Below are positions 1 through 56,560 of a DNA stretch of 56,560 bases, in pieces (the stretch's first letter is position 1; each line of letters opens with the position of its first letter). The notes under the pieces were generated by a model. The model made no database searches and had not been told where the DNA came from. It was given only the letters and a program-made list of their open reading frames with translations. The stretch comes from Acidimicrobiaceae bacterium (lineage in GTDB: Bacteria > Actinomycetota > Acidimicrobiia > Acidimicrobiales > RAAP-2), in assembly GCA_003132305.1 (NCBI GenBank), contig PKXJ01000013.1, positions 1 through 56,560 of the forward strand, read 5' to 3'. The position numbers and the translations under genes are program-made.

Positions 1-268
1 TCATTCGACCTGACGGATTCCGCTCATAGTCTGGGCCAACCTTCTAAGCGCTGAGCCCCCGCTAGTCAAGATGATAACGCAGTCGAGAAACCAGACTCAT
101 GTTCTTCAATCGGATAGTCGTTGAAATGAAGTGGGCACGAGAACACCGGACGAGTAGTTCCGCTTCTCTATCGCTTCTTCTTCGCTCGTCGACTATTTGT
201 CTCGGTTGGAGCGACTTCGTACGATCACGAAAAGATCAATTTTTGATCAAAGAAGTGGGGGTAAACAG

Positions 269-427
269 ATGGCCAAGGAGATCGAGTGTCCGCCTTGTGG
301 CGAAATGATTCGCGGGAACAATGATGATGAACTCGTCGCCAACGTAATAAGTCACGCGAAGGATCACGGACACGAGCTTGGTGAAGCTGATCGGGGAGAG
401 ATTCTCTCGACAGCGCTGGAGATGTAG
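269..427 (+). CDS. DUF1059-like small metal-binding protein
   Basis: The product is 52 aa. It has a CPPC pair near the N-terminus (Cys7, Cys10) followed by a helix with His29, His33 and His35 (HAKDHGHEL), the pattern of the small DUF1059 proteins, which are thought to bind a metal; their function is unknown. I chose the internal ATG because the domain begins directly after it and a purine-rich stretch (agaagtgggg) lies about 8 bases upstream; the longer frame starting near 197 adds residues with no domain resemblance. It is a single gene followed by a strong hairpin. The family call rests on motif pattern only. Confidence 0.75.
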   Translation: MAKEIECPPCGEMIRGNNDDELVANVISHAKDHGHELGEADRGEILSTALEM

Positions 428-450
428 TTCACCGATCGCCGGGGATTCGT

Positions 451-475
451 AGGCGGTCCCCTAAAAGGACCGCCT
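451..475 (+). terminator. Hairpin terminator-like element after the DUF1059 gene
   Basis: A perfect 9-bp inverted repeat (AGGCGGTCC / GGACCGCCT) encloses a 7-base loop, 24 bases after the stop codon of the upstream gene. No clear T-run follows, so it may act as an actinobacterial T-less terminator or mRNA 3' stabiliser. The structure is read directly; the function is inferred. Confidence 0.55.
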
Positions 476-1026
476 CGCGTGTCGTTTGAGGGCCACGACG
501 TTGTGCCCAGAAGCGGATGAGCACGCTCTGGATTCAAATTTCTGGCGTTAGCTTCGACGGCTCAGGTTAACTCCGTCCAATGAGTTTTCCCGATCTCTCG
601 AACGGTCATTCAACCTTCGAACCAATTGGGCGTTTGCGTTGAGCGCAGCGCCTCTGTCGCTAGCGCTTATATATACGTCGGACGCGAACCACCTTGCTCG
701 GGGCTGAATTCGCTCGTCGAAGAACGTGAATGACTGGTTGCCTATTCGAACGCAGGGTCCCTGCGAAAGTAATCGGACGAACCCGGCCGGATACCCAAGC
801 TCCGAACGGTCGCTTCAAGACCCTTGCGACGGGTGGCGCCCCTTCAATAGGACGTCGGCCCCACGATTGATCGCTATCCGCCGTTCAACTGAGAACAGGG
901 TCTGTCCTCAGTTTTCCTCACCGTCCTCGTCGCCGTCGGAATTCCTAGCGCGCAGGTATGAATATCGCTATGCTTTCAAAAAATCGAGGACCGAGATAGT
1001 GGTCCGGAGCGATTCAGGAGGACAAC
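476..1026. other. Gene-poor intergenic stretch
   Basis: About 550 bases with no reading frame I can support. The frame spanning 726-1181 has unnatural composition and overlaps the well-supported gene starting at 1027. No tRNA, clear promoter or repeat was recognised. An AT-rich patch near 668-675 (tatatata) could belong to a promoter, but no matching -35 element is evident. Confidence 0.4.
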
Positions 1027-1599
1027 GTGAGCGAAGTTTCGAATGGACCAGATTGGTGGCAAGCTGCCGATGGCAAGTGGTATCCGCCGGAACAGCGACC
1101 GAGTGCTACGCCACCGCCGGCAGCGCCCTCTTCACCACGAATGTCCGGCGCTTCATCGAGCAAGTCGTCGTTTGCTTTTGACATGAAGAAGTGGTCGCAG
1201 CCCGAACGGATCACCGCCTTCGCTACCTTGGTGCTTTTGATCTCGCTGTTCCTGCCATGGTTCACGTACAACTACGGAGTCGGATCAGTCTCCGTCGACG
1301 GACTGTGGCACGGCTGGATGTACCTCGTCTTCATTCTCTGCATCGTGATCCTGGTCTTTCTCGTTGCCAAAGCGAGCTACAGCGTCATGCCCTTCACCCT
1401 TCCCATTGGCGAAGTGCAACTGTTGCTGTTCGGTACCGCCATCAATTTCGTGCTCACCCTTCTGGCCTTTGTGCTGAAGCCGGGTGGCATTGGATTCAGC
1501 GGCATTGGTTGGGGCTTTGGCTCGTTCGTGGGTCTCGCGGCGTCGGTCGTTGCCGCCGCTCCACTCGGCGTGCCAGCGATTAAGGCTCGCCGTCATTGA
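1027..1599 (+). CDS. DUF2510-type motif membrane protein, four TM segments
   Basis: The product is 190 aa. Residues 9-22 contain the tryptophan-rich motif WWQAADGKWYPPEQ, related to the actinobacterial DUF2510 motif that often precedes membrane or secreted modules. A Pro/Ala/Ser-rich linker follows. Four hydrophobic segments lie at roughly 58-80, 97-116, 127-150 and 160-183, so it is probably an integral membrane protein with a cytoplasmic N-terminus. The GTG start is supported by AGGAGG at 1016-1021. Function is unknown; the motif may mediate protein contacts, which is an inference. It appears monocistronic and is followed by a short hairpin. Confidence 0.8.
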   Translation: MSEVSNGPDWWQAADGKWYPPEQRPSATPPPAAPSSPRMSGASSSKSSFAFDMKKWSQPERITAFATLVLLISLFLPWFTYNYGVGSVSVDGLWHGWMYLVFILCIVILVFLVAKASYSVMPFTLPIGEVQLLLFGTAINFVLTLLAFVLKPGGIGFSGIGWGFGSFVGLAASVVAAAPLGVPAIKARRH

Positions 1600-1606
1600 C
1601 GTAGCC

Positions 1607-1622
1607 AGGACTAATCAGTCCT
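1607..1622 (+). terminator. Short hairpin downstream of the DUF2510-type gene
   Basis: AGGACT-aatc-AGTCCT forms a perfect 6-bp stem with a 4-base loop, beginning 8 bases after the stop codon. There is no T-tract; a weak or T-less terminator is the likely role. Confidence 0.35.
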
Positions 1623-1768
1623 TCGATGGGATTGACGCCGCCCGACCGCGCCATGATGATCAACCGTGACGGAGTCGGCGTGCAGTTTTAGATGCACGGC
1701 GCCTACGCGTTTCGTGGCATGACGGCGTCAGTGACGGCTCTCGCCGCTAGCTGGTGAAAATAGCCGTT

Positions 1769-2092
1769 CTACGCCGCCTTGCGCTCTGACTCGTTGGCGT
1801 TGTAAATAGGCCGAGGAACAAGCGGTTGGAGGTCGCGGCGATAGTCGCCGCGCCGGCGCTGGTGCCTCACCATCGATAACAGCGACAGCATCATCGTTAC
1901 CACTCCACTGACGATGAGTGCGTAGCCGATGAAGAACTTCGCCAAAACTGTCTCGCAGTTCGCGCTGACACCCGTTCCAGCCAAGGGGCTGGCGAGGGAA
2001 CTACAGACCGCGGCCAGCGGGTTGGTTCGAACCAGTAGCCAAATCCCTACGGAAATCGTGGCCAGGCTGAGGACGATGAAAGTTCTTTTCAT
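1769..2092 (-). CDS. Small two-TM membrane protein, unknown function
   Basis: The product is 107 aa with hydrophobic segments at about 4-22 and 50-74. The extracytoplasmic loop between them contains two cysteines (Cys30 in AVCSSL and Cys46 in SANCETV) that could form a disulfide. The C-terminal third is cytoplasmic by the positive-inside rule and rich in arginine (RHQRRRGDYRRD). I do not recognise a family. The start is the ATG directly upstream of the first TM segment. The reading frame has natural composition, but no neighbouring gene suggests a role. Confidence 0.55.
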   Translation of the reverse strand: MKRTFIVLSLATISVGIWLLVRTNPLAAVCSSLASPLAGTGVSANCETVLAKFFIGYALIVSGVVTMMLSLLSMVRHQRRRGDYRRDLQPLVPRPIYNANESERKAA

Positions 2093-2392
2093 TACGACCC
2101 AAACCTACTTCTGAGGTGGTGTCGTTCAGTGGTTCTTGAAGTTGCAATTTCGTTCCATAAATAGGCAAGTCGTGTCTTGAGGTCTGGCGACCCTGTGGAC
2201 CTTTGTTCACTTTCGTGCTGCAAAAAAGTTTCGGAACAACTTTGATTTTCCCAAACTTCGAACCCATGGACGAGGTCGCGGCTGACCGATTTGAGTTCGT
2301 TCTGCGAGCGTCCTCGATGGTGGCACGTCGGCGTGGGCGACCGCGAAGTCAACAGAGATCTGCTCTCGTCGGCGATGGTGACTGGCTGGTGA
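2093..2392. other. Intergenic stretch without a supported gene
   Basis: About 300 bases between the two-TM gene and the EAL-domain remnant. The reading frames on both strands here are low-complexity Ser/Arg-rich shadows. Part of it may be the eroded 3' flank of the EAL pseudogene. Confidence 0.35.
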
Positions 2393-2962
2393 CTAGTCGG
2401 TCGGTGGCACCACGAGCGTCTTGACGCGCGTGACTTTGAAGGTGATCTTGCTCGCCCGTGAAGGTCTGCTGATGACGTACCCCTGCGCGAGGTCGCACCC
2501 GAGGTCACCGAGCAAGTCCAGCGTCTCCACGTCCTCAATCCCCTCGGCGAAGACCCGAAGACCCATATCGTGGCCGAGGTTGATGGTCGCGCGCACGAGT
2601 TCCATCTCGTGTCCACTGCCCTTGGCGTTGAGCGAGGAAATGAACGCGCGCTTGATTTTGAGCGCTCCCACGGCCACGCTGGTGAGGTGGGCCAGTGAGG
2701 CGGAGCCCGCGTCGAAGTCGTCGATCGACACGACGATGCCGAGATCGTGAAGCTGCAAGATGACGGCCTGTGCCCTGAGAAGGTCGGAGATGATGGCTGT
2801 CTCGGTGATCTCGATGACCACGGATTCGCCCAGGAGGTCGTGGAGATTGAGTAATTCTCTGATAAGCGTGAGAAAGCCCGCCTCCTAGAGGTCGGTCGTG
2901 GCGACGTTAACCGAGACGGCGAGGAAGCGACGCTTGAATTCCCGATGCGGCCGCCAGTGCCA
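2393..2962 (-). pseudogene. EAL-domain (c-di-GMP phosphodiesterase) remnant
   Basis: Read on the minus strand, this is the C-terminal two thirds of an EAL domain. The part before the stop ends in LAVSVNVATTDL (compare the usual AVNVSARQL), an in-frame TAG follows at 2887-2885, and then come VIEITE, DDFDAGSASLAHL, KIKRAF and FAEGIEDVETL in the canonical order. The N-terminal part including the E-x-L motif is absent: the homology begins within 10 bases of the stop codon of the neighbouring intact gene. Conserved catalytic positions are also altered (DDFGTGYSSL has become DDFDAGSASL, and KIDR has become KIKR). It may derive from a second GGDEF-EAL gene or a partial duplication. A short functional EAL-like protein starting at the GTG at 2821 cannot be excluded but lacks a ribosome site. 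Confidence 0.7.
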
Positions 2963-2967
2963 CACCG

Positions 2968-5160
2968 TCAGCTGATCGTGCTCGCTGTCAACCCTCGCCT
3001 CAGCATGGCGGGAACTTCCTCTTTGGGAATGGCGGGCGACCAGAGGAAACCTTGGCCTAACTCACAGCCGAAGTTGCGCAGTCGCTCGAATTGTGCGGGC
3101 GTTTCTATTCCTTCGGCCAGCACGGTCATATTGAGCTTGAGTCCGAGTGAGACGATCGCTTCGAGCAGTGCGACGTTGAGAGAATTCTTCATCTTGGGGC
3201 TCACGAAGGACCGGTCAACTTTGATGATCTTGGGCTGCAAGAGTGCCAGATAGGAGAGCGAAGAGTACCCGGTGCCAAAGTCGTCGAGGGCAAAAGTTAT
3301 ACCGAAACGACCGAGCTGTTCCATGACGTTCATGGTCTCTGAAACGTTGTGGAGTGTCACACTTTCGGTAATCTCGATGACGAGTTGTTCTGGACTTAGC
3401 TCACTCTGCGCGAGCACGGATTCGATGATCGACACCAGGCCGGGGTCGTGAAACTGTCGTGCGGAAAGGTTGACCCCGATCGAGAGATCCTTGGTCTCCT
3501 CGCCCGACTGCTTCCACGAACTGGCCGCCGAGATGGCTTCTCGCAGGGCGAAGTAGCCCAGGTCCAAGATGAGATCGCTCTGCTCGGCGGCCGGGATGAA
3601 AACGTTCGGTGGCACCCATCCGCGCACGGGGTGTTGCCAACGCATCAGTGCCTCGAATCCGACGATCTCGAGCGTGTCAAGATCAACGATGGGTTGATAG
3701 TGCATCCTCAGATCACCGGACTGCAACGCTTGACGCAACTCTCGAACGAGTTCAAAGCGGTCGACCACTTGTTGGTGCATGCTCGGAGTGAAGAGCACGA
3801 AGCGCCCCTTGCCCTCGCGCTTGGCCTCGTACAAGGCGACGTCGGCGTTCCGAACGAGGTCGTTCATTTCGAATTTGGTTCCGTCCGAGACCGTGACACC
3901 AATGCTCGCCTGCTGCTCGACCCGGGTACCCGCGACCGAAAACGGTTCGACCAAGGCGTCGAGCAGGCGAGTCGCGGTGAGCTCCGCGTCTTTGGGTGAG
4001 TTCAGTCCTTCGGTTAAATAGAGGAACTCGTCACCACCGAATCGGCATAGGGTGTCCGTGGCGCGCGTGACGTGCTCCAAGCGGCGCGCCACCGCCTGGA
4101 GCAGTTGATCGCCCGCGAGGTGGCCGAATGAGTCGTTGACGCCCTTAAAGTCGTCAAGGTCCAAGAGGAGAACTGCGTACAGTCCGCCGTCTCGAGCGAT
4201 CTTGGCGCGCGCCTGTTCCAGTCGGTCAGTAAAGAGCGCGCGGTTCGAAAGTCCCGTCAAGGTGTCGTGCAGCGCCTGGTGAGAAAGCTCCGCGGCGAGG
4301 GTGCGTTCGTCGGTGATGTCGCGCTCGGAGATGACGTTGTAAAGGATCTGGCCGTCTTCGTCGCGCGCCGGTGACCTCGATACTTCGACGTAGATCAATC
4401 GTCCGTCCTTTCGCAGGTAACGCTTGACGTAACGCGACTGACCCTCTTCTCCTCGAAGAATGCGTCGGTGGGACGCTTCGGTGATTCCGATGTCCGCGGG
4501 GTGCGTGAACGGCGTCGAGTCCTTTCCCAGGACCTCTTCTCGGGAGAAGCCGATCATGTTGCAGAACGCGTCATTGGCGGCGAAGACCCGGTCGTCGAGA
4601 TCAGTGAAGACCATGGGTGCCATATTGTCCTCGAACGCCAGACGGAATCGCTCCTCGAGAACGTGCAACTGCTTGACGTAGTTGTTGTGTTCGGTGACGT
4701 CTCGTCCGTTGAGGATGATGCCGGCGACGGCAACGCTGGCGAGCGCGTTGGTTGAGACAAGTTCAATATCACGAACTTCTTCGTTGGCCGCGACGATTCT
4801 TACCGTGTCTCGTATCGACCCGCGAGGTGTTTGGAGTAGCTCCAGGAACTGGGTGGACACCCGTTCGACGTCATCGGGATGCAGGTACGCGAAGGCGTCG
4901 GTACCGATACTCTCCTCGAGCGAGATGCCGAACGTTGCCAGAGCCGCTGGATTCGCGTACTTGACGCTGCCTGATTTGTCGACGACCAATAGGAGGTCCA
5001 GCGAGTTCTGACCCACCTCTTCCAGTGCCGCAAAGCGTTCGGCGGTCGCTTCTTTCGACTTCGCTCCCTTGGACTTCGTCCGCGGGCTCTTCGGAGTCTT
5101 GTCGCGAGGAGACCCTTGAACTTTGGGAGACTTCTTGGGCTTGTCGGACGTCACGGACAC
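2968..5160 (-). CDS. PAS-PAS-GGDEF-EAL cyclic-di-GMP turnover protein
   Basis: The product is 730 aa and probably cytoplasmic, with no TM segment. After a basic Lys/Ser/Pro-rich N-terminus (residues 5-37) there are two PAS domains (about 47-160 and 170-290), a GGDEF domain (about 300-455) and an EAL domain (about 475-720). The diguanylate cyclase signature RFGGDEF is intact (GGDEF at 375-379), with an inhibitory I-site RATD exactly five residues before it. The phosphodiesterase side also looks intact: EAL at 502-504, VIEITES, DDFGTGYSSL and KVDRSFV. The protein could therefore both make and break c-di-GMP, with the PAS domains sensing a ligand, redox state or partner. The GTG start gives the complete basic leader but has no obvious ribosome site. 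The EAL remnant lies immediately downstream. Confidence 0.93.
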   Translation of the reverse strand: MSVTSDKPKKSPKVQGSPRDKTPKSPRTKSKGAKSKEATAERFAALEEVGQNSLDLLLVVDKSGSVKYANPAALATFGISLEESIGTDAFAYLHPDDVERVSTQFLELLQTPRGSIRDTVRIVAANEEVRDIELVSTNALASVAVAGIILNGRDVTEHNNYVKQLHVLEERFRLAFEDNMAPMVFTDLDDRVFAANDAFCNMIGFSREEVLGKDSTPFTHPADIGITEASHRRILRGEEGQSRYVKRYLRKDGRLIYVEVSRSPARDEDGQILYNVISERDITDERTLAAELSHQALHDTLTGLSNRALFTDRLEQARAKIARDGGLYAVLLLDLDDFKGVNDSFGHLAGDQLLQAVARRLEHVTRATDTLCRFGGDEFLYLTEGLNSPKDAELTATRLLDALVEPFSVAGTRVEQQASIGVTVSDGTKFEMNDLVRNADVALYEAKREGKGRFVLFTPSMHQQVVDRFELVRELRQALQSGDLRMHYQPIVDLDTLEIVGFEALMRWQHPVRGWVPPNVFIPAAEQSDLILDLGYFALREAISAASSWKQSGEETKDLSIGVNLSARQFHDPGLVSIIESVLAQSELSPEQLVIEITESVTLHNVSETMNVMEQLGRFGITFALDDFGTGYSSLSYLALLQPKIIKVDRSFVSPKMKNSLNVALLEAIVSLGLKLNMTVLAEGIETPAQFERLRNFGCELGQGFLWSPAIPKEEVPAMLRRGLTASTIS

Positions 5161-5362
5161 ATTTTACTTGGCGTGCGTTTAAGGCGTCGCCATAGTGAGC
5201 GTACGAGCAGTTCACACCACGCGCGAGTTCAATGATATTTCGACCGGCTCGAGCGATTCCCACGGTCGAGTCGACACGCGTTTCGGGGGTGGCCAGGGTG
5301 TATTCATGAAGTCTCGTCCCTGGTGTGCAAGTATGCGCAGTTGAACTGCTCGAGGAGATTAC

Positions 5363-6682
5363 GTGCCGTACTGCACCAACTGTGGGACCGAGGAACGAGA
5401 GGGCCAGCAGTTCTGCGCCGTGTGCGGTGCTCGAAAGGGTGGCTCTACGAGTGCCAGGCCCATGCCACCAATGTCGTCCGACGAGTTCGGTTCTGAGGCA
5501 CAGGTTCGCGTCGGCATCTCCTTGGAGCCACCTCGCCAGTCTCGCTGGTCGGTCCTCTTTCGCGCCGTCTTGTTGCTACCGCTCTTCGTCGTTGCTGTCG
5601 GTGTTGAATTTGTCGCGTTCTTTGTCACGGTCGCCGCCTGGTTCTGCGCGCTGTTTAGCGGCCGGGTCCCCGATAGTCAACAGCGATTTCTCACACGGGC
5701 ACTGAGGTTCTACTGCAATATTCTCTCCTACGCGTTCCTGTTGAGCAGTCGCTGGCCCGGTCTCACGTTCAACGCGAAACCAGACGATCAAGTATCGATT
5801 GAAATCGATCACGTCAAGCTGCGACGCTGGTCGGTATTTTTCCGCCTCGTCCTGGGCTACCCCGCCACGCTCGTCGGTAGTGCCCTCAACCTCGGTTCGT
5901 ACCCGCTGTTGGTGGTGACGTGGGTGTGGGGCGTCGTCGCGGGGAGGGAACCGCGCTCGATCCACCAAGCCCTCGCCCTGGTGCTGCGGTACCAGATCCG
6001 ACTTCAGGCCTACTCGTGTCTACTCACGCCAACCCAACCATTTCGGGGTTTTCTCGGTGATGGTGACGAGAAGTCGTTGAAGTCAACTCAGAACTCGTCC
6101 GGTACGCCTTCTCCAAGTATCACGCCACCGGTTCCTCCAACGAATGACCCGACGGCGTCGCCCCGCTCATCGACGACGTCACTGTCGACGAGGTGGTTCG
6201 TCGCAAAAGCCGCAAGGGTGTTATTGGTGCTCTCGCTGGTGATGTGTGTTCCTGTCTACTTTGTATCAATGTCAATTGAGAATCCATTCGTTGTTCGACT
6301 ACAAGATTTCGTTTCGCGCAACATCGTCACGACGACGCACAATGTCACGCTGACGACGATGAGTCGATTTGAATCAACCGTCGGGGCCTGCCCCTCGGCT
6401 CTTAAGTTGCAGTGCCAGCAAAGAGCCGCGACGCGCGCCTACTCTCACTTGAGCCAACAGTCGGCCTCGTTGTTCTCGAGCAACGTTTTTGTTCAATCCG
6501 GTGCGCTCAGTTCGGTAAAAAAGTACGAGTCAGCGCTCGCCACGTTGGAAAACGAACTTTTCACCGTGGAATCGTCGAACTCGCTCGTGGTTCAAGCGCG
6601 CGTGGTTAACAGTGAGATCCCCGTGGCGTTGGCTCAGGTCAACCGAGACTTTCACACGGCCGTAGCGCGTCTCGGCGGTTGA
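5363..6682 (+). CDS. Zinc-ribbon DUF4389 membrane protein
   Basis: The product is 439 aa. A short zinc ribbon opens the protein (Cys4, Cys7, Cys18, Cys21). Two related hydrophobic modules follow, each introduced by RRWSVFFR- or SRWSVLFR-like residues and containing paired TM helices (about 64-100 and 155-190), resembling DUF4389. After a Ser/Thr/Pro linker comes another TM segment (about 278-300) and a C-terminal extracytoplasmic helical region of about 135 residues with one CPSALKLQC cysteine pair. The GTG start follows a good GAGGAG site 5 bases upstream. Function is unknown. The internal repeat of the DUF4389 unit is visible directly; the topology is inferred. Confidence 0.8.
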   Translation: MPYCTNCGTEEREGQQFCAVCGARKGGSTSARPMPPMSSDEFGSEAQVRVGISLEPPRQSRWSVLFRAVLLLPLFVVAVGVEFVAFFVTVAAWFCALFSGRVPDSQQRFLTRALRFYCNILSYAFLLSSRWPGLTFNAKPDDQVSIEIDHVKLRRWSVFFRLVLGYPATLVGSALNLGSYPLLVVTWVWGVVAGREPRSIHQALALVLRYQIRLQAYSCLLTPTQPFRGFLGDGDEKSLKSTQNSSGTPSPSITPPVPPTNDPTASPRSSTTSLSTRWFVAKAARVLLVLSLVMCVPVYFVSMSIENPFVVRLQDFVSRNIVTTTHNVTLTTMSRFESTVGACPSALKLQCQQRAATRAYSHLSQQSASLFSSNVFVQSGALSSVKKYESALATLENELFTVESSNSLVVQARVVNSEIPVALAQVNRDFHTAVARLGG

Positions 6683-6897
6683 ATCTACCGATTCGCGACG
6701 GCGACGAACGGTGGTGAAGAGAATGGACTCGTCGCGAACGCGGTCTCGAGCTATTGGCGGCGTCAGAGCACTTCGTCGTCCAAGGATCTCGTGTCGGCGA
6801 GTTGTCGGCCTTTTTTGTGCCAGTCGTCACGGTGGTCTCGCGGGGCGACAGACTGGAGGCGTGAGCGTAAGAGTTGGCGACGAGGCGTGGGTAGACA

Positions 6898-8304
6898 GTG
6901 CCGCGAGTTGAATCGCGGCGAGGCCGGGTGGGCGTCCTGGTCGGGTTGATGGTCTCGACGCTGTTGGTCACGGTGGGCATTACGTCCGTGGGTTTAGCCA
7001 GCTCGACGTCGAGCGCGAGCACGTGGACGGTGTATCACGGCGACGCCTCGGGCAGAGGCGTCGCCACGGTGCTGAAGAGTGTGGACACCTCGAAGAGGGC
7101 TTGGACGTCGCCAGCCCTGAACGGGCAGATTTACGGCGAGCCCCTCGTCTTCTCGGGGCGCGTCTTCGTCGCGACAGAAAGCGACATGGTCTACGCGCTG
7201 TCGTCGTCGACCGGCAAGGTCGTCTGGTCCCGGCACGTGGGCAGTGCCGTGCCCTCGTCGAGACTTCCCTGCGGCGACATCTCGCCGTCAGTCGGTATTT
7301 CGGGGACGCCGGTGATTGATCCGTCGAGAAACGAGATCTTCGTCGTCGCCGACAAAGTGGTGAAGGGCAGTCCCGAGCACGAACTGCTAGGACTGAGCAC
7401 CACGTCGGGCGCCGTAGAAGTGACCCAGCGCGTGGATCCCTCCGGCGCTGATCCCTCCGCTCTCTTGCAGCGCACCGGCCTGACCCTCGACGCCGGTCGA
7501 GTGGTGTTCGCCATGGGTGGCAACTACGGAGACTGCGCCTCCTACCGCGGCCGGGTCGTTTCGGTGAAGGAGACGGGTTCGACGCCGACGTTCTTCACGG
7601 TCGACGCCAACGCCGGCGACTCGCAAGGCGCCATCTGGATGGGTGGCGCGGCCCCGGAGGTGGACGCGAAGGGCAATATCTGGGTCAGCGTGGGCAACGG
7701 TTCAGTGAACTCGAGCGGCCAGGCCTACGACGACAGCGACTCGGTGCTGGAACTCTCGCCGGCCCTTCACTTGAAGCAGTACTTCGCTCCATCGACGTGG
7801 GCCCACGACAACGCCAGCGACGCTGATATCTCGACCGCTCCGGCGTTACTCTCCGACGGCCAAGTCGTGGCCGCCGGTAAATCTCCGACGATCTACTTGT
7901 TGAACGGAGCTCACCTAGGTGGCATCGGGAAAGAGGAAGCGAGCATCTCTGGGGTCTGTGCCAACGACATCGACGGCGGGGGTGCGGTCGTGGGAACGAC
8001 GGTCTACCTCCCGTGCCTGAGTGGTCCCGTGGCGCTGCGCGCGTCGACGTCGCCCGCGGCACTCCAGGTTCTCTGGACTTCGAGCGTGGGCGGTGGACCC
8101 GTGATCGTCGCGGCGGGATTGGTCTGGACGATCGGACAGGACGGTGTCGTGTACGGACTGGATCCCGCTACGGGTCACGTTCGTCAACAGGCCACCATCG
8201 GCGTGCCCGCTAATCACTTTCCGACGCCGAGCGTGGGCGACTCACTCTTACTTGCGGCGTCGGCCAATCGTGTCGTCGCCTTTCACGCGAGCGTCGTCAA
8301 CTAG
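6898..8304 (+). CDS. Secreted PQQ-like beta-propeller protein
   Basis: The product is 468 aa. An Arg-rich N-terminus precedes a hydrophobic signal segment (about 10-36) ending in Ser/Ala-rich residues suited to signal peptidase cleavage. The mature part shows repeated beta-propeller blades typical of PQQ-like/BamB-type repeats, e.g. VYALSSSTGKVVWSRHV near residue 100 and VYGLDPATGHVRQQATI near 420. There is no evidence for an attached dehydrogenase domain, and actinobacteria of this type lack an outer-membrane BAM complex, so a BamB role is unlikely. It probably acts as an extracytoplasmic scaffold or binding protein. The GTG start could be replaced by an in-frame GTG about 30 bases downstream. 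It converges on the flavoprotein gene at 8384. Confidence 0.82.
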   Translation: MPRVESRRGRVGVLVGLMVSTLLVTVGITSVGLASSTSSASTWTVYHGDASGRGVATVLKSVDTSKRAWTSPALNGQIYGEPLVFSGRVFVATESDMVYALSSSTGKVVWSRHVGSAVPSSRLPCGDISPSVGISGTPVIDPSRNEIFVVADKVVKGSPEHELLGLSTTSGAVEVTQRVDPSGADPSALLQRTGLTLDAGRVVFAMGGNYGDCASYRGRVVSVKETGSTPTFFTVDANAGDSQGAIWMGGAAPEVDAKGNIWVSVGNGSVNSSGQAYDDSDSVLELSPALHLKQYFAPSTWAHDNASDADISTAPALLSDGQVVAAGKSPTIYLLNGAHLGGIGKEEASISGVCANDIDGGGAVVGTTVYLPCLSGPVALRASTSPAALQVLWTSSVGGGPVIVAAGLVWTIGQDGVVYGLDPATGHVRQQATIGVPANHFPTPSVGDSLLLAASANRVVAFHASVVN

Positions 8305-8383
8305 TAGTCGGCGATGACGTTTCGTACCTGGAAAATCTGCCGGACCTCTTAAAGTCCGCGCCACGTGCTCGTCGCACGTACCG

Positions 8384-9964
8384 TTACGACAGTGGGATGG
8401 ACTGGGCGAAGGAGAATCGATTATCGGGGTCGTACGCGTTCTTGACCTTGATGAGCCGCTGGAGATTTGCGCCGTAGTACGCCGTCTTCCAGTCGACGAG
8501 CGTGGGGTCGATGTAGTTCTGGTATGCGCCGGAGAGGGGATCGAACACGTCAGCGCCGAGCCACGTGAGCCACGCCTGACCGGCCGCAATCTCCGCCGCG
8601 GGCGTGTACGTCGACCACGAGTAGGTGGCCTGGATGCCGGCCACTTTGTCTCGGTGCACGAAGGCCGTCTGGTCACTGGCCACCCGGTTGAGAGCGCCGC
8701 CGTAGGCGTCAAAGGCTAAGCCGCCACCGACGCTAGGTGCGCGGGACTTCAGATTCTCGAGCGCCCCCACCACGGCGGCGGCCTGCGCGTGGGTCATCGG
8801 GGCGTTCACGTAACTGGACTTCGCGGAGTAGGCCGAACGGCTCAGTTTCCCGTCGGGGTTCTGCGAGGGAAGATGGCACGAAGCGACGGAGAGTCCCGAA
8901 CACCCCGCTTCAATCTCCATCGCGCGGAGGTAGTCGCTGGATCCGTTGAACCGGTACGTCGGCGCCGTTCCGATGGACGATTGCAGCGACGTTAGGAGCG
9001 TCGCGAGCGCCGCCGACGAGCCGCAGTACACCCCGCTGACTTGCGCCAGGTAACCGTACGTTCCTTGGGAGAGCAGTTGACAGTTCGACCACAGTTCGTC
9101 GGGCGCGGTCCCAATCCACTGTTGCCACGCCTCGAGCATGGTGGTCGCCACGTCCCACGGGAACTGCAGCGTAAAGAGGGTGACTTGCGGCATGGGATGG
9201 ACGTTGAACGTGAATGAGGTCGCCACGCCGAAGTTCCCGCCCCCGCCGCCCTGACACGCCCACAGCAGATCGTTGTTGTCGTGCGAGTTGGCGGTGACGT
9301 GTCGTCCGTCGGCCGTCACGAGACTCACCGAACGCAGGTTGTCCGAGGTGAGGCCGTATTTTCGACCGAAGACCCCGATACCACCGCCCAGCGTCAGTCC
9401 CGCAATTCCCACCGTGGGGCACGAGCCGCCCGGAAGCAGACGGTCGTTCTGGCCAATGACGTTGTACACGTCAATGAGTTGGGCGCCCGCCGCGACGACG
9501 GCGGTGTTCGCACTGGTGTCCACGGAAACGCCGGACAGACGACTGACGTCGATAACGAGTCCGTCACTGTTCGAGTAGCCGCCGTAACTGTGGCCCCCGG
9601 AACGTCCGGCGAGGGCCAGGGCGTGCGACGTCGCGAACTCGACGCATCGAGCAATGTCGTCGGCGCTTTGGCAGTAGGCAATACCTTGGGGGTGAAGGTT
9701 GACGAACTTCGAGTTGTAGAGGAGCCGGTCTTGTGCGTACGCACGATTGGTGGGCAGTACGAGGGATCCCGTCAGCGACGCGCCCAACTTCGTCCAGTCG
9801 GCGCTCGCCGGTGGCCCAAGGGTCGTGGTCGTTGGCGCGGGCGATGGTTTCTTACTACCGCAACTCTCCAACGTCAGTGACGCCGCCAAGGCGCCGGTAG
9901 CGAGAGTTCCGATCTGGAGGCTGCGGCGAAGGAATGCTCGTCGATCGAACGAATTAGGCGTCAC
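8384..9964 (-). CDS. Tat-exported bicovalent FAD oxidoreductase (BBE family), lipoprotein
   Basis: The product is 526 aa. The N-terminus has a twin-arginine motif (DRRAFLRRSL), a hydrophobic stretch and a lipobox-like LESC with Cys35, followed by a Pro/Thr linker, so it is probably folded in the cytoplasm, exported by Tat and lipid-anchored. The FAD_binding_4 fold follows. GRSGGHSYGG carries His125 and SCPTVGIAGL carries Cys182; these match the histidyl and cysteinyl attachment points of berberine-bridge / gluco-oligosaccharide oxidase enzymes with doubly linked FAD. The C-terminus YDPDNRFSFAQSIPL is the BBE domain. The substrate is unknown; family members oxidise sugars, alkaloids or phenolics with O2. 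The ATG start is well placed before the Tat signal. Confidence 0.9.
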   Translation of the reverse strand: MTPNSFDRRAFLRRSLQIGTLATGALAASLTLESCGSKKPSPAPTTTTLGPPASADWTKLGASLTGSLVLPTNRAYAQDRLLYNSKFVNLHPQGIAYCQSADDIARCVEFATSHALALAGRSGGHSYGGYSNSDGLVIDVSRLSGVSVDTSANTAVVAAGAQLIDVYNVIGQNDRLLPGGSCPTVGIAGLTLGGGIGVFGRKYGLTSDNLRSVSLVTADGRHVTANSHDNNDLLWACQGGGGGNFGVATSFTFNVHPMPQVTLFTLQFPWDVATTMLEAWQQWIGTAPDELWSNCQLLSQGTYGYLAQVSGVYCGSSAALATLLTSLQSSIGTAPTYRFNGSSDYLRAMEIEAGCSGLSVASCHLPSQNPDGKLSRSAYSAKSSYVNAPMTHAQAAAVVGALENLKSRAPSVGGGLAFDAYGGALNRVASDQTAFVHRDKVAGIQATYSWSTYTPAAEIAAGQAWLTWLGADVFDPLSGAYQNYIDPTLVDWKTAYYGANLQRLIKVKNAYDPDNRFSFAQSIPLS

Positions 9965-10197
9965 GTGGCGACGTTATTACGATCAGCGCGTGGTTCCAAG
10001 GCTTTGACCTCGAGACGGCCCGAATCGAAGGACTTGACACGATCTCAATCATTCGAATACGCCGAATCAAACGACGGACGAGCCGCGCGTGGGCACAATC
10101 CTTCCAGCGACGTGGATGACGAAAGCGCGGATGTCGATTTCGTGACATTTGTAGATCTAGTTACTCGTCGTTCGCGCGGGACTGTAAATCGCGCGTT

Positions 10198-10230
10198 CTC
10201 AGCACTAATTCTTGTTTAAGAATTGCTGAG
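10198..10230. promoter_or_regulatory. Long imperfect hairpin in the flavoprotein-SGNH spacer
   Basis: CTCAGC and AATTCTT on the left pair with AAGAATT and GCTGAG on the right around a GTTT loop. A 3-base bulge lies on the left arm, giving 13 paired bases in total. It sits about 190 bases before the SGNH hydrolase start. It could be a terminator, an attenuator or a protein-binding site; the sequence does not decide. Confidence 0.45.
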
Positions 10231-10319
10231 GGTGTACCTGTGTCGAAGCATTGCGGCGGTAGTCTGCACTGTCGAGTTGTTCACGTGGCACCTAGCACGA
10301 CCGAATTGTACACATTGAA

Positions 10320-10340
10320 TTCGTGGATTCGAATCACGAA
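10320..10340. promoter_or_regulatory. Quasi-palindromic operator candidate upstream of SGNH hydrolase
   Basis: The element is TTCGTG-GATTCGAATC-ACGAA: a perfect 10-base palindrome (GATTCGAATC) flanked by inverted TTCGT/ACGAA arms, with one base of asymmetry. A possible promoter overlaps it: TTGAAT at 10315-10320 and AACAAT at 10339-10344 with an 18-base gap, which would place the palindrome in the spacer. A transcription-factor site is a reasonable inference; the regulator is unknown. Confidence 0.4.
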
Positions 10341-10421
10341 CAATTTGGGAACGGTCATGGGGCGCCACGTGCCAATGAGACAATCATTCAATGAGGTGTG
10401 TTGGAAGGGGATTGGCGAAGG

Positions 10422-11336
10422 GTGAAGAAGTCAAAGAAAAAGCGGGGCGGCCTGTTCAAGGTCTCGGCGCCCATGCTCGTCGCGCTCCTGGTCGCCGTTT
10501 TCCCCGTCTTTGGCCTGATCAACGCGGGTGTGGCGGGAGCTGACTCGCCGACGACTGGTTTCTACTTGGACCTTGGGGCCTCTGCTTCGGTGGGAATCCA
10601 GCCCACGATTTCCGACCCACGAGGTCAGCTCACGGCCAATGGCTACTCGAACGATCTCGTTGCCTACGAAAGCGCCCGAGGCGTCACGTTGCATCTGACC
10701 GAGTTGGGCTGTCCGGGCGAGAGCACGGTGACGATGATGAACGGCGGCGACCGCTGCTACCCCTATCACGACACCCAGTTCGAGGAAGCGTTGACGTTTC
10801 TTCGTTCCCACCAAACGACCGCGGGCATCGTGACGATCGATCTCGGCTTTAACAATGTGCGTCGCTGTCTCGCCAATCAAACGGCCAATCAGACCTGCGT
10901 GAAGTATCAGATCCGAGAGCTGCGACAGCAGTTGCCCACGATCTTGGAAGGTTTGAAGAACGTGGCCGGTCCCAACGTGACGTTTGTCGGCCTCGGTCAC
11001 TACGACCCCTTCTTGGCCGACGCCTTACTCGGTCCGGCTGGTGCGCAGTTCGCTGCCGCGAGCGCGACCACGATCAATCGATTGAATGCGGCGTTGCAGA
11101 GCATCTACACCGACGCCGGTGTGCCCATGGCGACCGTGGGCGCGGCCTTCGAGAGTCGAGACGTGGCCCAAGTGCTGTTGACCGGCAAAGGCATGGTGCC
11201 GGAGAACGTCGCGCAGACCTGTGTACTGACCTGGATGTGTCAGGCGGCACCGTACGGTCCGAATCTTCATCCCAACGACCACGGCTACGCCACCATCGCC
11301 GCGGCGATCGAGAGTGTGCTCAAGGCTCCCTGGTGA
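10422..11336 (+). CDS. Secreted SGNH/GDSL-like hydrolase with altered active-site blocks
   Basis: The product is 304 aa from the GTG chosen here, which directly precedes a basic KKSKKKR stretch and a signal peptide ending near VAGADS; a purine-rich run upstream supports it (an in-frame GTG lies 24 bases further 5'). The SGNH order is recognisable. Block I is YLDLGASAS, where GDS would be usual: the nucleophile Ser is kept but Asp is replaced by Ala. Block III is DLGFNNVRRC, with the Asn kept. Block V is NLHPNDHGYATIA, with the catalytic His kept but the usual Asp three residues earlier replaced by Pro. Several cysteines suggest disulfides. A secreted lipase or esterase acting through a Ser-His dyad is plausible; substrate unknown. 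Confidence 0.75.
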   Translation: MKKSKKKRGGLFKVSAPMLVALLVAVFPVFGLINAGVAGADSPTTGFYLDLGASASVGIQPTISDPRGQLTANGYSNDLVAYESARGVTLHLTELGCPGESTVTMMNGGDRCYPYHDTQFEEALTFLRSHQTTAGIVTIDLGFNNVRRCLANQTANQTCVKYQIRELRQQLPTILEGLKNVAGPNVTFVGLGHYDPFLADALLGPAGAQFAAASATTINRLNAALQSIYTDAGVPMATVGAAFESRDVAQVLLTGKGMVPENVAQTCVLTWMCQAAPYGPNLHPNDHGYATIAAAIESVLKAPW

Positions 11337-11404
11337 CGTAAGGCGCGCGGCGACGTCGCGAGGTGAATGACGTCCAATAGCGCCGACCCGCACGTCGTCG
11401 CGAC

Positions 11405-11959
11405 TTACTCGATGGGCCCTCTCAAAGGATCCGTGGTGCGATTCACGCCGTCACGAGTGGCCCCGGACTTCGCGCCGAGGACGTCGACGTCACCGAGTGG
11501 ATCGTAGGGATCGGGTGTCGTGAGGTCGTCGTCGGCTCGTTCGCCGGCTGCGGGCACGGCGCTCTTGGACTGCAGCTGCCCCTCGGCCTTAAATCGTTCG
11601 ACCGAATCACCGACCCCCTGGGCGATGGAGCTGTCGTGCTGGAGAAGAGGCTTGCCAAAGGGTTCGTCGACGAGATGGCGTATCCGGTGACGATAGAGGA
11701 GATACGCGTGCAGGCAGGCCAACAGACCAATGGCGAGCGCTAGCTCGAGGACGCCCACGGCGATGCTCGAGCTAGAAGCGGTAGTGCCCTTCGTCTTAAA
11801 GGCGCCTCCGAGCGCGATGCCCACCATGAGCCCGCCTAGTACGAACACGCCGAAGAAAATCTTGGCGAGATGGGTCGCGAACTTCGATCTTTGAACGCGC
11901 CGTTGTCCCTCGAGATCTTGAAGGCTGCGTTGAGCGGTCACTTCGTCGTCGAGTCCCAT
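11405..11959 (-). CDS. Two-TM membrane protein, unknown function
   Basis: The product is 184 aa. A soluble N-terminal segment of about 30 residues rich in Gln/Arg precedes TM1 (about 31-52), a short Ser/Thr loop and TM2 (about 66-89). The C-terminal half is polar, with Asp/Pro-rich residues such as TPDPYDPLGDVD. I do not recognise a family. The ATG start is the only one before TM1, and no strong ribosome site is visible. It converges with the SGNH gene 68 bases away. Confidence 0.6.
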   Translation of the reverse strand: MGLDDEVTAQRSLQDLEGQRRVQRSKFATHLAKIFFGVFVLGGLMVGIALGGAFKTKGTTASSSSIAVGVLELALAIGLLACLHAYLLYRHRIRHLVDEPFGKPLLQHDSSIAQGVGDSVERFKAEGQLQSKSAVPAAGERADDDLTTPDPYDPLGDVDVLGAKSGATRDGVNRTTDPLRGPIE

Positions 11960-12099
11960 GGTGGAGGGTAACCCATGTCAATCCGTCAATCTGATGAGTT
12001 CCAGGGAACGCTGAGAACCGTCACGCTTTGTTGCTGGCCAATACATGACTGAACTCATAAGAATTGTTATGTATTGCAAATCTTGAGCGAAAGGGAGTG

Positions 12100-12338
12100 G
12101 TGACCACCGAAACCGAGACCGAATCCGGCGTTGAAGCCGTCAAACGGGCCAGCAACTACTTGCGGGGTGATCTCAACAGCGAACTCTCGAGCGACAGGCC
12201 CAACGTCTCGAACGACAGTGAACAACTACTTAAGTTTCACGGCATCTACGCCTAGGACCAGCGCGACGTCCGCCGGGCTCGGGCCCAGCTGGAGAAACGC
12301 TTGACGACAACTTCATGATTCGCGTCGTCTTAGCGCGA
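12100..12338 (+). pseudogene. Assimilatory sulfite reductase (CysI-like) N-terminal remnant
   Basis: From a GTG with AAGGGAG upstream, the frame encodes an N-terminus resembling the hemoprotein subunit of assimilatory sulfite reductase: VEAVKRASNYLRGDL, then SEQLLKFHGIYA. In functional homologues this is followed by QQDDRD-type residues. Here an in-frame TAG (12253-12255) occurs where CAG would restore A-Q-D-Q-R-D, and the homology continues in the same frame (DQRDVRRARAQLEK). A one-base deletion near 12303 then moves it to another frame, which reads DNFMIRVVLA, as expected for the start of the first ferredoxin-like domain. All siroheme and Fe-S cysteine regions are missing, because the homology stops where the minus-strand flavin reductase gene ends. 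The frame accidents are seen directly; the family call comes from recalled homologues. Confidence 0.72.
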
Positions 12339-12917
12339 TGCCTCGGTCGAGTCGCGCAGGGGCTTTAACAGAGGCGCAAAGACCGCCAACTCGTTGAGCT
12401 GCGTGTTCGAGGAGTTAACCAAGATGTCGTTACCCGCAAAGACGCCGTCTTTCACTGGCGTGGTCGCCAGCGGAATCGAAACGTCACCGCAAAGCGTCAC
12501 CTTCAGTGCCGCGAGGATGAGTTTCAACATTTGAGCAGCGCGAAGTCCCATGGAGGCGCCGCCGTAACAGACGATGCCGTAAGGCTTGTAGCGCCACTCA
12601 AAGTGCAGGTAGTCGATGCAGTTTTTCGTGGCGGCGTTCATACTGTGGTTGTACTCGGGGATGACAAAGACGAAGGCGTCGGCGCGAGAAATGGTCTCCG
12701 ACCAGCGCTTCGTGTGTTCGTGCAGGTACTGCAGGCGTATGGGATGTTGGGGTTCGTCGTAGAGCGGGAGGTTCACCACCAGTAGGTCGACCAGTTCGAC
12801 GTCGAAGCCGCCGTGGGTCGTGGCTACGTCAATGAACCATTGGCCAATTGCGCCGCCGACTCGTCCCGGACGAGTGCTGCAAATGATGACTTGGAGCACG
12901 GGCTTGGACGTGGACAT
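12330..12917 (-). CDS. NADPH-dependent FMN reductase family protein
   Basis: The product is 195 aa with a flavodoxin-like fold. CSTRPGRVGGAIGQWF near residue 12 is the phosphate-binding loop, and PEYNHSMNAATKNCIDYL near 90 is the signature of the NADPH-dependent FMN reductase / azoreductase / quinone reductase group. A Gly-rich YGGASMG segment follows, as expected for isoalloxazine contacts. It should reduce FMN, quinones or azo compounds with NAD(P)H in the cytoplasm. I chose the ATG at 12917, with MSTSKP directly before the first strand; an upstream in-frame start would add 13 residues of no value. The divergent neighbour is a decayed TetR regulator that may once have controlled it. Confidence 0.85.
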   Translation of the reverse strand: MSTSKPVLQVIICSTRPGRVGGAIGQWFIDVATTHGGFDVELVDLLVVNLPLYDEPQHPIRLQYLHEHTKRWSETISRADAFVFVIPEYNHSMNAATKNCIDYLHFEWRYKPYGIVCYGGASMGLRAAQMLKLILAALKVTLCGDVSIPLATTPVKDGVFAGNDILVNSSNTQLNELAVFAPLLKPLRDSTEASR

Positions 12918-13043
12918 TGTAGAAAAGCCTAACGACGACGACTCGGTCCATTTCACTGCGGATATTTGGGCGGCAACTGGGAAAGTGCGGGCGAATGCGT
13001 CCGGTGCACTCCTCCCAAGACGCTGACGGCGCCGAATTCATGA

Positions 13044-13529
13044 TACGGCTCGCTGTACCACCGCTTCGGGTCCCGCGAGGGCGTCATCGACGCCGCCTAC
13101 GACATGATATTTTCGCGACTCGTCGAGGAGGACTTGCGCGTGTTGCGACAGGTCAACGAGACGGTTCAATCGTTGGATGAGTACATCGCGCTAATGCGAC
13201 CCAGCGTGGCGACGTTGTCGTCGGGCGCCCCACGTAAGGCTCGTCGCGCGTTGCGCTGAAGAATCGTGGCGGCGCCCTCGACTCGGCCAGAACTTGAAGC
13301 ACTGATCGGAGCGACGCAGGCGCGTCTGACCGAGGACCTTCGTCGCTTGACCAAGTTTGTCCAAGAACGACAGTGGTTGCGCGATGATATTTCGGCGAGG
13401 TTCCGCGCGGTCTTGTTTCAAATACTGATCTTCGGGCGCACTCTCGACGACATCTCGAACGACTCCATCGAAGAGGACGTCTGGGGTTCCTCGCGGAGCC
13501 TGCTTTTCGTGGAGTTGTTGAAGCGCTAG
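13044..13529 (+). pseudogene. TetR/AcrR-type regulator remnant, HTH lost and in-frame stop
   Basis: The frame begins right after a TGA (13041-13043) with YGSLYHRFGSREGVIDAAY, which is the end of the TetR HTH recognition region plus helix 4. The rest of the HTH is absent upstream. It continues as an all-helical ligand domain, is interrupted by TGA at 13257-13259, and then carries on in the same frame (RIVAAPSTRPELEALIGATQ and onward) to a final stop at 13527-13529. An 87-residue ORF starting at the GTG at 13266 is just its C-terminal piece. Two stops and loss of the DNA-binding helix make it inactive as a regulator. Confidence 0.75.
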
Positions 13530-13566
13530 CGACTCCTTGACTCTCGCGGTGTGCTGAACTGCGAGT

Positions 13567-13923
13567 ATGCAGTGGTCTCGCGCAGGCGCGGTGGTACTTC
13601 TCCTCGCGGCGCTGGGCGTTGGCGTGACCAAGGCGTCGTCACGATCGAGTACATTTCCCCTCTCGACGCCGTGTAACGCGCCGGCGCTCGCGGCGCCCTA
13701 CACCGGTCCGCTCACGGTGAGAAGCGTGGACAGTTTCGGCTGCGTCGGTCACTGGGCCTACATCTGGGCGACGGTCGGTACGGGCGTTCATGAGATTGGC
13801 GTCACCGAAGTCCTGCACTACGACGCGGCCCGCGGTCTCTGGCGAAACGCCTCCCGCGTGAAGTACTGCGACCATCACCTCTTACCGGCCTACGTGCAGT
13901 TGTGGGGCTGCAACTCGAATTAG
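13567..13923 (+). CDS. Small secreted protein with cysteines, unknown function
   Basis: The product is 118 aa. A short basic N-terminus and hydrophobic core (residues 7-22, AVVLLLAALGVGVTKAS) form a signal peptide. The mature part of about 95 residues contains four cysteines (near 36, 59, 103 and 114) and many aromatic residues (e.g. GHWAYIWATVG), consistent with a disulfide-stabilised extracellular domain. No family was recognised. The ATG start is immediately before the signal peptide; the ribosome site is weak. Confidence 0.65.
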   Translation: MQWSRAGAVVLLLAALGVGVTKASSRSSTFPLSTPCNAPALAAPYTGPLTVRSVDSFGCVGHWAYIWATVGTGVHEIGVTEVLHYDAARGLWRNASRVKYCDHHLLPAYVQLWGCNSN

Positions 13924-14156
13924 ACGGGACGCCGCTCGCCTCGAAGTGATCGCACGAGGGCCAACTGTTGATGTCGTAACCCTTTCGTTATTGAACGCGT
14001 CGGTACGTGAAGGCTTCACCGAGTGACGTCGAGCGACGGATGAACGAGGAGTTGCCGCTATCGCGCTCGGCCGGGGACCCGGGAGAGTGAGAACCGCGAC
14101 GTCGCGATGCCCGCAACGAGTACTCGAGGCGTCGCGCCATCACCTACGCTCATCTC

Positions 14157-15455
14157 GTGCGTGCTCCAGGATTTGTCTCTTTAGCGCGGGCCTCCGCGCA
14201 AGATCTCTTTGATCAGAAAACGGCCTTTGGCCGTCTCGCGCTCGTGCACGTCATCATGATGGCCGGCGACACCTTGGTCACGGTCTCGCTGGCGGGGTCG
14301 CTCTTCTTCTCGGTCTCCCCAACGGAGGCGAAGGGCAAAGTGCTCTTGTACTTGCTCTTGACGATTGCACCCTTCGCCGTCGTCTCACCGGTCCTGGGAC
14401 CCCTGATCGACCGCTCAGCCAACGGACGTCGCATTCTCGTCGCGCTGTCGGCCGGCGTTCGTGCGGTGCTCTGTTGGCTGATGGCCGAGCATCTCAATTC
14501 GCTCTGGCTCTTTCCTTTAGCTTTTCTCCTCCTCGTCTCGTCCAAGCTCTACGTCGTGACGCGCGGCGCGCTGGTTCCCGAAATGGCCCGTACCGATCAG
14601 TTTCGTGAACACGCGGACCAAGTTGGTGACGCCGGTTGGCCGTACGAAGAAGTCGGTGAGGAGAAGGGTTTTGCGGGCTTCAATGCCCAACTCACGCTGC
14701 TCGGCACGTTGATCGGACTCATCGCGGGATCGGTGGGCGCCGGGATCTTGAAAGCTCTCGGTGGACCGAGCGTCCTCGTCGTGGCGTCCTTCGTCTACGT
14801 CGGCGCCACCGTCGCGAGCGCGCGCCTCCAACGCCCCACCCAGCTCGTGCGCGACGAAGTCGCGGGGCTCACCCAGTTCGAGCGAGACTTAAACGCGCTC
14901 AATCCCCTCGGTGACGTCGAAGTCGCCTGGGGTCTCGGCGCGGCCGCGCTCATGCGCTTTAGCGTGGGATTCGCCACTTTCTTGCTGGCGTTTGGCCTGC
15001 GACGAGAATCGGCGGGACTGGGCTGGTACGCCTTCGCTCTTGGATTAAGTGCGTTGGGCGCACTCGGCGGACTCGCGTTCGTGACGCGCATGCGCAACGT
15101 CCTCAAAGAGTCCTCGCTGTTGACCATCGCACTCTTGGCGACGGGAGTGGGCGCCGCTTTCGCGTCGACGCACCCCGTCCTTTGGGTCCAGGTTCTCCTC
15201 GCGGGCTGGCTCGGCTCGAGCGCTGCCGTGGCTCAACCGAGTTTTGACGCAATCACGCAGAAGAACGTCGCCCCGGGCGCGCAAGGTCGCACGTTCGCAC
15301 GTTTTGCCGTCCGTCAGCAACTTCTGTGGGTGTTGGGTGCGTTGATTCCCGTGGCGATCACCCTGAGTTTCTCCGCCGGCGATCAACTCCTCGCGGTGCT
15401 GATGATTCTCGCGAGCGTCGTCTATCCGTTTGGGCGTCGCGCCGCGAGGCACTGA
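14157..15455 (+). CDS. MFS transporter
   Basis: The product is 432 aa with about 11-12 hydrophobic helices. The loop after the second helix pair reads GPLIDRSANGRR, a divergent form of the MFS G-x-x-x-D-R-x-x-R-R motif. A soluble loop of about 35 residues between the halves contains LQRPTQLVRDEVAGL. It resembles drug/metabolite exporters of the MFS_1 group, but the substrate cannot be read from sequence. The GTG start precedes an amphipathic leader. It is followed by the NDH-2 gene in the same direction 32 bases later, so they may be cotranscribed. Confidence 0.82.
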   Translation: MRAPGFVSLARASAQDLFDQKTAFGRLALVHVIMMAGDTLVTVSLAGSLFFSVSPTEAKGKVLLYLLLTIAPFAVVSPVLGPLIDRSANGRRILVALSAGVRAVLCWLMAEHLNSLWLFPLAFLLLVSSKLYVVTRGALVPEMARTDQFREHADQVGDAGWPYEEVGEEKGFAGFNAQLTLLGTLIGLIAGSVGAGILKALGGPSVLVVASFVYVGATVASARLQRPTQLVRDEVAGLTQFERDLNALNPLGDVEVAWGLGAAALMRFSVGFATFLLAFGLRRESAGLGWYAFALGLSALGALGGLAFVTRMRNVLKESSLLTIALLATGVGAAFASTHPVLWVQVLLAGWLGSSAAVAQPSFDAITQKNVAPGAQGRTFARFAVRQQLLWVLGALIPVAITLSFSAGDQLLAVLMILASVVYPFGRRAARH

Positions 15456-15487
15456 GACGAATTCCGGTTCTTATGCTGGGGAGGGAT

Positions 15488-16789
15488 ATGGCGACGTCCC
15501 CCCACGTTGAGCCCTCACCCGAGGACCCGGCCACGTGGCCCCACGTGGTCGTCGTGGGCGGCGGCTTTGCCGGACTTTCCGCCGTACGCAATCTGGCCAA
15601 CAAGCCGGTTCGCGTGACCATCATCGACAAACACAACTTCCATACCTTCTTGCCCTTGCTCTACCAAGTGGCGACGGCTGGTCTCGAACCCGCGGACGTG
15701 GCCTATCCCATTCGCACCGTGTTTGGCCACGCCACGAACGTCAACGTGCGCCACGCCAGCGTCACGGCCGTCGACCAAGCTCGCAACGTCGTCGTGCTCG
15801 ATAGTGGCGCCGAGATTCCTTACGACCACTTGGTCGTCGCGACGGGCGCGACCGCGTCGTACTTCAACATTCCCGGAGCGTCGAGGTACGCCATGCCGCT
15901 GTACACGCTGTCGAACGCGCGACGTCTGAGGAATCGACTCCTGCGGACCCTGGAAGACGCCGAAGTCGCCGCGGAGTCTTCTTCCGTCGCGCTTAATTTC
16001 GTGGTGGTCGGTGGGGGACCCACGGGCGTCGAAACGGCGGGCGCGCTCTCGGAGCTCATCGACATCGTGATCAAGCGTGACGGACTGCGACTGGATCCGT
16101 TGAAGATGCGCATTCTCCTCGTGGACGTCGCGCCGCGGCTCTTGACGGCGTTTCCCGACACCGCGAGTTCGTACGCGAAGAAGGAACTCGAGAAGATGGA
16201 CGTCGAAGTCGAGTTAGGCCGATCAGTGGTTGAAGTGAAGGACCACTCGATTGTCTTCTCCAACGGCGAGAACCTCGACACGGCGACCGTGATTTGGGCG
16301 GCGGGCGTGACGGCGAGCGGCACGTTGGCCGACGCGCTCGATGGTCCCAAGGGCCCGAGCGGACGCGTCCTCGTGGGACCCGATCTTCGATTGGTGAACA
16401 GCGAGAACGTCTGGTGTGTCGGCGACGCGGCGGCTGTACCCGGCGTGAAGGACGGTTTCTACCCGCAACTCGCTCCCGTGGCCATTCAGTCCGGCCGCCA
16501 CTGCGCCACTCAGATACTGCGCGTCTTGGCTGGCGAGAAGACCCAGCCGTTTCACTACCACGACAAGGGCATCATGGCCACGATTGGTCGTCGCGCGGCG
16601 GTGGCGAAGCTGCCCCACGCGGGCGTGATCCGCGGCACGGTGGGTTGGTTCGCCTGGTTGGGGCTGCACCTGTTCTACCTCGTGGGTTTTAGGAATCGAC
16701 TGCGCGTGATGATCAACTGGACGTGGCGTTACTTCGACTGGCCCTCGGGACCGCGTCTCATCGTGGCCGACGCCGAGACGGCCGAGTGA
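15488..16789 (+). CDS. ndh: Type II NADH dehydrogenase (NDH-2)
   Basis: The product is 433 aa. Residues about 18-30 hold the FAD-binding GxGxxG motif (VVVGGGFAGLSAV). The family signature HNFHTFLPLLYQVATAGLEP, which lies at the quinone site, follows. A second Rossmann motif for NADH (VVVGGGPTGVETAGAL) is near residue 180, and the C-terminal FAD motif is VWCVGDAAAVPG. A hydrophobic amphipathic segment near the C-terminus (GWFAWLGLHLFYLVGFRNRL) would dock it to the inner membrane. It passes electrons from NADH to menaquinone without proton pumping. I chose the ATG at 15488, next to GGGGAGGG; the spacing is short, and another ATG lies 15 bases upstream. It converges with pckG with a 4-base gap. 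Confidence 0.93.
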   Translation: MATSPHVEPSPEDPATWPHVVVVGGGFAGLSAVRNLANKPVRVTIIDKHNFHTFLPLLYQVATAGLEPADVAYPIRTVFGHATNVNVRHASVTAVDQARNVVVLDSGAEIPYDHLVVATGATASYFNIPGASRYAMPLYTLSNARRLRNRLLRTLEDAEVAAESSSVALNFVVVGGGPTGVETAGALSELIDIVIKRDGLRLDPLKMRILLVDVAPRLLTAFPDTASSYAKKELEKMDVEVELGRSVVEVKDHSIVFSNGENLDTATVIWAAGVTASGTLADALDGPKGPSGRVLVGPDLRLVNSENVWCVGDAAAVPGVKDGFYPQLAPVAIQSGRHCATQILRVLAGEKTQPFHYHDKGIMATIGRRAAVAKLPHAGVIRGTVGWFAWLGLHLFYLVGFRNRLRVMINWTWRYFDWPSGPRLIVADAETAE

Positions 16790-16793
16790 GTTC

Positions 16794-18584
16794 TTAGGCG
16801 AGTCGAGTTTCGAGGTCGTCGACCATGGCGGCCAGTTTCCTCGGCAGTTGCTCGTTGAACTGGGCGTAGTGCTCTCGAATGCGCGGCACTTCGGCGCGCC
16901 ACTCATCGACGTGCACGCTCAAGAGTTGATCCATGTCCTCATTCGACACGTTGAGGCCCTTGACGTCGATGGCCCCCGCCGCGGGGACGAAGCCGATGGG
17001 AGTCTCGTTCGCCTCGCCCCGGCCGGCGCTGCGCTCGAAGATCCACTCGAGCACCCGGCTATTCTCGCCAAAGCCGGGCCAGAGCCAACGACCGTCCGCA
17101 CTCTTTCGAAACCAGTTCACGTAGAAGATCTTGGGCAGCTTCGATTCGTCGAAGCGATCCGAGAAGGTCAGCCAGTGTGAGAAGTAGTCGGCCATGTTGT
17201 AGCCACAAAAGGGCAACATCGCGAAGGGATCGCGGCGAAGATTCCCGACCGCGCCGGTCGCGGCGGCGGTCGTCTCCGAGGACATGATCGATCCCAAAAA
17301 GACGCCGTGGTCCCAGTCACGCGACTGAAAGACGAGGGGAATGACGCTGGCTCGACGTCCCCCAAAGAGGATGGCGTCGATGGGCACGCCGGCCGGGTCT
17401 TGCCACTCGGGCGCGATCGCCGGATCTTGATCGGCCGGCGCCGTGAAGCGAGAGTTCGGGTGTGCGGCGGGGGTGCCGAGCTCTTTTGACCAGGTCTGTC
17501 CCTTCCAGTCGATGAGTCCCTCGGGTGGTTCGCCCATTCCTTCCCACCACACGTCGCCGTCGGCGGTCAGCGCGGTGTTGGTGAAGATAGTGTTCGCCGC
17601 CACGGAGTACATCGCGTTGGGATTCGTCTCCATGTTGGTGCCCGGCGCCACGCCAAAGAAACCGGCTTCGGGATTAATGGCGTAGAGACGACCGTCGGGA
17701 CCGGGCTTCATCCAACAGATGTCGTCGCCCACGGTCTCGACCTTCCAGCCCGGGAGGGTCGGCACCAGCATCGCGAGGTTCGTCTTGCCACAGGCGCTGG
17801 GAAAGGCCCCGGTGACGTAGCGCGACTCGCCCGAGGGGTTCGTCAACTTCAAGATCAACATATGCTCCGCGAGCCAGCCGTCGTCGCGCGCCAGGACCGA
17901 CGCGATGCGCAGAGCGAAACACTTCTTGCCGAGGAGGGCGTTGCCGCCGTAACCCGAACCGAACGAGATGATCTCACGCGTCTCGGGAAACTGGACGATG
18001 TACTTGTTCTCTTCGTCACAGGGCCACGGGACATCGGACTGCCCCTCGGCGAGGGGCATGCCCACTGAGTGCAGGCACGGCACGAACTCGCCGGTCTCAC
18101 CGAGCACCTCGAGTGCGCCCTTACCCATGCGCGTCATGATGCGCATGGAGACGGCCACGTAGGGTGAGTCGGTGATCTCGACACCGATGTGCGAGATCTT
18201 CGATCCCAGTGGTCCCATGGAGAACGGGACGACGTACATCGTGCGACCCTTCATGGTACGAGTGAAGAGCGTGTTCAGGGTCTCACGCATCTCAGCCGGT
18301 TCGCGCCAGTTGTTCGTCGGTCCGGCGTCGATTTCGTTGGTCGAACAGATGAACGTGCGGTCTTCGACGCGCGCCACGTCACCGGGGTCCGAGGTGGCGT
18401 AGTAGCTGTGAGGTCGCTTCGCCTCGGAGAGCTTGGTAAAGGTTCGGTTGTCGACGAGCAGTTGGCACAACTCGTCGTACTCTTCGGCTGATCCGTCGCA
18501 CCAGTGGATACGATCGGGAGTAGTGAGCTGCGCCACTTCCTCGACCCATTCGATCAACTTCTTATTCGTGGTTGGGTACGTCAC
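16794..18584 (-). CDS. pckG: Phosphoenolpyruvate carboxykinase (GTP)
   Basis: The product is 596 aa, the normal length of the GTP-dependent family. The signature kinase-1a loop with the active-site cysteine is present ([15 protein letters not shown], near residue 265), and the [13 protein letters not shown] and PRVNWFRK-like ([20 protein letters not shown]) guanine-site regions are intact. It interconverts oxaloacetate plus GTP with PEP plus CO2 plus GDP, linking the TCA cycle to gluconeogenesis or anaplerosis. The GTG start has a GAGGAAG ribosome site 4-5 bases upstream. It stands alone, divergent from thiL. Confidence 0.97.
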
Positions 18585-18644
18585 GACTTCCTCGTTTGCA
18601 ATCCTCGCGCCGTCTTGTTACGACGTGAGACAACTCCCCCCGTC

Positions 18645-19589
18645 ATGAGCGTGCCGACCGACCCAACCAAAGAACGGAGCCAACACGAAGATGACGTACT
18701 GGAGCGTATAGCCAAAATCGTAACCCGGAATCATATTCCAAGGGACGAACGGCACGTGGGCGACGACGCGGCGGTTCTATCGCCTTTCGTGGGCGAGGCG
18801 ATCGTGAGCACGGACGTGGCCGTTTTGGGCGTCCACCTGGAAGCGTCGCTCTTTCCTCTCGAAGATCTCGGCTACAAAGCCGTCACGGCGGCGTTATCGG
18901 ATCTGGCCGCGATGGGCGCGCGCCCGCGCGGACTGGTGGTCGCGGTCACCGCGCCGCCGGGCACCGACCTCGACGCGTTGCACCGTGGCGTCGCCGAAGC
19001 CGCGGCCCTCACGAACACGCCGGTCGTCGGGGGCGACCTGTCGCGCGCGAGCGACGTCGCGGTGACCGTCACGGTTTTTGGCGAGTGTCCCGGTCGCGGG
19101 GCGGTCCTTCGAAGTGGGGCCAAAGAGGGCGACGAACTGCTCGTGACCGGTCCTCTCGGTCGAGCGGCCGCCGGACTGAGACTGCGACGCGAGGGTGCCG
19201 CGTTGAGTAACGAACTCGTGGAGGCGCATCGTCGGCCGTGGCCGCGATTGGCTGAGGGGATGGCGGCGCGTGGCGCCCACGTGCACGCGATGATGGACCT
19301 CAGTGACGGTATTGGTCTGGATCTTCATCGACTGGCGGACGCGTCGAACGTTGGATTCGCGTTGGAGGAGATTCCCGTCGCGCCGGGCGCCACCGAGGAA
19401 GAGGCGACGAGCGGCGGCGAAGACTACGAACTGTTGATCGCGACGAACGATCCGGGGCGTTTGCGCATGATGTTCGCCGATCGCGGACTACGAGCGCCCA
19501 TCACGCTGGGCGTCGTTGTCGGTGACCCCCTGGTGAGAACGCTGCGCGGTGAGCCGTTTGTTCGCCGGGGCTTCGAGCACCAGCTCTAG
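18645..19589 (+). CDS. thiL: Thiamine-monophosphate kinase
   Basis: The product is 314 aa. It is an AIRS/PurM-fold kinase that phosphorylates thiamine monophosphate to the diphosphate cofactor. HVGDDAAVLSPF near residue 42 is the Mg-binding N-terminal motif, DVAVLGVHLE and GYKAVTAALSDLAAMGA follow as in ThiL, and VGGDLSRA and MDLSDGIGLDL complete the ATP site. The ATG was chosen because the family N-terminus starts about 20 residues later; there is no clear ribosome site. It converges with rpmB with only 4 bases between stops. Confidence 0.93.
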   Translation: MSVPTDPTKERSQHEDDVLERIAKIVTRNHIPRDERHVGDDAAVLSPFVGEAIVSTDVAVLGVHLEASLFPLEDLGYKAVTAALSDLAAMGARPRGLVVAVTAPPGTDLDALHRGVAEAAALTNTPVVGGDLSRASDVAVTVTVFGECPGRGAVLRSGAKEGDELLVTGPLGRAAAGLRLRREGAALSNELVEAHRRPWPRLAEGMAARGAHVHAMMDLSDGIGLDLHRLADASNVGFALEEIPVAPGATEEEATSGGEDYELLIATNDPGRLRMMFADRGLRAPITLGVVVGDPLVRTLRGEPFVRRGFEHQL

Positions 19590-19593
19590 GACG

Positions 19594-19803
19594 TTAGGCC
19601 TGGAGGTTGGAGCGAGCGGGCTTGGTGATCTTGCCCGAGCGCAGACATCCGGTGCACACGTTCACGCGCTTGGGCGTGCCGCCCACGAGGGCGCGAACAC
19701 GCTGGATGTTCGGATTCCAACGGCGCTTGGTGCGACGGTGTGAGTGAGAAACGTTCATGCCGAACGACGGCTTCTTACCGCAGATTTCGCAGACTGACGC
19801 CAT
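19594..19803 (-). CDS. rpmB: 50S ribosomal protein L28, zinc-binding form
   Basis: The product is 69 aa and begins [12 protein letters not shown]. It contains the four cysteines of the zinc-ribbon (C+) form (Cys5, Cys8 and the CTGC pair) and the L28 core [15 protein letters not shown]. The second ATG was taken because AAGGAG lies 10 bases upstream of it and only 1 base from the first. Divergent location next to the FakA-like gene and recG is the usual actinobacterial and firmicute arrangement. Cysteine-containing L28 copies are sometimes zinc-regulated, but no Zur box was identified here. Confidence 0.96.
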
Positions 19804-19881
19804 GATGAACATTCTCCTTGCGCCCGGTCACCCGTAGGCGCGGACTGGTTAAACCGAAGGTCCATTGTAGCATCGCTAACG

Positions 19882-21516
19882 ATGAAGACTCCCTCGACGC
19901 TGTCGGCTCGTGACCTGCGCAGGGCAATCGCCACCTACGGTGAGCTCCTTCGCTCCCATCGAGAGGTCATCAACCGTTTGAACGTCTATCCCGTGCCCGA
20001 CGGGGACACCGGAACGAATATGGGCCTCACGATCGAGTCGGTCTCGAATGCGCTCGCCGCGCTCGACCAGAACGCTCCGATGGGCGACGTCGCCAAGGCC
20101 ATCGCTCACGGATCGCTCATGGGCGCGCGCGGCAACTCCGGGGTAATTCTTTCGCAACTCCTGCGAGGACTCGTCGCAAAGTTTCCCCCTTCCAGCGACG
20201 TCAGTCCCCACCAACTCGCCGAAGCGCTCGTTCACGCCGACGTCCTTGCGCGCCAGGCTGTCGTTCGCCCCGTGGAGGGGACAATTCTCTCCGTGGCGCG
20301 CGCCGGGGCCGAAGGCGCCGTCGGGCACGACGACTCACTGATCGCGCTCGTTCGCGGCGCGCGCGACGCCGCGAAAGAGGCGCTCGCGAAAACGCCCGAC
20401 CAACTGGCCGTACTGAAGCAGGCCGGCGTCGTGGACTCCGGTGGCGCCGGCCTGGTGCTCTTCTTCGACGCGCTCTGTTTTGCGCTGGGCAACGATGAAC
20501 TGCCCGTCGCGCCGAGCGTCGACTCCATTGTGGTACACGTGCACGAGGAGTTACGAGACGATTCGGCGCTGGCCGATCTGCGCTACGAAGTCATGTACTT
20601 CCTCGACGCCGACGACACCAAAATGCACGCCTTTCGCGAAGTGTGGGCGGGCATTGGCGACTCCATTGTGGTCGTCGGCGGTGACGGACTCTACAACTGC
20701 CACATCCACACCAACGACGTCGGTGCCGCCATCGAGGCCTCGCTCGACGCGGGACGACCGCGCGACATTCGCGTCACCGACCTGGCCGATCAAGTCATCG
20801 AGGAACGTTGGGTTCGCGAGGCGACCATGGAGTCCGGTGAGGAGACGAGCGAACCGGCGCCCACGACCGCGGTGGTGGCGGTCGTGGTGGGGGAGGGGAT
20901 CGGTCGGATCTTTCACTCGCTCGGCGCGCGTCAACTCGTGCTCGGCGGTCAGTCCATGAATCCCTCGACGGCCGATCTCGTCAAGGCCGTGCAAGCGACG
21001 GGCTCTTCGCAGGTCGTGGTACTGCCCAACAACAAGAACGTGCGACCCGCCGCCGAGCAGGTCGCCGGTCTCGTCGATCAGACAGTCAAAGTCGTGGCCA
21101 CCAGTTCCATCGTCGAAGGTTTTGCCGCGCTGCTCGCGTACGACCCCGACGCGTCGGCTGAGCAGAACGCCGCAGCAATGAGGGCCTCGGCCTGCAACGT
21201 GGTGGCCGGTGAGGTCACCCAGGCGGTGCGCGACGTCACGACCGACGTCGGCGAGGTGCACGAAGGCGACTGGATTGGCTTGGGCGCCAGCGGCGTACTG
21301 TCGGTGGCCGACTCGATCGCGGGAGCGAGCAACCAACTCCTCGCCACCCTCGTTCGTCCCGAGCACGAGCTCTTGACGATCATCGAAGGTGACGGCTCGT
21401 CACCGGCCAACACGCGTCGCGTGACGGAGTTTCTCGCCGAAGAGTATCCCCAGATCAGCGTGGAGGTGCACCACGGCGGTCAGCCTCTCTACCCCTACTA
21501 CTTCGGCCTCGAGTGA
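19882..21516 (+). CDS. DhaL-domain fatty-acid kinase-like protein (FakA/YloV family)
   Basis: The product is 544 aa. The N-terminal DhaL domain (about 10-205) shows the Mg-ATP aspartates in VYPVPDGDTGTNMGLT and the GARGNSGVILSQLLRG segment. A middle domain and a C-terminal domain resembling DegV/FakB-like regions complete the FakA architecture. Family members phosphorylate fatty acids held by FakB proteins, feeding exogenous fatty acids into phospholipid synthesis together with PlsX, which is encoded 5 kb downstream. No FakB gene is seen in the window. The 3' end overlaps recG by 4 bases, so translational coupling is likely. Confidence 0.9.
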   Translation: MKTPSTLSARDLRRAIATYGELLRSHREVINRLNVYPVPDGDTGTNMGLTIESVSNALAALDQNAPMGDVAKAIAHGSLMGARGNSGVILSQLLRGLVAKFPPSSDVSPHQLAEALVHADVLARQAVVRPVEGTILSVARAGAEGAVGHDDSLIALVRGARDAAKEALAKTPDQLAVLKQAGVVDSGGAGLVLFFDALCFALGNDELPVAPSVDSIVVHVHEELRDDSALADLRYEVMYFLDADDTKMHAFREVWAGIGDSIVVVGGDGLYNCHIHTNDVGAAIEASLDAGRPRDIRVTDLADQVIEERWVREATMESGEETSEPAPTTAVVAVVVGEGIGRIFHSLGARQLVLGGQSMNPSTADLVKAVQATGSSQVVVLPNNKNVRPAAEQVAGLVDQTVKVVATSSIVEGFAALLAYDPDASAEQNAAAMRASACNVVAGEVTQAVRDVTTDVGEVHEGDWIGLGASGVLSVADSIAGASNQLLATLVRPEHELLTIIEGDGSSPANTRRVTEFLAEEYPQISVEVHHGGQPLYPYYFGLE

Positions 21517-23720
21517 GTGACGCGCCGGCGCGGCGACTTCGCCAGCTCGGCGACGTGCCGGTCAGCCAGCTCCGCAACATCGGGGAAAAGCGAACCGCCG
21601 CACTCTCGTCGCTCGGCATCGACAACGTCTTTGATCTACTCACGGTCTATCCGCGACGTTACCTGGACCGGACCAAGCGCGTCGACCTCTCCGACCTCAA
21701 CGTGGGCGACGAGGCTGCGGTCTTTGGTGAGGTCGTGAAGGTGAGCAGCCGTCGCACGAGACAGGGCCGGGTCATGGTCGACGTCACCGTGAGCGACGAC
21801 GGCGACTCGTTCAAGGTGGTCTTCTTCAATCAAGCTTGGCGCGAACGACAGCTCACCACCGGGGTCCAGGCGCTCTTCTTTGGCAAAGTGAGCGACTACA
21901 AGGGCCAACGCCAGATGACCAATCCCGTCGTCGACGTCATCGTGGGCGCCTCGGGCGAGGAGCGCGACCCCTCGAAGGTCGGTCGGGTCGTGGCGATCTA
22001 TCCCGCGTCGGGCAAGGCCGGTCTCACCAGTTGGGAGATGGGCGGCTTCATCGAAGAGTCCCTTCGACGCGCGGGCCCGTTCTTTGATCCCCTGACGAGC
22101 AGCGAGCGAGAAGAATTCGACCTGGTCGATCGAACCCAGGCCTACTGGGGTATACATCTGCCCCAGGAGGAGATCGACAAGATTCCGGCCCGGCGCCGAC
22201 TAGCTTTCGACGAGTTTCTGCGACTGCAGTTGTTGTTGGCGCTTCGCCGCCAACGCGTCGAAGCGTCTTCCCAAGGTATTCGACATCCCTTTGACGTTCT
22301 CGATCTCGACGTCACGCCCGGAGAAACCGTCACCCGCGCTTCCTCGCTCGTTCGACGATTCCTCTCGGGTCATCGTTACTCGCTCACGAATGCTCAGCAC
22401 CGCGTGCTCGAAGAGATCGCCGGCGATATGTCCTCGTCGTTGCCCATGCATCGTCTGCTCCAGGGTGACGTCGGCTCGGGGAAAACGATGGTGGCGCTCG
22501 CGGCCATGCTGGCCTCGCTCGACGGCGGTCGCCAGGGGGTTTTGATGGCGCCCACGGAGGTTCTCGCCGAACAGCACGTCGCCTCGTTGCGCCGAGACCT
22601 GGAAGGTCTCAGTGTGCCGGACGACTCGGTGCTCGGTGGCCAGCGCCCCCTCTCGGTGCAACTCCTGACCGGGCGCGTTCGAGCGAAAGAACGCCAAGCG
22701 GTGCTCGACGGGTTGATGCAGGGATCGGTGGACATCGTCGTGGGCACGCACGCCTTGTTGAACGAAGACGTGCGTTTTCGCGCGCTCGGCCTAATCGTGA
22801 TTGATGAACAGCACCGCTTCGGTGTCGAACAGCGAGCGACGCTGCGTGATCAAGGTCGTGAGCGCTCGAACGAAGGCGCCGACCCCGACGTTCTGGTGAT
22901 GACGGCCACGCCGATTCCGCGAACGGCGGCCATGGTGCTCTTTGGCGACCTCAACTTCTCGGTCCTAGACGAAATGCCCCAGGGTCGTCGACCCATCGAA
23001 ACGAAGTGGGCCCGCGAGGAGAGCGAAGTCAACGAGTGCTGGCAACGCGTTCGCCAAGAAGTGGCGGCCGGTCGGCGGGCCTACGTCATCTGTGCGCTCG
23101 TGGAGGACTCCGAGAAGATCGAGGCCACCAGCGCCGTCGAAGAGCGCACGAGACTCGCCCTGAACGAACTTCGCGGCCTGGCGGTCGGACTCTTGCACGG
23201 GCAGATGAAGAGCCAAGAGAAAGAGGAGGTCATGCGTCAGTTCCGTACCGGCGAACTCGAGGTCTTGGTAGCGACGGTCGTCATTGAGGTGGGGGTCGAC
23301 GTGCCCGAGGCGAGCGTCATCGTCATTGAGGACGCCTGGCGCTTTGGCTTAGCGCAACTGCACCAGTTGCGCGGTCGCGTGGGCCGCTCGGATCAACAGA
23401 GTTACTGCTTCTTGTTGGGGACACCGCCTAACGAGGAGGGCGAGAAGCGCCTCAACGCACTCGTGGGCTCGAACGACGGTTTCGAACTGGCCGAGATCGA
23501 TCTGGAGATGCGCGGCGAAGGCACGCTGCTCGGATCTCGCCAGCAGGGCCGAAGTGATTTGAAACTCGCCCGACTAAAGACCGACGAAGAGTTGCTCTTG
23601 AGTGCTCAGCGTCTCGCCACGTCGATGGCGGAGCGCGGCGAGGACGCGCTCGCGGAGATGGTCGACGAACTTCGACTGTTCGTGGACGACGACGAAGCGA
23701 CGTATCTCTTTAAGTCCTAA
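21513..23720 (+). CDS. recG: ATP-dependent DNA helicase RecG
   Basis: The product is 735 aa. An N-terminal OB-fold wedge domain (about 60-190) precedes SF2 helicase domains: Walker A GDVGSGKTMVAL near 320, DEQHRFG box near 430, TATPIPRT, and RGRVGRSDQQSYCFLL (motif VI) near 625. It remodels stalled replication forks and branch-migrates Holliday junctions. The GTG start lies within the stop codon of the upstream gene (GTGA overlap), and the sequence from SQLRNIGEKRTAAL matches the family N-terminus. It is followed by rsmD 39 bases downstream. Confidence 0.97.
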   Translation: MSDAPARRLRQLGDVPVSQLRNIGEKRTAALSSLGIDNVFDLLTVYPRRYLDRTKRVDLSDLNVGDEAAVFGEVVKVSSRRTRQGRVMVDVTVSDDGDSFKVVFFNQAWRERQLTTGVQALFFGKVSDYKGQRQMTNPVVDVIVGASGEERDPSKVGRVVAIYPASGKAGLTSWEMGGFIEESLRRAGPFFDPLTSSEREEFDLVDRTQAYWGIHLPQEEIDKIPARRRLAFDEFLRLQLLLALRRQRVEASSQGIRHPFDVLDLDVTPGETVTRASSLVRRFLSGHRYSLTNAQHRVLEEIAGDMSSSLPMHRLLQGDVGSGKTMVALAAMLASLDGGRQGVLMAPTEVLAEQHVASLRRDLEGLSVPDDSVLGGQRPLSVQLLTGRVRAKERQAVLDGLMQGSVDIVVGTHALLNEDVRFRALGLIVIDEQHRFGVEQRATLRDQGRERSNEGADPDVLVMTATPIPRTAAMVLFGDLNFSVLDEMPQGRRPIETKWAREESEVNECWQRVRQEVAAGRRAYVICALVEDSEKIEATSAVEERTRLALNELRGLAVGLLHGQMKSQEKEEVMRQFRTGELEVLVATVVIEVGVDVPEASVIVIEDAWRFGLAQLHQLRGRVGRSDQQSYCFLLGTPPNEEGEKRLNALVGSNDGFELAEIDLEMRGEGTLLGSRQQGRSDLKLARLKTDEELLLSAQRLATSMAERGEDALAEMVDELRLFVDDDEATYLFKS

Positions 23721-23759
23721 TGGGACGAAGCGGCATCATCAAGGACGTACCCTTAGTGG

Positions 23760-24287
23760 GTGCGAGTAATTGGTGGTGTGGCCCGCGGACGTCGGCTCAA
23801 GGCGAAACTGCCGCCCACGGTTCGCCCGACGACCGACTACGCCCGTGAGGCCATCTTTTCGATGCTCGAAAGTCGCGGTGGCCTCGGTGATCTCGTGGTC
23901 GTTGATCTCTACTGCGGCTCGGGCGCCATGGGCATCGAAGCGCTCTCGCGCGGTGCCGCGAAGGTCTACTTCGTCGATACCGATCCCGCGTGCCTGGTCG
24001 CGGCGAAGACCAACTTCGAGCCCCTGCACTTAACGGGCGAGGCGGTCTTCGTCCGGGCCAATCTGCCCGTGTGGAACCCGCCTCGCGACGTCGATCTCGT
24101 GTTGGCCGATCCGCCCTACGGGCCGTTGGACCTCGCGAGCGTGCTGGACGGCGTCGCGGCCGGGCGCGTCATCATTGAAAACGATCGCCATATGGACGCG
24201 CCGGAGGGTTGGAAGGTAACCAAAACCAAGCGATACGGCACTACGCTCGTAACGATGTTAGAACCCAGTAGAGGGGACGGCGAGTGA
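23760..24287 (+). CDS. rsmD: 16S rRNA (guanine966-N2)-methyltransferase
   Basis: The product is 175 aa. MRVIGGVARGRRLKA opens the protein as in RsmD, RPTTDYAREAIFSML is the conserved substrate-proximal helix, VVDLYCGSGAMGIEALSRGA is the SAM-binding motif I, and ADPPYGPLDL is the catalytic NPPY-type motif IV. It methylates G966 in the 30S head. The GTG start is at the family-conserved position. It overlaps coaD by 4 bases; the rsmD-coaD pairing is widely conserved. Confidence 0.96.
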   Translation: MRVIGGVARGRRLKAKLPPTVRPTTDYAREAIFSMLESRGGLGDLVVVDLYCGSGAMGIEALSRGAAKVYFVDTDPACLVAAKTNFEPLHLTGEAVFVRANLPVWNPPRDVDLVLADPPYGPLDLASVLDGVAAGRVIIENDRHMDAPEGWKVTKTKRYGTTLVTMLEPSRGDGE

Positions 24288-24772
24288 CGGTTGGACTCAT
24301 CCCGGGCTCCTTCGACCCTTTCCATAACGGTCACCTCGAGGTCGTCGAGCGCGCGGCCCAGATTTTTGACGAGATCGTCGTGGCGGCCATTCGAAACCCC
24401 CAGAAGTCCGAAGCGCTCTTCGCCCTAGAAGAGCGGCGCGACATGATCGCCGCGTCCTTGGTGCACCTCGACAACGTGCGCATTGTCTCGATTTCGACGT
24501 TGCTCGTGAACGTCGCGCGTGACGTGAAGGCGACGGCCATCGTGAAGGGTCTGCGCGCCGTGTCGGACTTCGAAAGTGAACTGCAGATGGCCCAGATGAA
24601 CCGGTCCCTCTCGGGGGTGGAGACGCTGTTCTTGCCCTCGAGTTCGCACCACTCCTTCATCTCGTCCAAGCTCATTCGAGAGGTTGCGCGCTACGGCGGT
24701 GACGTGACGCCGTTCGTGCCCGCCTCGGTCGCGAAGCGCCTGGCGGAGAAGTTCTCGGGAGGGGGACAGTGA
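24284..24772 (+). CDS. coaD: Pantetheine-phosphate adenylyltransferase
   Basis: The product is 162 aa, the usual length. GSFDPFHNGHLEVVERA holds the nucleotidyl-transferase HxGH motif (His14-His17), VKGLRAVSDFESELQMAQMN is the pantetheine-site segment, and SSHHSFISSKLIREVA is the ISSTxxR-type ATP-binding end motif. It makes dephospho-CoA from 4'-phosphopantetheine and ATP. The GTG start overlaps the rsmD stop, and its own stop overlaps the next gene by 4 bases. Confidence 0.97.
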   Translation: MTVGLIPGSFDPFHNGHLEVVERAAQIFDEIVVAAIRNPQKSEALFALEERRDMIAASLVHLDNVRIVSISTLLVNVARDVKATAIVKGLRAVSDFESELQMAQMNRSLSGVETLFLPSSSHHSFISSKLIREVARYGGDVTPFVPASVAKRLAEKFSGGGQ

Positions 24773-25416
24773 CCTCATTTGATGGCGACGACGGCGAAGA
24801 GTTCGAAGACGGCGCGCCGCGCCACGTGCGCCGCGACCTCGAGGCCGACCTTCGCGATCTGATGGACCTGGTCGGCACTGCCAAACAGATGCCCCTGTCG
24901 AATTCGGCGCTGGTGTCACGCGACGAGGTCATGGGTCTGTTGGAACAGGCCCTCCGTAGTCTGCCCGACGAGATACGTGAGGCGCGCTGGGCGCTGCGTG
25001 ATCGAGAAGAGCTGATGGCCGCAGAAGTGCAAAAGGCCCAACAACTCATGGACCAGGTACGCGCCGAGGCGGCGCGCATGGTCGATAAGACGGAGATCGT
25101 TCGTCAATCTCGTCTGAAGTCCGAACAGATCATCGCCGACGCCCACGCCCAAGCGCGCCAGATGATCAATCAGTCCGAAGACTTCATTGACGGCAAACTA
25201 GGCGGCTTCGAGATCGTGCTCGAGCGTCTGCTCAAGACCGCCCGATCGGGACGAGAACGACTGAGCGCCCAGGGTCTACCAACGTCGATGATCAACGACG
25301 AGAATCTCGGCGAGGACTTTCTCTCGCCCGCGCCGCCGCCCGCGCCGCCCGCGCCGCACCAGTACACAGATCCCGACGAGCCCGAGAGTTCCTTTTTCGA
25401 TCAGGACTCCTTTTAA
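24769..25416 (+). CDS. SepIVA/DivIVA-like coiled-coil cell-division protein
   Basis: The product is 215 aa. An acidic N-terminus (DGDDGEEFEDG) is followed by a long amphipathic helical region (about 20-160) with heptad character, ending in a Pro-rich low-complexity tail (APPPAPPAPH). It resembles DivIVA/Wag31-type and ATP-synthase-b-like coiled coils. The position directly before the DUF177 gene matches mycobacterial sepIVA, whose product participates in septal growth. A role in cell division is inferred from architecture and synteny, not from a diagnostic motif. The GTG start overlaps coaD by 4 bases. Confidence 0.72.
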   Translation: MTSFDGDDGEEFEDGAPRHVRRDLEADLRDLMDLVGTAKQMPLSNSALVSRDEVMGLLEQALRSLPDEIREARWALRDREELMAAEVQKAQQLMDQVRAEAARMVDKTEIVRQSRLKSEQIIADAHAQARQMINQSEDFIDGKLGGFEIVLERLLKTARSGRERLSAQGLPTSMINDENLGEDFLSPAPPPAPPAPHQYTDPDEPESSFFDQDSF

Positions 25417-25421
25417 GCATC

Positions 25422-25976
25422 GTGACCTCGCCATATCTTGTCCCGGTCGCGCGGATCTTGCGCCACGTACCCTCCTCCCTCGAGGTTGACTTCGAAGCAC
25501 CCTTTGACGAGGCGCACGAGTTCGTGGCCCGCGGATCCGCCGAGACCGACGTGTTTCCCGAAGCCGTCGTTCGCGTGAAGGTGCGCCTCGAGAGCTTTAG
25601 CGGAGGGCTGCGCGCGAGAGGTCGCGTGAAGGCGCCCTGGCACGGGGTGTGTCGGCGTTGCTCGGCGCCGGTACTGGGTTACTCGAACGTCGCGGTGAAC
25701 GAGCGCTTCGTCGACGAACGCGGTCCCGGTGACGAAGAGACCTACCTCGTCGAGCACGACTTCGTCGACTTGGCGCCCCTGGCGCACGACGCCATTCTCT
25801 TGGATCTGCCTCTCGCGCCGCTGTGTCGAAGTGACTGTCAAGGACTCTGTGCCTACTGCGGGATCGATCGCAACGAAGCGACGTGTGCGTGCCAGGCGCC
25901 GATCGATCCACGTTGGGCTACACTGGACGGACTCCAATTTGCGGACCCCGAGTCCGAGGGATCCAACGAGATGTGA
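25422..25976 (+). CDS. DUF177 (YceD-like) protein
   Basis: The product is 184 aa. The central VCRRCSAPVLGYSNVAVNERFV and the C-terminal LCRSDCQGLCAYCGIDRNEATCAC contain the conserved cysteine pairs of DUF177, probably binding zinc. DUF177 genes almost always precede rpmF, as here (34 bases), and are implicated in 23S rRNA or large-subunit biogenesis. The GTG start is 5 bases after the previous stop. Confidence 0.9.
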   Translation: MTSPYLVPVARILRHVPSSLEVDFEAPFDEAHEFVARGSAETDVFPEAVVRVKVRLESFSGGLRARGRVKAPWHGVCRRCSAPVLGYSNVAVNERFVDERGPGDEETYLVEHDFVDLAPLAHDAILLDLPLAPLCRSDCQGLCAYCGIDRNEATCACQAPIDPRWATLDGLQFADPESEGSNEM

Positions 25977-26010
25977 CGGGTGTACCCGTTTCCGGTGAAA
26001 GAGAAGATCG

Positions 26011-26190
26011 ATGGCAGTTCCCAAGCGCAAGACCAGCAAAGCCAAGACCCGTAGTCGCCGTGCGGCCAACTGGACGTTGGAGCGACCCGCGCGCAGTGTC
26101 TGCCCGCAGTGCGCGACTTCGAAACTGCCCCACGTGGTGTGCCCGAACTGCGGTTGGTACAAGAACCGTGTCGCGGTAGAGGTCAACTGA
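26011..26190 (+). CDS. rpmF: 50S ribosomal protein L32, zinc-binding form
   Basis: The product is 59 aa. It begins MAVPKRKTSKAKTRSRRA, the family hallmark, and has the four zinc cysteines in CPQC and CPNC. A GAGAAG ribosome site lies just upstream of the ATG. It sits between the DUF177 gene and plsX, the classical rpmF-plsX arrangement coupling ribosome and lipid synthesis. Confidence 0.97.
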   Translation: MAVPKRKTSKAKTRSRRAANWTLERPARSVCPQCATSKLPHVVCPNCGWYKNRVAVEVN

Positions 26191-26191
26191 G

Positions 26192-27178
26192 TTGACCCTA
26201 CCCATCGCCCTAGACGCGATGGGCGGTGACTTCGCTCCCGGAGAGATTATCGCGGGCGCCCGGCGCGCCGTGGACGAACTGGGACTGAACGTTACCCTCG
26301 TCGGCGTTCTTGAACTTCTCGGTGACCCGCTCGGTCTCGAGGTCGTCGCCTGCACCGAAGTCATCGCCATGGACGAGGACCCGGGCGTCAGTGTTCGAAA
26401 GAAGAAGGACTCGTCGCTCGTGCGCGCGGCCGAACTCGTTCGTGACGGCAAGGCCAGCGCCATGGTCTCGGCGGGCAACACCGGCGCGACGATGGCCTCG
26501 GCGCTCCTGCGGATGGGACGTCTGCCCGGGGTCATTCGGCCCTGCATCGCGACGCCAATTCCGCGCCCGAGTACCACGCCCATGTTGCTCGTGGACGCCG
26601 GCGCGAACGCCGAGTGCAAGCCCGAGATGCTCGTGCAGTTCGCCCAGATGGCTTCGACCTTCGTTAAGGCGCACTACGGCGTTGATCGTCCGAGCGTGGG
26701 ACTTCTCTCGATTGGTGAAGAGTCCTCCAAGGGCACGCCGCTCGTCAAGGCGACGAGCCAACTCTTACGTGAGCTGTCGTCACTCAACTTTGTGGGCAAC
26801 GTCGAAGGTCGCGACCTGGTTCCGTCGCCCGTCGACGTAGTGGTCACTGACGGTTTCACGGGGAACGTGGCGCTCAAGACGCTCGAGGGTGCGCTGAAGT
26901 TCGTCTTTTCCGCGGTGCTGGAAGCCATCGGCACGAACGACGCGACCAAGGCGGCCGGCGACGTGCTCCTTCGGTACTTGTTACCGGTGGTGGCGGCACT
27001 GTCGGCTGAGAATCAAGGCGGGGCGTTGTTACTCGGCGTCGATGGAATCTGCGTGATCAGTCACGGCGCGTCCAACGCCACGGCCATCATGAACGCCCTG
27101 CGCGTCGCCGATGAGATGGACCGGGGCGGGGTGGTCGAGAAATTAAGGACCACCATTCGACCTGATCAAGTGGCTTAA
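26192..27178 (+). CDS. plsX: Phosphate acyltransferase PlsX
   Basis: The product is 328 aa. IALDAMGGDFAPGEII at the N-terminus, VSAGNTGATMASALL in the middle and VVTDGFTGNVALKTLEG towards the end are PlsX signatures. The enzyme converts acyl-ACP and phosphate to acyl-phosphate, the donor for PlsY. The likely start is a TTG only one base after the rpmF stop, which fixes the family N-terminus. The acyl carrier protein gene follows. Confidence 0.95.
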   Translation: MTLPIALDAMGGDFAPGEIIAGARRAVDELGLNVTLVGVLELLGDPLGLEVVACTEVIAMDEDPGVSVRKKKDSSLVRAAELVRDGKASAMVSAGNTGATMASALLRMGRLPGVIRPCIATPIPRPSTTPMLLVDAGANAECKPEMLVQFAQMASTFVKAHYGVDRPSVGLLSIGEESSKGTPLVKATSQLLRELSSLNFVGNVEGRDLVPSPVDVVVTDGFTGNVALKTLEGALKFVFSAVLEAIGTNDATKAAGDVLLRYLLPVVAALSAENQGGALLLGVDGICVISHGASNATAIMNALRVADEMDRGGVVEKLRTTIRPDQVA

Positions 27179-27235
27179 CCAGGCGTTCGAGGCCGACTGC
27201 TCGGTAGTGTTGTTCAGCACGTCAAAGGAGGCGTC

Positions 27236-27520
27236 ATGAGCGCTGACACCGTCGCACCGCTGAATCGAGCCGCCATCTTGACACTCGTACGCGATCAACT
27301 CGCCGAAATCCTCGAAAAGAGCCCCAGCGACATCGCCGAGGACGTTTCCTTCGTGGACCTGGGCGCCGATTCACTCGCGTTAATCGAGCTCGTCGAGGCC
27401 CTCGAGGAGAGTCTCTCGACGTACGCGGCGGGCTTTCACATCGACGACGAAGATCTTGAGGGACTCACCTCGGTTCGCGACGCCGTGGACTACGTCGCGG
27501 TCAAGCTCCAGGTTGCCTAA
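27236..27520 (+). CDS. acpP: Acyl carrier protein
   Basis: The product is 94 aa. The phosphopantetheine attachment site is VDLGADSLALIELVEALEE with Ser46. The protein is acidic and helical, with a slightly extended N-terminus compared with the usual 75-80 residues. AAAGGAGG 6 bases before the ATG is one of the best ribosome sites in the window, suggesting high expression. It carries acyl chains for fatty-acid synthesis and serves PlsX upstream. Confidence 0.95.
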   Translation: MSADTVAPLNRAAILTLVRDQLAEILEKSPSDIAEDVSFVDLGADSLALIELVEALEESLSTYAAGFHIDDEDLEGLTSVRDAVDYVAVKLQVA

Positions 27521-27528
27521 CGAGGCAC

Positions 27529-28218
27529 GTGCGCCTCATGGTCTCGCCTCTCGATACCGTCGCGGAGCGTTTAGGTCTCGCGCCGTCGAGCCCGCTTCTC
27601 CTGACGGCCCTGACGCACTCGAGTTACGCCGCCGAGCACGACATTGCGTCCAATGAACGTCTCGAGTTTCTCGGCGACGCCGTCGTGGACCTCGCGATCG
27701 CTGACCTCATCGTGACGCGTTATCCCGAACTCGACGAGGGCACGGGCTCGCTGGTTCGTAGTCGCGTCGTGAACGAGGCGGCCCTCGCCAACGCCGCGAA
27801 GGGCCTCGAACTCGGTGACGCGCTTCGCGTGGGCCGGGGCGTACAAAAAGAGAACGGCACGCAGCGTCCTTCGCTGCTCGCCGACGCCTTCGAGGCGGTC
27901 GTGGCGGCACTGTACTTAGAGCGCGGTTACGACGTGGCGAAGTCCTTCGTTCACGTGGCCCTGGCTGACGCCGTGCGTTCGGCTTCGATCGAGCCCGGCG
28001 ACGTCGATCCCAAGACCCAACTTCGCCAGTGGGCGGAAGCCGCGGGACTCGGTACGCCGCGCTACCACGTGTCGTCGAGCGGTCCCGCGCACGACGTGAC
28101 GTTCGTCGCCACGGTGCGCGTGGGTACAACCATCGAGGCGTCGGGTGAAGGTCCCTCGAAGAAGAGCGCCGAGGCGCGCGCCGCGCACGTGGCCTGGCGC
28201 GGTCACCTCGATGCCTGA
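27529..28218 (+). CDS. rnc: Ribonuclease III
   Basis: The product is 229 aa. Residues 43-54 are the RNase III signature ERLEFLGDAVVD with catalytic acidic residues, and a second acidic cluster PSLLADAFEAVVAALYLERG follows near 115. The C-terminal double-stranded RNA-binding domain (about 155-227) ends with GPSKKSAEARAAHVAW. It processes rRNA and structured mRNA. GTG start; an in-frame ATG lies 9 bases downstream. It overlaps mutM by 8 bases. Confidence 0.96.
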   Translation: MRLMVSPLDTVAERLGLAPSSPLLLTALTHSSYAAEHDIASNERLEFLGDAVVDLAIADLIVTRYPELDEGTGSLVRSRVVNEAALANAAKGLELGDALRVGRGVQKENGTQRPSLLADAFEAVVAALYLERGYDVAKSFVHVALADAVRSASIEPGDVDPKTQLRQWAEAAGLGTPRYHVSSSGPAHDVTFVATVRVGTTIEASGEGPSKKSAEARAAHVAWRGHLDA

Positions 28219-29116
28219 GCTCGCCGAAGTCGAGACCGTTCGCGCGTCACTGGCGCGTGACCTCATTGGCAAGAAGATCAAGAGCGCGGCCGTCACGAAC
28301 GGCCGCGCCGTGCGACGTCACAAGACCGCGAAGGACTTTCGCTCCATGGTCGAAGGTCACTCCATCAAGTCCGTCCAACGACTCGGCAAGAACCTGGTGT
28401 TGGGCCTCGACAACTCGACGCACTTAGTGATTCACCTCGGCATGAGTGGCCAACTACTCCGGGCCAAGAGCGCGAAGGATCCCAAACCCAAGCACACCCA
28501 CGTCGTCTTTACCTTCGTCCAAGGGGGCGAACTGCGCTACGTGGACCCGAGGACCTTTGGCGAGCTCTACGTCTCTCGGGCGCCGAGCGAAAGTGAACCG
28601 CCCGTCGAGATCTCCAAGTTTGCGCGGCTCTCCATCGGCGGCGAGGGGCTGGCTCTGCGAAGAGCCGTACCGGAGCTAGCTCATCTGGGCCTCGATCCCT
28701 TCGAAGATCAGATTGGCTGGGACCGCTTCGCGGCGATCCTTCGAAGCCGCTCGACACCACTGAAGGCGGTGCTGACGGATCAGGACATCATCGCGGGCAT
28801 TGGCAACATCTACGCCGACGAGATCCTCTTTTCGGCCGGACTGCGCTTCGATCGTGCGGCGGAGTCGCTCTCGACGATTGAGATTCGCCGACTGCACCGA
28901 GCGATCACCGAGGTCTTGACCGAGGCCATCAAGCACGGTGGCTCGACGCTCGACGACGAACAGTTCGTCGACCCCGACGCCAAGCCCGGTAACTACCAAC
29001 TGTTCCATCAGGTCTACAACCGCGAGGGTCAACCCTGCTATCAGTGTCGCCAACTAATTCGCCGGGAAAGCGTGCGGGGGCGATCGACGTTCTACTGCGA
29101 AAAGTGCCAAGCGTAG
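28211..29116 (+). CDS. mutM: Formamidopyrimidine-DNA glycosylase (Fpg)
   Basis: The product is 301 aa. MPELAEVETVRASL gives the catalytic N-terminal Pro and Glu after Met removal. HLGMSGQLL, RYVDPRTFGELYV and IAGIGNIYADEILF are canonical. The C-terminal zinc finger has CYQC and CEKC pairs. It excises 8-oxoguanine and other oxidised purines. I chose the ATG inside the rnc end because the N-terminal Pro-Glu must follow Met directly. Confidence 0.97.
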   Translation: MPELAEVETVRASLARDLIGKKIKSAAVTNGRAVRRHKTAKDFRSMVEGHSIKSVQRLGKNLVLGLDNSTHLVIHLGMSGQLLRAKSAKDPKPKHTHVVFTFVQGGELRYVDPRTFGELYVSRAPSESEPPVEISKFARLSIGGEGLALRRAVPELAHLGLDPFEDQIGWDRFAAILRSRSTPLKAVLTDQDIIAGIGNIYADEILFSAGLRFDRAAESLSTIEIRRLHRAITEVLTEAIKHGGSTLDDEQFVDPDAKPGNYQLFHQVYNREGQPCYQCRQLIRRESVRGRSTFYCEKCQA

Positions 29117-29154
29117 CGCTCGGGCGACGACCAGAAGGTTGCTAACGTCAGTGC

Positions 29155-32100
29155 GTGTTTCTTAAGCGATTGACTATGAAGGGCTTCAAGTCCTTCGCCG
29201 ACACCACGGTTTTAGAGTTCGAGCCCGGTGTCACCGCGGTCGTCGGACCCAACGGTTCGGGGAAATCCAACGTCGTGGACGCCGTGACCTGGGTCCTCGG
29301 GGCGCAGAGCACGCGCGCCCTGCGAAGTTCGAGAATGGACGACGTCATCTTCATGGGCACCTCGAACCGAGCGGCGCTCGGTCGAGCCGAGGTGGCCCTC
29401 ACCATAGACAACTCCCTGGGGCGCCTCGCGATTGACGGAGCGGAAGTCACCATCTCTCGCACCCTCTTTCGAAACGGTGATTCGGAGTACGCCATCAACG
29501 GCACCACGTGTCGACTCCTCGACGTCCAAGAACTCTTGGGCGACTCGGGCGTGGGACGACAACAACACATGATCATTGGACAAGGTCAACTCGACTCGAT
29601 TCTCTCGTCGAATCCCGAGAATCGTCGGGCCGTCATCGAAGAGGCGGCGGGCGTCTTAAAGCACCGACGGCGCAAGGAACGCTCCGAACGGCGGCTGGCC
29701 TCGACCCAAGAGAACCTGGAGCGACTCGGTGACTTGGTGCGCGAGGTGCGTCGCCAAATGCGACCCTTGGAGCGACAGGCCGCGTCGGCGCGGAGCTACT
29801 CCGACGTCGAGAGCGAACTTCGTGCCGCTCGCCACGCGCTCTTCGCGGCGCGCCTTCATAACTTCGAAGAGCGTCGACGCGAGCTCGAACACTCCCTCGA
29901 AGTGTCGTCAGTTCGAGAGCGTGAACTGCGTCACGAACTCGTGACCCTCGACGCGAAAGCGGCCGCGGCCGCGGCGGAGATGGCGTCGCGGCGCGAAGAG
30001 ATGCTCGCCTCAACGCTCGGAACCTTACAGGGACTCGCCGAGCGCGCGCGCGGTACGGGGTCGGTCATCCAAGAGCGCGAACGCTCACTACGCCAAGCGC
30101 TCATTGCCTCGGCGGACGAAAACGTGATCGCGACGCTCGAGGCCGACGCCGCGAAGCTCGTCACCGATCTGGAGGGTCTGAGTGGGGACGAACAGTCCCT
30201 GAACGAACGGCGCAACGCGCTCAGCGAATCGCGTCGACTCTTCGAAGACGTCGCGACAGACTACGAAGCGACGTGGGCGTCGTCGTCGGCCGAGAGCGAC
30301 GACGCGGCGCTCGCGAACGCGCGTGGCCAGATCGCCTTGCTCGAGCGCTCGCTCGCTTCACTTCAGGAGAGCGAACGACGCGCCAGCACTCGACTCGCCG
30401 CCGCTCGACTGCGCAGTAGTGAAGTTGCGGCCGACCACGAACGGGTCGTGAAGGAAAAGGTCCGCGCCGCGAAAGCGCTCGAAGCAGCACAAAAAGAGTC
30501 CGCCGAGTCAGAAAAGGCGGCCGAACACGCCCAGGGCGAACGCCACCAGTCTGACGTCGCACTGCGCAACGGGGCCGCCCTGGCGGCGAGCACCCAAGCG
30601 CGCGCCTTGACCCTCGCGCGAGCACTCGACGAACTCTCGGGGGCCGGTGGACGGGCCATCATTGGCGATCTTGAAGGCGTGCTCGGGTCGTTTCTCGAAC
30701 TCATTGAAGTGGACGAGGGATGTGAGCGCGCGGTGGAGTCGGCCGCGGGCGCCTCCGTGGGTGCGATGGTCGTGGACGGTCGTCGCTCCGCGAGAGCCGC
30801 CCTAACGGCGCTGCGACGCGAAGGGGGAGTGGGGCTCATCCTGCCGGTCGCCGAACGCGACGTCATCACGGTGTCGACGCCCGAGGGCACCCGAGCGTTA
30901 CGCAGCGTCGTGCGGGCTCGTCATGACGCCCGCAAGCACGTCGGTCGTGTCCTCGACGCGTTATTCGCAAGGGCCTTTCTCGCGAGCGACTGGGAGTCGG
31001 GCATGGAGGTGGCGATCAACAACCCGGACCTCGTGATCGTGACGTTAGAAGGAGACCGTTTCGCGTCGTCGGGCTGGCGAGTGGCGTCGGGTCTCGCCAT
31101 GGTGAAACGGTCCACGGTCGATCAATCTCGAAAGGAAGCCGAGAGTGCCAGCCGCGAACTCGGTCCTCTTGGTCAACGACTCGTCGAGGCTGACAAGGCG
31201 CTGGGCGAAGCGTTGCAGCGATTTAATCACGCCACGTCGTTACTCGCCACGGCGCGAAGTGAAGACGAGCGCCTCCTCGGAGAGATTGAGCGCCTCTCGA
31301 TCGAAGGTGACGAGCTGGTCGAGACGATCGACACCCTCAGCAGCGACGCCGCGGACGTGGCCGTTCAGATTCTCACGGTCGACGTTGACCTGTTGGCGTT
31401 GCGCGAGCAGTTGCCGACGCTCGAACTCACGGTCCAAGGCGGTGCCGATCGCGAACGTCAACGCCGGGAAGCCAAGGCGACTCTCGAGACGAATCGCCGA
31501 GCGGTCGACGAGGAGGCCACCGTGCTGTCGCGTCGTGAAGCGGAGTTCGCGGAGCGACGTCGGATTATCGAGCAACGACAAGGCGAAGTAGAACAACGTC
31601 TCGAAGGTCGTACGGGCGAACGACTGGAAGCCGCCTCGAAACGACAGACCCTCGAGTTCGACCGCGAGGTGCTCGGACGCCTCGCCGTTCTCGCTGAACG
31701 AGCGGCCGACGAGATCCGCGTCGCCCAAGAGGCCTTGGATTCGACGTACCGCGAGCAGCTCGAAGCGACGCGCGCGAGCGCCGAGACGATCGAAGAGGTG
31801 CGTCGAGCGCGCCACGACGCCGATTCTCGTTTGAGCGAACTTGGCGAGATCATGCGGCGACACGAAATCGAGCAAGCCGAACTCGCGGTGAAGGTTTCCA
31901 ACGTCCACGAGGTCGTTCTGCGCGACCTCGGTGTCGAACCACACGAGCTTGGGCCGGCGCCCCTCATTGAACTATCCGAAGGTGGCACCCTGGAGACGCG
32001 CGTCGGCGAACTCGAAGCGCGCATCACCTCACTCGGACCCATCAACCCGCTCGCCCTGGAAGAGTTGGCGGCGCTCGAAGATCGTTACAAAGACCTCGAC

Positions 32101-32649
32101 GCGCAGGTCAGCGACGTGCGCCACGCTCGACGTGAGCTCCAAGAGGTCCTGCGCGCCCTCGACGAAGAGATCATGGAGATCTTCACGACGGCCTTTGCCG
32201 ACGTGAACGAACACTTCTCATCGCTCATCGCCATGCTCTTTCCCGGCGGGCAGGGTCGACTCAACATGAGCGAGCCCGACGATCCCTTGAACACCGGCGT
32301 CGAGATCGAGGTTCGCCCTATGGGTCGAAACGTGCGTCGCATCTCACTTCTCTCCGGAGGCGAACGTTCCATGGCCGCGTTGGCCTTTCTCTTTGCCGTG
32401 TTTCGATCTCGTCCGTCGCCCTTTTATCTCATGGACGAGGTGGAAGCGGCCCTCGACGACGTCAACCTGCAGCGTTTCTTGAGTCTCGTCGACGAGTTTC
32501 GTGAAGAGGCGCAGTTGCTCATCGTGACGCACCAAAAGCGCACCATGGAGGCGGCCGACGCCCTCTACGGCGTGACGATGATGCCCGGCGCGTCGTCCAA
32601 GGTCGTCAGTCAACGCGTGAATCGTGAGAGGGAAGTCGAAACGGCGTGA
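29155..32649 (+). CDS. smc: Chromosome segregation protein SMC
   Basis: The product is 1164 aa. Walker A is GPNGSGKSNVVDAV (residues about 32-45). Long coiled coils flank a hinge (about 490-660, with GDLEGVLGSFLEL near its start). The C-terminal head carries the ABC signature LLSGGERSMAALAFLF and Walker B FYLMDEVEAALDD. With ScpA and ScpB (not in this window) it compacts and segregates chromosomes. The GTG start precedes the conserved FLKRLTMKGFKSFAD. Its 3' end overlaps ftsY by 4 bases. Confidence 0.98.
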   Translation: MFLKRLTMKGFKSFADTTVLEFEPGVTAVVGPNGSGKSNVVDAVTWVLGAQSTRALRSSRMDDVIFMGTSNRAALGRAEVALTIDNSLGRLAIDGAEVTISRTLFRNGDSEYAINGTTCRLLDVQELLGDSGVGRQQHMIIGQGQLDSILSSNPENRRAVIEEAAGVLKHRRRKERSERRLASTQENLERLGDLVREVRRQMRPLERQAASARSYSDVESELRAARHALFAARLHNFEERRRELEHSLEVSSVRERELRHELVTLDAKAAAAAAEMASRREEMLASTLGTLQGLAERARGTGSVIQERERSLRQALIASADENVIATLEADAAKLVTDLEGLSGDEQSLNERRNALSESRRLFEDVATDYEATWASSSAESDDAALANARGQIALLERSLASLQESERRASTRLAAARLRSSEVAADHERVVKEKVRAAKALEAAQKESAESEKAAEHAQGERHQSDVALRNGAALAASTQARALTLARALDELSGAGGRAIIGDLEGVLGSFLELIEVDEGCERAVESAAGASVGAMVVDGRRSARAALTALRREGGVGLILPVAERDVITVSTPEGTRALRSVVRARHDARKHVGRVLDALFARAFLASDWESGMEVAINNPDLVIVTLEGDRFASSGWRVASGLAMVKRSTVDQSRKEAESASRELGPLGQRLVEADKALGEALQRFNHATSLLATARSEDERLLGEIERLSIEGDELVETIDTLSSDAADVAVQILTVDVDLLALREQLPTLELTVQGGADRERQRREAKATLETNRRAVDEEATVLSRREAEFAERRRIIEQRQGEVEQRLEGRTGERLEAASKRQTLEFDREVLGRLAVLAERAADEIRVAQEALDSTYREQLEATRASAETIEEVRRARHDADSRLSELGEIMRRHEIEQAELAVKVSNVHEVVLRDLGVEPHELGPAPLIELSEGGTLETRVGELEARITSLGPINPLALEELAALEDRYKDLDAQVSDVRHARRELQEVLRALDEEIMEIFTTAFADVNEHFSSLIAMLFPGGQGRLNMSEPDDPLNTGVEIEVRPMGRNVRRISLLSGGERSMAALAFLFAVFRSRPSPFYLMDEVEAALDDVNLQRFLSLVDEFREEAQLLIVTHQKRTMEAADALYGVTMMPGASSKVVSQRVNREREVETA

Positions 32650-33695
32650 TCGTGCTCTACGTCGCACTGGCCATTGTGGTGGTGCTCGCGGTCGGGACTA
32701 TCGTGTGGCGCCGCCGCCGTCGGCGAGTAGCGCCGTCGTTGGTCGCGCCAACACGAGCCGCCATGCCCGACCTCTTGGTGAGCGAAACGGCGCCGATCCC
32801 GTCAATCGCGGACGAGTTCACTTTGCACGATCGACTCGCTTCGTCGAGAGGCGTCTTCGATCGAGTGCGCTCGATCTCGGGGACTGGTGAGCTCAGCGCC
32901 GATCAACTTGAACTTGTTGAAGAAGTCCTCCTTCGAAGTGACGTCGGGGTCACGACGACGAGTACGGTGCTCGAAGAACTGAGAGCGAAGGGCGCGCCGG
33001 ACGGGGTCGTCACGGCGTTGCGGGGAATTCTCCGCGACTCCTTCACGGCGGAGCGTTCGACGACGACCAGGGCCGATGCCGGTCGCGTGCCCGTCTGGCT
33101 CTTCGTTGGCGTGAACGGCGTTGGCAAGACCACGACGATCGGCAAACTCGCCAAACGTCACCACGACGAAGGTCGTGCCGTCATGCTCGCGGCGGGTGAC
33201 ACGTTTCGCGCGGCCGCCGCCGACCAACTCGAGCAGTGGGCCACTCGAACGGGCTCGGACATCGTGCGCGCGAACGAAGGCGCCGACCCCGGATCAGTGG
33301 TGCACGACGCCATTGGCCGGGCGAGCGCTCGCGGCCTCGATCTCGTACTGGCCGACACCGCCGGCCGACGCGCGAACAGCACGAATTTGCTGGACGAACT
33401 CTCCAAGGTTCGCCGCGTCGCGGATAAAGCGCCGGGACAAGTGGTGGAAACACTCTTGGTGCTTGACGCCACCACTGGTCAAAACGCTCTCAGTCAAGCT
33501 CGCGAGTTCTTAGCGGCTTCGGGCGTGACGGGCATCGTGTTGACGAAACTTGACGGCACCGCGCGCGGGGGCATCGTGGTCGCGATTGAACGGGACCTCG
33601 CAATTCCGGTCAAGTTCGTGGGCGTGGGTGAGGGCGTCGACGACCTCATTGTCTTCGAGCCCGACGCCTTCGTCGACTCACTGCTCGGGGCGTGA
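32646..33695 (+). CDS. ftsY: Signal recognition particle receptor FtsY
   Basis: The product is 349 aa. A single N-terminal TM segment (about 2-19) followed by six arginines anchors it to the membrane; the acidic A domain seen in enterobacteria is absent. The NG domain carries GVNGVGKTTTIGKLAKR, DTAGRRANSTNLLDEL and TKLDGTARGGIV. It docks SRP-ribosome complexes at SecYEG. The GTG start overlaps the smc stop, and ffh follows 18 bases later, so receptor and SRP GTPase are cotranscribed. Confidence 0.97.
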   Translation: MIVLYVALAIVVVLAVGTIVWRRRRRRVAPSLVAPTRAAMPDLLVSETAPIPSIADEFTLHDRLASSRGVFDRVRSISGTGELSADQLELVEEVLLRSDVGVTTTSTVLEELRAKGAPDGVVTALRGILRDSFTAERSTTTRADAGRVPVWLFVGVNGVGKTTTIGKLAKRHHDEGRAVMLAAGDTFRAAAADQLEQWATRTGSDIVRANEGADPGSVVHDAIGRASARGLDLVLADTAGRRANSTNLLDELSKVRRVADKAPGQVVETLLVLDATTGQNALSQAREFLAASGVTGIVLTKLDGTARGGIVVAIERDLAIPVKFVGVGEGVDDLIVFEPDAFVDSLLGA

Positions 33696-33713
33696 CGCTA
33701 GCCTTCCTTCATC

Positions 33714-35198
33714 ATGTTTGACGCCCTCAGCGAACGCCTGGATCGACTCAGCACTTCGTTGCGCTCGCGTGGTCGTCTCAGTGACGCCGACCTGGACGAG
33801 GCGCTCAGTGACGTTCGTTCGGCCCTTCTCGAAGCGGACGTGGAACTGGGCGTGGTGCGCGCGTTCGTCGAGGCGGTGCGGGAACGACTGAGCGGCGAAG
33901 CACTGGCCCAGAGCCTCACGCCAGGTCAACAGGTCATCAAAGCGGTCCACGAACAACTCATCGAAGTGCTCGGCGCGACGCCGCTCAAGATCACGTACGC
34001 CTCGAAGCCTCCGACGGTCGTGCTCCTCGCCGGTCTCCAGGGCGCCGGTAAGACCACGGCGGCGGCGAAGCTCGCCGCGTGGTTCAAGCAACAAGGTCGC
34101 CAGCCCTACCTCATCGCGGCCGACTTGCAACGCCCGGCGGCCGTGGAACAGTTACGGGTGCTCGCCCGACAGGTAGGCGTCGACGTGTACTCCGAGCCTT
34201 CGAGCCCCCTCGACGTGGCGCGCAAGGGTCTCGCCGAAGCGACGCGACTTGGTCGCGACGTCGTCATCATCGACACCGCCGGACGGCTCGCCATCGATGA
34301 AGCGTTGATGGACGAGGTGCGAGCGATTGCCGACATCACGTCGCCGGACTACACCTTCTTGGTCATTGACGCGGTGACCGGCCAAGACGCCGTGCACACC
34401 GCACAGAGATTCCACGAAGCTCTCGAACTCTCGGGGCTCATCGTCACCAAGCTCGACTACGACGCTCGGGGCGGCGCGGTGCTTTCCGCGCGCGGCGTCG
34501 TCGGACGCCCGGTCGTCTTTGCGTCGACCGGAGAAAAGATCGCCGACTTCGACCTCTTCTACCCCGAACGGATGGCGTCGCGCATCCTGGGCATGGGTGA
34601 CGTGCTCTCGCTGATTGAACAGGCTGAACGCACGATGGACGCCGACGTCGTGGCCGAGTCCGCGGGGCGCATGATGAGCGGGACGTTCACGTTGGACGAC
34701 TTCCTCGCGCAACTCGCTCAAGTGCGAAAGATGGGTTCGCTCGGCGGCATCATGAAGTTGATGCCCGGGGTCACCAAGGAGATGCGCACCGCGGCGAGCA
34801 ACGTCGACGAGGGCGAACTCAACCGGGTCGAAGCGATCGTTCGTTCGATGACGCCCAAGGAACGTCGCGATCCCCACGTCATCGATGGCTCGAGACGCAC
34901 ACGCATCGCGAAAGGTTCGGCGACGAGCGTTAGTGCCGTCAACCAACTACTGAAGCAGTTCAACGAGATGAAAAAGATGATGCGCCAGATGGGCAATGGA
35001 CCAACGCCGTCAATGCCCGGCGGCCTCGGACGCATGGCGGGACTAGCCGCAAGAGGCGCGTCGCGAAGTGAACAGTTGCCGGCGGGATTTGAAGCACTCG
35101 GTGCAGGAATGGCGAGCGCCACGACGACGCCTCGCGGGGGCGCAGGAAAAAACAAGAAGAAGAAGGGCGGAAGGGTTACTCCTCCCAAACAACGCTAA
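33714..35198 (+). CDS. ffh: Signal recognition particle protein Ffh
   Basis: The product is 494 aa. N domain, G domain (P-loop GLQGAGKTTAAAKLAAW near 105; DTAGRLAID; TKLDYDARGGAVLSA) and Met-rich M domain (about 300-440, MKKMMRQMGNGPTP) are in order. The tail is long and Lys/Gly-rich. One oddity is the G4/G5 region TKLDYDARGG, where TKLDGDARGG is nearly universal. It binds signal sequences and 4.5S RNA for cotranslational targeting. The ATG start sits at the family N-terminus (MFDALSERLD). Confidence 0.97.
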   Translation: MFDALSERLDRLSTSLRSRGRLSDADLDEALSDVRSALLEADVELGVVRAFVEAVRERLSGEALAQSLTPGQQVIKAVHEQLIEVLGATPLKITYASKPPTVVLLAGLQGAGKTTAAAKLAAWFKQQGRQPYLIAADLQRPAAVEQLRVLARQVGVDVYSEPSSPLDVARKGLAEATRLGRDVVIIDTAGRLAIDEALMDEVRAIADITSPDYTFLVIDAVTGQDAVHTAQRFHEALELSGLIVTKLDYDARGGAVLSARGVVGRPVVFASTGEKIADFDLFYPERMASRILGMGDVLSLIEQAERTMDADVVAESAGRMMSGTFTLDDFLAQLAQVRKMGSLGGIMKLMPGVTKEMRTAASNVDEGELNRVEAIVRSMTPKERRDPHVIDGSRRTRIAKGSATSVSAVNQLLKQFNEMKKMMRQMGNGPTPSMPGGLGRMAGLAARGASRSEQLPAGFEALGAGMASATTTPRGGAGKNKKKKGGRVTPPKQR

Positions 35199-35264
35199 AC
35201 TTGGACGCTCGGGTATATCGCCCCGTTCCGACTCGGAACAAACAGGTTCGAAGGGAATTACGTT

Positions 35265-35552
35265 GTGGCTGTAAAACTACGTTTGGTACGAATGGGCAAG
35301 AAGAAGCAACCCACCTATCGTGTCGTGGCCGCCGAGAGTCGTCGCGCCCGTTCCGGGGCCTTCCTCGAGATCGTGGGCACGTACCAGCCTCGGGGTATCT
35401 CCACGGCCGAGCCCGAAATGGTCCTCAAGATTGACAACGACAAGGTGCTGCACTGGCTGCTGCACGGCGCTCAACCCACCGAGCGCGTCGCCAAGCTCTT
35501 AAAGGTCAGTGGCGCCCTAGAGGCGTTCGAGGCCTCGAAGGCCACCCAGTGA
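35265..35552 (+). CDS. rpsP: 30S ribosomal protein S16
   Basis: The product is 95 aa, beginning with the conserved VKLRLVRMGKKKQPTYRVV. GTG start with a GAAGGGA ribosome site. It opens the rpsP-khpA-rimM-trmD-rplS group. The stop overlaps the next gene by 4 bases. Confidence 0.97.
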   Translation: MAVKLRLVRMGKKKQPTYRVVAAESRRARSGAFLEIVGTYQPRGISTAEPEMVLKIDNDKVLHWLLHGAQPTERVAKLLKVSGALEAFEASKATQ

Positions 35553-35932
35553 GCGACACGCACGACGAGTACGTCGTGGGCGACGTCAACACCATCGACG
35601 ACGACCACGAGGACGACTTCGACGACGCCGGCAACGACGCCGGCAACGACGCGGGCAACCACGTCGATGACCACACGAGTAACGCTGACCGGGCCGCGAC
35701 CGCGACCGCCGCACTCGAGTTCATCGCGAAGTCCCTCGCCGAAGACCCCAACGCCGTCTCGGTCGAGGTCAACGAGCGTCAGGGCAAGATCATCCTCTCG
35801 CTCAGCGTTGGTCCGAACGACATGGGGCGCATCATTGGTCGACGCGGTCGCACCGCGCAGGCAATTCGCGCGCTGGTGGGCGCCGCAGGAGCGCGTGACG
35901 GCGTCACCACCTCCGTCGACATCGTCGACTAA
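35549..35932 (+). CDS. khpA: KH-domain RNA-binding protein KhpA with acidic N-terminal extension
   Basis: The product is 127 aa; KhpA proteins are usually about 75-85. The C-terminal part (about 50-127) is the KH domain with the GxxG loop in MGRIIGRRGRTAQAIR. The extra N-terminus (about 1-48) is highly acidic and contains three tandem DAGN units (12-bp DNA repeats at 35624-35659). KhpA pairs with KhpB and binds many RNAs. The GTG start overlaps rpsP. The acidic extension is seen directly; its effect is unknown. Confidence 0.9.
   Translation: MSDTHDEYVVGDVNTIDDDHEDDFDDAGNDAGNDAGNHVDDHTSNADRAATATAALEFIAKSLAEDPNAVSVEVNERQGKIILSLSVGPNDMGRIIGRRGRTAQAIRALVGAAGARDGVTTSVDIVD
35624..35659 (+). repeat. 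Three 12-bp tandem repeats inside khpA
   Basis: Three successive copies of GACGCCGGCAAC (the third with one change) encode DAGN-DAGN-DAGN in the acidic KhpA extension. Tandem units of this size can expand or contract by slippage without shifting the frame. Confidence 0.85.
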
Positions 35933-35934
35933 CC

Positions 35935-36408
35935 GTGACCGACGAGCGGGCCACGCTCGAAGTCGGGCGCATCGTTAAGGCCCACGGTCTTCGTGGCCAA
36001 GTTCAAGTTGATCTCTCGAGTGATCGCGTCGAGCGTCTCGCCGTGGGCGTGACCCTTGAGACCGAGCGCGGACCGCTCGTCGTCGTCGCCTCAGCGGCCC
36101 ACCAGGCTCGCTTCATCGTGAGTTTCGATCGAATTGACTCCCGTGAAGAAGCTGAACGTTGGCGTGGCGTCGTGCTGTCGGCACCTCGGATTCACGACGG
36201 CAGCGTGATCTGGATCGATCAACTCTTTGGCGCCGAAGTCGTGGACACGACGGGCGTTCTTCGTGGCGTTGTAGTTGACGTGGAGGCGAATCCCGCGAGT
36301 GACCTCATGGTGCTCGACACGGGCGCGCTCGTACCCTTGACGTTCGTCGTCACCCTGGAAGCGAACCGGCGCGTCGAGATCGATCCGCCTGAAGGACTCT
36401 TCGAATGA
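35935..36408 (+). CDS. rimM: Ribosome maturation factor RimM
   Basis: The product is 157 aa, slightly shorter than many homologues. The N-terminal VGRIVKAHGLRGQVQVDL and the PRC-barrel part with GVVVDVEANPASDLMVLDTG are recognisable. It assists 30S head assembly near S19. The GTG start is 2 bases after the khpA stop, and ATGA overlap with trmD makes coupled translation likely. Confidence 0.94.
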   Translation: MTDERATLEVGRIVKAHGLRGQVQVDLSSDRVERLAVGVTLETERGPLVVVASAAHQARFIVSFDRIDSREEAERWRGVVLSAPRIHDGSVIWIDQLFGAEVVDTTGVLRGVVVDVEANPASDLMVLDTGALVPLTFVVTLEANRRVEIDPPEGLFE

Positions 36409-37157
36409 CGTTACGCGTGGACGTGTTGACGCTCTTTCCCGACGCCGTGGCCAACTACGCGTCGACCTCGGTCCTGGGTCGAGCGGCGGAACGTGGCGTG
36501 TGGGAGCTGCACCTTCACGACTTTCGCGACGCGACGACGGACGTACACCGCAGCGTGGACGACACGCCCTTTGGCGGTGGCGCGGGGATGGTGCTGCGAG
36601 CCGAGCCCATCATCGCCACCATTGAGTCAGTAACGAATCTCGCGAGGCCGGTCATCGTACTCACGCCTTCGGGACGAGTGTTTACTCACGAGGTGGCACG
36701 CGAACTGAGCGAGCTGCCGGGCTTCACGCTGGTGAGCGGTCGCTACGAGGGATTTGACCAACGGGCCCTCGATCTGGTCGTCGATGACGAACTATCACTG
36801 GGCGACTTCGTCTTGGCCGGAGGAGAGCTCGCGGCGCTCTGCGTGATCGAGTCGGTGGTGCGTCTACTGCCCGGAGCTCTCGGCAACGACGAGTCCAGCG
36901 TCGACGAATCCTTTAGCGAGGGTCTCTTGGAGTACCCCCAGTACACGAAGCCCGCCACGGTACGTGGCGAGCACGTGCCCGCGATTCTCCTCTCGGGGGA
37001 CCACGCGAAAATTGAGCGTTGGCGCCACGCGCAGGCGTTACGGCGCACGATGGAGCGACGACCCGACCTTATGACGCGTCGCGGCGGGCTCAGCGAGCAG
37101 GACCGCGCGATACTGGCAGAATTCCCGACGTTGGATGAGATAGAGCGGAACGGCTAA
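36405..37157 (+). CDS. trmD: tRNA (guanine37-N1)-methyltransferase
   Basis: The product is 250 aa. DVLTLFPDAVANYASTSVLG, DDTPFGGGAGMVLRAEPI and LVSGRYEGFDQRALDL form the trefoil-knot SAM site of the SPOUT family; GDFVLAGGELAAL and LEYPQYTKP complete the TrmD set. It methylates G37 to prevent frameshifting. The ATG overlaps the rimM stop. Confidence 0.97.
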   Translation: MTLRVDVLTLFPDAVANYASTSVLGRAAERGVWELHLHDFRDATTDVHRSVDDTPFGGGAGMVLRAEPIIATIESVTNLARPVIVLTPSGRVFTHEVARELSELPGFTLVSGRYEGFDQRALDLVVDDELSLGDFVLAGGELAALCVIESVVRLLPGALGNDESSVDESFSEGLLEYPQYTKPATVRGEHVPAILLSGDHAKIERWRHAQALRRTMERRPDLMTRRGGLSEQDRAILAEFPTLDEIERNG

Positions 37158-37193
37158 ACTTCTAGAGCCTGTGATCCGAAAGGGACCGCTCTC

Positions 37194-37550
37194 ATGAACC
37201 CCACTGACCTCGTCGACCGCGACTCGCTACGCGACGACATCCCCGCCTTTCGCCCCGGCGACACCCTCAAGGTGCACGTACGCGTCGTTGAAGGTTCCCG
37301 TCAGCGCGTCCAGGTCTTCCAGGGCGTCGTAATTCGCCGCCAGGGTTCGGGCCTCCAGGAGACGTTCACCGTGCGAAAGATCAGTTTCGGCGTGGGCGTC
37401 GAGCGCACTTTTCCGGTGCACACCCCCACGATCGCCAAAATCGAAGTTGAGTCCTACGGTGACGTGCGTCGCGCCAAGCTCTACTACCTGCGTGATCTAC
37501 GCGGCAAGGCCGCCAAGATCAAGGAGTTGCGCGTCACCGAGCGCGCGTAG
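37194..37550 (+). CDS. rplS: 50S ribosomal protein L19
   Basis: The product is 118 aa, with [34 protein letters not shown] and [20 protein letters not shown] as in L19. ATG start with GAAAGGGA upstream. It ends the ribosomal part of the block. The lepB and rnhB genes that often follow are absent here. Confidence 0.97.
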
Positions 37551-37556
37551 TCGCTG

Positions 37557-37859
37557 GTGGGCGAGGAAGAGCTTGACGACTACGAGTCGACCCTTGAACT
37601 CGCGTTAGTCCAGGAGTACAAAGCGGTCGTAGGTATGTTCGACTTCGCCGTCGAGACCGATCGCCGTTTCTACCTGGCCAACGACGTCGCCGTTGAAGTT
37701 CGCTCGAACGCCACGCCGACCTTGCTCGAAGTGACCCTGCACGACGCGTGGGTCTGGGACATGTACCGAGCGGCCCGCTTCGTTCCTTCGGTTCGCATCC
37801 TCACCTTTCGCGACGTCAATATTGAACGCCTGCCCAAGGAAGATCTCCAGCCCTCGTAA
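37557..37859 (+). CDS. DUF2469 protein
   Basis: The product is 100 aa and matches the actinobacterial DUF2469 family found downstream of rplS and rnhB: an acidic start (EEELDDYESTLELALVQEY), then YLANDVAVEV and LHDAWVWDMYRAARFV. Function unknown. The GTG start is 6 bases after rplS. The stop overlaps the next ATG by one base (TAATG). Confidence 0.85.
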   Translation: MGEEELDDYESTLELALVQEYKAVVGMFDFAVETDRRFYLANDVAVEVRSNATPTLLEVTLHDAWVWDMYRAARFVPSVRILTFRDVNIERLPKEDLQPS

Positions 37860-38341
37860 TGGTGTTGATCCACCTCGTCGCGGCCGAGGCCCAACGCGAC
37901 GAGGTCGTACGCGTGGCGAACGCCCACACTGTTGTCTTCCAATGCTCGGACGCCGACACGGTCGAGGTCGCCGCGTCGTTGGTCGATCGACTTACCGCGG
38001 ACTTTGGTGTCTGGCTCGTGGTCTCGAAGGAGTATTCGGCGCAGGTGGCGGCCCGTGACGTGGCGACCCTGGCCGCGATCGTGCCCCTTCGTCACGTGGT
38101 CGTAGCAGCGAGTTCACAGTCGCACGAGCACGCCGAGGTTCTTCGAGCACTTCTCACGAACGACGAAGTGAACTTCACGAACAGCGTCGCCAGTATCGTG
38201 GGCGCGTACAACCGACCGGCGCCGCCCGCGCCAATCAGGGTGTGGAGCTACGACGACGAGCGCCTCGTCAGCGGCGACGACGTCTATTCGAAGCGCGACG
38301 TTGAGGCGAGTGACGCGGGCGAGCTGACCTACTTCGCCTGA
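37859..38341 (+). CDS. Unrecognised protein coupled to DUF2469
   Basis: The product is 160 aa, soluble by composition. The first two thirds alternate hydrophobic strands and helices (VLIHLVAAEAQRDEVVRVAN, then VWLVVSKEYSAQVAARDVAT and LRHVVVAASSQS), suggesting an alpha/beta fold. The C-terminal part holds RVWSYDDERLVSGDDVYSK, which is hydrophilic. I do not recognise the family. It starts one base inside the DUF2469 stop codon, so it is translated with that gene. Confidence 0.75.
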   Translation: MVLIHLVAAEAQRDEVVRVANAHTVVFQCSDADTVEVAASLVDRLTADFGVWLVVSKEYSAQVAARDVATLAAIVPLRHVVVAASSQSHEHAEVLRALLTNDEVNFTNSVASIVGAYNRPAPPAPIRVWSYDDERLVSGDDVYSKRDVEASDAGELTYFA

Positions 38342-38342
38342 G

Positions 38343-38744
38343 TTAGGCCGGTTGGGTCGAGATCCGATCGGGGTGAATCTTGACGGTGACGCGAATCTCG
38401 CCCTCGCGGCGCATGGGGTAGGAGTCGACGTTCAAGTACTTCTTCGCGAAGCGGTCGATCACCTCGTCGGCACCTTCGGTGGTAAAGACCACCACGGTCC
38501 CGCGCACGGCGATAACGGTGTAGGGGTCGTCCGGGTCGGTGAGCGACACCGCGACGCGCGCGTCGGCGGCGAGGTTGCGAGCCTTCGCTCGGCCGAGGGC
38601 GGTGTTGATCACGATGTCCTCACCCTCGAGCTCCACCCACACCGGCGTCACGTTCGGTGCGCCGTCCGCGTCAAGACTCGCGATGTGCGCGAGAACGTTC
38701 TTCGCGAAGATGGCCCGAGAGGCGGGGCTAAAGGTATCGGTCAT
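38343..38744 (-). CDS. PPOX-class putative F420-dependent oxidoreductase
   Basis: The product is 133 aa, a split-barrel flavin/deazaflavin-binding domain. LAHIASLDADGAPNVTPVWV near the N-terminus and ALGRAKARNLAADARVAVSL in the middle are typical of the actinobacterial F420-binding PPOX family; the FAKKYLNVDSYPMR segment agrees. It may reduce an unknown substrate with F420H2 or bind FMN; the cofactor is inferred from the family. ATG start. It converges with the unrecognised gene upstream. Confidence 0.85.
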   Translation of the reverse strand: MTDTFSPASRAIFAKNVLAHIASLDADGAPNVTPVWVELEGEDIVINTALGRAKARNLAADARVAVSLTDPDDPYTVIAVRGTVVVFTTEGADEVIDRFAKKYLNVDSYPMRREGEIRVTVKIHPDRISTQPA

Positions 38745-38790
38745 GGCACTCCTGTCGACGGTCCGTTATGGGCCTACTAGTTTTACTGTA

Positions 38791-39942
38791 ATGAACATTG
38801 GTGCGCACGTCCGCGGCGGCGGCAAGCTCATTCCTTCCCTCGAAGCCGGAGTGGAGATTGGCGCTACCTCCATTCAAGTGTTCACCCAGAGTCCACGAAT
38901 GTGGAAGGCCTCGCAGTACGCGCCGGAGGTCTTGACCGCGTATCGAGAAGCGCAAGCGACGCATCCGACGATCACGGACACTTTTTGTCACGCGACGTAC
39001 CTCATTAACTTGGCCTCGGCCGATCTCGAGCTCTTCGAAAAGTCGGTCGAGTGTCTCACGCACAACCTCTCGGTCGCTCGGGGTATGGGCTCTTCGGGTC
39101 TAGTCTTGCACGTCGGATCTCATAAGGGTGCCGGGTTCGACGAGGTCGTTCGTCAAATCGCCGACGCGTTCGAACGTGCGCTCGCAGAAGCGGACCCTGC
39201 GCCCGAGGGCGTCGCCGACTGTCCCATACTCATCGAGAACGCGGCGGGTGCTGGTGGAACCGTCGGACGCTCGCTCGAAGAGATCCAGTTCTTAATCGAC
39301 GCCTGCAATGGCGACGATCGATTAGGCCTGTGCATCGACACCCAGCACCTCTGGGCGAGCGGCTTTGACTACTCCAGCGTCGCTGGCGCGGAGAAGCTCA
39401 TCAAGGAGATCGACAACCGCGTGGGGATGAGTCGTTTGCGTTGTTTTCACTTCAATGACTCCAAGATTGAACTTGGCGGGAACCGCGATCGCCACGCCAA
39501 TATCGGCGAAGGGACCATCGGCGCTAAGGGCCTCGCCCCACTGGTCGGTCACCCGAAGATTCGAAACCTGCCCTTGCTACTGGAGGTGCCGGGATCGGGA
39601 GAGGGTCCACGGGCCGAAGACGTCGTCGCGGCGAGAAAAGTCGTGGCGGCTGGCATCAAGCTCTACGACGGCGTCACTACGAGCGCGCCGTCAAAGAAGA
39701 CGCCATCGGCAAAGAAAATTGCGCCAGCGAAGAGGGCCGCGTCCACGAAAAAGTCGACTCCCGTGAAGAAGACCGCGAAGAAAACTACGAAGAAGACCGC
39801 GAAGAAAACTACGAAGAAGACCGCGAAGCAAACTACGAAGAAGACCGCGAAGAAAACTACGAAGAAAACTACGAAGAGAGCCGCGTCCGCGAAAAAGTCG
39901 ACTCCGGTGAAGAAGACCGCGAAGAAAACGAAGAAGAAGTAG
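38791..39942 (+). CDS. nfo: Endonuclease IV with long lysine-rich repeat tail
   Basis: The product is 383 aa. Residues 1-285 are a complete AP endonuclease IV TIM barrel with its zinc ligands: [89 protein letters not shown] and [11 protein letters not shown]. The last 95 or so residues form a Lys/Thr/Ala tail built from an 8-residue unit (KKTAKKTT) between two copies of [18 protein letters not shown]. Nfo normally ends at about 280-300 residues. The tail resembles histone H1/HupB-type DNA-binding tails and could tether the enzyme to DNA; that is inference. The ATG at 38791 begins exactly at the family MNIGAHV. fumC follows 8 bases later. Confidence 0.95.
39766..39873 (+). repeat. 24-bp tandem repeats encoding the Nfo tail
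   Basis: Four units of 24 bp (39766-39789, 39790-39813, 39814-39837 and 39838-39861, the third with AAA to CAA) plus a half unit to 39873 encode KKTAKKTT. Flanking copies of a segment of about 55 bp (39731-39785 and 39875-39929) lie 144 bp apart, i.e. six repeat units, suggesting growth by unequal recombination or slippage. Confidence 0.9.
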
Positions 39943-39950
39943 GGGAACTG

Positions 39951-41339
39951 ATGACGAACGTGCGCGTCGAGTCCGACTCCATGGGTTCCATTGAGGTTCC
40001 CGCCGATCACTACTGGGGGGCGCAGACTGAGCGCAGTCTGCACCACTTCGCGATCAGCGACGAAACCATGCCGACGGCCGTCATTCGCGCCTTTGGGATA
40101 TTGAAACTTGCTTCGGCGAGAGTAAATCACGAACTTGGCAAGCTCGACGCAGAGAAAGCCTCACTCATCGAGCGAGCCGCGAAAGAAATCGTTGACGGCA
40201 CGTTGGCGGGAGAGTTTCCGCTTCGAATCTGGCAGACCGGATCGGGCACCCAGACGAACATGAACGTCAACGAAGTGATTTCGAATCGCGCCATCGAATT
40301 CGCGGGTGGCGTTCTCGGCTCCAAAGTGCCCATTCACCCGAATGACGACGTGAACATGTCCCAGTCCTCGAACGACACCTTTCCAACGGCGATGCACGTC
40401 GCGGCGGTACTAGAGATCACCGATCGACTGGTGCCTTCAGTGACACGACTTCGTGACGCCCTTGATGAGAAGGCGAAGTCTTATGCCAACGTCACCAAGA
40501 TTGGTCGCACCCATCTCATGGACGCGGTGCCCCTCACGTTGGGCCAAGAGTTCTCGGGATACGTCGCGCAGCTCGACGCTGATCTCGATCGTCTTCGGCT
40601 CGTTCTCGCGGGTCTCTACGAACTCGCGGCCGGCGGCACTGCGGTAGGAACGGGCCTCAACACGCACCCCGAATTTGGCGAGCGCGTCGCGTCGGCGATC
40701 GCCGAGTTGACGGGTAAGCCCTTCGTGACCGCGCCGAACAAATTTGCCGCGCTCGCGGCGCACGACGCGCTGGTCTTCGCTCACGGAGCCATGAAGACGC
40801 TCGCGGCGAGTCTGACGAAGATTGCGGACGATCTTCGTTGGCTCGGTTCGGGGCCTCGCTCGGGTCTGGGTGAACTGCAACTTCCCGAAAACGAGCCCGG
40901 CAGCTCCATCATGCCGGGCAAGGTCAATCCCACGCAGTGCGAAGCGATGATCATGGTGGGTATACAGGTCTTTGGTAACGACACCGCCGTCGCCATCGGT
41001 GGTTCCCGAGGCAATCTCGAATTGAACGTATGCAAGCCGGTCATCATCTACAACTTCTGTAACTCCATAGATCTACTCAGCGACGCGTGCGACCGGTTTC
41101 GTGAGTTCTGTGTTGAAGGACTATTGCCGGACTATGAGCAGATTCAAAATCACCTCAACAGCTCGCTGATGCTGGTGACCGCGCTCAATCCAATAATTGG
41201 CTACGACAAAGCCGCGCAGGTCGCCAAGAAGGCGCACCAGGAGCGCTCGACGCTTCGCGAAGCGGCGCTCTCGTTGGGATTCTTAAGCGCGGAAGAGTTT
41301 GACGCCGCAGTCGTACCCGACGAGATGACGCATCCCTAA
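39951..41339 (+). CDS. fumC: Fumarate hydratase class II
   Basis: The product is 462 aa. [51 protein letters not shown] (catalytic His) and the superfamily signature [15 protein letters not shown] are intact. It interconverts fumarate and malate in the TCA cycle as a tetramer. ATG start 8 bases after nfo with GGGGAACTG upstream, so the two may share an mRNA. Confidence 0.97.
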
Positions 41340-41400
41340 CTCGAAGAAGTTCTAGCGCCAGTCAAACGCCCGCAACTCGTCCGAGATAGTGCGTACGGGT

Positions 41401-41832
41401 CTAGGCCAGTGAGAGGAATCCGCACGTAATGCAAAGTCCGAACGCGCCAATGATGAGTAGACCCGCGACGAGCGTGCCCACGACGACTTTCGTTCCCCTG
41501 CCGCGCCCCGTGGCGATGGCGCGCGGCATGTACCAATCCGGTAGCAGGCTTCGCTCGAAACCAAAGCCCCAGTTCCACGGGACAGCGTCGGCGTCAATGG
41601 GGGCATTTGAATCAGCCGCCAGCGCGAGACTGGTCAACTCCTCATCGGTGAACTCATTGGGTGCAAAAGTTTCGTCGATGGGACTCCCCAAGAACTGATC
41701 CACAACGTTCTCCAATGCGCTCACGCCTCGTAACAACGTTCTAGAAGTTAACTTACACCGGCGGACTTCCTTCTCGAGCGTCAGGTGCTTTCGTCGCGAC
41801 GAGGATATTGCAACATTAGAGTTCATCTTCAT
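41401..41832 (-). CDS. C-terminally anchored membrane protein, unknown
   Basis: The longest frame gives 143 aa; a GTG at 41724 (MSALENVVDQFLGSP) would give 107 aa and avoids a low-quality basic leader, so I consider it the likelier start. The soluble part is acidic (DETFAPNEFTDEELTSLALA) and is followed by the aromatic stretch PWNWGFGFERSLLPDWYMP. A single C-terminal TM segment (KVVVGTLVAGLLIIGAFGL) carries CITC near the end. Tail-anchored topology is inferred. Family not recognised. Confidence 0.6.
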   Translation of the reverse strand: MKMNSNVAISSSRRKHLTLEKEVRRCKLTSRTLLRGVSALENVVDQFLGSPIDETFAPNEFTDEELTSLALAADSNAPIDADAVPWNWGFGFERSLLPDWYMPRAIATGRGRGTKVVVGTLVAGLLIIGAFGLCITCGFLSLA

Positions 41833-42120
41833 GAGCGTTTCGTATGAAGAAAGTAAGAAGGTGGTTTCATTCCCGGTTTGACGTCCGAGGGGAAGTGCCG
41901 GCCGATGGCCCCTTACTTCTACGTGTTACCGCACCGAAAGGTGAACGACGTGTGCGCCGCTGTGGCATCGGGTTTACGATCGGCGTTCACGAAGGGATGA
42001 GTCAGTGATCCAAAGTTGCAATGGCCGAGAAGTGGTGAGGAGTGCTCCGTTCGTCCCTCGGTTTCAAGTTCTCCAAGAAACCCGGTCGTTGCAACAGAAT
42101 CGTTGTCAGAGTCAAGAGCG
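41833..42120. other. Intergenic region before rsgA
   Basis: About 290 bases, likely containing promoters for the divergent tail-anchored protein and rsgA. The rsgA frame is open upstream to 42016, but the added 35 residues do not match the family. No clear repeat or RNA element was seen. Confidence 0.4.
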
Positions 42121-43137
42121 ATGAATCCGATACTTCAGAAACTGGGATTGACGGAGCTCGACAACCTCGACGAGGCCGCCGGAATGGACGTCGGCCGCGT
42201 CGTTATCTCTCACGGGGCCAGCGCTGACGTCATTTGGGTTGGGAGCGATGGTCTCGAGGTGGATGCTCGTTGTGAACTCGGAACGAACTTGAACCTCATT
42301 CCGGTCGCGGGGGACTGGGTGGTTGTTCGCGAGGACCGTATCGTTAAGGTGTTGCCTCGAAGGAGCGAGTTACGCCGTCCCCACCCGAACGGCCGCGACG
42401 TTCAGATTCTCGCGGCGAACGTGGATCTCGTTCTGATTGTGGTGCCCATCGATCTGGCGCTGAATGTTCGCCTGCTCGAGCGACTTTCCATCATGGTCTG
42501 GGATAGCGGCGCGCGTCCGTTGGTGGTCGTGACCAAGGTTGATGGCGTGAGCGACGTATCGCCCTTCGAAGTTGATATCGGGGCCGAACTACCCGGCGTC
42601 GATATTTTGATGACGAGTGCCGTGAACGGTGTGGGTATTGAATCCCTTGGTCGCTACCTCGGTGAGGGTGTAACGGCGGTGATGCTCGGCGCGTCCGGCG
42701 CCGGCAAGACCTCACTCTTAAATGCTCTTGAGGGAAGTTCGGAGCTAACGCGCACCGTCGGGCGAAGTGGCGAAGGCCGCCACGCCACGACCACGCGCAA
42801 GCTCTATCGCTTGAGGTCCGGAGGGGTTCTGCTCGACATTCCCGGAATTCGGCTGCTCGACGTCATGGTCGACGAGGAGAGTCTGAGTCAGATGTTCGAA
42901 GACATCGACGAACTTACTAGTCAATGTCGATTTCGAAACTGCAGGCACGACGGTGACGACGGCTGTGCGGTGGAGGCTGCAGTGGTGTCGGGCCACCTCT
43001 CGGCCCAACGTCTCGACACTTGGCGTCGGATGCGTCGAGAGCTTGACCACTACGAACGATTGCGCGATCCAGCGGCGATGGCGGCCCAGCGCAAACAGTG
43101 GAAGGCAGCCTCAAAGGGGGCACGAGACAAGCCGTAA
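42121..43137 (+). CDS. rsgA: Ribosome small-subunit GTPase RsgA
   Basis: The product is 338 aa. It is a circularly permuted GTPase: G4 (VVTKVDG) precedes the P-loop GASGAGKTSLLNALEG and G3 (DIPGIRLL). An N-terminal OB-fold domain and the C-terminal zinc knuckle (CRFRNCRHDGDDGCAV) are present. It releases late 30S assembly factors such as RbfA. I chose the ATG at 42121, followed by MNPILQKLGL. Confidence 0.93.
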   Translation: MNPILQKLGLTELDNLDEAAGMDVGRVVISHGASADVIWVGSDGLEVDARCELGTNLNLIPVAGDWVVVREDRIVKVLPRRSELRRPHPNGRDVQILAANVDLVLIVVPIDLALNVRLLERLSIMVWDSGARPLVVVTKVDGVSDVSPFEVDIGAELPGVDILMTSAVNGVGIESLGRYLGEGVTAVMLGASGAGKTSLLNALEGSSELTRTVGRSGEGRHATTTRKLYRLRSGGVLLDIPGIRLLDVMVDEESLSQMFEDIDELTSQCRFRNCRHDGDDGCAVEAAVVSGHLSAQRLDTWRRMRRELDHYERLRDPAAMAAQRKQWKAASKGARDKP

Positions 43138-43239
43138 CGACCCACCCGAGGTTGGCGAGCGGGTGAAACGACGGCGATCGAGACCTCTCTTAGATCACGC
43201 ACGCGCTGACCTAGTGGCGCGCGACGTTCGTTGCGTTGA

Positions 43240-43815
43240 CTAATTCACCGGCAGATTCCACAAGGCCATCCAGCGCGAGAGATCCTTTTCGATGGGAAGG
43301 TCCGTGCCCAGAAAGGACTTCACTCGGAGTTCGAGTTCGTTATTGCGCTGCGAGGGACCGGTGGGAGCAAAGGGGTAGAACGTGCCTTGTTTTAAGAGAT
43401 AGACCATGCGCAACGATCCCTCGCCGGGAGGGGTCTTCGCGACGAAGCCAAAGACGGCGCACAAGAGTCGCGGACCGAGGCCGTGTTCGACCATTGAGGT
43501 GTTAGCCGCGTGCACGCGTGTGACGAGTGCTTCGAAGTCGGGATCGGTGACGACGAGCCACTCGAATCCGAGATCGTCTTTGGTGATCGTGACTTTGTTC
43601 GTGGTCTCGTCAAAGTCCAGCAGTTGTTTGATGTCGTCGTCGGTGGTGATCGTGCTTTCGCCGCTGCCACCCTTGAAGCAGAGTCCCGCCTGGCCAGAAC
43701 TGACGAGGTCGAGTTCGCTCTCGAGCGTCAGGGCTGCCGTGGGCAGCGCGAAGAGATTATCGAGATTAGGGGCTACTTGTTTGGTGCGACCAAACAGCGC
43801 GTCGCGCAGACCCAC
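43240..43815 (-). CDS. pspAB: PspA-associated protein PspAB
   Basis: The product is 191 aa. It begins MGLRDALFGRTKQVAPNLDN and continues with ALPTAALTLES, a pattern I recognise from actinobacterial PspAB proteins encoded with PspA. It is the third gene of the pspA-htpX-pspAB operon and starts at the last base of the htpX stop codon. It probably modulates the PspA envelope-stress response; the molecular role is unknown. Confidence 0.85.
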   Translation of the reverse strand: MGLRDALFGRTKQVAPNLDNLFALPTAALTLESELDLVSSGQAGLCFKGGSGESTITTDDDIKQLLDFDETTNKVTITKDDLGFEWLVVTDPDFEALVTRVHAANTSMVEHGLGPRLLCAVFGFVAKTPPGEGSLRMVYLLKQGTFYPFAPTGPSQRNNELELRVKSFLGTDLPIEKDLSRWMALWNLPVN

Positions 43816-44726
43816 TAGCCGTTGAGTTCCTTTTCGAGCCTGCTCAACTGGTCGAGACGCTTCTCTAGCGACGGGTGCGTTGAAAAGAGGTTGGCGGTGG
43901 TACCGCCAGCGAGGGCCGGCGCGAAGAAGAAGGCGTTCATAGATTCGGACTTACGAAGATCGGTGCGGGGAATCTTTCCAATGTCGCCCGTGATGTGCAC
44001 GAGCGCCGCCGCGAGGACGCTGGGCTTGCCGATAAGAATGGCACCCGAACGGTCGGCCGCCAGTTCACGGTAGCGAGAGAGCGACATCGTCAAGAGGTAG
44101 GCGATCACGTAGATGACGATCGAAACGAGCATCGTGGCCATCTCCAAGAGCACAATATTCTGCCCTCCGCGACCACGGGCGCCGCCTCGACCTCCGAACA
44201 TCGCGCCGAACATGGCAATGCGGCTCACCAGTCCGGCCAACATTCCAACTCCGGAGGCAATGGTCATGATCGCGACGTCGCGGTGCGCGACGTGACTGAG
44301 TTCGTGCGCGAGGACGGCCTCGAGTTCCTCGTCGTTGAGCCGCTGCATCAAACCACGCGTCGCGCAGATCACGGCGTGGCTGGGGCTACGACCAGTGGCG
44401 AACGCGTTGGGCATGTCCATCTCCGACACGCCGACCCGGGGCTTCTTCATGTTGGCGAGAAGGCACAGTCGATCGACGATCTCGTGCAGACGCGGCTCTT
44501 GCTGGGCCGTGACCTCGTGGGCGTGCATCGAGAACATCGCGATCTTGTCCGAAAAGTAGTACTGCGAGAAGATCAGTCCGGCCGCGATCACGATGACCAA
44601 CACGGTGGACACGCCAAGGCTCAACATAACCGAGACGATGATCGCGTAGAGCGCCACGAGCGCGGCGCCCGTGATGAACATTCGAACGTTCAGCTTGTGG
44701 TCGGTTTCGATCTTGGTTTTGGCCAC
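43815..44726 (-). CDS. htpX: Zinc metalloprotease HtpX
   Basis: The product is 303 aa. Two N-terminal TM segments (about 12-55), the zinc motif VLAHELSHVAHRD (HExxH) near 140, further TM segments near 155-175 and 190-215, and the third zinc ligand in the RYRELAADRSGAIL segment define M48B HtpX. It degrades misfolded membrane proteins. Its start is 2 bases after pspA, so protease and membrane-sealing protein are coexpressed. Confidence 0.94.
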   Translation of the reverse strand: MAKTKIETDHKLNVRMFITGAALVALYAIIVSVMLSLGVSTVLVIVIAAGLIFSQYYFSDKIAMFSMHAHEVTAQQEPRLHEIVDRLCLLANMKKPRVGVSEMDMPNAFATGRSPSHAVICATRGLMQRLNDEELEAVLAHELSHVAHRDVAIMTIASGVGMLAGLVSRIAMFGAMFGGRGGARGRGGQNIVLLEMATMLVSIVIYVIAYLLTMSLSRYRELAADRSGAILIGKPSVLAAALVHITGDIGKIPRTDLRKSESMNAFFFAPALAGGTTANLFSTHPSLEKRLDQLSRLEKELNG

Positions 44727-44728
44727 GA

Positions 44729-45487
44729 TTAGCTTCCTTCGCTGGTGGGTGATCCAGTTGGCGCGTTACTCGTGCCGGCGGGCAGTTCGCTCGTCGTGCC
44801 GTTGGCCTTGAGCGCGGCGAGCTGGGCGTCAATGTCCGACGTCGACGAGGCCTTGTCGAGCTGCGCCTGGATGTCGTCGTTCGTGCTCGTAAGGTCGGTC
44901 AGGGCGCCCGAGGCGAGAAGTTCGTCGAGCGCGCCGCTGCGGGCTTGCATTTCGGCGACCTTGTCCTGGGCTCGTTGCATGGCCGCGCCCGCGTCTCCCA
45001 TCGACGTGGAGATACCACTGACGGCTTCGTTGACGTGGGCGGAAGCTTCGGCGGCCGTGTAGGAGGCCTTGATGGTCTCTTTCTTCGTGCGGAAGGCTTC
45101 GACCTCGCTCTGGAGCTTGGTGGCGGTGGCTTCGAGTTTCTGCTGCTGCTCGTCGATCGACGCGTGTTGGACTTCGAGGTCCTTCAACTGTCCCGCGATG
45201 GCCTCGCGTCGGGTGAGGGCCTCGCGAGCGAGTGGCTCGTTGCCCTGGGCGAGCGCGGCCTTGGCCTGGTCGGCGAGTTTGTCGCCCTGGCTCTTGAGCT
45301 GTTCGGCCTGGATCTCGACGCGCTTGCGGGCGGTGGCGACGTCGGCCACGGCGCGCTTGACCTTGGTGAGGTTCTCGAGTTGCTGTTCGTACGAGAGGTC
45401 GAGGGTCTGACGTGGATCTTCGGCCTTGTTGAGGGCGTCGTTGGCCTTGGCCTGGAAAATCGTCTGTACGCGCTTCATAATGCCCAC
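44729..45487 (-). CDS. pspA: Phage-shock protein A (PspA/IM30)
   Basis: The product is 252 aa. The amphipathic N-terminus (GIMKRVQTIFQAKANDAL) and long coiled coils with EDPRQTLDLSYEQQLENL are standard for PspA/IM30; the C-terminus is a Ser/Thr-rich disordered tail. It polymerises on stressed membranes. The GTG start has AAAGGAGG 5 bases upstream, better than the ATG 9 bases downstream. It is the first gene of a three-gene operon. Confidence 0.95.
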   Translation of the reverse strand: MGIMKRVQTIFQAKANDALNKAEDPRQTLDLSYEQQLENLTKVKRAVADVATARKRVEIQAEQLKSQGDKLADQAKAALAQGNEPLAREALTRREAIAGQLKDLEVQHASIDEQQQKLEATATKLQSEVEAFRTKKETIKASYTAAEASAHVNEAVSGISTSMGDAGAAMQRAQDKVAEMQARSGALDELLASGALTDLTSTNDDIQAQLDKASSTSDIDAQLAALKANGTTSELPAGTSNAPTGSPTSEGS

Positions 45488-45573
45488 GTGGGCCTCCTTT
45501 TGTTACTCGTCCAGACTAGGGCGAAACAACGATAGAGACGTCAACACTCATCAGGCAGGACCGAGTCGCATTG

Positions 45574-46062
45574 CTAATTTCCTGGTAAATCTTTGTCCTG
45601 CGCTCTCGCCTCGGCGCCAAGTTCTCGGCGGTACGACTCGAGTTCATCAGCGAGCGCGTCGTTCGACGAAGCCAGTACGCGCAGCGCCAACAGTCCCGCG
45701 TTGGTGGCGCCATTAATCGCGACGGTCGCCACCGGAACGCCCCGAGGCATCTGGACAATGGAGAGCAGGGAGTCCAAGCCGTCGAGGCGAGCGAGCGCCA
45801 CCGGCACGCCGATCACCGGTAGCGTCGTCACGGCCGCGAGCATGCCCGGCAAGTGCGCCGCGCCGCCGGCGCCGGCGATAAGAACCCTAAGACCGCGTCC
45901 GCGCGCGTTCTTGGCGTACTCGAGCATCGCTTCGGGCGTGCGGTGCGCCGACACCACGTGAAGTTCGTAGTTGACCTTGAAGCGATCAAGGATCGCGGCG
46001 GCGTCGTTCATCACCTCAAGGTCCGACGACGAACCCATCACGATCCCCACGACTGGTTGCAC
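45574..46062 (-). CDS. purE: N5-carboxyaminoimidazole ribonucleotide mutase
   Basis: The product is 162 aa. [35 protein letters not shown] and [16 protein letters not shown] are the PurE class I signatures. It moves the carboxylate from N5-CAIR to CAIR in purine synthesis. The GTG start overlaps the purK stop by one base and has GGGAGG upstream. Confidence 0.96.
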
Positions 46063-47219
46063 TACGCCTCCCGGGTCACGGTGCCGTACGCGCGGGCACT
46101 GTTCCATGCTCTCACGTGAGGACTCGCGGGTTCGTCACCGAGCGCGGTGACGTGGCCGAGTTTTCGCCCCGGTCGCCACGATTTGCCGTAGTCGTGCACG
46201 AACGTGTCGCCCACGCTGCGGGCCGCGTCGAGCGAGCCCGGGAGGTCAGCGCCCACGACGTTCACCATGGTGGCGTGACTCGTCACGGGCGTCGCACTCG
46301 CCAGGGGTTGACCACTTACGGCCCGCAGGTGCTGGGCGAACTGACTCGTGAGCGTCCCCTCGATCGTCCAGTGTCCGCTGTTGTGTGGACGCAGCGCCAC
46401 CTCGTTGACCAAGACGCCGTCGTCGGTGACGAAGTACTCAATCGCCATGACACCGACCCCTCTAATCAACGACGCGACGCTTTCACTGAGGTGGAAGGCT
46501 TCGTCGGTAGCCTTTTCGTCGAGGTCGCTGGGATAGTGAACTTCGACGCACATGCCGTCGCGCTGCACCGTCGACACCACCGGGTAGAAAACTACGGACC
46601 CGTCGACCGAGCGGACCACGAGTTGGGCGACTTCTTCCGTAAGTTGGAGATGTTCTTCGACGACGACGTCGCCCGCACGACTCATCTCGTCGATCACCTC
46701 GAGCGTCTCGTCACGGTTCGACGGAAAGGCCACGCCTCGGCCGTCGTATCCGCCGCGAGCCGCTTTGACGACGGGTGGCGAAGCGAGTTCGTCGAGGAAC
46801 GACGCCAAGCGCTCGTCGGTGGTCGAGCGGACGACGAGAAAGCGCGGTACGGCGATGCCGGCCGCTTCAAGGGCTTGGCGTTGAAAGGCCTTGTCGACCG
46901 CGTAGCGCAGCGCTTCGCTACTCGGACGAAGGATAACGCCCTCGGCTTCGAGTTTTCCGAGGACTTCGAGATCCACGAGTTCGTGGTCAAAGGTGATGAC
47001 GTCGACCGCACTCGCAAGTTCGCGCAGGGCCAACTCGTCGTTCGCCGCGCCCACGAGGACCGTCGAGCACGTCGCCACCGCGCTGTCGTCGGGTGCGTTC
47101 GCGAGGAGGGTGATGGTGACGCCCACGTCGCGCGCGGCTTCACCCATCATGCGGGCGAGCTGTCCGGCGCCCACGACGCCGATTCGTTCTGAGACGGTAG
47201 GTTTGGTGGCGCTAGACAC
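46062..47219 (-). CDS. purK: N5-carboxyaminoimidazole ribonucleotide synthase
   Basis: The product is 385 aa, an ATP-grasp enzyme. [20 protein letters not shown] opens the substrate domain, [19 protein letters not shown] is the ATP-grasp loop, and [16 protein letters not shown] the metal site. It makes N5-CAIR from AIR, bicarbonate and ATP, passed to PurE. The GTG at 47219 is preferred to an upstream start that would run into the divergent gene's promoter. Confidence 0.95.
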
Positions 47220-47255
47220 GAAGGAAACGCTAGTGGTCTTGAAGGGGCGTCGAGA

Positions 47256-48167
47256 ATGCGCATTGCACTGGGACTGGACACCGATGGACCCATCGACAAG
47301 ACGATCGAACGCGCGACGCGCCTTCACGATCGGGGATTTCGCAGTCTCTGGTCATCACAGATCTTTGGGCCGGACACGTTGACGGCGCTCGCGCTCGTGG
47401 GCCACGAACTGCGCGACCTCGATCTGGGAACGTCGGTCGTTCCGATCCAGCCCCGCCACCCCTCGATGCTCGCGGCGCAGGCCCGCACCGTACAAGAGGC
47501 GATCGGCGGCCATCTCTCGCTCGGCGTTGGCCTCTCGCACCAGGTCATCGTGGAGGGCCTGTGGGGCATCTCCTTTGAGCGTCCCGCGAAGTACATGCGT
47601 GAGTACCTCGACGCGCTCGCCCCGATGCTGCGCGGAGAGAAGGTGAACGTCCAGGGAGAGCGGGTAAGGGCCGTCGCCATGAGCCCCCTGGGACCCAAGG
47701 TGGTGGCCACGCCGAGTCTGTTGATCGCGGCGCTCGGTCCCAAGATGCTCAAGCTCGCCGGCACGCTCGCGGACGGCACCGTGCTATGGATGACCGGGCC
47801 CAAGACGATCGCGGCGCACATCGTGCCCACGATTCGCGACGCCGCCGCCGAAGCCGGTCGCCCCGCGCCGCGCGTGGTCTGCGCGTTGCCCATCACCGTG
47901 ACGTCCGATATCGCCGGCGCGCGCGAACGTCTCAACACCGAGTACGCGATCTACGCGACACTGCCGAGTTACGCGGCGATGTTGGAACGCGAAGGGGCCA
48001 AGGAACCGGCCGACGTCGCGCTGCTCGGATCAAAAGAGCACGTGTTCGAACAGCTCCACGGGTTGGCCGAAGCCGGTGTCACCGAGTTCTCGGGCGCGCC
48101 GTCGGGCACGAGTGGTGAACGAGAAGGCGCTCTCGAGGTGCTGCACGACTACGAACACAACGCCTGA
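47256..48167 (+). CDS. LLM-class (putative F420-dependent) oxidoreductase
   Basis: The product is 303 aa, a luciferase-like TIM barrel. It starts MRIALGLDTDGPIDKTIERA, continues LGTSVVPIQPRHPSMLAAQA and LSLGVGLSHQVIVEGLWG, and has GPKMLKLAGTLADGTVLWMT as in F420-dependent actinobacterial members. The substrate is unknown. ATG start, divergent from purK. Confidence 0.88.
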   Translation: MRIALGLDTDGPIDKTIERATRLHDRGFRSLWSSQIFGPDTLTALALVGHELRDLDLGTSVVPIQPRHPSMLAAQARTVQEAIGGHLSLGVGLSHQVIVEGLWGISFERPAKYMREYLDALAPMLRGEKVNVQGERVRAVAMSPLGPKVVATPSLLIAALGPKMLKLAGTLADGTVLWMTGPKTIAAHIVPTIRDAAAEAGRPAPRVVCALPITVTSDIAGARERLNTEYAIYATLPSYAAMLEREGAKEPADVALLGSKEHVFEQLHGLAEAGVTEFSGAPSGTSGEREGALEVLHDYEHNA

Positions 48168-48234
48168 ACTCGAAGTATCCGCAGTAGATTTTGTCGCGCC
48201 GTTAAGGTGTCTTCCTAGCGAGGTGTAAATAAAT

Positions 48235-48600
48235 ATGTCAGTTGTCGCTTCCCTACTTTCTATCGGGCTCTTTCTCGCCTTTGGTTCGGCCGGCGCCCAA
48301 AAGATCGTTTTCAATCCCGCGATGTCCAAGGCGGCCGATCGTTTGGGTTTCACGAAGCGGGCCTATCAACGTATTGGTGGCGTCGAAGTGCTCGGCGGGA
48401 TTGCGTTGTTGATCGGCCTCGCCGCGAAGCGCTCATCACCTCTAGCGATCGTGAACGAGATCGGAGCCGGCGGTCTCGCCGCGATGATGGCCCTGGCGGT
48501 CGTGGCGCACCTTCGTAAGCGCGACGCCGCGAAGTACTTCGCGCCGGCACTCGTCCTTGGGGTACTGGCGCTCGCGGAGCTCGCCTTTCGCCTGATCTAG
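48235..48600 (+). CDS. DoxX-like four-TM membrane protein
   Basis: The product is 121 aa with four hydrophobic segments (about 3-24, 45-62, 68-88 and 97-118) and the conserved RIGGVEVLGGIALLIGLAA region of DoxX-like proteins. DoxX family members often act with thiol or quinone redox enzymes; function here is unknown. ATG with AGGTG about 9 bases upstream. It converges with the DsbA-like gene. Confidence 0.82.
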   Translation: MSVVASLLSIGLFLAFGSAGAQKIVFNPAMSKAADRLGFTKRAYQRIGGVEVLGGIALLIGLAAKRSSPLAIVNEIGAGGLAAMMALAVVAHLRKRDAAKYFAPALVLGVLALAELAFRLI

Positions 48601-48602
48601 AC

Positions 48603-49199
48603 CTACATCGCCACTTTGGTGTGCTTGAACTCATTGAGCGCGCTCTCGTTAGCGATGAGGTTGACCAGTGACTCGATCACGGCGATCGACTCTTCGGGAT
48701 GATCGTTGGGCGTCGTCATGTAGCGCACGAACGTCGCGTCGCCGTCGACCACGAACGTAGGCACGCCGAAGGCCTCGTAGCGATCGAACTCTCGAAAGCT
48801 CTCGCCGATGACCTGGTGGGGACGTCGTGATTCCACGTCGGCCCAGACCGGCACGAGATCGACGCCGGTTAAAGAGAGAACGTCGCTGATCTCTTCGACC
48901 GTGACCAGTCGGACGGCGCCCTCGTGACGGGCACGAAACAGGGCCTCGTGCGCGTCGAGGAAGAACTCGGGTTGAAAATCGCGAATGGAGATGCTCGCGG
49001 CGAGCGCCAGGAGTTCCTCGTCGCGTGTGGGGTCGTCCCACACGTCCGGGGCGCCGTCGGCCTTGTAGCCCTGGCTCATCGTCCAGGGCACGAAGTTCAC
49101 GTCAAAGTCGGCGCCCGCTCGTAGGGCCGCCACCAGGTGAAGGTGAAGGTTCTTCGCGAACGGGCAGCGGTAGTCGTAGGAGAGTTGGAATTTCAGCAC
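48603..49199 (-). CDS. DsbA-family thioredoxin-fold protein, single active-site Cys
   Basis: The product is 198 aa with a thioredoxin fold containing a helical insert. The active-site position is DYRCPFA (Cys12), so only one cysteine of the CxxC pair is kept. The cis-Pro loop is FGVPTFVVDGD. There is no signal peptide, so it is cytoplasmic. It resembles FrnE / 2-hydroxychromene-2-carboxylate isomerase-like proteins; a glutathione- or mycothiol-linked isomerase or reductase is possible. Confidence 0.82.
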   Translation of the reverse strand: MLKFQLSYDYRCPFAKNLHLHLVAALRAGADFDVNFVPWTMSQGYKADGAPDVWDDPTRDEELLALAASISIRDFQPEFFLDAHEALFRARHEGAVRLVTVEEISDVLSLTGVDLVPVWADVESRRPHQVIGESFREFDRYEAFGVPTFVVDGDATFVRYMTTPNDHPEESIAVIESLVNLIANESALNEFKHTKVAM

Positions 49200-49215
49200 C
49201 CTGACAGCCTAGGAA

Positions 49216-50007
49216 CTACCGCGCGGGTACTGGCACACCTTGACTGCGACAGAGCTCCTTGAAAGCGCAGAAACGACAGGCGTTCGACGACGGCGTCGCC
49301 GGAAAATCGCCGTCTTCGTAGTAGCGGTTGATCTTCGTCCACGCGCTGGCGGCGGCACTCGCGCGCGCTTTGACAACGACGTCGGTGACGGAGCGCTCAA
49401 TCGACTGGCCGTGGGCGACGTACATCAGACGGATGGTCGATGGCCGTTCGCCCAGCTTGGCCTCACAGAGCGCCGCGTAGAGTTCGGTGTTCGCAAACGT
49501 CTTACTGTCGTAGTTGCGATTTGGCAGGGCGCCGGTCTTGTAGTCCACGATCGTGAGTGAACCGTCGGGGTCGCGATCTAAACGGTCGAGAATGCCGTAG
49601 AGCGGCGCGCCGTTCACGTCCACGCCGAGTCGCAGTTCGACGCCTTCGCTCGTCACCGTGGTCGGATCCTCCATTTCGAAGTAGCGCAAAAGGATGGCGT
49701 CGCTCTCAACGAGGAGCTTGGCCAACATGGCCTCGTCGAAACCAATGTCCCGGCGAACGTCGTCAGTGAGAATTTCGTCGATGGCCGGCGTGAGGTACTC
49801 GCGGGCCCGGTCGATGGTGCGTTGGTCACCTTCCAACGAGAAGAGGTGCTCGAAGACGTAGTGAATAAATCGGCCCTTCGCCGAGGCGTAGGAGGCGGGT
49901 TGCGGCAAGCGTTCGATCGAACCGTGTTGGTAGCGACGGGGACAGGTTTGAAAGTCCGAGAGGCGCGAGGGCGAGAGTGACTTGGGCAACGGTTGATCAA
50001 AGGCCAT
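49216..50007 (-). CDS. RecB-family exonuclease with Fe-S cysteine staple
   Basis: The product is 263 aa, a PD-(D/E)XK nuclease. SPSRLSDFQTCPRRY near the N-terminus, LTIVDYKTG (the catalytic D...xK core) and four cysteines arranged as Cys22 plus Cys244-x2-Cys247-x5-Cys253 match the iron-staple nuclease type of AddB and RecB-like proteins. It probably degrades or trims single-stranded DNA; no helicase partner is adjacent. ATG start. Confidence 0.9.
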   Translation of the reverse strand: MAFDQPLPKSLSPSRLSDFQTCPRRYQHGSIERLPQPASYASAKGRFIHYVFEHLFSLEGDQRTIDRAREYLTPAIDEILTDDVRRDIGFDEAMLAKLLVESDAILLRYFEMEDPTTVTSEGVELRLGVDVNGAPLYGILDRLDRDPDGSLTIVDYKTGALPNRNYDSKTFANTELYAALCEAKLGERPSTIRLMYVAHGQSIERSVTDVVVKARASAAASAWTKINRYYEDGDFPATPSSNACRFCAFKELCRSQGVPVPAR

Positions 50008-50068
50008 GGCGCCACGCTACGTCGGCACTGTGACGTAACCCAGGGTTACCTTGGGTAACAATGGAGAG

Positions 50069-50374
50069 ATGCCCCGTGATACGTCGGTAACCCGCCGCGG
50101 CCAGATCGTGCGCACCAACGCGTGGCACGGCGTGCGTTTCGGCGACCACGTCGTCGTCAGTAGCCCGAAGGAACTGCGTCACACGTGGAACTTCGTGGCC
50201 CACGTTCTGAACGAAGCGACCGGAGAAGAGTGGGTGGAAGTACGAGGCGGACGAGTGGGCGAGGCGAAGGGCCGATCGTTTCGTCCCGAGCTGATCTACC
50301 CGAGCGGTGCGCGAAAGGGCTCGCGGGTCGTCGGGCTCTCGCTCGCTACGGCTCCGCAGTTAGCGCTGGGTTAA
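50069..50374 (+). CDS. Small basic actinobacterial protein, unknown
   Basis: The product is 101 aa from the ATG in GGAGAGATG (an upstream TTG would add 6 residues). It is a compact, mostly beta protein: RGQIVRTNAWHGVRFGDHVV, then HTWNFVAHVLNEATGEEWVE and GGRVGEAKGRSFRPELIYP. I recall similar conserved actinobacterial proteins without function. Its 3' end overlaps the 3' end of the convergent MFS gene by 29 bases. Confidence 0.72.
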   Translation: MPRDTSVTRRGQIVRTNAWHGVRFGDHVVVSSPKELRHTWNFVAHVLNEATGEEWVEVRGGRVGEAKGRSFRPELIYPSGARKGSRVVGLSLATAPQLALG

Positions 50375-51602
50375 CGCGTTTCTTGTCAATCTCATTGATG
50401 CGTTTTGACTTGAGGATGTAGAGACCCGGTAACACGCAGATCACGCCGAAGGCGACGAAGTAGGTTCGAACGCCCACGTAGTTGGCGATTTCGCCCGCGA
50501 TGACTAGTCCCAGGGGAGCGATACCGAGCGAGACGAACCAGTCAACGGAGCTCGCCCGGCCCAGTAGTTCGCGCGGCACTTCACTTTGCATCATCGACTC
50601 CCAGATCACGTTGCCAAAGACCATCATGGGCGAGGCCACGATCGGGAAGATGATTACTTCCCAGAAGTTCGTCGCGATGCCAATGACGAGAGCCGACAGA
50701 GTGCCGATCGTCCAGTAGACCCACATGATTCGTATTCGGCGCTTCGGCGAGCCAATGTTGGCCGCGACGAGTCCACCGAGGGCCCCCGCCGCGCCCGACG
50801 CCGCGCCGAGGAAACCCAGGTAGTACTTGGCGTAGTGCAACTTGTAGAGCAAGAAGTAGGGCAGGAGCACGAACATGGGGCTGAAGAGGAAGGCGTTGAC
50901 CATGGCGACGGCGACGAGGGTCGTCCAAAGCCATCTAGTTTGGCGAACGTAGCGAATGCCTTCTTTGATGTCGTCGAGCATGGAATTCGCAACGTCGCGA
51001 TCAGGTCGAGGCGTGGGTTTCATGAACGACAGGGCCAAGAAACTCACGACAAAGGTGGCGCAGTCAACGCCCATCGCCAAGCTGGTGCTGAAGGCGGCGA
51101 GGAAACCACCGACGGCGGGACCCAGCATTCCGCCCATCAGGTTGAATGAAAGCGGACGAACGGCGTTCATGGCCGGCAAGAGATCTTCGGGAACGATTTC
51201 TGGCGTCAGTGCAGAGATCGCGGGGTAGAAGACCGCGTCAAAGGACCCGAAGAGGATCGAGAAAATGATCAGTTCCCAGTATCTCAAGGCGCCCGTGGCG
51301 ATCATGACGACGAGCGCCGCGGTAAGCACCGCGCGCGCTCCGTCGGAGATGAGGAGTAGCAGTCGTCGAGAAAATCGGTCGACGATGGCCCCACCGATCA
51401 ACAAGAAGATGACGAGCGGGGTCATCCGGGCCGCGGCGAACCAGGCGAGCTTGGTAACGCTGTGATGAGTTGTCTCGAGCACCAGAAGAGCGAGTGCGAC
51501 GAGCGCGACGCCGTCGCCGAAGTTAGAGACGCTCTGTCCCGACACCAAGAGGGCCGGTTCTCGGTGTTTGAACAGTTGCACGAGGGCTAACTTCTTTTTC
51601 AC
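50346..51602 (-). CDS. MFS exporter (EntS-like)
   Basis: The product is 418 aa with about 12 TM segments. GQSVSNFGDGVALVALALLV at TM1 and GGAIVDRFSRRLLLLISDGA after TM2 (the MFS D-R-x-x-R-R loop) are typical of MFS_3/enterobactin-exporter-like proteins. The substrate is unknown; no siderophore gene lies nearby. I chose the GTG at 51602 (KKKLALVQLFKHREPALLV), which has TGGAG upstream. Confidence 0.85.
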   Translation of the reverse strand: MKKKLALVQLFKHREPALLVSGQSVSNFGDGVALVALALLVLETTHHSVTKLAWFAAARMTPLVIFLLIGGAIVDRFSRRLLLLISDGARAVLTAALVVMIATGALRYWELIIFSILFGSFDAVFYPAISALTPEIVPEDLLPAMNAVRPLSFNLMGGMLGPAVGGFLAAFSTSLAMGVDCATFVVSFLALSFMKPTPRPDRDVANSMLDDIKEGIRYVRQTRWLWTTLVAVAMVNAFLFSPMFVLLPYFLLYKLHYAKYYLGFLGAASGAAGALGGLVAANIGSPKRRIRIMWVYWTIGTLSALVIGIATNFWEVIIFPIVASPMMVFGNVIWESMMQSEVPRELLGRASSVDWFVSLGIAPLGLVIAGEIANYVGVRTYFVAFGVICVLPGLYILKSKRINEIDKKRVNPALTAEP

Positions 51603-51750
51603 CGCTCCACAGTAGGCGAGGTGCGTGGTAACAACGGAGACGTCGCGGACGTTCGCGACCGAGGCATCGTTTCGAATCATGGTGACACTCTCAGTGCGAT
51701 CCGCTCATTCGTTTGACGTCGCGTCGCGCCAAGCAATGAGCAGCGTCTCA

Positions 51751-52938
51751 CTACGAAATGTTCAACGAAGTCTCTAACGCGCTCGAGAGTTCCGTGGGCG
51801 TCACTCGATCGATGGAAATGCTGTCGCAATCCACCCACGTCGCCGCCTCGCGCAGTGCTGACGCAATGTGGTCGACCGCACCGGCCCGGTAAACGACGAC
51901 GTGACGCGCGTGCAGCGTGTGGCCATCGCGTTTAGGGTCGACCAGTCCGACCAGTCGTTCGTTGGAGAGAACCGGCATCGCGAAGTAGCCCACGACCCGC
52001 TTCGGTGCCGGCACGTACGCTTCGAGTCGGTACGTGACCTCAAAGAGTCTCTCCAATCGAGCGCGATCCCACAGCAGCGAGTCGAAGGGCGACAGGAGAA
52101 CGTTTCTACTTCGAAGTTTCGGTTGCAGGCCCGCCTCGGCGTTCTCGGAGAGATAGGCGATGTCGCGCCATCCCTCCACCTTGACGGGACGAAGTGTCGT
52201 GGACGCTAATACTGAGCGGACGGTGTTCACGGGGAACCCGTGGTACGCCGCGAGGTCCTTGGCCGTGGCGACCCCCATCGCGCGCGCCGCCGACTCTACG
52301 AGCACCCGAGCGCAGGACTCATCGTCGAACACTTGATCGCGAAGTAATGACGGTATCGCTCGCTCAGCTAAGTCGTAAACGCGTTCGAAACTGCGTCGCT
52401 CGCGACAGACGACCGTGCCCATGTCGAGGAGCCACTCGACGGCGATCTTGACTTCGGACCAGTCCCACCACTCGCCGCCCTTCTTGGCGCCGCCAAGCTC
52501 TCGTGACGAGAGTGGGCCCTCGTCTCGAAGGCGCTGCACGACGTTGGCACAACTTCGTCGTTGGTCTTCCAATTGATGCCAACGAAATCCACGTTCGGTC
52601 CGTCTACGACGCTGCGCAGCAAAAGCGGGCCACATCTCCAAGGGCAACACGCACGCGGCGTGGGACCAGTATTCGAATGTCTCGGCCCGAGGTCCCCAGT
52701 AGGTCGCTTCAATCTTCTTGCGCGGGACTGCGCCTAAGCGGGCGTAGGCGACGAGTTCGTGCGAGCGCGCGAGGACCGAGATCGTGTCGAGCTGGACTCC
52801 TCGGAGTTGGGGTACCAAATCCTTGAGTCCACCACTCAGTCGAGGGCCCCTCAATCCTTGGGCGTACAGCGCGACACGCACCGCTTCGCGTGCCGACAGT
52901 GTCTCGCGGGCTTCGGGCATTGACGAAGATTTCGACAC
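51751..52938 (-). CDS. AlkZ/YcaQ-like winged-helix DNA glycosylase
   Basis: The product is 395 aa of the HTH_42 family. The family QxD/QxQ catalytic motif is present as GVQLDTISVLARSHELV (Gln49, Asp51). The middle has EYWSHAACVLPLEMWPAFAA and the end has VNTVRSVLASTTL and YVPAPKRVVGYFAMPVLSNE, as in AlkZ-type proteins, which remove bulky alkylated bases or unhook interstrand crosslinks. ATG or GTG start near 52938. Function is inferred from family. Confidence 0.87.
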   Translation of the reverse strand: MSKSSSMPEARETLSAREAVRVALYAQGLRGPRLSGGLKDLVPQLRGVQLDTISVLARSHELVAYARLGAVPRKKIEATYWGPRAETFEYWSHAACVLPLEMWPAFAAQRRRRTERGFRWHQLEDQRRSCANVVQRLRDEGPLSSRELGGAKKGGEWWDWSEVKIAVEWLLDMGTVVCRERRSFERVYDLAERAIPSLLRDQVFDDESCARVLVESAARAMGVATAKDLAAYHGFPVNTVRSVLASTTLRPVKVEGWRDIAYLSENAEAGLQPKLRSRNVLLSPFDSLLWDRARLERLFEVTYRLEAYVPAPKRVVGYFAMPVLSNERLVGLVDPKRDGHTLHARHVVVYRAGAVDHIASALREAATWVDCDSISIDRVTPTELSSALETSLNIS

Positions 52939-53001
52939 GGGCCGATCGTATCGTTCGACTCTGGCACGCGTTGATGAACGAGTACCGTGGTCGACGATTG
53001 A

Positions 53002-53045
53002 ACCGGTGACGGGAATCGATCCCGCTCGGGGCGAAGTTCACCGGT
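53002..53045 (-). other. tRNA-like double hairpin
   Basis: Perfect 8-bp arms ACCGGTGA / TCACCGGT enclose a 5-bp stem CGGGA / TCCCG. On the minus strand this reads as an acceptor-like stem plus a T-arm-like hairpin (loop ATCGATT), with only 13 bases where D and anticodon arms should be. It may be a tRNA remnant, a minihelix or a terminator for the small minus-strand gene nearby. It is not a functional tRNA. Confidence 0.4.
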
Positions 53046-53097
53046 GGGCTCTTAGCTCTCAAATAGCGCGGGTCCAGTGTTCTCGTACTCGGGGGAA

Positions 53098-53268
53098 CTA
53101 GATGTCTCCAACGGCGAACTGGTGACATCGATAACACGTGACTTCGCCCTCGGTGGAGAGCCCCGCGATCTGCATGCCGCACAAGGTCGCCTTGAGATTG
53201 TTTGACGCTCTTAAGTGGACATCTTTGTCGACGTCATTATTGGCTTTCACCTTCACGAATCGTTCCAC
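53098..53268 (-). CDS. Small putative zinc-binding protein
   Basis: The product is 56 aa if the GTG at 53268 is used; a longer frame to 53517 has an unnatural Arg/Pro-rich start. The tail HLRASNNLKATLCGMQIAG and GEVTCYRCHQFA resemble small actinobacterial proteins with a CG...CxxC zinc site. No ribosome site is obvious, so the start is unsure. Confidence 0.4.
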   Translation of the reverse strand: MERFVKVKANNDVDKDVHLRASNNLKATLCGMQIAGLSTEGEVTCYRCHQFAVGDI

Positions 53269-53737
53269 CGGGACGACTGTACTAACCCTGGGTGGCGGCG
53301 GACGCCAAAGTCTTAGGGCCGTAGTCCTCGGTGGCGCGTACGGCCGACGGAAGATGTCATGCAACGCCGAAGAAAGCGAGGTGTTGTTAGAAGGTTCACA
53401 AGGCTTTCGAGAGCGACGACCTACGACACTTCGCAACTCATCGAAGCGATCAAGAGAACACCAATGCCGTAGCTCAGATGAACCTCCGGCAACGAGCGCG
53501 GGGTGCGAGACGATCACTGACGTAGGCCAGGACCCCGGAGCAGACTTCGGAAAGGGCCAACTCGGAGCAGTGAGAGGACTAGTGATGACTCAGGGGATTA
53601 ATCAAGGGACGCGAGTAACATCGGGTATCGCCAAGACCTGGTGATACACCGCGTGAAAATCGAGCTCGTCCTCGGGGCCAATCACGAGCGGGTCTTGGGG
53701 ATGATTGAAGGTTTCAACGAATGAAGCTGCGCCTCGG
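53269..53737. other. Gene-poor accessory stretch
   Basis: About 470 bases without a supported gene. A short frame ending at 53724 (KIELVLGANHERVLGMIEGF) has natural residue content, but it is closed upstream by a stop at 53599 and lacks a ribosome site, so it may be the end of a decayed gene. Confidence 0.35.
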
Positions 53738-53842
53738 GTGAGATTGCGTCGTCGAACGAGGCTGGAGCTCGGATTCCTACTCCGCATAGCTGTTCTCGTT
53801 CTGATCGTCGTGGTCATCCTCAAACTCCTCAACGTCATCTAG
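53738..53842 (+). CDS. Possible 34-residue single-TM peptide
   Basis: GTG start, then MRLRRRTRLELGFLL and a hydrophobic segment (RIAVLVLIVVVILKLL) ending NVI. The positive-inside basic head and TM segment are unlikely to arise by chance in this composition, but there is no ribosome site and no homology can be claimed. Confidence 0.3.
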   Translation: MRLRRRTRLELGFLLRIAVLVLIVVVILKLLNVI

Positions 53843-53990
53843 CCCTAGAAGGCGTCGCACTCCGATCTAGATGGTCGCTCGCCCGACGGTCGTTGCGAAC
53901 TGTGTGGGCGGTGGGTGTACGTCAGTGCTTCGTCGGTGACGTGGTGCATTACTAGTGATGCGGTACTGCCCAATGAATCACGGATACTCT

Positions 53991-54040
53991 TGGAGCGGGT
54001 GACGGGGATCGAACCCGCATATCCAACTTGGAAGGGTGGA
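53991..54040 (-). tRNA. Partial tRNA-Gly(TCC): 3' half only
   Basis: On the minus strand the fragment contains the anticodon arm (loop CTTCCAA, anticodon TCC), variable region, T-arm (GCGGG-TTCGATC-CCCGT), acceptor 3' strand CACCCGC, discriminator T and encoded CCA. The anticodon stem has a C-T mismatch, and the acceptor 5' strand and D-arm are absent upstream. Such 3' tRNA pieces typically mark the attachment site left by an element that integrated into a tRNA gene. Confidence 0.75.
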
Positions 54041-54176
54041 CGGAGTTGGATCGAGGGCAGTATGAAAATACTGATCAAGAGTAATTTTTTACAACTTGGT
54101 CTGGCGCCAATTCAGCTTTGGGCATTCTACGAGCATTAACACTGGAAGTTAGTGTTGATGCGAATGAAGTAAGCCA

Positions 54177-54647
54177 CTACGTCTTCGGGAACGTGGTCGT
54201 AACGTTTCTAAAGAGCCGTGACGACGCGAAAGCACTCTTGATCGCGCTCAGGTCCTTTCTCGTAGCGTTCGACCACAGGACGCACGTGACGGCGTGCGGC
54301 ACCGGGTCAGGGTTTTCGCATCGCTGCAGTTCGTAGTGACCTAATGGTGAGTCACTAACTGAGTTCTCGCTCCACAATTTGATAAGGAACTTCGTTACCT
54401 TCGCTTCAGAAGTGGAAGCGTACGGGAGACCCGAAACTGTCGGACAAGCTTTCGATGAGCTTGAGCAGATGGACGCTGTGGCATCAGCAAGTGACGGTCC
54501 GAGTGTCGATGTTGTGGGAAGCACAAAAGAACTGATGAACAGAAGTGCCACCACTGTTCCACAAGACAGAGCGCGTCGGATGGTCCTCGTTATCGGCTGA
54601 CGCACCACAGCGGTTCTCCCATATCTGTCACCCGTAAGAGGCAACAT
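54177..54647 (-). CDS. Putative secreted or membrane-anchored protein, unknown
   Basis: The product is 156 aa from the ATG that follows GTGAGG. A hydrophobic segment (about 27-47, ALSCGTVVALLFISSFVLP) preceded by arginines forms a signal or anchor. The mature part has cysteines in SICSSSSKACP and ELQRCENP...TCVLW, suggesting disulfides. No family recognised. Located just beyond the tRNA fragment, so it may be element cargo. Confidence 0.5.
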   Translation of the reverse strand: MLPLTGDRYGRTAVVRQPITRTIRRALSCGTVVALLFISSFVLPTTSTLGPSLADATASICSSSSKACPTVSGLPYASTSEAKVTKFLIKLWSENSVSDSPLGHYELQRCENPDPVPHAVTCVLWSNATRKDLSAIKSAFASSRLFRNVTTTFPKT

Positions 54648-54686
54648 AGTCCTCACTTCGGCACCGGGCAATGTTGAGGCTTTCAA

Positions 54687-55216
54687 AACCCGATCACGGT
54701 TCGACGTAACTCAAGGTTAAAGAAATACCTCGGAGACTCAACGTCACAGGCCCGCAATCAGTCACTGGCGCTTGACGAAACCGTTACTTCCAGCGAGATC
54801 AAAACTGTAAGAAACTCCATTCTGCCAACCGCTCTCGCCAGGATGACCATCAGATATCGGATTCAGTTGCTTGGCTGCTGCGTTCACCCCTTTTTTACTG
54901 CGAAACCGCGAGTCTCCACCGCGCATTTACCGTCATCGAGTCGATACTAAACCTATGGCCGATTTCCTTGCTTCTCCTGGCTTCGTTACCTGCACGGTTG
55001 CGGCCGCGCACGATGGGAGTGCGTATTCTCTACTCGCCTTCACTGGAGTTGGTCAACGAGAAGCTCGCCTTGTCAAGTGGCGAGTTTGGCGCTTGGGAGG
55101 AGTTGGTTTTGGTCGGCGTTAAGGAATTATGACGAGCTGCGCTTCGTTTATAAGAACTAATTCGTAACCGACCCGCGAAAATTGAAAGGTAATGAAAACA
55201 CCTCCAGGAGGGAATA
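54687..55216. other. Accessory intergenic region
   Basis: About 530 bases with no intact gene supported. A 39-residue frame at 55013-55132 (MGVRILYSPSLELVNEKLAL...) and, in another frame, a run ending DELRFVYKN at 55160 look like broken pieces of one coding sequence. Composition is more AT-rich than the housekeeping block. Confidence 0.35.
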
Positions 55217-55822
55217 ATGAGTATCGAAAGTGCTTTTAATTTCACCAACCGCCATCACAAGCGCGAGGAGCCGCGAGTGCGTCTCCACGAACGCCGGGCG
55301 GAGAAGAGAGTCGCGTTCAACCAGAAAATGGACGCGATTGCGAACCCGGCGACTGCGAAGGTCGCCATTACGATGTCTCAGGAACGGCGCGCAGTTCTCG
55401 TTCCGCTGTGGGTCCTCGTAGGCGCCACATTGCTTGGTGCTTCCCTTGACGACAAGCTTGCCGAGGGGCACGCCCCCGACACCAGTCCTCTGCTGGCCGC
55501 ACGGGCCCAATCGCTGGTCTCACTGACCAAGCGCCGGGCGCTGGCTGAGTACTGGCTTGCCCTTCTCGTAGAGGCACGAGAGCCGGTTAAGTTTCTCAAC
55601 CCAAGCGTTCCGCTCGTTCGCGGCCGGATCATCGCCGCGCAAGCGCAGATAGAGGCGCTGGCAGAAGCCCTGCGAGCTCCGATGCCAACCTCGCGTGGCG
55701 TGGCGATGGCCAGGTCATTGCTGAGCGATGGCTCGGGTCCGATCTTCAACAGCGCGTGTTCTGTCGATTTGGCTTCGACGCTGCGCGAGATAATCGCGCA
55801 CCTCGACCCGGTGACCGCGTAG
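55217..55822 (+). CDS. Accessory protein with one hydrophobic segment, unknown
   Basis: The product is 201 aa with a very good ribosome site (CCAGGAGGG) before the ATG. The N-terminus is basic and charged (NRHHKREEPRVRLHERRAEK). A hydrophobic stretch (about 58-78, RAVLVPLWVLVGATLLGASL) is followed by an Ala/Leu-rich helical part. No family recognised. It is the best-supported gene of the accessory tail and is followed by a strong hairpin. Confidence 0.65.
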   Translation: MSIESAFNFTNRHHKREEPRVRLHERRAEKRVAFNQKMDAIANPATAKVAITMSQERRAVLVPLWVLVGATLLGASLDDKLAEGHAPDTSPLLAARAQSLVSLTKRRALAEYWLALLVEAREPVKFLNPSVPLVRGRIIAAQAQIEALAEALRAPMPTSRGVAMARSLLSDGSGPIFNSACSVDLASTLREIIAHLDPVTA

Positions 55823-55915
55823 GGCTGGCGAAACCGCTCGGAGGCGGGCCTCGATGCACCGCACTGGTTGCGAGTTCTCGGGGCCTGCATCCATCGGTGC
55901 TGGCACGAGCCCGGC

Positions 55916-55955
55916 GCCGCTGAGGGCTTGGGTACCCCCCCCAGCCCTCAGCGGC
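55916..55955. terminator. 13-bp perfect hairpin after the accessory gene
   Basis: GCCGCTGAGGGCT pairs with AGCCCTCAGCGGC around a loop containing an 8-base C run. It lies 94 bases after the stop of the 201-aa gene and about 100 bases before the transposase frame, so it is likely a strong terminator; a role as element boundary is possible. Confidence 0.6.
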
Positions 55956-56018
55956 GTCTCTGTCGCACTTGTGTGAAGGATTGCCCAACGAACAACAACT
56001 GATCCTTCGACTTCGACA

Positions 56019-56560
56019 GTGGTGGCATTTGCAAGACCGCCAGATTTCGGCCAGCAGGGCATACACGTGGTCCGGCGGGGCCAACCCGCTGACGTCCGAC
56101 TTAACGCGCGGACCGCTGCAAAGGGACGACTCAGCGAGTACCAGCGCGAAGAAATACTTCTCGGGCTTCACCACGGAATGTCGGTACGAGCGATAGCTCA
56201 AGCGCTAGGGCATGCGCCCTCAATGGTCACGAGGGAGTTGGCCGGAAACGCTGGACGAGGGAGTTATTGCCTCTGGCCCTCGCACCAGCGAGTACGAATC
56301 GGTACGAAACGGTCTAATGCCGCCGAGCTCTACAATTCCGCGTGGTCTTAGAAGGTGACGCCATGGCTCGAAAAGTTCTGGTCACCCGACGAGAAATCGC
56401 GTCGTCTGCATCGAGCGTTTCCCGGTGATCCAATCATGCAGTTAAGTCGCGAGACCATCCGTCAATCGCTCTCCTTGCAAGGTCGAGGTGAACTGCATCG
56501 GGAACTAGCTCGGTGCCTGCGCTCGAGTCGGGCCGAGATGGTGGGCCTCGGTCATGAGAT
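56019..56560 (+). pseudogene. IS30-family transposase, interrupted and cut by window end
   Basis: The frame contains the IS30 N-terminal HTH: GRLSEYQREEILLGLHHGMS then VRAIAQALGHAPSMVTRELA. An in-frame TAG occurs at 56349-56351, after which the same frame continues with WLEKFWSPDEKSRRLHRAFP and RETIRQSLSLQGRGELHREL, matching the region before the DDE core in intact IS30 transposases. The rest runs off the window. Stop in mid-protein suggests an inactive copy unless it is a sequencing error. Inverted repeats were not identified. Confidence 0.78.

Follow-up and report, generated by a model that had tools for sequence, protein, structure and literature searches.

The endonuclease IV locus

The analysed stretch of DNA (the window, 56,560 nucleotides) is contig C34 of a 2.9 Mb source genome in 35 contigs. 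The closest named relatives of this genome among the collected genomes are "Acidimicrobiaceae bacterium" records assembled from metagenomes, whose names refer to palsa, fen, and bog. The window encodes an endonuclease IV (Nfo) of 383 amino acids, translated on the forward strand from an ATG at 38791 to a stop codon at 39940-39942, with the following features at the locus:

38343..38744, reverse strand: divergent gene upstream of nfo, pyridoxamine-phosphate-oxidase-like (open reading frame)
38791..39675, forward strand: Nfo catalytic core, residues 1-295 (TIGR00587, PF01261, structure relatives, AlphaFold model, ligand alignment)
39676..39939, forward strand: lysine-repeat C-terminal tail, residues 296-383 (translation, codon list)
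39730..39783, forward strand: first copy of an 18-residue flanking segment (codon list)
39765..39877, forward strand: 24-bp tandem array in the tail, encoding KKTAKKTT units (Tandem Repeats Finder, 4.7 copies, 94% matches)
39874..39927, forward strand: second copy of the 18-residue flanking segment (codon list)
39951..41339, forward strand: fumarase-like gene downstream of nfo (open reading frame, starting 8 bases after the nfo stop codon)

The downstream neighbor is presumably fumC, and the upstream divergent gene is taken by us to be pyridoxamine-phosphate-oxidase-like. A promoter and terminator scan gave nothing of use.

The catalytic core has the properties of a genuine endonuclease IV. 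The TIGR00587 (nfo) profile matches residues 3-274 with 229.1 bits against a cut-off of 129.65, and PF01261 is the sole domain match in the protein, while the four narrower NCBIfam equivalogs listed score below their cut-offs (e.g., NF002197, 214.9 of 376). Nine residues (H67, H107, E149, D183, H186, H220, D233, H235, and E265) are invariant in an alignment of 16 Nfo sequences, and these positions correspond to the nine ligands of the trinuclear metal site in Escherichia coli Nfo. In a sequence search of solved structures, the Thermotoga maritima endonuclease IV tops the 15 sequences listed, and the bacterial endonuclease IV chains matched have 258-307 residues. The AlphaFold model is confident in the core and adopts the endonuclease IV fold, with 4hno and 2x7v as the best Foldseek matches (TM-score by target of 0.91 and 0.90, respectively). 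A second PF01261 match in the source genome was rejected as a second Nfo because the TIGR00587 search gives one place in this genome. Likewise, Nfo is not the sole AP endonuclease, since two Xth-type AP endonucleases score over the cut-off in the source genome.

The tail consists of 88 amino acids, including 34 lysines and two arginines, with neither aspartate nor glutamate. A preliminary description of this DNA had reported a complete Nfo barrel with a lysine tail of about 95 residues; the architecture stands, whereas the length is corrected to the 88 residues counted here (296-383). The duplicated 18-residue segments that it placed on both sides of the repeats and the 24-bp DNA repeat encoding KKTAKKTT were both recovered at the coordinates listed above. 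In the AlphaFold model, pLDDT is below 50 at residues 296-323 and 325-383 with no helix or strand there, and the tail is predicted to be intrinsically disordered. The closest relative, with a core 95% identical to that of the window, has the end of the tail in common with the window Nfo and differs in the middle of the tail, as repeat expansion and contraction would give.

Distribution and length of the tails

A search of the family covered 172 genomes and found a match in 117, of which 109 were analyzed with one locus per genome (partial or split matches in G468, G475, G483, G484, G486, G510, G513, and G536 were left out of the Nfo set). The genus of the window contributes 68 Nfo rows, 61 with a complete C-terminus. 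Counted beyond core residue 292, the length in the genus ranges from 1 to 249 aa. At least 20 aa are present beyond the core in 40 of the 68 rows; six of these 40 are truncated where their contig stops. Tails of this length that contain 15% Lys or more are here called lysine-rich, and 36 of the 68 rows have one. The four remaining rows (L098, L175, L177, and L181) are below 15% Lys, with 9-14% Lys plus Arg. Fewer than 20 aa follow the core in 27 of the 61 complete rows, which indicates that the Nfo tail is dispensable. The comparison among related genomes proposed in the preliminary description was carried out at the species level and revealed strong variation in length between species.

Among the other genera of the family, at least 20 aa are found beyond the core in 11 of 41 Nfo rows, and Lys/Arg-rich tails are limited to the two rows of one sister genus (L188 and L189). 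The Nfo of another genus (L216, G477:C223:11744-12949) ends in an Arg-rich GARPRT repeat that runs off the contig. Outside the family, none of 90 phylum- and class-level Nfo loci has an extension of at least 15 aa at more than 15% Lys. This sample comprises 30 best-scoring loci and 50 fetched by place for the phylum and 10 fetched by place for the class (two of these 10 already belonged to an earlier set), and the fetched loci were picked mostly for long open frames. No lysine-rich tail was found in two further groups of Nfo loci outside the family (13 and 12 loci) or in distant matches, mostly from Chloroflexota (L057-L059, L061, and L063-L080, with L070 ending early). These negative results outside the clade cover the fetched loci, which are part of all Nfo matches. 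One Nfo outside the family (L116) has a 49-aa Arg/Pro-rich extension. The statement that Nfo normally ends after the barrel thus holds in the relatives sampled outside the clade, with a few non-lysine extensions, and the same relatives led us to reject the lysine tail as a common Nfo feature; tails shared by all Nfo proteins had been named as a possible refutation, and the 90 phylum and class loci argue against this.

In a quick tree of the 109 Nfo cores, the 36 lysine-rich rows fall within a single genus subclade of 53 rows (support 92, not starred), while L188 and L189 are placed beside the genus. The search for tailed homologues and their placement, as suggested earlier, puts the lysine-rich tails found in one subclade, in addition to the Lys/Arg tails of the sister genus. 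For the tree, a row counted as tailed if it had 20 aa or more, of which Lys made up at least 10% and Lys plus Arg at least 15% (41 rows); a minimum of eight changes between tail and no tail was then obtained, among which gain and loss are indistinguishable, with 32 of 106 inner branches open. The group with tailed Nfo belongs to the actinobacteria and is known from environmental samples, peat among them.

An assembly or frame artefact at the tail, which the preliminary description had named as a possible refutation, was assessed from the gene neighborhood. The comparison drew on 56 related loci whose core identity exceeds 58%. More than 1800 bases are available downstream in 45 of them, and the fumarase-like gene follows on the same strand in 44 of these 45 (the exception is L041). 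The upstream neighbor is present in 50 of the 56 loci, on the strand opposite to nfo in the rows listed. Between these fixed flanks, tails of widely differing length keep an open frame. Seven of the 68 genus rows run off the contig inside the tail, which shows that assemblers do break here; the exact repeat number in any single assembly may be wrong and needs care. On the other hand, many independent assemblies have tails in the same frame with the same neighbors, and the 36 lysine-rich genus rows carry theirs between conserved neighbors. An artefact is accordingly rejected as an explanation of the tail, being barely credible.

Composition of the tails

The 36 lysine-rich tails, when pooled (3262 residues), contain 29.7% Lys, 22.5% Ala, and 11.2% Thr, with Pro at a fraction of 0.09, while acidic residues amount to 2.6% (fractions of 0.014 for Glu and 0.012 for Asp). 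The median Lys content of the Nfo cores in the genus is 2.4%, and the lysine content of the genus tails exceeds chance composition by far. In individual rows, Lys ranges from 19 to 39% and Asp plus Glu reaches at most 6%. Net charge increases with tail length (Spearman 0.98, n = 34 complete rows), which is expected of any fixed composition. The 30 lysine-rich tails of at least 40 aa contain 923 Lys codons (798 AAG and 125 AAA), and codons one base away comprise 44 for Glu (GAR) and 50 for Arg (AGR), a comparison that is suggestive, as slippage copies are non-independent and linker residues are included. The G+C content is approximately 62% in the source genome (sampled) and 70% in a sampled tail-less member of the genus. 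The retention of charge while sequence and length vary suggests selection on composition, although copies arising from slippage are not independent.

The tail may instead be a tolerated, functionless by-product of repeat slippage at an unconstrained C-terminus. Its DNA is a tandem repeat, its length is unconstrained down to fewer than 20 aa in the 27 complete rows mentioned above, and at least eight changes of state occurred on the tree, all of which fit such an origin. However, the 36 lysine-rich rows hold their lysine and acidic contents within the above ranges in proteins whose core identity to the window Nfo goes down to 60%, and unconstrained sequence in a genome with a G+C content of about 62% should drift away from AAR codons. 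Moreover, lysine tails are also present on the glutamine synthetase (GlnII) and topoisomerase I (TopA) of the genus. A functionless tail is thus quite improbable in our judgment.

Other lysine-rich proteins in the genus

A search of the source genome with the window Nfo tail gave the C-terminal tail of topoisomerase I as the sole other sensible match (E = 0.0017); a match at L143 was set aside because its frame contains stops. A search with the tail of a relative covered 15 genomes with matches in 13, and the 30 loci read included, besides Nfo, an H1-like protein (~90 aa), a DksA-like protein, topoisomerase I, and GlnII, while L349, L350, L351, and L358 had no lysine-rich frame at the threshold used. 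Frames with 13 Lys in 40 residues were then counted in 656,560 of the 2,907,286 bases of the source genome, and six reach this density: Nfo (19), the H1-like protein (18), the DksA-like protein (15), GlnII (15), TopA (14), and a NYN-domain protein (13). In 400 kb of an outside genome, one frame reaches 13 Lys in 40 residues; in 200 kb of a genus member with a tail-less Nfo (G258), no frame does, and lysine-repeat proteins were matched elsewhere in G258.

The H1-like protein is a free protein of 86 aa composed almost only of Lys, Ala, Arg, and Pro (G000:C10:230231-230485, L338; L405:10222-10479). Its gene has a purine-rich ribosome-binding-like site before a GTG start, and the protein matches NF038053 (histone H1-like) weakly, below the cut-off. 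The DksA-like protein (L412:8373-9425, G000:C10; below NCBIfam cut-offs) has a long lysine-rich N-terminal region, which is also present in the relatives L336, L337, L339, and L356. The NYN-domain protein (L406:3148-4419, G000:C10) combines a NYN ribonuclease domain (PF11977) with an internal lysine-rich stretch, and a frame of the outside genome G038 (L438) starts like L406 and ends in a PAKK tail. Within the window, a sensor protein encoded at 2968-5160 on the reverse strand has a lysine-rich N-terminus with 10 Lys in 40 residues and presumably carries GGDEF and EAL parts. The HU protein found in the source genome ends without a lysine tail.

The GlnII of the source genome (G000:C16:11683-12678; L375, L414) has a 41-aa lysine-rich C-terminal tail with 15 Lys. 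Among the 30 GlnII loci read, all 17 genus loci with a complete C-terminus have a tail, 26-48 aa long and containing 6-19 Lys (four further genus loci run off the contig, G002 gave no match, and G015, with a split match, was left out). Outside the genus, eight of nine loci have a tail of 0-5 aa, and the tail of the ninth is 15 aa long, including 5 Lys. Compared with the Nfo tail (1-249 aa), that of GlnII is steadier in length, and in G021 it is present where Nfo is tail-less.

These observations raise the possibility that the Nfo tail is one case of a lineage-wide polycation tag that gathers unrelated proteins (Nfo, TopA, GlnII, the DksA-like protein, and the NYN-domain protein) on a shared polyanion, such as the nucleoid, RNA, or polyphosphate granules, with DNA repair not being its specific purpose. 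The GlnII tail makes a purpose in DNA repair one reading among others, as it occurs in all complete genus loci even where Nfo is tail-less and is absent or short in the loci read outside the genus, and the six lysine-dense frames belong to proteins of differing kinds. In addition, the KPAA-tailed protein AlgP is reported to associate with polyphosphate granules, and DNA binding is reported for a fragment of its tail (PMC9239181), which keeps a broader polyanion tag a candidate. Most of the six lysine-dense proteins are nucleic-acid proteins, however, which fits plain DNA or RNA binding, and the steady GlnII tails, as opposed to the variable Nfo tails, suggest that the ends served may differ. 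Furthermore, G437, a member of another genus with a tail-less Nfo, gave ten matches to the lysine tail of the relative, and lysine-repeat proteins as such are hence neither confined to the clade with tailed Nfo nor a peculiarity of it. Two of the G437 proteins, named by eye as HU-like (L344) and phasin-like (L335), have PAKK-type tails. We regard the tag as rather unlikely, if less so than a functionless tail. Marginally less probable than the tag in general is a version in which, within this genus, H1-like tails act as a general recruitment tag that brings Nfo (DNA repair), TopA (topology), GlnII (nitrogen assimilation), and the DksA-like (transcription) and NYN-type (RNA cleavage) proteins together on one polyanionic body (nucleoid or polyphosphate), with the Nfo length set in each species by slippage.

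A putative DNA-affinity tail on endonuclease IV

The explanation that we favor, and consider somewhat better than an even bet, is that the protein is a genuine endonuclease IV to which a lineage added a disordered polycation tail, which would provide non-specific DNA affinity, with its length free and its charge kept. One genus-level lineage of Acidimicrobiales would have added the lysine-rich, disordered C-terminal tail. The Nfo core, judging from its family membership, presumably finds and cuts abasic sites as other Nfo proteins do. By analogy with HupB and TopA, the tail may bind the DNA backbone as a flexible polycation without sequence preference, which would concentrate the enzyme locally at the nucleoid and slow its release. 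The observed composition and lengths are consistent with repeats that gain and lose copies through slippage or unequal exchange, which would leave tail length free while positive charge is kept. The most likely contribution of the tail is, in our analysis, electrostatic DNA affinity.

Three observations stand against this explanation. GlnII, which is not known as a DNA enzyme, is lysine-tailed in every complete genus locus, the two Xth-type AP endonucleases of the source genome mean that Nfo has company, and in the genus fewer than 20 aa follow the core in 27 of the 61 complete Nfo rows.

The genus offers naturally occurring versions of a single repair enzyme whose conserved core is followed by anything from 1 to 249 residues, and these could be used to measure how a charged, disordered tail affects the search for DNA damage. 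The tail of the genus glutamine synthetase raises the question of why a metabolic enzyme carries lysine repeats and offers a direct test case for polycation tails as location tags in bacteria.

Comparison with known tailed systems

No paper on a lysine tail on Nfo, and none on glutamine synthetase together with lysine repeats, was found in the open-access literature among the matches listed, which for Nfo were partly judged by title. The window Nfo has the whole catalytic core, the fold, and the metal-ligand positions in common with the endonuclease IV of T. maritima (2x7v, 4hno) and E. coli (1qtw), to which it adds the 88 predicted-disordered lysine-rich residues. Ku differs from Nfo in both repair pathway and fold. 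Mycobacterial Ku is, like Nfo, a DNA-repair protein with a lysine-rich stretch, a low-complexity region mentioned in two papers (PMC6821194; PMC7398561). The former surveys low-complexity regions in prokaryotes and counts those rich in lysine, as found in histone-like proteins, topoisomerases, and Ku, among the non-sequence-specific DNA binders (PMC6821194).

The Pseudomonas proteins AlgP and PhaF have a long Lys/Ala/Pro-rich tail that is described as predicted to be disordered and as a mutational hot spot (PMC9239181). Their KPAA repeats are tied to polyphosphate or PHA granules, and neither is a repair enzyme. Mycobacterial HupB, an HU protein with a PAKK/KAAK tail, has C-terminal basic repeats like those of the Nfo tail and without them no longer appears nucleoid-associated (PMC5676037). 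However, HupB is an architectural protein, the window Nfo has no HU domain (PF01261 being the sole match), and the HU of the source genome is encoded elsewhere and is tail-less.

Actinobacterial TopA likewise has C-terminal lysine repeats on a DNA enzyme, and such a TopA is also encoded in the source genome; the repeats reportedly make the enzyme processive and have been likened to histone H1 (PMC7398561). The catalytic domain of TopA is unrelated to Nfo, and the tail of the source-genome TopA ends in acidic residues. Lysine repeats are said to be common among actinobacterial TopA proteins, whereas the Nfo tail turned up in a single clade. The 36 pooled Nfo tails fit the HupB/TopA-type pattern of a Lys/Ala/Pro/Thr-rich repeat with few acidic residues, and the likeness to the DNA-binding tails of HupB and TopA that had been proposed for the window Nfo is supported by these sources (PMC5676037; PMC7398561). 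The lysine-tailed Nfo combines an enzyme family and a type of tail that are each already known.
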